A stretch of 11,705 bases of DNA from Anaerolineaceae bacterium (lineage in GTDB: Bacteria; Chloroflexota; Anaerolineae; Anaerolineales; Anaerolineaceae): assembly GCA_003448875.1 (NCBI GenBank), contig DLXG01000160.1, forward strand, positions 1 through 11,705. Reading direction: 5' to 3'. Made by a program: the position numbers and the translations under genes. The notes beneath the pieces were generated by a model. The model worked only from the letters and a program-made list of their open reading frames with translations, was not told the origin of the DNA and did not search any database. Positions 1 through 11,705 of the stretch are shown here, one piece after another (within the stretch, counting starts at the first letter, position 1; every line of letters begins with the position of its first letter).

Positions 1-200
1 CTGCCGCGGGTCAAGTCATACGGCGACATTTCTACCCGCACCCGGTCGCCCAGTAAAATGCGGATATAGTACTTGCGCATTCTACCGGAGAGATAGGCAA
101 GCACTTCGTGCCCATTGTCGAGCCGAACGCGGAATTGAGTGCCCGGCAGGGCTTCCACAATGGTACCTTCCACCTGAATCTTATCTTCTTCTTTTGCCAT
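1..200 (-). CDS. infA: Translation initiation factor IF-1 (3' end beyond window)
   Basis: Encodes IF-1, the small OB-fold (S1-like) protein that binds the 30S A site during translation initiation. The 66 visible codons begin [16 protein letters not shown] and include [20 protein letters not shown], the [10 protein letters not shown] segment and [16 protein letters not shown], all hallmarks of IF-1. The family is about 72-74 residues, so only a few C-terminal residues are missing past base 1. Two ATG codons lie in tandem (203-201 and 200-198); the second is preferred because it sits 4 nt after the GGAGGG Shine-Dalgarno (210-205) and gives the usual MAKE start. It follows rpsU by 55 nt on the same strand with no terminator between, so the two probably share the promoter at 657-685. 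Cytoplasmic, essential in most bacteria. Confidence 0.95.
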
Positions 201-255
201 CATTCCCTCCACACCGGATGAGGATGCTCGCCCAACCGGAATCTAGATCGTGAAA

Positions 256-456
256 CTACTCAGCCGAACGTGAAAACTGGCGGCGCTTAATGCGGCGAAT
301 GGCCTTTTTCTTCTCCACCCGGCGCAGTTCACTTTTGGAAATGAACCACCGTTTGCGACGCACCGTGCTCAACACACCGCTCTTGACGACCTTCTTGCGA
401 AACCGCTTGAGCAGTTGGTCCTGTGATTCATTTTGTCGCAGCGTGACAACTGTCAT
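256..456 (-). CDS. rpsU: Small ribosomal subunit protein bS21
   Basis: Encodes bS21, a short basic protein of the 30S platform near the anti-Shine-Dalgarno region of 16S rRNA, active in mRNA selection at initiation. The 66-residue product has the family pattern: an N-terminal TVVTLRQNESQDQLLKRFRKKV strand-helix, a KSGVLSTVRRKRWFISKSE middle and a Lys/Arg-rich C-terminal helix (residues about 44-62). The ATG at 456 is chosen over an in-frame GTG at 465 because the strong GGGAGGTGAG Shine-Dalgarno (470-461) lies 6 nt before the ATG and would be covered by the GTG. It heads an operon with infA. Its long leader contains an intrinsic-terminator hairpin at 495-531 and a possible 35-codon upstream ORF, so expression may be controlled by attenuation. 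Confidence 0.95.
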   Translation of the reverse strand: MTVVTLRQNESQDQLLKRFRKKVVKSGVLSTVRRKRWFISKSELRRVEKKKAIRRIKRRQFSRSAE

Positions 457-461
457 TCTTC

Positions 462-569
462 TCACCTCCCTTCTGGTTCAGGGATGGAACGCACAAAAAA
501 CTTCGGCTGCAATTCGCCCATGCAGCCGAAGGAATAAGCACCGGTCGTGGATTTTATTCTCGGGAGCAT
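462..569 (-). CDS. Possible 35-codon upstream ORF in the rpsU leader
   Basis: An ATG at 569-567 opens a 35-codon frame (starting MLPRIKSTTGAYSFG) that runs straight through the leader terminator hairpin and ends with a TGA at 464-462, inside the rpsU Shine-Dalgarno. A GGAGG sequence (586-582) lies 12 nt upstream, a longer spacing than usual. If translated, ribosomes would melt the terminator hairpin and deliver themselves to the rpsU start 5 nt downstream. No similarity to a known leader peptide was recognised, and an open frame of this length can arise by chance, so confidence is low. Confidence 0.25.
   Translation of the reverse strand: MLPRIKSTTGAYSFGCMGELQPKFFVRSIPEPEGR
495..531 (-). terminator. 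Intrinsic terminator/attenuator hairpin in the rpsU leader
   Basis: On the minus strand a perfect 11-bp stem (CTTCGGCTGCA, 531-521, with TGCAGCCGAAG, 511-501), a 9-nt loop and six T residues (500-495) form a textbook intrinsic terminator. It lies downstream of the rpsU promoter (657-685) and about 40 nt before the rpsU start, with no minus-strand gene upstream whose end it could mark. This placement suggests premature termination control of rpsU-infA rather than an ordinary gene end. Confidence 0.75.
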
Positions 570-629
570 TCGGCGATACAACCTCCAACAAAAATTAAAA
601 CCATTCAATCTCTTAAATCGAATGTGCAG

Positions 630-645
630 GCGGTTCTTGAACCGC
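630..645 (-). other. Palindromic hairpin near the 5' end of the rpsU leader
   Basis: The 16 bases 630-645 form a palindrome-like hairpin: GCGGTT pairs with AACCGC around a 4-nt loop. It would be the first structure in the rpsU transcript, starting a few nucleotides after the predicted start site (about 650). It may stabilise the 5' end or form part of a leader regulatory fold; its role is unknown. Confidence 0.45.
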
Positions 646-656
646 TCACGACCCTA

Positions 657-685
657 ATTATAACCATGCTTTAATAAATTGTCAA
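657..685 (-). promoter_or_regulatory. Sigma-70 promoter of rpsU-infA
   Basis: Both hexamers match consensus exactly on the minus strand: TTGACA (685-680) and TATAAT (662-657) separated by 17 bp. Transcription should begin near 650, giving a leader of about 190 nt before rpsU. The promoter is divergent from the rplS promoter at 719-747. Confidence 0.85.
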
Positions 686-718
686 ATCAACTCAATTTTT
701 CAAGATTTCCAAAAATCA

Positions 719-747
719 TTGCCCGTCTGAAAACTTCATGGTATAAT
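719..747 (+). promoter_or_regulatory. Sigma-70 promoter of rplS
   Basis: TTGCCC (719-724) and a perfect TATAAT (742-747) are 17 bp apart. A TGG immediately before the -10 makes an extended -10 element. The predicted start is near 754, about 45 nt before the rplS ATG. Confidence 0.82.
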
Positions 748-750
748 CTG

Positions 751-772
751 CCCTCGCGTCAAAGACGCAGGG
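751..772 (+). other. Inverted repeat at the rplS transcription start
   Basis: CCCT-C-GCGTC (751-760) pairs with GACGCAGGG (764-772) around an AAA loop, with one bulged C. The predicted transcription start falls inside its left arm, so it is either an operator-like DNA palindrome or a short 5' hairpin (GCGTC/GACGC) in the rplS mRNA. The function is not known. Confidence 0.5.
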
Positions 773-799
773 TAAGAATTCATTGGAAGGAATTGCACC

Positions 800-1147
800 A
801 TGGACGAAATTTTGAAATCTGTCGAGGCACCGGTCAACCCCAACATTCCGGAATTGAAAACCGGGGATACCGTTTCGGTTCACGTCAAAATCAAAGAAGG
901 CAACCGCGAACGTATTCAGGAGTTCAAAGGCACCGTTCTGTATATCCATAATAACGGTAATAACTCCACTTTTACAGTCCGGCGGATTGCCAGCAACGGC
1001 ATCGGTGTGGAACGCACTTTCCTGTTCCGCTCTCCCCGCATTGACCGGGTGGTGGTTGAACGGCACAGCCGTGTGCGGCGTTCCCGCCTCTACTTCCTGC
1101 GCGACCGCACCGGTAAGAGCGCGCGCCTCAAACAAAAGTTTAATTAG
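800..1147 (+). CDS. rplS: Large ribosomal subunit protein bL19
   Basis: Encodes bL19, located at the 30S-50S interface of the ribosome. The 115-residue product matches the family along its length: an N-terminal helix, the SH3-like barrel containing PELKTGDTVSVHVKIKEGN (about 19-37) and RIQEFKGTVLYI (about 38-49), and the conserved C-terminal block RSPRIDRVVVERHSRVRRS followed by RLYFLRDRTGKSARLKQK. The ATG at 800 has a GGAAGGA Shine-Dalgarno (785-791) 8 nt upstream. The gene stands alone between a strong promoter (719-747) and an intrinsic terminator (1174-1205). In many bacteria rplS follows rpsP-rimM-trmD; here those genes are not next to it, at least not within this window. Confidence 0.97.
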   Translation: MDEILKSVEAPVNPNIPELKTGDTVSVHVKIKEGNRERIQEFKGTVLYIHNNGNNSTFTVRRIASNGIGVERTFLFRSPRIDRVVVERHSRVRRSRLYFLRDRTGKSARLKQKFN

Positions 1148-1173
1148 TCCTCTCCACCGCATTCCAAACCGGA

Positions 1174-1205
1174 GGGCGCAGACCAAGGCTGGCTGCGCCC
1201 TTTTT
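1174..1205 (+). terminator. Intrinsic terminator of rplS
   Basis: GGGCGCAG (1174-1181) pairs with CTGCGCCC (1193-1200), with an inner CCA/TGG extension, followed by TTTTT (1201-1205). It lies 27 nt after the rplS stop codon. Confidence 0.9.
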
Positions 1206-1234
1206 GGGTAAAATATCTAAGGAGCCTTTTGCCG

Positions 1235-1963
1235 ATGAAATCCCCCCTGATTGGTCTCTCTACCGAACGATTGATCATCCACGACCCGATTGTGAGTGTA
1301 GGTGCAAAAGAAGCCTATGCCCGCGCTATTCTCAAAGCCGGAGGTATTCCCCTGCTTATCCCGGTCGGGTTGAGCCTTACCCAGCTGCGAGAACTCTTCG
1401 ACCGTCTGGACGGCATCTTACTGGTGGGCGGCGGCGATATTGACCCCGCCCGCTTCAACGGTGAACCTCACCCGCGTGTGTACGATGTGGACCCCGCCCG
1501 TGACGAGATGGAAATTGAACTGGTTCAGCTGGCGGCCCAACGCCATAAGCCCTTACTGGGTATTTGCCGGGGGGCACAGGTGATCAATGTGGCGATGGGC
1601 GGCACCCTCTACACCGATATTGCCGATCAACTCAAAGGCGCCCTGAAACACGATTATTTTCCGGGCTATCCGCGCGATACGCTGGCTCACAAAGTCAAAA
1701 TCATGGACCGTACGCATCTGGAAACGATCATCGGCAAGGATGAAATTCAAGTCAACAGCCTGCATCATCAGGGGCTGGCGCGCATCGGCGAGGAACTGCG
1801 CGTCAGTGCCTGGTCGCCGGATGGTTTGGCCGAAGCCGTGGAGCTGCTCGGCCATCGCTTTCTGATCGGCGTGCAGTGGCATCCCGAGTGGTTGACCCAA
1901 CACCCCCGCCATTTTGCCCTGTTTGAGGCATTCATTAAGACGGCTGCGGAAAGTGAGGCATGA
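1235..1963 (+). CDS. Peptidase C26 (gamma-glutamyl-gamma-aminobutyrate hydrolase family) protein
   Basis: A 242-residue protein of the class-I glutamine-amidotransferase-like fold, family C26 (PuuD-like), which hydrolyses gamma-glutamyl amide bonds. Visible features are GILLVGGGDIDPARF (about 60-74), the nucleophile elbow GICRGAQVIN with Cys111, the VNSLHHQG motif (173-180) and GVQWHPEW with His216 and Glu218 completing the triad. Length is typical. ATG 1235 has an AAGGAG site (1219-1224) 10 nt upstream; an in-frame TTG at 1229 is only 4 nt from it and less likely. The stop overlaps the murI start by 4 nt (ATGA), implying translational coupling. No separate promoter was recognised after the rplS terminator. 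The substrate cannot be told from sequence; linkage to murI hints at glutamate or gamma-glutamyl metabolism, but this is inference. Confidence 0.85.
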   Translation: MKSPLIGLSTERLIIHDPIVSVGAKEAYARAILKAGGIPLLIPVGLSLTQLRELFDRLDGILLVGGGDIDPARFNGEPHPRVYDVDPARDEMEIELVQLAAQRHKPLLGICRGAQVINVAMGGTLYTDIADQLKGALKHDYFPGYPRDTLAHKVKIMDRTHLETIIGKDEIQVNSLHHQGLARIGEELRVSAWSPDGLAEAVELLGHRFLIGVQWHPEWLTQHPRHFALFEAFIKTAAESEA

Positions 1964-2793
1964 CTCACCCTGCCACAATTGGGATATTTGATTCAGGCAT
2001 CGGCGGACTTTCAGTATATCGCGCCATCCGCCAGATCCTGCCGGCCCAGCCGGTGATTTACTTTGCCGACCAGCAGCACGTCCCCTACGGCAGCCGGCCG
2101 TTGGAAGAAGTGCGCCATTTTTCCGAAGCCATTACCCGTTTTTTGATCCAACACGGGGCGGCTTTGATTGTAGTAGCCTGCAATACCGCTTCCGCCGCCG
2201 CTCTGCACCACCTGCGCGCCACATTTCCCAACATCCCGTTTGTAGGCATGGAACCGGCAGTCAAACCGGCCGCCGAAACCACCCGCAGCGGTAAGGTAGG
2301 GGTGCTGGCCACCCCGGCCACCTTTCAGGGGGCATTATACGCTTCGGTGGTGGAAAGATTTGCCACAGGGGTAAAATTGCTGACCGATACCTGTAATGGG
2401 CTGGTGCAGGAAATTGAAGCCGGTCGGCTGGATGGCAACCCTGCCCGCCGCATTCTCCAGTCCGCTCTTGCCCCCATGCTGCAAGAAGGTATTGACACGG
2501 TCGTATTGGGCTGCACCCACTATCCCTTTGTAATTCCCTTAATTGAAGAAATCTGCGGGCCGGGTGTGCGAGTAATTGACCCCGCCCCCGCGGTTGCCCG
2601 TCAAACCCGCCGTCTGCTCGAACTTCACAACCTGCTGGCCGAGGGAGAGCAAGCCGCCGAGGTGCATTTTTACACCAGTGGAGATGCAAACATACTGCGT
2701 CAGCAGGTTGCCCGCTTGTTGGGTGAGCACGGCACTTACCACACTGCCCGCTGGGAAGACCATCGGATTTTTGAGGTTCACCCCGCCCTCTGA
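1960..2793 (+). CDS. murI: Glutamate racemase
   Basis: Interconverts L- and D-glutamate in the cytoplasm, supplying D-Glu for the peptidoglycan stem peptide; cofactor independent. The 277-residue protein has the characteristic motifs: GIFDSGIGGLSV with the conserved Asp11-Ser12, FADQQHVPYGSR (35-46), VVACNTASA with catalytic Cys74, and GCTHYPF with the second catalytic Cys185 and His187. Length is normal for the family. The ATG overlaps the stop of the upstream C26 gene, so both are probably one transcript. No terminator is obvious in the 80 bases that follow, where the next promoter lies. A cell wall with D-Glu is implied, which is of interest because several Chloroflexota lineages have atypical envelopes. 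Confidence 0.97.
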   Translation: MTHPATIGIFDSGIGGLSVYRAIRQILPAQPVIYFADQQHVPYGSRPLEEVRHFSEAITRFLIQHGAALIVVACNTASAAALHHLRATFPNIPFVGMEPAVKPAAETTRSGKVGVLATPATFQGALYASVVERFATGVKLLTDTCNGLVQEIEAGRLDGNPARRILQSALAPMLQEGIDTVVLGCTHYPFVIPLIEEICGPGVRVIDPAPAVARQTRRLLELHNLLAEGEQAAEVHFYTSGDANILRQQVARLLGEHGTYHTARWEDHRIFEVHPAL

Positions 2794-2838
2794 CAGTCCC
2801 CTTAGATTGGACAGGTCAACCTGAGTGCAGGCGGTTTC

Positions 2839-2847
2839 TGGTATACT
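2839..2847 (+). promoter_or_regulatory. Extended -10 promoter of the DUF3090-SCO1664 pair
   Basis: TGG directly precedes TATACT (2842-2847), forming an extended -10 element. No good -35 is present at 16-18 bp, which is common for extended -10 promoters. The same TGG-TATAAT arrangement is seen at the rplS promoter. The predicted start is about 20 nt before the AGGAGG ribosome binding site (2859-2864). Confidence 0.55.
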
Positions 2848-2873
2848 CAATTCAAATTAGGAGGCGCACCAGC

Positions 2874-3401
2874 ATGGCGCATACAGAGATTGAACTAGAC
2901 CCGGTCAGTCACATCACCACCGATGCAATCGGCAAGCCCGGCCAACGGGTTTTTTATATTCAGGCCCGGCAGGGCCAAGAGGTAGTCACCCTACTGGTGG
3001 AAAAGGTGCAGATTCAAACCCTGGCAATTGGCGTGGAACAATTCTTCCGAGAAATAGCCAGCCGCTACCCGCAACTGCCGCCGGCCTCCGGTGAATATGA
3101 CGAAGCCCAAATGCACATCCAGCCGCCGGTGGATCCGCTCTTTCGGGTAGGTGAATTGGGTCTGGCTTACGACCCCGAACGAGATATGGCCTGCCTGATT
3201 GCTCACGAGGTGCTTTCCGACCAGATCAGTGAAGAAGATGCCGGTGTTGCCCGCTTTTGGTGTACCCGTTCCCAACTACTGGCGATGAGCCTGTGGGGGA
3301 TTGAGGTTGCCAACCGTGGTCGTCCGATTTGCCCGCAGTGCGGCGAACCGATGGACCCCGAAGGGCACTTCTGCCCGAAGAAAAACGGACACAAGCACTA
3401 G
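2874..3401 (+). CDS. DUF3090 family protein with C-terminal zinc ribbon
   Basis: A 175-residue DUF3090 family protein of unknown biochemical role. The family signature is visible: an N-terminal beta-rich part with GKPGQRVFYIQARQGQEVVTL (20-40) and LLVEKVQIQTLA, a central LGLAYDPERDMACLIA segment (96-110), and the diagnostic C-terminal ICPQCGEPMDPEGHFCPKKN with Cys153, Cys156, His165 and Cys168 placed to bind one zinc. ATG 2874 has AGGAGG 9 nt upstream. It is followed after 34 nt by a SCO1664-family gene. In Actinobacteria these two families occur together, often with a histidine phosphatase family protein and near a cysteine-ligase gene related to mycothiol synthesis. Neither partner is seen next to this pair here. 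Function is therefore not assigned; a joint role with the next gene is inferred. Confidence 0.92.
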   Translation: MAHTEIELDPVSHITTDAIGKPGQRVFYIQARQGQEVVTLLVEKVQIQTLAIGVEQFFREIASRYPQLPPASGEYDEAQMHIQPPVDPLFRVGELGLAYDPERDMACLIAHEVLSDQISEEDAGVARFWCTRSQLLAMSLWGIEVANRGRPICPQCGEPMDPEGHFCPKKNGHKH

Positions 3402-3425
3402 CCAACCCCTTAGAAGATTTTTTTA

Positions 3426-3435
3426 TTACCGGTAA
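3426..3435. repeat. 10-bp perfect palindrome abutting the SCO1664-family start
   Basis: TTACCGGTAA at 3426-3435 is a perfect palindrome ending one base before the ATG. It occupies the place where a Shine-Dalgarno would be expected, and no good ribosome binding site is present. It could bind a dimeric regulator, or be chance. Confidence 0.35.
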
Positions 3436-4164
3436 ATGAAGCCAGAAGATACTCCGCAAATATTGACCATCCTTAAGACAGGCACGATGACTTTGCGGGG
3501 TCAATTTGTGCATGGTTCCAACTACACCTTCCTGGCTTCTGTTGTTCACGAAGGTGTAGAATACATCGCGGTTTACAAACCGGTGCGCGGCGAACAGCCC
3601 TTGTGGGACTTTCCGGCCGGCACACTTTCCGGGCGGGAGGTGGCTGCCTATCTGGTCAGCCAGTCACTCGGCTGGCAGCTGGTACCGCCGACGGTTTACC
3701 GCCGGAAAGGCCCGCTTGGGGCAGGCTCGGTTCAATTGTATATTGAACATGACCCCGAGTATCACTATTTTTCCTTCACCGCCGAGGATCGTCAGCGCCT
3801 GCGTCCGGTTGTCTTATTCGATCTGGTCGTCAACAATGCCGACCGCAAGGGTGGTCATATCCTGATGGATGAAAACAAACACATCTGGCTGATTGACCAC
3901 GGGATTTGTTTCCATGTTGAGGATAAACTGCGCACGGTCATTTGGGATTTTGCCGGTGAACCGATCCCCCCTGACCTGATGGCCGATTTAACCCGCCTGC
4001 TTGAAGAATTGGAACAAGGCGGCGATCTGGTAGAGCAATTAAAGCCCTATCTCACCCTCGCCGAAATCCGCGCGATGGAACGCCGTACCCGCCGCTTAAT
4101 CGAGAACGGTTGTTTTCCGCACCCCTCACCCAGCCGGCGTCCTTACCCATGGCCGCCGGTTTAG
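3436..4164 (+). CDS. SCO1664 family protein (PI3/4-kinase-like fold)
   Basis: A 242-residue protein of the SCO1664 family, annotated from relatedness to the phosphatidylinositol 3/4-kinase and HipA-like kinase fold. Kinase-like features remain: GSNYTFLASV (27-36, glycine-loop position), VYKPVRGEQPLWDFP with Lys48, GREVAAYLVS with Glu67 or Glu68, the catalytic-loop-like VVNNADRKGGH (131-141) and LIDHGICFHVEDKLRT with Asp154 as metal-binding Asp. The real substrate is unknown. It follows the DUF3090 gene in the conserved pairing. ATG 3436 lacks a clear Shine-Dalgarno; an internal Met18 would cut off the conserved start (ILKTGTMTLRGQF), so the first ATG is kept, perhaps by coupling to the upstream gene. 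Its TAG stop overlaps, on the opposite strand, the TAA of the P-type ATPase. The last dozen residues are Pro-rich and probably disordered. Confidence 0.9.
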   Translation: MKPEDTPQILTILKTGTMTLRGQFVHGSNYTFLASVVHEGVEYIAVYKPVRGEQPLWDFPAGTLSGREVAAYLVSQSLGWQLVPPTVYRRKGPLGAGSVQLYIEHDPEYHYFSFTAEDRQRLRPVVLFDLVVNNADRKGGHILMDENKHIWLIDHGICFHVEDKLRTVIWDFAGEPIPPDLMADLTRLLEELEQGGDLVEQLKPYLTLAEIRAMERRTRRLIENGCFPHPSPSRRPYPWPPV

Positions 4165-6353
4165 CCCTGAGGGCGTTCGTTCTCATCCCGCAAAGCCAGC
4201 GGCCGCATGCCGTTGAAGGTCACCAGCAGCGAGACTCCCATATCCGCCAGCACTGCCATCCACATGGTTGTCCAGCCGGCCAGCGCCAGCAGAATAAAGA
4301 TGGCTTTGGTGATCAGGCTGAAAGCGATATTCTGGCGGATGATGCGCCGGGCTAAACGCGCCAGGCGCATGGCAAACGGCAGACGATTCAACCCTTCCGA
4401 CATCAACACTACATCCGCCGTTTCCATCGCCTGAGCCGAAGCAGCCCCGCCCATCGCAATCCCGACCGTTGCGGCCGCCAGCGCGGGGGTATCATTGATG
4501 CCATCCCCCACCATTGCGACCGCCGGGTAATTGGTACGTAATTCCTGAATCAAGCGGGTTTTATCCTCCGGCAGCAAACCGGCATGAAATTGCTGCAACC
4601 CCACCTTTCCGGCAACTGACTGAGCCGCAGCCGGGTTATCGCCGGTCAACATAACCGGTTCAACCCCCATGTGCTTTAACCGGGCGATAACCTGTTCGCT
4701 CTCAGGACGCAGCGAATCGCTGACCGCCAGATAACCACGCACCCGTTCCCCGTCACACACCAGCATGGTGGTCTGCCCAAGGCTTTCCGCCGACTCCACC
4801 CAGCGGCACAATTCATCCGAATGCGGATGCTCTACCTCGAATAGACGATGGCTGCCAATCGTTGCGGTCTGCCCGTTGATTTTTCCCTGCAATCCGATGC
4901 CGTTCAGGGCAGATACCCTCTCTGCGGGTGGATAGCGGTTTTCCAGCCCGCGCTCAACCGCAGCCTGAACAACCGCCTGCGCCAGCGGATGCTGGCTGCG
5001 GCGTTCAAGGGCACAGGCCAGCGCCAGTACATCCTGGCACTTTTCACAATCCCCACCATCTGCGCAATCTACCGCCCGGTAGGTTGTCACCACCGGCATT
5101 CCCGATGTAAGTGTGCCGGTCTTATCAAAAGCCACCGCCTTTACCCGGCTGAGGGCTTCCAGAAATGAGCCGCCCTTGAACAGCACCCCCTTTTGCGCCC
5201 CGGCTGCGATGGCGCTCACCACAGTCACCGGCGTGGAAATCACCAGCGCGCATGGACAGCCGATCACCAGCAGTGCCAGCCCGCGGTACAACCAGCCGCG
5301 CGTCCCGTCCGGCAGGTTCAGTAAAGGCTGGCCAAACAAAAGCGGCGGAATGACCGCAACCAGCACCGCCAGCACCAGCATAGCCGGCGTGTAATAGCGC
5401 GCAAACTGGTCTACAAAGCGTTGAGCCGGTGCTTTGGACGCCTGCGCTTCTTCCACAAGGCGGATGATGCGATTAAGGGTATTATCCGCCGCCAGCCGGG
5501 TCACTTCCACTTCCAGAACCGTGCTTCCGTTGATGCTGCCGGCAAACACCTCATCACCGGCGGATTTTGGCACCGGCAGGCTCTCTCCGGTAATGGGTGC
5601 CTGATTGACCGCCCCATGACCGCTGCGTACCACACCATCCGTTGGAATGCGCTCCCCGGCCGGGATGATGACACGGTCGCCAATCCGAAGGTTCTCGACC
5701 GGTATCTGTTCTTCGCCGCGCTCCGTCAAACGCAGGGCAGTTTGCGGGGCCAGTTCCGTCAGGTGGCGTATCGAACGGCGCGCCCGCTCGGCACTGTAAC
5801 CCTCCAACGCCTCTGCAATGGCAAACAGGAAGATCAGCGAAGCCGCCTCCGGGTATTCGCCGATCACTACTGCCCCAATTGCCGCAACGGTCATCAAGAA
5901 GTTCATGTTGAAATCGCGATTGATCCACAGGTTCATCACTGCACTGCGCGCAACCGGATAACCGGCCAGCACCAATGCAGCCAGTTGGAGAACGGTCACC
6001 AGCCAACCCTGCCAGCCAAAAGCAGCCAGCAAGAAAGAAACGCCAATCAACCCGCCGCCCAAAAGGGCCAGGCGGGTCTCACGGCTGGTCAGCAGATAAC
6101 GGAACAAGCCGGGTAAAAAACCCTCCATTTTGCCGCTTGCTGCGGCCGGCGCATCCTCCAGCAGGCGGTAACCGAGTTGCTCCACCCGCTTCTGCACCGC
6201 CTGCTTGCTGACCTGTCCATCAATGGTCAGCAAAGCCGTGCTGAAATTCAATTCCACCCGCTCAACGCCCTCTAATTGACGAACCCCTTTTTCAATTTTC
6301 AACGCGCAATCGGCGCAGTCCATACCTTCGATGCGGTAGCGTTGTTCAGCCAT
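4161..6353 (-). CDS. P1B-type heavy-metal ATPase (Zn2+/Cd2+/Pb2+ exporter type)
   Basis: A 730-residue ZntA/CadA-type efflux pump of the inner membrane. Domains in order: an N-terminal metal-binding HMA domain with GMDCADC (Cys13, Cys16); membrane helices from about residue 95; the actuator loop TGES (255-258); the CPC metal site in VIGCPCAL (366-368); the phosphorylated Asp410 in DKTGT; SQHP with His455 in the nucleotide domain; GDGIND (616-621); and final helices with Asn675, Lys683 and DMG (Asp704, Gly706). Lys plus DxG near the C-terminus marks the P1B-2 (Zn/Cd/Pb) group and argues against copper. A Cys-rich segment (Cys430, Cys436, Cys439) follows the phosphorylation site. The start overlaps the arsR-type gene by 8 nt, so it is translated from the same mRNA and should be derepressed by the metal. 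The stop codon overlaps that of the convergent neighbour, leaving no space for a terminator. Confidence 0.95.
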   Translation of the reverse strand: MAEQRYRIEGMDCADCALKIEKGVRQLEGVERVELNFSTALLTIDGQVSKQAVQKRVEQLGYRLLEDAPAAASGKMEGFLPGLFRYLLTSRETRLALLGGGLIGVSFLLAAFGWQGWLVTVLQLAALVLAGYPVARSAVMNLWINRDFNMNFLMTVAAIGAVVIGEYPEAASLIFLFAIAEALEGYSAERARRSIRHLTELAPQTALRLTERGEEQIPVENLRIGDRVIIPAGERIPTDGVVRSGHGAVNQAPITGESLPVPKSAGDEVFAGSINGSTVLEVEVTRLAADNTLNRIIRLVEEAQASKAPAQRFVDQFARYYTPAMLVLAVLVAVIPPLLFGQPLLNLPDGTRGWLYRGLALLVIGCPCALVISTPVTVVSAIAAGAQKGVLFKGGSFLEALSRVKAVAFDKTGTLTSGMPVVTTYRAVDCADGGDCEKCQDVLALACALERRSQHPLAQAVVQAAVERGLENRYPPAERVSALNGIGLQGKINGQTATIGSHRLFEVEHPHSDELCRWVESAESLGQTTMLVCDGERVRGYLAVSDSLRPESEQVIARLKHMGVEPVMLTGDNPAAAQSVAGKVGLQQFHAGLLPEDKTRLIQELRTNYPAVAMVGDGINDTPALAAATVGIAMGGAASAQAMETADVVLMSEGLNRLPFAMRLARLARRIIRQNIAFSLITKAIFILLALAGWTTMWMAVLADMGVSLLVTFNGMRPLALRDENERPQG

Positions 6354-6747
6354 GATGGTTGTTTGCCTCCTCGATGATTTTCTCAGGGTGGCGGATGTGA
6401 TCCAGCCCCATCCGAAAGAGATGCTCTACATGTTCATCATCCAGACTGTAATACACCACCCGCCCTTCTTTGCGGTAGCGAACCAGATTTAAACTGCGCA
6501 GCAACCGTAACTGATGAGACACCGCGCTGTGGCTCATTCCCAGTGCCGCCGCCAGATCATGAACGCATAATTCCCCGCCCAGCAAAGCCGAAATCAACCG
6601 CACCCGGCTGGGGTCTGAGAGCGCGCCGAAAACCTGCGCCAGGCGGGTAGCCGTCCAGCCGTCCACCATCGCAGCCAAAGCCTGCTCAACCGCTTCGCGA
6701 TGAATATGATTATCCGTACATCTGGGCGGAGGTGTATTTTTCGTCAT
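6346..6747 (-). CDS. ArsR/SmtB-family metal-responsive repressor
   Basis: A 133-residue winged helix-turn-helix repressor of the SmtB/CadC/ZiaR branch. Visible parts are ALSDPSRVRLISALL (42-56), the ELCVHDLA segment (59-66), the recognition helix MSHSAVSHQLRLLRSL (71-86) and the wing RYRKEGRVVYYSLDD (90-104). Two metal sites seem present. The alpha-5 site is Asp104, His106, His117 and His120, aligning with the SmtB Asp/His/His/Glu set but with His in place of Glu. The alpha-3N-type site could use Cys61, Cys10 and the N-terminal His14/His16, as in CadC. It should sense Zn or Cd/Pb. It is first in a two-gene operon with the efflux ATPase, and a palindrome over its transcription start (6770-6793) is the likely operator, giving autoregulation. 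ATG 6747 has AAGGA 9 nt upstream. Confidence 0.93.
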   Translation of the reverse strand: MTKNTPPPRCTDNHIHREAVEQALAAMVDGWTATRLAQVFGALSDPSRVRLISALLGGELCVHDLAAALGMSHSAVSHQLRLLRSLNLVRYRKEGRVVYYSLDDEHVEHLFRMGLDHIRHPEKIIEEANNHHG

Positions 6748-6769
6748 GTCAACTCATCCTTAAGTAACT

Positions 6770-6793
6770 ATATATGAACATGTATTCATATAT
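6770..6793. promoter_or_regulatory. ArsR/SmtB-type operator
   Basis: Nine-base inverted arms ATATATGAA (6770-6778) and TTCATATAT (6785-6793) flank a 6-bp centre. The sequence closely resembles SmtB/CadC/ZntR-family 12-2-12 operators, with the ATGAA/TTCAT core. It covers the predicted start site and touches the -10 of the repressor-ATPase promoter, so bound repressor would block transcription. Confidence 0.85.
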
Positions 6794-6819
6794 TATATTC
6801 TACAGGAAATCTTTGTCAA
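6792..6819 (-). promoter_or_regulatory. Sigma-70 promoter of the metal efflux operon
   Basis: On the minus strand TTGACA (6819-6814) and TATAAT (6797-6792) both match consensus exactly, with a 16-bp spacer. The operator palindrome overlaps the -10 and the start site. Such a strong promoter under tight repression is usual for metal efflux operons. Confidence 0.88.
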
Positions 6820-6926
6820 CCCCTTTCACCGACTCGCGCCCGATTATGACTTTTGTCACTTGAAATACGGTTTATTGTCATTATTCTTATTAATGGGATG
6901 GTTTACCTGACTTAACCAGCCGACAA

Positions 6927-7015
6927 TTTCCTCCGATCCATCAACTCCCCCCGGGATAGATGGACGATAGGGCATGAGAGGCAACTTTCATCGCCTGCCG
7001 TTTTGCAAAGGAGGA
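6927..7015 (+). ncRNA. Moco/Tuco-type riboswitch aptamer
   Basis: A Moco-RNA-like aptamer, the candidate sensor of molybdenum or tungsten cofactor. The sequence CGCCTGCCG-TTTT-GCAAAGG (6992-7011) matches the conserved CGCCTCCCG...AAAGG end that I recall from the E. coli moaA leader. Before it, GGC-ATGA and TCAT-C-GCC (6971-6994 region) form the stem with a GAGGCAACTT loop, comparable to the GAAGAAATGA loop in E. coli. A second stem pairs TCCATC (6937-6942) with GATGGA (6959-6964), with an inner TCCC/GGGA hairpin. The closing stem is TCCTCC (6929-6934) with GGAGGA (7010-7015). It lies upstream of a tungsten-type oxidoreductase, so the tungsten-cofactor subclass is likely. Assignment is by recalled motif similarity and context; a covariance model search would settle it. 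Confidence 0.78.
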
Positions 7016-7052
7016 CAACCCGTTCCAACCAACGGGAAGTGTCCTCTTTTTT
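7011..7052 (+). terminator. Riboswitch expression platform: intrinsic terminator
   Basis: GAGGACA (7011-7017) pairs with TGTCCTC (7040-7046), with an inner CCCGTT/AACGGG stem, followed by six T residues (7047-7052). Bases 7011-7015 are also the right arm of the aptamer closing stem, so aptamer and terminator cannot both form. Ligand binding should therefore allow read-through into the oxidoreductase gene. Confidence 0.85.
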
Positions 7053-7198
7053 GTTGCTAAGAACCACCACCTTTTTGTCCCAAAATTATTTCAAGCAAGA
7101 AGGAGGGAAAAAAGCAGGCACAATTCCTAACCAAACGAACATAATCCAACCCGCCCTTACTTAATTCAGATTCCCAAACCGCCAAAAAGGAGGAACAC

Positions 7199-8953
7199 AT
7201 GTACCTAGTAAGAGTCAATATGACCAACCGCACCTATCAGGTGACCGAGGTACCGGAGAAGTATAAATACTTGGCCGGGCGCGCCTTGACCTCCAACATC
7301 GTCGCCGATGAGGTACCCCCGCTTGCCCACCCGCTCGGCCCCAACAACAAATTGATTTTCTCCCCCGGTTTTGTAACCGGCACCAGCGCGCCAACCGCGG
7401 CCCGCATTTCCGTCGGCGGCAAATCGCCGCTGACCGGCGGCATCAAGGAAGCCAATGCAGGCACGTCGTGGGGCGCCGATCTGGCCGTCATGCAGATTCG
7501 CGGGTTGATCATCGAAGGGCAGCCGGAAGAGAAAGACAAATTCTGGGGCCTGCACATCACCTGGGATGGCAAACCCAAAGTTGAATTCTTTGATGCCACC
7601 GCCTATACCAAACAGCCTCTTTCCAAGGTATACCCGCCCATTTATGAAAAGTTTGGTGAAAGGGTTTCGGTTTGCAGCGTTGGCGCAGCCGCAGAATACG
7701 GTTACTGCAACTCCGGGGTTTGCTTCAACGATCAGTCCAAACGGCCCTCCCGCTACGCCGGCCGCGGCGGTCTGGGAGCGGTGATGGCCTCAAAAGGCGT
7801 CAAATTCATCGTGCTCGACCGGCAGGGCGCCCCCGGCGTGGAGATCGCCGATAAAGCCCTCTTTGAAGAAGGCCGCAAGAAGATGATTGACGCCCTGCGC
7901 ACCCACGCCATCACCAAGCCCAAAGGTGGGCTCAACTCTTACGGCACGGCGATTCTGATCAACATCATGAACGAGGCCGGCGGTCTGCCGACCAAGAACT
8001 TCAGCAGCGGGCGGTTTGAAGAAGCCCCCAAGATTGCCGGTGAGGCCATTTTCGAAACCAACAAAGTACGCAAAGGCAAGGAAATCTTCAACCATGCTTG
8101 CAGTCCGGGCTGCATCATCCAGTGCTCCAACACGGTCTACGCCGAAGATGGCAGTGAGATTACCTCTTGCCTGGAATACGAATCGGCCTGGTCACTGGGC
8201 GCCAACTGCGGCATCAGCAATCTGGATGACCTTGCCATGCTCAACCACCTGTGCAATGAATACGGTTTGGACACCATCGAGACCGGCACAACCCTCGCGG
8301 TAGCCATGGAGGCGGGTGTCATTCCGTTTGGCGACAGCAAAGCCGCCATCAATCTGGTACACGAGATGGGCAAAGGCACCCCGCTTGGGCGCATCCTCGG
8401 CTCCGGTACCGAAACCACCGGCCGAGTGTACGGCATTACACGGGTGCCCACGGTCAAGGGCCAGTCCATTCCGGCATACGAACCGCGCGCCGTCAAGGGC
8501 ATCGGCATCACTTACGCCACCTCCACGATGGGCGCCGATCACACCGCTGGCTACACAATCGCCCCTGAAATTCTGGGTGTGATGGGCAAGGTAGATCCGC
8601 TTTCACCCGAAGGTAAAGCCGCCCTCAGCCGCGCCTTCCAGGCTACCACCGCCTTTATTGACTCCAGCGGCCACTGCCTCTTCATCGCCTTCGCCATTCT
8701 GGATATTGCCAGCGGTTATCAGGGCATGATCGAGGAGATCAACGGCGTGTTGGGCACCAACTGGACCGCAGATGATGTGGTCAAATTCGGTGCCGAGGTA
8801 CTCAAAGTCGAGCGCAAGTTCAATGAAGCCGCCGGTATCACCAAAGCCGCCGACCGGCTGCCGGAGTTTATGAAGCAGGAACCCCTGCCTCCGCACAACA
8901 CCGTCTTTGATGTGCCGGATGAAGCGCTGGATGCGGTGTACGCCGAACTCTGA
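7199..8953 (+). CDS. aor: Tungsten-type aldehyde:ferredoxin oxidoreductase
   Basis: A 584-residue member of the AOR family: oxidises an aldehyde to the carboxylic acid (or the reverse) using a bis-pyranopterin tungsten centre and one [4Fe-4S] cluster, with ferredoxin as partner; cytoplasmic. Family features include YLAGRALTSNIVADE (24-38), ARISVGGKSPLTGGIKEANA (68-87), RYAGRGGLGAVMASK (185-199), YEPRAVKGIGITYATSTMGA (427-446) followed by DH (His448), and the cluster ligands Cys301, Cys305, Cys309 and Cys493 (SSGHCLF). The cluster motif is C-x3-C-x3-C, not the C-x2-C-x3-C of Pyrococcus AOR. Glu326/Glu328 are candidates for the active-site Glu. ATG 7199 has AAGGAGG 5 nt upstream. It is preceded by a riboswitch and followed by a maturase and two MoaD-like genes. 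No ferredoxin-like or flavin subunit gene is adjacent. The aldehyde substrate is unknown. Confidence 0.94.
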   Translation: MYLVRVNMTNRTYQVTEVPEKYKYLAGRALTSNIVADEVPPLAHPLGPNNKLIFSPGFVTGTSAPTAARISVGGKSPLTGGIKEANAGTSWGADLAVMQIRGLIIEGQPEEKDKFWGLHITWDGKPKVEFFDATAYTKQPLSKVYPPIYEKFGERVSVCSVGAAAEYGYCNSGVCFNDQSKRPSRYAGRGGLGAVMASKGVKFIVLDRQGAPGVEIADKALFEEGRKKMIDALRTHAITKPKGGLNSYGTAILINIMNEAGGLPTKNFSSGRFEEAPKIAGEAIFETNKVRKGKEIFNHACSPGCIIQCSNTVYAEDGSEITSCLEYESAWSLGANCGISNLDDLAMLNHLCNEYGLDTIETGTTLAVAMEAGVIPFGDSKAAINLVHEMGKGTPLGRILGSGTETTGRVYGITRVPTVKGQSIPAYEPRAVKGIGITYATSTMGADHTAGYTIAPEILGVMGKVDPLSPEGKAALSRAFQATTAFIDSSGHCLFIAFAILDIASGYQGMIEEINGVLGTNWTADDVVKFGAEVLKVERKFNEAAGITKAADRLPEFMKQEPLPPHNTVFDVPDEALDAVYAEL

Positions 8954-8977
8954 CGATTAATTGTGCCAACCTGAGCC

Positions 8978-9069
8978 GGGAATGTCATTGCGAACCGCCT
9001 CTGACAACAAAACCAGACCAGCCTGCAACCCAATCCTTTAAGCCCCGCGGTATTCGCAGTGACATTCCC
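8978..9069. repeat. 92-bp inverted-repeat (MITE-like or large hairpin) element
   Basis: GGGAATGTCATTGCGAA (8978-8994) and TTCGCAGTGACATTCCC (9053-9069) are inverted repeats matching at 16 of 17 positions; the single difference is a G-U pair in RNA. The stem continues inward with CCGC (8995-8998) and GCGG (9047-9050). The GTCATTGCGA core resembles a dispersed hairpin repeat common in many bacterial genomes, as I recall. There is no T-tract, so it is not a classical terminator. It fills the spacer between the oxidoreductase and maturase genes and could stabilise or process the mRNA. Confidence 0.7.
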
Positions 9070-9116
9070 TATCTTATTCACTTGAACATCTTTGTTTGCA
9101 AACCCGGCGCAGCCCT

Positions 9117-10301
9117 ATGAAAATTAAACTTGATCAGGACGGCAACCTGAATCTCCCACTATCTTTTTTCCAACGGCGCAATTTACCCACTCCGCTGGAA
9201 TTCTGGCTGTTTGAACGGGAAGGTGAACCCATTCTTTTACCCCGCCTGCCCAATTTGCATAAGTTATACATTGAAGTCACCACCGGTTGCAATTTGCAAT
9301 GCCGCTTTTGCATGCGCAACATCTGGGATGATCCGATTGCGTTAATGACGCAGGAAATCTTCGATGCTGTTGCCGCCCGGCTGCCTTTTCTGCCCGAACT
9401 GGAAGAAGTGATTTTTACCAGTTTTGGCGAACCGCTCACCCACCCCAAAATTCTCGGCATGATTGAAACCTTCACCAGCCGCGGTTTGCGAGTAACCCTG
9501 GGCTCGAATGGCATTTTGCTCACCCCCAAAATCGTCACTGAACTGATCAAACTGGGGGTTTACCGCATCATGGTTTCCATTGACGGTGCCCAGGCCGAAA
9601 CGTTTCACGATTTACGGGGTGCCAATCTTCAACAAATCATTTCCAATTTGGAGCAGATGCAGGAGTTAAAGAGACGCTTCTCCACCCGTCTGCCCGAATT
9701 GGGTATTGAATTTGTCATTCTCAAATCCAATGCCGGTGAACTGCCCGCGCTGGTACGGCTGGCTGCCCGGCTGGGTGCCGCGCGATTGATCGTCAGTAAC
9801 GTGCTGGCTTACACCGAAGATATGGTGGATCAAACTCTGTACAGTTATGCTCCGATTGATTCCGTCAAAGGCTTTGGTTTCCCCGATTTAGGTTCGGGTT
9901 GGTGGTTATGGAATTTCATGGAAATGCCCCGAATGCACTGGGGCGCTGAACGGCACTGCCGTTTTGTCCACAGCCGCGCAGCCGTGGTGGGCTGGGATGG
10001 CGGGGTTTCTCCCTGTTACGCGCTTTCACATAACTATTCATATTACACGCTGGACGGGCGCAAGAAAAAAGTCAATCGTTATGTGTTTGGGAACGTCACC
10101 CAAACCCCGCTGGATGAAATCTGGATGGCAGAAGAGTATATGCAATTCCGCAGTGAAGTGGCCGTCTATCATTACCCTTCCTGCCCGGATTGTGATTTAC
10201 GCAGTACCTGTGACTTGCGTGAGATCAATGAAGGCTGCTGGGGAACCAATCCTTCCTGTGCTGATTGTCTCTGGTCTCAAGATATCATTCGCTGCCCATG
10301 A
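9117..10301 (+). CDS. Tungsten cofactor oxidoreductase radical SAM maturase
   Basis: A 394-residue radical SAM/SPASM protein matching the maturase family that accompanies tungsten oxidoreductases; thought to help make or insert the tungsten cofactor, though the chemistry is unproven. Residues 1-42 (KIKLDQDGNLNLPLSFFQRR...EPILLP) resemble an AbrB/MazE-like swapped-hairpin domain. The radical SAM core follows: CNLQCRFC (Cys58, Cys62, Cys65) binds the SAM [4Fe-4S] cluster, FTSFGEPLTHP (100-110) and VTLGSNG (126-132) are standard motifs. The SPASM part has Cys281, Cys300, Cys356, Cys359, Cys365, Cys374, Cys381, Cys384 and Cys393, enough for two auxiliary clusters. ATG 9117 lacks a clear Shine-Dalgarno; an in-frame TTG at 9096 has none either and adds seven unusual residues. 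The stop overlaps the next start by 4 nt (ATGA). Confidence 0.9.
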   Translation: MKIKLDQDGNLNLPLSFFQRRNLPTPLEFWLFEREGEPILLPRLPNLHKLYIEVTTGCNLQCRFCMRNIWDDPIALMTQEIFDAVAARLPFLPELEEVIFTSFGEPLTHPKILGMIETFTSRGLRVTLGSNGILLTPKIVTELIKLGVYRIMVSIDGAQAETFHDLRGANLQQIISNLEQMQELKRRFSTRLPELGIEFVILKSNAGELPALVRLAARLGAARLIVSNVLAYTEDMVDQTLYSYAPIDSVKGFGFPDLGSGWWLWNFMEMPRMHWGAERHCRFVHSRAAVVGWDGGVSPCYALSHNYSYYTLDGRKKKVNRYVFGNVTQTPLDEIWMAEEYMQFRSEVAVYHYPSCPDCDLRSTCDLREINEGCWGTNPSCADCLWSQDIIRCP

Positions 10302-10537
10302 AAGTTAAGGTCAAACTTTACGCTACGTTTAGCCGCTATCATCCCGGCACGCTGGCAGGCACACCTTTTGAAGTGGAACTGCCGGAAGGTTCAACCCTGA
10401 AAGACTTAATCAACCAGCTGGAAATTCCTGAAAGTGAAGTCAAAGTTTGTTTCGTCAACGCCCGCATTCAAGAGATGGATGCACCTTTGAATGACGGCGA
10501 CGATGTTGGCATCTTTCCGCCTGTAGGAGGTGGCTAA
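10298..10537 (+). CDS. MoaD/ThiS-family sulfur carrier protein (Gly-Gly end)
   Basis: A 79-residue ubiquitin-like protein with a beta-grasp fold. In the MoaD family the C-terminal Gly-Gly is activated by an E1-like enzyme (MoeB/ThiF) and carries thiocarboxylate sulfur for pterin dithiolene synthesis. Here the sequence starts MKVKVKLYATFSRY, has FEVELPEGSTLKDLINQL (27-44) and DGDDVGIFPPVGGG at the end, with the expected terminal glycines. The ATG overlaps the maturase stop by 4 nt, and the next gene begins directly after the stop, so three genes are translationally linked. No moaE, moaA or moeB is nearby, so it either feeds general pterin synthesis or serves a cofactor step special to the tungsten enzyme. 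An upstream in-frame TTG (10265) is rejected because it would lie inside the maturase. Confidence 0.88.
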   Translation: MKVKVKLYATFSRYHPGTLAGTPFEVELPEGSTLKDLINQLEIPESEVKVCFVNARIQEMDAPLNDGDDVGIFPPVGGG

Positions 10538-10924
10538 TTGAATACCATCACCGTAGATACCTGGTTATATGGCGAACTGGCACGTTTTGGCGGTAATCCT
10601 GAGGAGCGCATTTTTGCCAACCGCAAGGTGAGTTTGCCAGAAGGATCGCGATTGCAGGATTTGCTCAATATTCTCGGAATGCGAACCGAGGAGCGCGGCA
10701 TTACCTTCATCAACGGCCAGCTGAGCGCGATGCCCGGCCTCCAACCTGATCTGGATCATCCGCTCCACGATGGCGACCGGGTGGCTTTCTTCCACTTACG
10801 TTCGATGTGGCCATTCCAGTACCGTCATGGCGTCACCATGATTCAGGAAATGCAAAAAGCCATCATCGAAACCGATCAGATGGGGCTGCACCACGCATAC
10901 AGTAAGGATCAGCCAAAAGAATAA
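10538..10924 (+). CDS. Atypical MoaD-like protein without C-terminal Gly-Gly
   Basis: A 128-residue protein whose first 87 residues look like a MoaD/ThiS beta-grasp domain: VDTWLYGELARFGG (6-19), VSLPEGSRLQDLLNILG (31-47), ITFINGQLSAMPGL (55-68) and HDGDRVAFFHL (76-86). Where MoaD ends in Gly-Gly, this protein continues with RSMWPFQYRHG and an Ala/Met/His-rich helix-like tail of about 40 residues. It cannot act as a normal sulfur carrier. The start is a TTG (10538) right after the previous stop (TAATTG); it is supported by AGGAGG (10525-10530) located 7 nt upstream. There is no later ATG before the conserved domain. It may be a partner for the preceding MoaD or the maturase, or bind the oxidoreductase. 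The function is inferred from context only. Confidence 0.8.
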   Translation: MNTITVDTWLYGELARFGGNPEERIFANRKVSLPEGSRLQDLLNILGMRTEERGITFINGQLSAMPGLQPDLDHPLHDGDRVAFFHLRSMWPFQYRHGVTMIQEMQKAIIETDQMGLHHAYSKDQPKE

Positions 10925-10945
10925 GTCCAGACCTCCAAAAAAACG

Positions 10946-10984
10946 AACAGATTGACCCCCACGAAGTGGTCAATCTGTTTTTTT
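10946..10984 (+). terminator. Intrinsic terminator closing the tungsten cluster
   Basis: A perfect 12-bp stem (AACAGATTGACC 10946-10957 with GGTCAATCTGTT 10968-10979) ends in a run of seven T residues (10978-10984). An A-run at 10937-10943 on the other side makes it potentially bidirectional. It lies 21 nt after the last gene of the cluster. Confidence 0.92.
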
Positions 10985-11002
10985 ACAGGATCACAACCAA
11001 TT

Positions 11003-11046
11003 CTTAAACCGTTTTTGAACCGGCCTTAACCTTACCCTCGCATAAT
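11003..11046 (+). promoter_or_regulatory. Pho-box-like triple repeat and -10 element
   Basis: Three 8-bp units, CTTAAACC (11003-11010), TTTGAACC (11014-11021) and CTTAACCT (11025-11032), repeat with an exact 11-bp period. A possible fourth, weaker unit lies at 10992-10999. A CATAAT -10 follows at 11041-11046, with no TTGACA-like -35 at the right distance, as at activator-dependent promoters. The 8-bp unit plus 3-bp spacing and the CTTAACCT sequence resemble cyanobacterial and Bacillus-type Pho boxes bound by PhoB/PhoP/SphR regulators. Confidence 0.5.
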
Positions 11047-11082
11047 ACCTTTGGAGATACAGATATAAAAATTCGAGGGAAC

Positions 11083-11705
11083 ATGGGACAGGCCGATTTA
11101 CATATTCACACCATTTATAGTTATGACGGCACAACCACCATAGAAGCCGTTCTCAAACATGCCCGCCGGGCTGGTCTGGATGCGATCGCCATCACCGATC
11201 ATGATGAAATCAGCGGAGCGTTAAGGGCGGAAGAGATCAGCGCGCACTACAACATTGAGGTCATACCGGGCATTGAGGTATCCACGGCCGAAGGCCACTT
11301 ACTGACTCTGTTTGTGCGGAGGCTAATCCCGCCTGGAAGGCCATTGATTGAAACACTCCAAAGGGTACGAGAAGAAGGCGGTCTGGCCGTTGCCGCTCAT
11401 CCGCTGGCAATTGGCGCCCACAGCCTGAACGAAACAGCAATCCGCCGCGCACTGGAAAGCGAGGTCGGCCAGCAGACCCTCGTGGCTATCGAAACCCTGA
11501 ACGCCAGTTTGTTTTACCGCGGCAGCAATTCTCGGGCAGGTCAGCTAGCCCAACGTACAGGGCTTGCCCGTGTGGGCTGCAGCGATTCGCACGTTGGCTG
11601 GAACATTGGGCATGCCCGCACTCATTTTCCCGGCCGCACAGCCGCCGACCTCCGCAAAGCGCTAATCGAAAAGCGGAGCATGCCAGTTTATGCTCATCCC
11701 AGGCG
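11083..11705 (+). CDS. PHP-domain metal-dependent phosphoesterase (3' end beyond window)
   Basis: The 207 visible codons encode a PHP (polymerase and histidinol phosphatase) domain protein, a TIM-barrel-like phosphoesterase with a trinuclear metal site. Motifs in order: ADLHIHT (His7, His9) at the N-terminus, IAITDHDEISGA (about 38-49), VIPGIEVST (about 60-68), VAAHP (about 104-108) and VGCSDSHVG (about 165-173). The short insertion between the second and third motifs fits the TrpH-like family that acts on nucleotides such as 5'-phosphorylated ends or 3',5'-bisphosphates. The ATG at 11083 follows GAGGGA (11075-11080) with short spacing. The reading frame is open to the window edge. A Pho-box-like promoter lies upstream, which would fit phosphate scavenging, but the exact substrate cannot be read from the sequence. 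Confidence 0.9.
   Translation, partial: MGQADLHIHTIYSYDGTTTIEAVLKHARRAGLDAIAITDHDEISGALRAEEISAHYNIEVIPGIEVSTAEGHLLTLFVRRLIPPGRPLIETLQRVREEGGLAVAAHPLAIGAHSLNETAIRRALESEVGQQTLVAIETLNASLFYRGSNSRAGQLAQRTGLARVGCSDSHVGWNIGHARTHFPGRTAADLRKALIEKRSMPVYAHPR

What the first reader, a model, noticed from the sequence alone, without database searches (positions are those of the whole stretch)
6927..7052. Moco/Tuco riboswitch wired as an ON switch for a tungsten oxidoreductase
The right arm of the aptamer closing stem (GGAGGA, 7010-7015) shares five bases with the left arm of the terminator (GAGGACA, 7011-7017). The two structures exclude each other, so ligand binding should prevent termination and turn on the enzyme that uses the cofactor. 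This is the opposite sense from switches that shut off cofactor synthesis. The aptamer is short and may belong to the tungsten subclass.
Basis: partly seen in the sequence, partly recalled or inferred. Interest (0 to 1): 0.75.

Follow-up and report, generated by a model that had tools for sequence, protein, structure and literature searches.

The report
Cofactor-sensing RNA switch, ON for tungsten enzyme
A stretch of RNA in front of a probable tungsten enzyme gene in a Bellilinea bacterium looks like a known cofactor-sensing switch, but it is built to turn the gene on when the cofactor is present, and the same layout is kept in many related bacteria.

Summary
Rfam's Moco/Tuco aptamer matches 6919-7028 above its gathering score. 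The P3 stem is missing, as in the putative tungsten subclass. P1 pairs 6929-6934 with 7010-7015; the same 3' strand lies in the 5' arm of an intrinsic terminator (7007-7050, -22.3 kcal/mol, z -4.6, then a U run). The gene is an aldehyde ferredoxin oxidoreductase (AOR); the organism is a Bellilinea species (Chloroflexota).

Comparison supports ON wiring. The aptamer precedes 44 of 80 related AOR genes. An overlapping terminator was found in 41 of 46 distinct aptamer-bearing AOR leaders. At the variable P1 position the shared strand covaries with both partners. Transport and cofactor-synthesis leaders surveyed are mostly OFF-wired; a second ON group (13 of 13, one by eye) precedes iron-sulfur molybdoenzyme operons.

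Limits: xanthine- and formate-dehydrogenase-type leaders are not ON (0 of 6), and a Syntrophaceae class hardly shows this design (1 of 29 labelled enzyme leaders). The ligand is inferred; no experiment was done. It is a new variant of a known riboswitch class, not found in the open-licence papers searched.

The parts
6847..6858 (+). TGACTTTTGTCA palindrome just before the -35 hexamer, possible regulator site
   Evidence: Read from sequence; kept in Bellilinea caldifistulae (alignment). Function inferred.
6860..6887 (+). Candidate promoter TTGAAA - 16 nt - TATTCT; start of transcription expected near 6894
   Evidence: Consensus scan 9 of 12 (11 sites found against 6.8 expected, so weak alone); both hexamers conserved in B. 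caldifistulae.
6919..7028 (+). Moco/Tuco riboswitch aptamer match (RF01055), P3 absent
   Evidence: 39.9 bits, gathering score 36, E 9.9e-7.
6929..6934 (+). P1 closing stem, 5' arm UCCUCC
   Evidence: Rfam alignment; six of six pairs.
6937..6964 (+). P2 hairpin, without the 11-nt GAAA-tetraloop receptor seen in many OFF aptamers
   Evidence: Alignment A2 and its structure; regex count.
6970..6996 (+). P4 hairpin with GCAA (GNRA-type) tetraloop
   Evidence: Rfam alignment, fold, A2 structure.
7010..7015 (+). P1 closing stem, 3' arm GGAGGA: the shared switching strand
   Evidence: Pairs with 6929-6934 or with the terminator 3' arm.
7007..7050 (+). Intrinsic terminator hairpin, 5' arm 7007-7017 and 3' arm 7040-7050; U run 7047-7052
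   Evidence: -22.3 kcal/mol, z -4.56.
7100..7106 (+). SD-like AAGGAGG with no start codon at normal spacing
   Evidence: Sequence; GGAGG between terminator and gene in 20 of 44 AOR leaders against 3.7 expected.
7187..7193 (+). Ribosome binding site AAGGAGG of the AOR gene
   Evidence: Sequence, 5 nt before ATG 7199.
7199..8953 (+). Aldehyde ferredoxin oxidoreductase, 584 aa
   Evidence: PF02730 E 4.9e-50 and PF01314 E 5.2e-83; nearest solved chains 9mqx, 1aor, 9g7j, 8c0z.
9096..10301 (+). Tungsten cofactor oxidoreductase radical SAM maturase
   Evidence: TIGR04317, 398.4 bits against cut-off 380.
10265..10537 (+). MoaD/ThiS-like sulfur carrier
   Evidence: PF02597 E 1.6e-13.
10538..10924 (+). 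Second ThiS-like protein
   Evidence: PF02597 E 5.5e-5.

Best explanation
This is a P3-less member of the Moco/Tuco riboswitch family with a transcriptional ON expression platform. RNA polymerase starts near 6894 and makes the aptamer; P1 can form as soon as 7015 is transcribed. Without ligand, P1 gives way to the more stable hairpin 7007-7050, which shares its 3' strand, and transcription stops at the U run after about 158 nt. With the cofactor (most likely the tungsten cofactor) bound, P1 is held, the terminator lacks its 5' arm, and the operon for AOR, its radical SAM maturase and two ThiS-like carriers is transcribed. The cell thus makes the enzyme only when its cofactor is at hand. Shown here by sequence: aptamer, overlap, conservation, covariation, gene association. 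Inferred: start site, ligand, and ligand-dependent read-through in the cell.
For: Rfam match above gathering score with P3 absent. Overlapping terminator 7007-7050. Up to the end of the P1 3' arm the best fold of the window RNA contains P1; with the terminator added the free fold puts all six P1 3' bases into the terminator and beats the P1-forced fold by 5.8 kcal/mol here, and by a median of 8.45 (range 0 to 27.3) over the 42 AOR rows with a called hairpin. Own model R1 finds the aptamer in 44 of 80 related AOR loci, 46 matches above 48 bits. Overlapping hairpin of at most -12 kcal/mol before a U run: 42 of 46 AOR rows against 102 of 920 shuffles; 12 of 13 CISM rows against 30 of 260; 19 of 110 supply rows against 144 of 2200. 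At -18 or below: AOR 41 of 46 against 35 of 920. Three-way covariation at P1 position 4 in 42 rows (P1 5' arm, shared strand, terminator 3' arm): C-G-C 18, T-A-T 9, A-T-A 2, G-C-G 1. In the same survey 57 of 110 supply leaders are OFF-terminator and 29 are called translational. Genome G194 holds an ON AOR leader and an OFF supply leader.
Against: No ligand binding or termination was measured. Five of 46 distinct aptamer-bearing AOR leaders lack the called terminator: L158, L169 and L156 keep an overlapping hairpin by eye but a poor U run; L119 and L151 (seen again as L357) have none I accept. L164 keeps the 3' strand and, by eye, a terminator but no recognisable aptamer. The rule 'enzyme = ON' is not general: 3 of 3 xanthine-dehydrogenase-type leaders are OFF, 0 of 3 formate-dehydrogenase-type are ON, and in the class of a Syntrophaceae MAG 1 of 29 labelled enzyme leaders passes the ON test. 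Twelve of 110 supply leaders are called ON; by eye L040, L049 and L068 are antiterminators miscalled, the rest were not resolved. The hairpin test is lenient (11% of AOR shuffles pass at -12). The leaders share ancestry, so counts are not independent.
Confidence: 0.8

Rival explanations
1. Same ON switch, but the ligand is the molybdenum cofactor, or molybdopterin or another intermediate common to both metals, so the switch reports pterin cofactor supply rather than tungsten.
For: Missing P3 as a mark of tungsten specificity rests on correlation only (Regulski 2008, section 11). ON leaders before molybdoenzyme operons come with P3 in some and without it in others (sequences printed). A 2024 paper says the exact Moco-related ligand is still unidentified (PMC10845959, passages).
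Against: The gene is an AOR with a tungsten-type maturase beside it, and AOR aptamers almost all lack P3 (P1-to-P1 length 79-95 nt in 45 of 46 rows; L171 at 111 nt has an extra hairpin).
Confidence: 0.3
2. A constitutive or otherwise controlled attenuator: the aptamer is a relic or responds weakly, and the terminator only lowers expression.
For: No binding data for a P3-less member were seen in the passages read; L164 suggests an aptamer can decay while the terminator stays; 36 of 80 related AOR loci have no accepted aptamer match and the AOR tree needs about 11 gains or losses.
Against: The aptamer core is nearly unchanged between the two Bellilinea species while the terminator arms changed, and the shared strand covaries with both partners across genera.
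Confidence: 0.08
3. A ribosome- or protein-dependent antitermination leader in which the SD-like AAGGAGG at 7100-7106 or a leader peptide sets the outcome.
For: SD-like GGAGG in 20 of 44 AOR leaders (3.7 expected); L118 has a short ORF after it (read).
Against: The element lies downstream of the terminator, so it is not transcribed when termination is decided; aptamer-less AOR leaders such as L115 and L121 also carry it, so it is separate.
Confidence: 0.04

Closest known systems
Moco RNA motif / Moco riboswitch RF01055 (E. coli moaA type, P3 present)
   Same: Same aptamer fold: P1, P2, P4 with GNRA loop, P5 and conserved core.
   Different: E. coli moaA: P1 holds the ribosome binding site and the cofactor represses (PMC2408646, part of results and conclusions read). 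Here P1 competes with a terminator and the cofactor should activate; P3 and the 11-nt tetraloop receptor are absent.
P3-less Moco RNAs proposed to sense the tungsten cofactor (Tuco/WCo)
   Same: No P3; precedes a gene for a tungsten-type enzyme. Regulski et al. report 58 of 176 motifs without P3, that all four motifs with GCAA loops lack the receptor, and both SD and terminator platforms.
   Different: The sections and passages read do not describe an ON platform sharing P1 with the terminator. Their abstract does not name Chloroflexota among the hosts.
Transcriptional ON riboswitches such as adenine or glycine (mechanism recalled; an adenine title seen in a reference list)
   Same: Ligand-stabilised helix excludes the terminator by sharing one strand.
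   Different: Different aptamer and ligand.
E. coli torCAD 5' UTR, proposed bis-MGD riboswitch (PMC10845959, passages)
   Same: Cofactor is proposed to be needed for expression of a molybdoenzyme operon, possibly through termination.
   Different: The authors state that its sequence is not conserved with the moaA leader; no Moco aptamer is described there.

Membership tests
Moco/Tuco riboswitch aptamer (RF01055) | Covariance-model score at or above gathering threshold | tested here: met
   39.9 against 36 bits.
Moco/Tuco riboswitch aptamer (RF01055) | P1, P2, P4, P5 around the conserved core | tested here: met
   28 of 30 model pairs standard in the window; in P5 one pair is G-C where most A2 rows have C-G, a change on both sides.
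Moco/Tuco riboswitch aptamer (RF01055) | GNRA loop on P4 with receptor in P2, or GCAA loop without receptor | tested here: met
   GCAA and no receptor. By a loose regex 40 of 46 AOR rows have GCAA or GUAA and 0 of 46 the receptor; 66 of 110 supply rows have GAAA with receptor.
Moco/Tuco riboswitch aptamer (RF01055) | Binds molybdenum or tungsten cofactor | not testable with these tools
   Direct binding was not shown for the E. coli member either.
P3-less (tungsten cofactor) subclass | P3 stem absent | tested here: met
   P3 columns deleted in the Rfam alignment; direct P2-P4 junction in A2.
P3-less (tungsten cofactor) subclass | Gene or organism uses tungsten cofactor | tested here: inconclusive
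   AOR plus TIGR04317 maturase; three AFOR_C genes in the genome. Metal content not measurable here.
Transcriptional ON riboswitch | Terminator 5' arm shares the P1 3' arm, U run follows | tested here: met
   7007-7052; 41 of 46 distinct AOR leaders.
Transcriptional ON riboswitch | Both alternative helices maintained by covariation | tested here: met
   Triples at P1 position 4 in 42 rows.
Transcriptional ON riboswitch | Ligand raises read-through | not testable with these tools
   Needs a transcription assay.
Aldehyde ferredoxin oxidoreductase | AFOR_N and AFOR_C domains, full length | tested here: met

The most novel reading that the evidence does not exclude
In Chloroflexota the Moco/Tuco aptamer has become a two-way system: OFF before transporters and cofactor synthesis, ON before AOR and iron-sulfur molybdoenzyme operons that use the cofactor. 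The AOR group uses a distinct, shortened tungsten-specific aptamer (no P3, GCAA/GUAA loop, no 11-nt receptor) as a dedicated feed-forward gate, so a tungsten enzyme is made only when its finished cofactor exists.
Probability: 0.4. Interest if true: 0.7.

Novelty: new variant of a known kind. Interest (0 to 1): 0.55.

Why it matters
The Moco-family platforms described in the passages I read repress or are left unassigned. An ON version tied to cofactor-using enzymes gives a positive read-out (read-through) for the still unproven ligand, and ready-made pairs of ON and OFF leaders, with and without P3, to test whether P3 sets molybdenum or tungsten specificity. It also suggests that anaerobic Anaerolineae gate tungsten enzymes by cofactor supply.

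Tried and rejected
Rejected readings: an OFF switch (here the strand complementary to P1 3' is the terminator 3' arm, not its 5' arm as in the OFF leaders); a chance hairpin; a lone oddity.

Led nowhere or corrected: an earlier wiring script mislabelled AOR leaders (4 OFF-term, 4 TL, 5 unclear, 33 ON of 46), partly because spurious hairpins ran through the U run; one search uses one overlap test for all groups and their shuffles, with a relaxed U-run rule chosen after I had seen the AOR leaders. The TL label was withheld from AOR rows by rule, so TL counts do not compare groups. My automatic P3 caller left rows unassigned and gave five 'P3+' AOR calls (gaps 11-14) that I judge false by eye; L171 (unassigned there) has a real extra hairpin. 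The Fisher test is not used: rows are related and labels were later revised. L267 was scored OFF by script because its Rfam hit was truncated; by eye it is ON, which makes CISM 13 of 13.

Rows dropped before counts: L058 (sub-threshold match), L113 and L117 (same loci as L032 and L036), L132 (identical to L131), L151 (fewer than 60 nt of leader after the aptamer; retested as L357, no overlap found). After the counts I saw that L246 and L172 are the same locus (contig length 79039), so the 46 AOR rows are 45 distinct leaders, 41 ON; adding L151 gives 41 of 46. The duplicate is still inside the counts. The 100 class-wide loci are the best-scoring matches outside the family in the list, in list order, with three second copies of close pairs skipped (on G512, G246 and G233); that list itself was capped. 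They are not a random draw, so low-scoring AOR-type aptamers are under-represented. Of 48 matches listed, 35 were examined. Gene classes come from BLAST clusters with one or a few members annotated by Pfam, not from every gene.

Literature: nine searches in open-licence PMC papers; in what I saw no paper states an ON-wired Moco or Tuco riboswitch. Subscription papers, the 2007 motif paper (not held) and all supplements were not seen. PMC2408646: abstract, the first part of results, sections 11 and 12 and passages; PMC12121620, PMC9943018, PMC3766115, PMC9481103, PMC9971707, PMC9495176, PMC7266159, PMC11477304, PMC10845959: passages only; others: listings.

Full report
What is there. The window is an 11,705-base contig of a draft genome (77% complete). 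Its AOR protein is 96% identical to that of Bellilinea caldifistulae GOMI-1 (L113); that contig has the same length as the G007 contig and G007 is listed as same genus, so the source is a Bellilinea species (Anaerolineaceae, Chloroflexota). Divergent from a heavy-metal P-type ATPase and ArsR gene stands a leader of about 300 nt, then AOR (7199-8953), a tungsten cofactor oxidoreductase radical SAM maturase (9096-10301) and two ThiS/MoaD-like proteins.

The aptamer. Rfam's Molybdenum family (RF01055) matches 6919-7028 at 39.9 bits (gathering 36), with P3 absent. It is the only RF01055 match found in this draft genome, which also holds moaA, three AFOR_C genes and a PBP_like_2 protein. The score is probably low because this subtype has a GCAA loop on P4 and no 11-nt receptor in P2. 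In the loose regex count, 40 of 46 AOR rows carry GCAA or GUAA, and 109 of 110 supply rows carry GAAA.

The overlap. P1 is 6929-6934 with 7010-7015. The terminator is 7007-7017 with 7040-7050, upper stem 7019-7024/7031-7036, U run 7047-7052. When only the aptamer is present the best fold contains P1; once the terminator is present the free fold moves all six P1 3' bases into it and is 5.8 kcal/mol below the P1-forced fold. Ligand-free RNA should therefore terminate by default, and a ligand that holds P1 should prevent it.

Relatives with the same gene. Eighty loci encoding relatives of this AOR were fetched, the best 80 of a capped list. A covariance model built from 22 P3-less aptamers of the family (R1) finds the aptamer in 44 of 80 loci at 48 to 74 bits (46 matches; one more at 11.8 bits ignored), each upstream of the AOR. 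Four of the 36 without a match have under 350 nt upstream and cannot be judged. With the family leaders and two class-wide ones, and after removing duplicates, 46 distinct aptamer-bearing AOR leaders were looked at; 41 have a hairpin of -12 kcal/mol or better whose 5' arm takes the P1 3' arm or the P5-J-P1 strand and which is followed by a U run (counting in Tried and rejected). Shuffling the downstream sequence reaches this in 102 of 920 trials, and -18 in 35 of 920 against 41 of 46 observed rows. In about 16 of 42 rows the terminator also takes the P5 3' strand, as in GCGCAAAGGAG with CTCCTTTGCGC.

Covariation. Among 42 rows the fifth base of the shared strand occurs as G, A, U or C with matching changes on both sides: C-G-C 18, T-A-T 9, A-T-A 2, G-C-G 1 as P1 5' arm - shared strand - terminator 3' arm; the rest are C-G-T 5, C-G with no terminator pair 5, C-A-T 1 and T-G-C 1 (one duplicate row included). 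The sixth base pairs with the terminator in 38 of 42 but with P1 in only 19 of 42, so that P1 pair is weak.

Contrast. In 147 family genomes, 41 carry RF01055 matches; in 396 class genomes, 156. Of 195 leaders classified together: supply genes (ABC, ECF-like, MoeA, MoaC and others) 57 OFF-terminator, 29 translational, 12 called ON, 12 unclear of 110; other genes 11 OFF, 4 translational, 5 unclear of 20; AOR 42 ON, 4 unclear of 46; iron-sulfur molybdoenzyme (CISM) operons 12 ON and one mis-scored of 13; xanthine-dehydrogenase type 3 OFF of 3; formate-dehydrogenase type 1 OFF, 1 translational, 1 unclear of 3. In OFF leaders the terminator 5' arm (such as GCTCCTTTCC) is complementary to the P1 3' strand, so P1 release allows an antiterminator. 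The CISM group was annotated from L215, L197, L236, L239, L264, L281 and L196. Both P3-bearing and P3-less aptamers occur there by eye. So ON wiring goes with two gene groups, but not with all enzymes.

Outside Chloroflexota. Of 155 genomes in the class of a Syntrophaceae MAG, 41 have RF01055 matches. I examined 35 of the 48 listed matches and five loci from other genomes. In the 35, 29 leaders precede genes labelled as enzymes (22 formate-dehydrogenase type, 1 molybdopterin oxidoreductase, 6 AOR) and 1 (L349) passes the ON test, barely (-12.3 kcal/mol). Their control may be translational; I did not resolve it. The AOR tree of 74 proteins (43 with aptamer, 31 without; six loci left out) needs 11 changes between the two states (bootstrap 10-12, shuffled mean 24); the aptamer-bearing rows are Chloroflexota except L151, labelled Coprothermobacterota, which lacks the terminator (L357).

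Literature. Regulski et al. 2008 (PMC2408646) describe P3-less motifs, terminator and SD platforms and genes that use the cofactor; an ON platform is not stated in what I read. A 2022 survey lists tandem Moco and Wco riboswitches (PMC9481103, passages). PMC10845959 (passages) proposes that bis-MGD is needed for torCAD expression through a different leader. Nine searches (listed in Tried and rejected) showed no ON-wired Moco or Tuco riboswitch; they cover open-licence papers only.

Verdict.

Noticed in passing
window 7100-7106; also L113, L114, L116, L117, L119, L126, L130, L133, L136, L147, L152, L167: SD-like AAGGAGG, often AAAGGAGGTG, between the terminator and the AOR start without a start codon at normal spacing; GGAGG in 20 of 44 AOR leaders against 3.7 expected. 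Aptamer-less AOR leaders such as L115, L121 and L123 have it too. It may stabilise the mRNA like Stab-SD elements (recalled) or mark a lost leader ORF (L118 has a short ORF there).
   Followed up: partly
window 6847-6858: Palindrome TGACTTTTGTCA next to the candidate -35, conserved in B. caldifistulae; possible Crp/Fnr-type site (recalled resemblance).
   Followed up: no
window 6767-6797: AT-rich imperfect palindrome around ATATATGAACATGTATTCATATAT beside a 12-of-12 consensus promoter on the - strand, probable operator of the divergent ArsR/P-ATPase pair.
   Followed up: no
L341-L355 and L361-L380: P3-less-sized aptamers stand before formate-dehydrogenase-type and AOR operons without an overlapping terminator; in several the P1 3' strand can pair just upstream of an AAAGGAG site, which hints at translational control.
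   Followed up: partly
L209, L241, L256: OFF-wired leaders before xanthine-dehydrogenase-type molybdoenzyme genes, against the enzyme = ON pattern (only L209 annotated by Pfam, the others by cluster).
   Followed up: partly
L045, L050, L069, L079: Long aptamers (151-155 nt hits) whose P1 3' arm GGAGAA serves as the SD of a solute-binding-protein gene (L079: PBP_like_2), a compact translational OFF design.
   Followed up: partly
G512:C292, G246:C6, G233:C88, G151:C28 (one search list): Pairs of RF01055 matches within a few hundred bases on one strand: tandem Moco-type aptamers in this class.
   Followed up: no
L131/L132: Two divergent, identical AOR copies in Levilinea saccharolytica, each with its own aptamer of equal score.
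   Followed up: no
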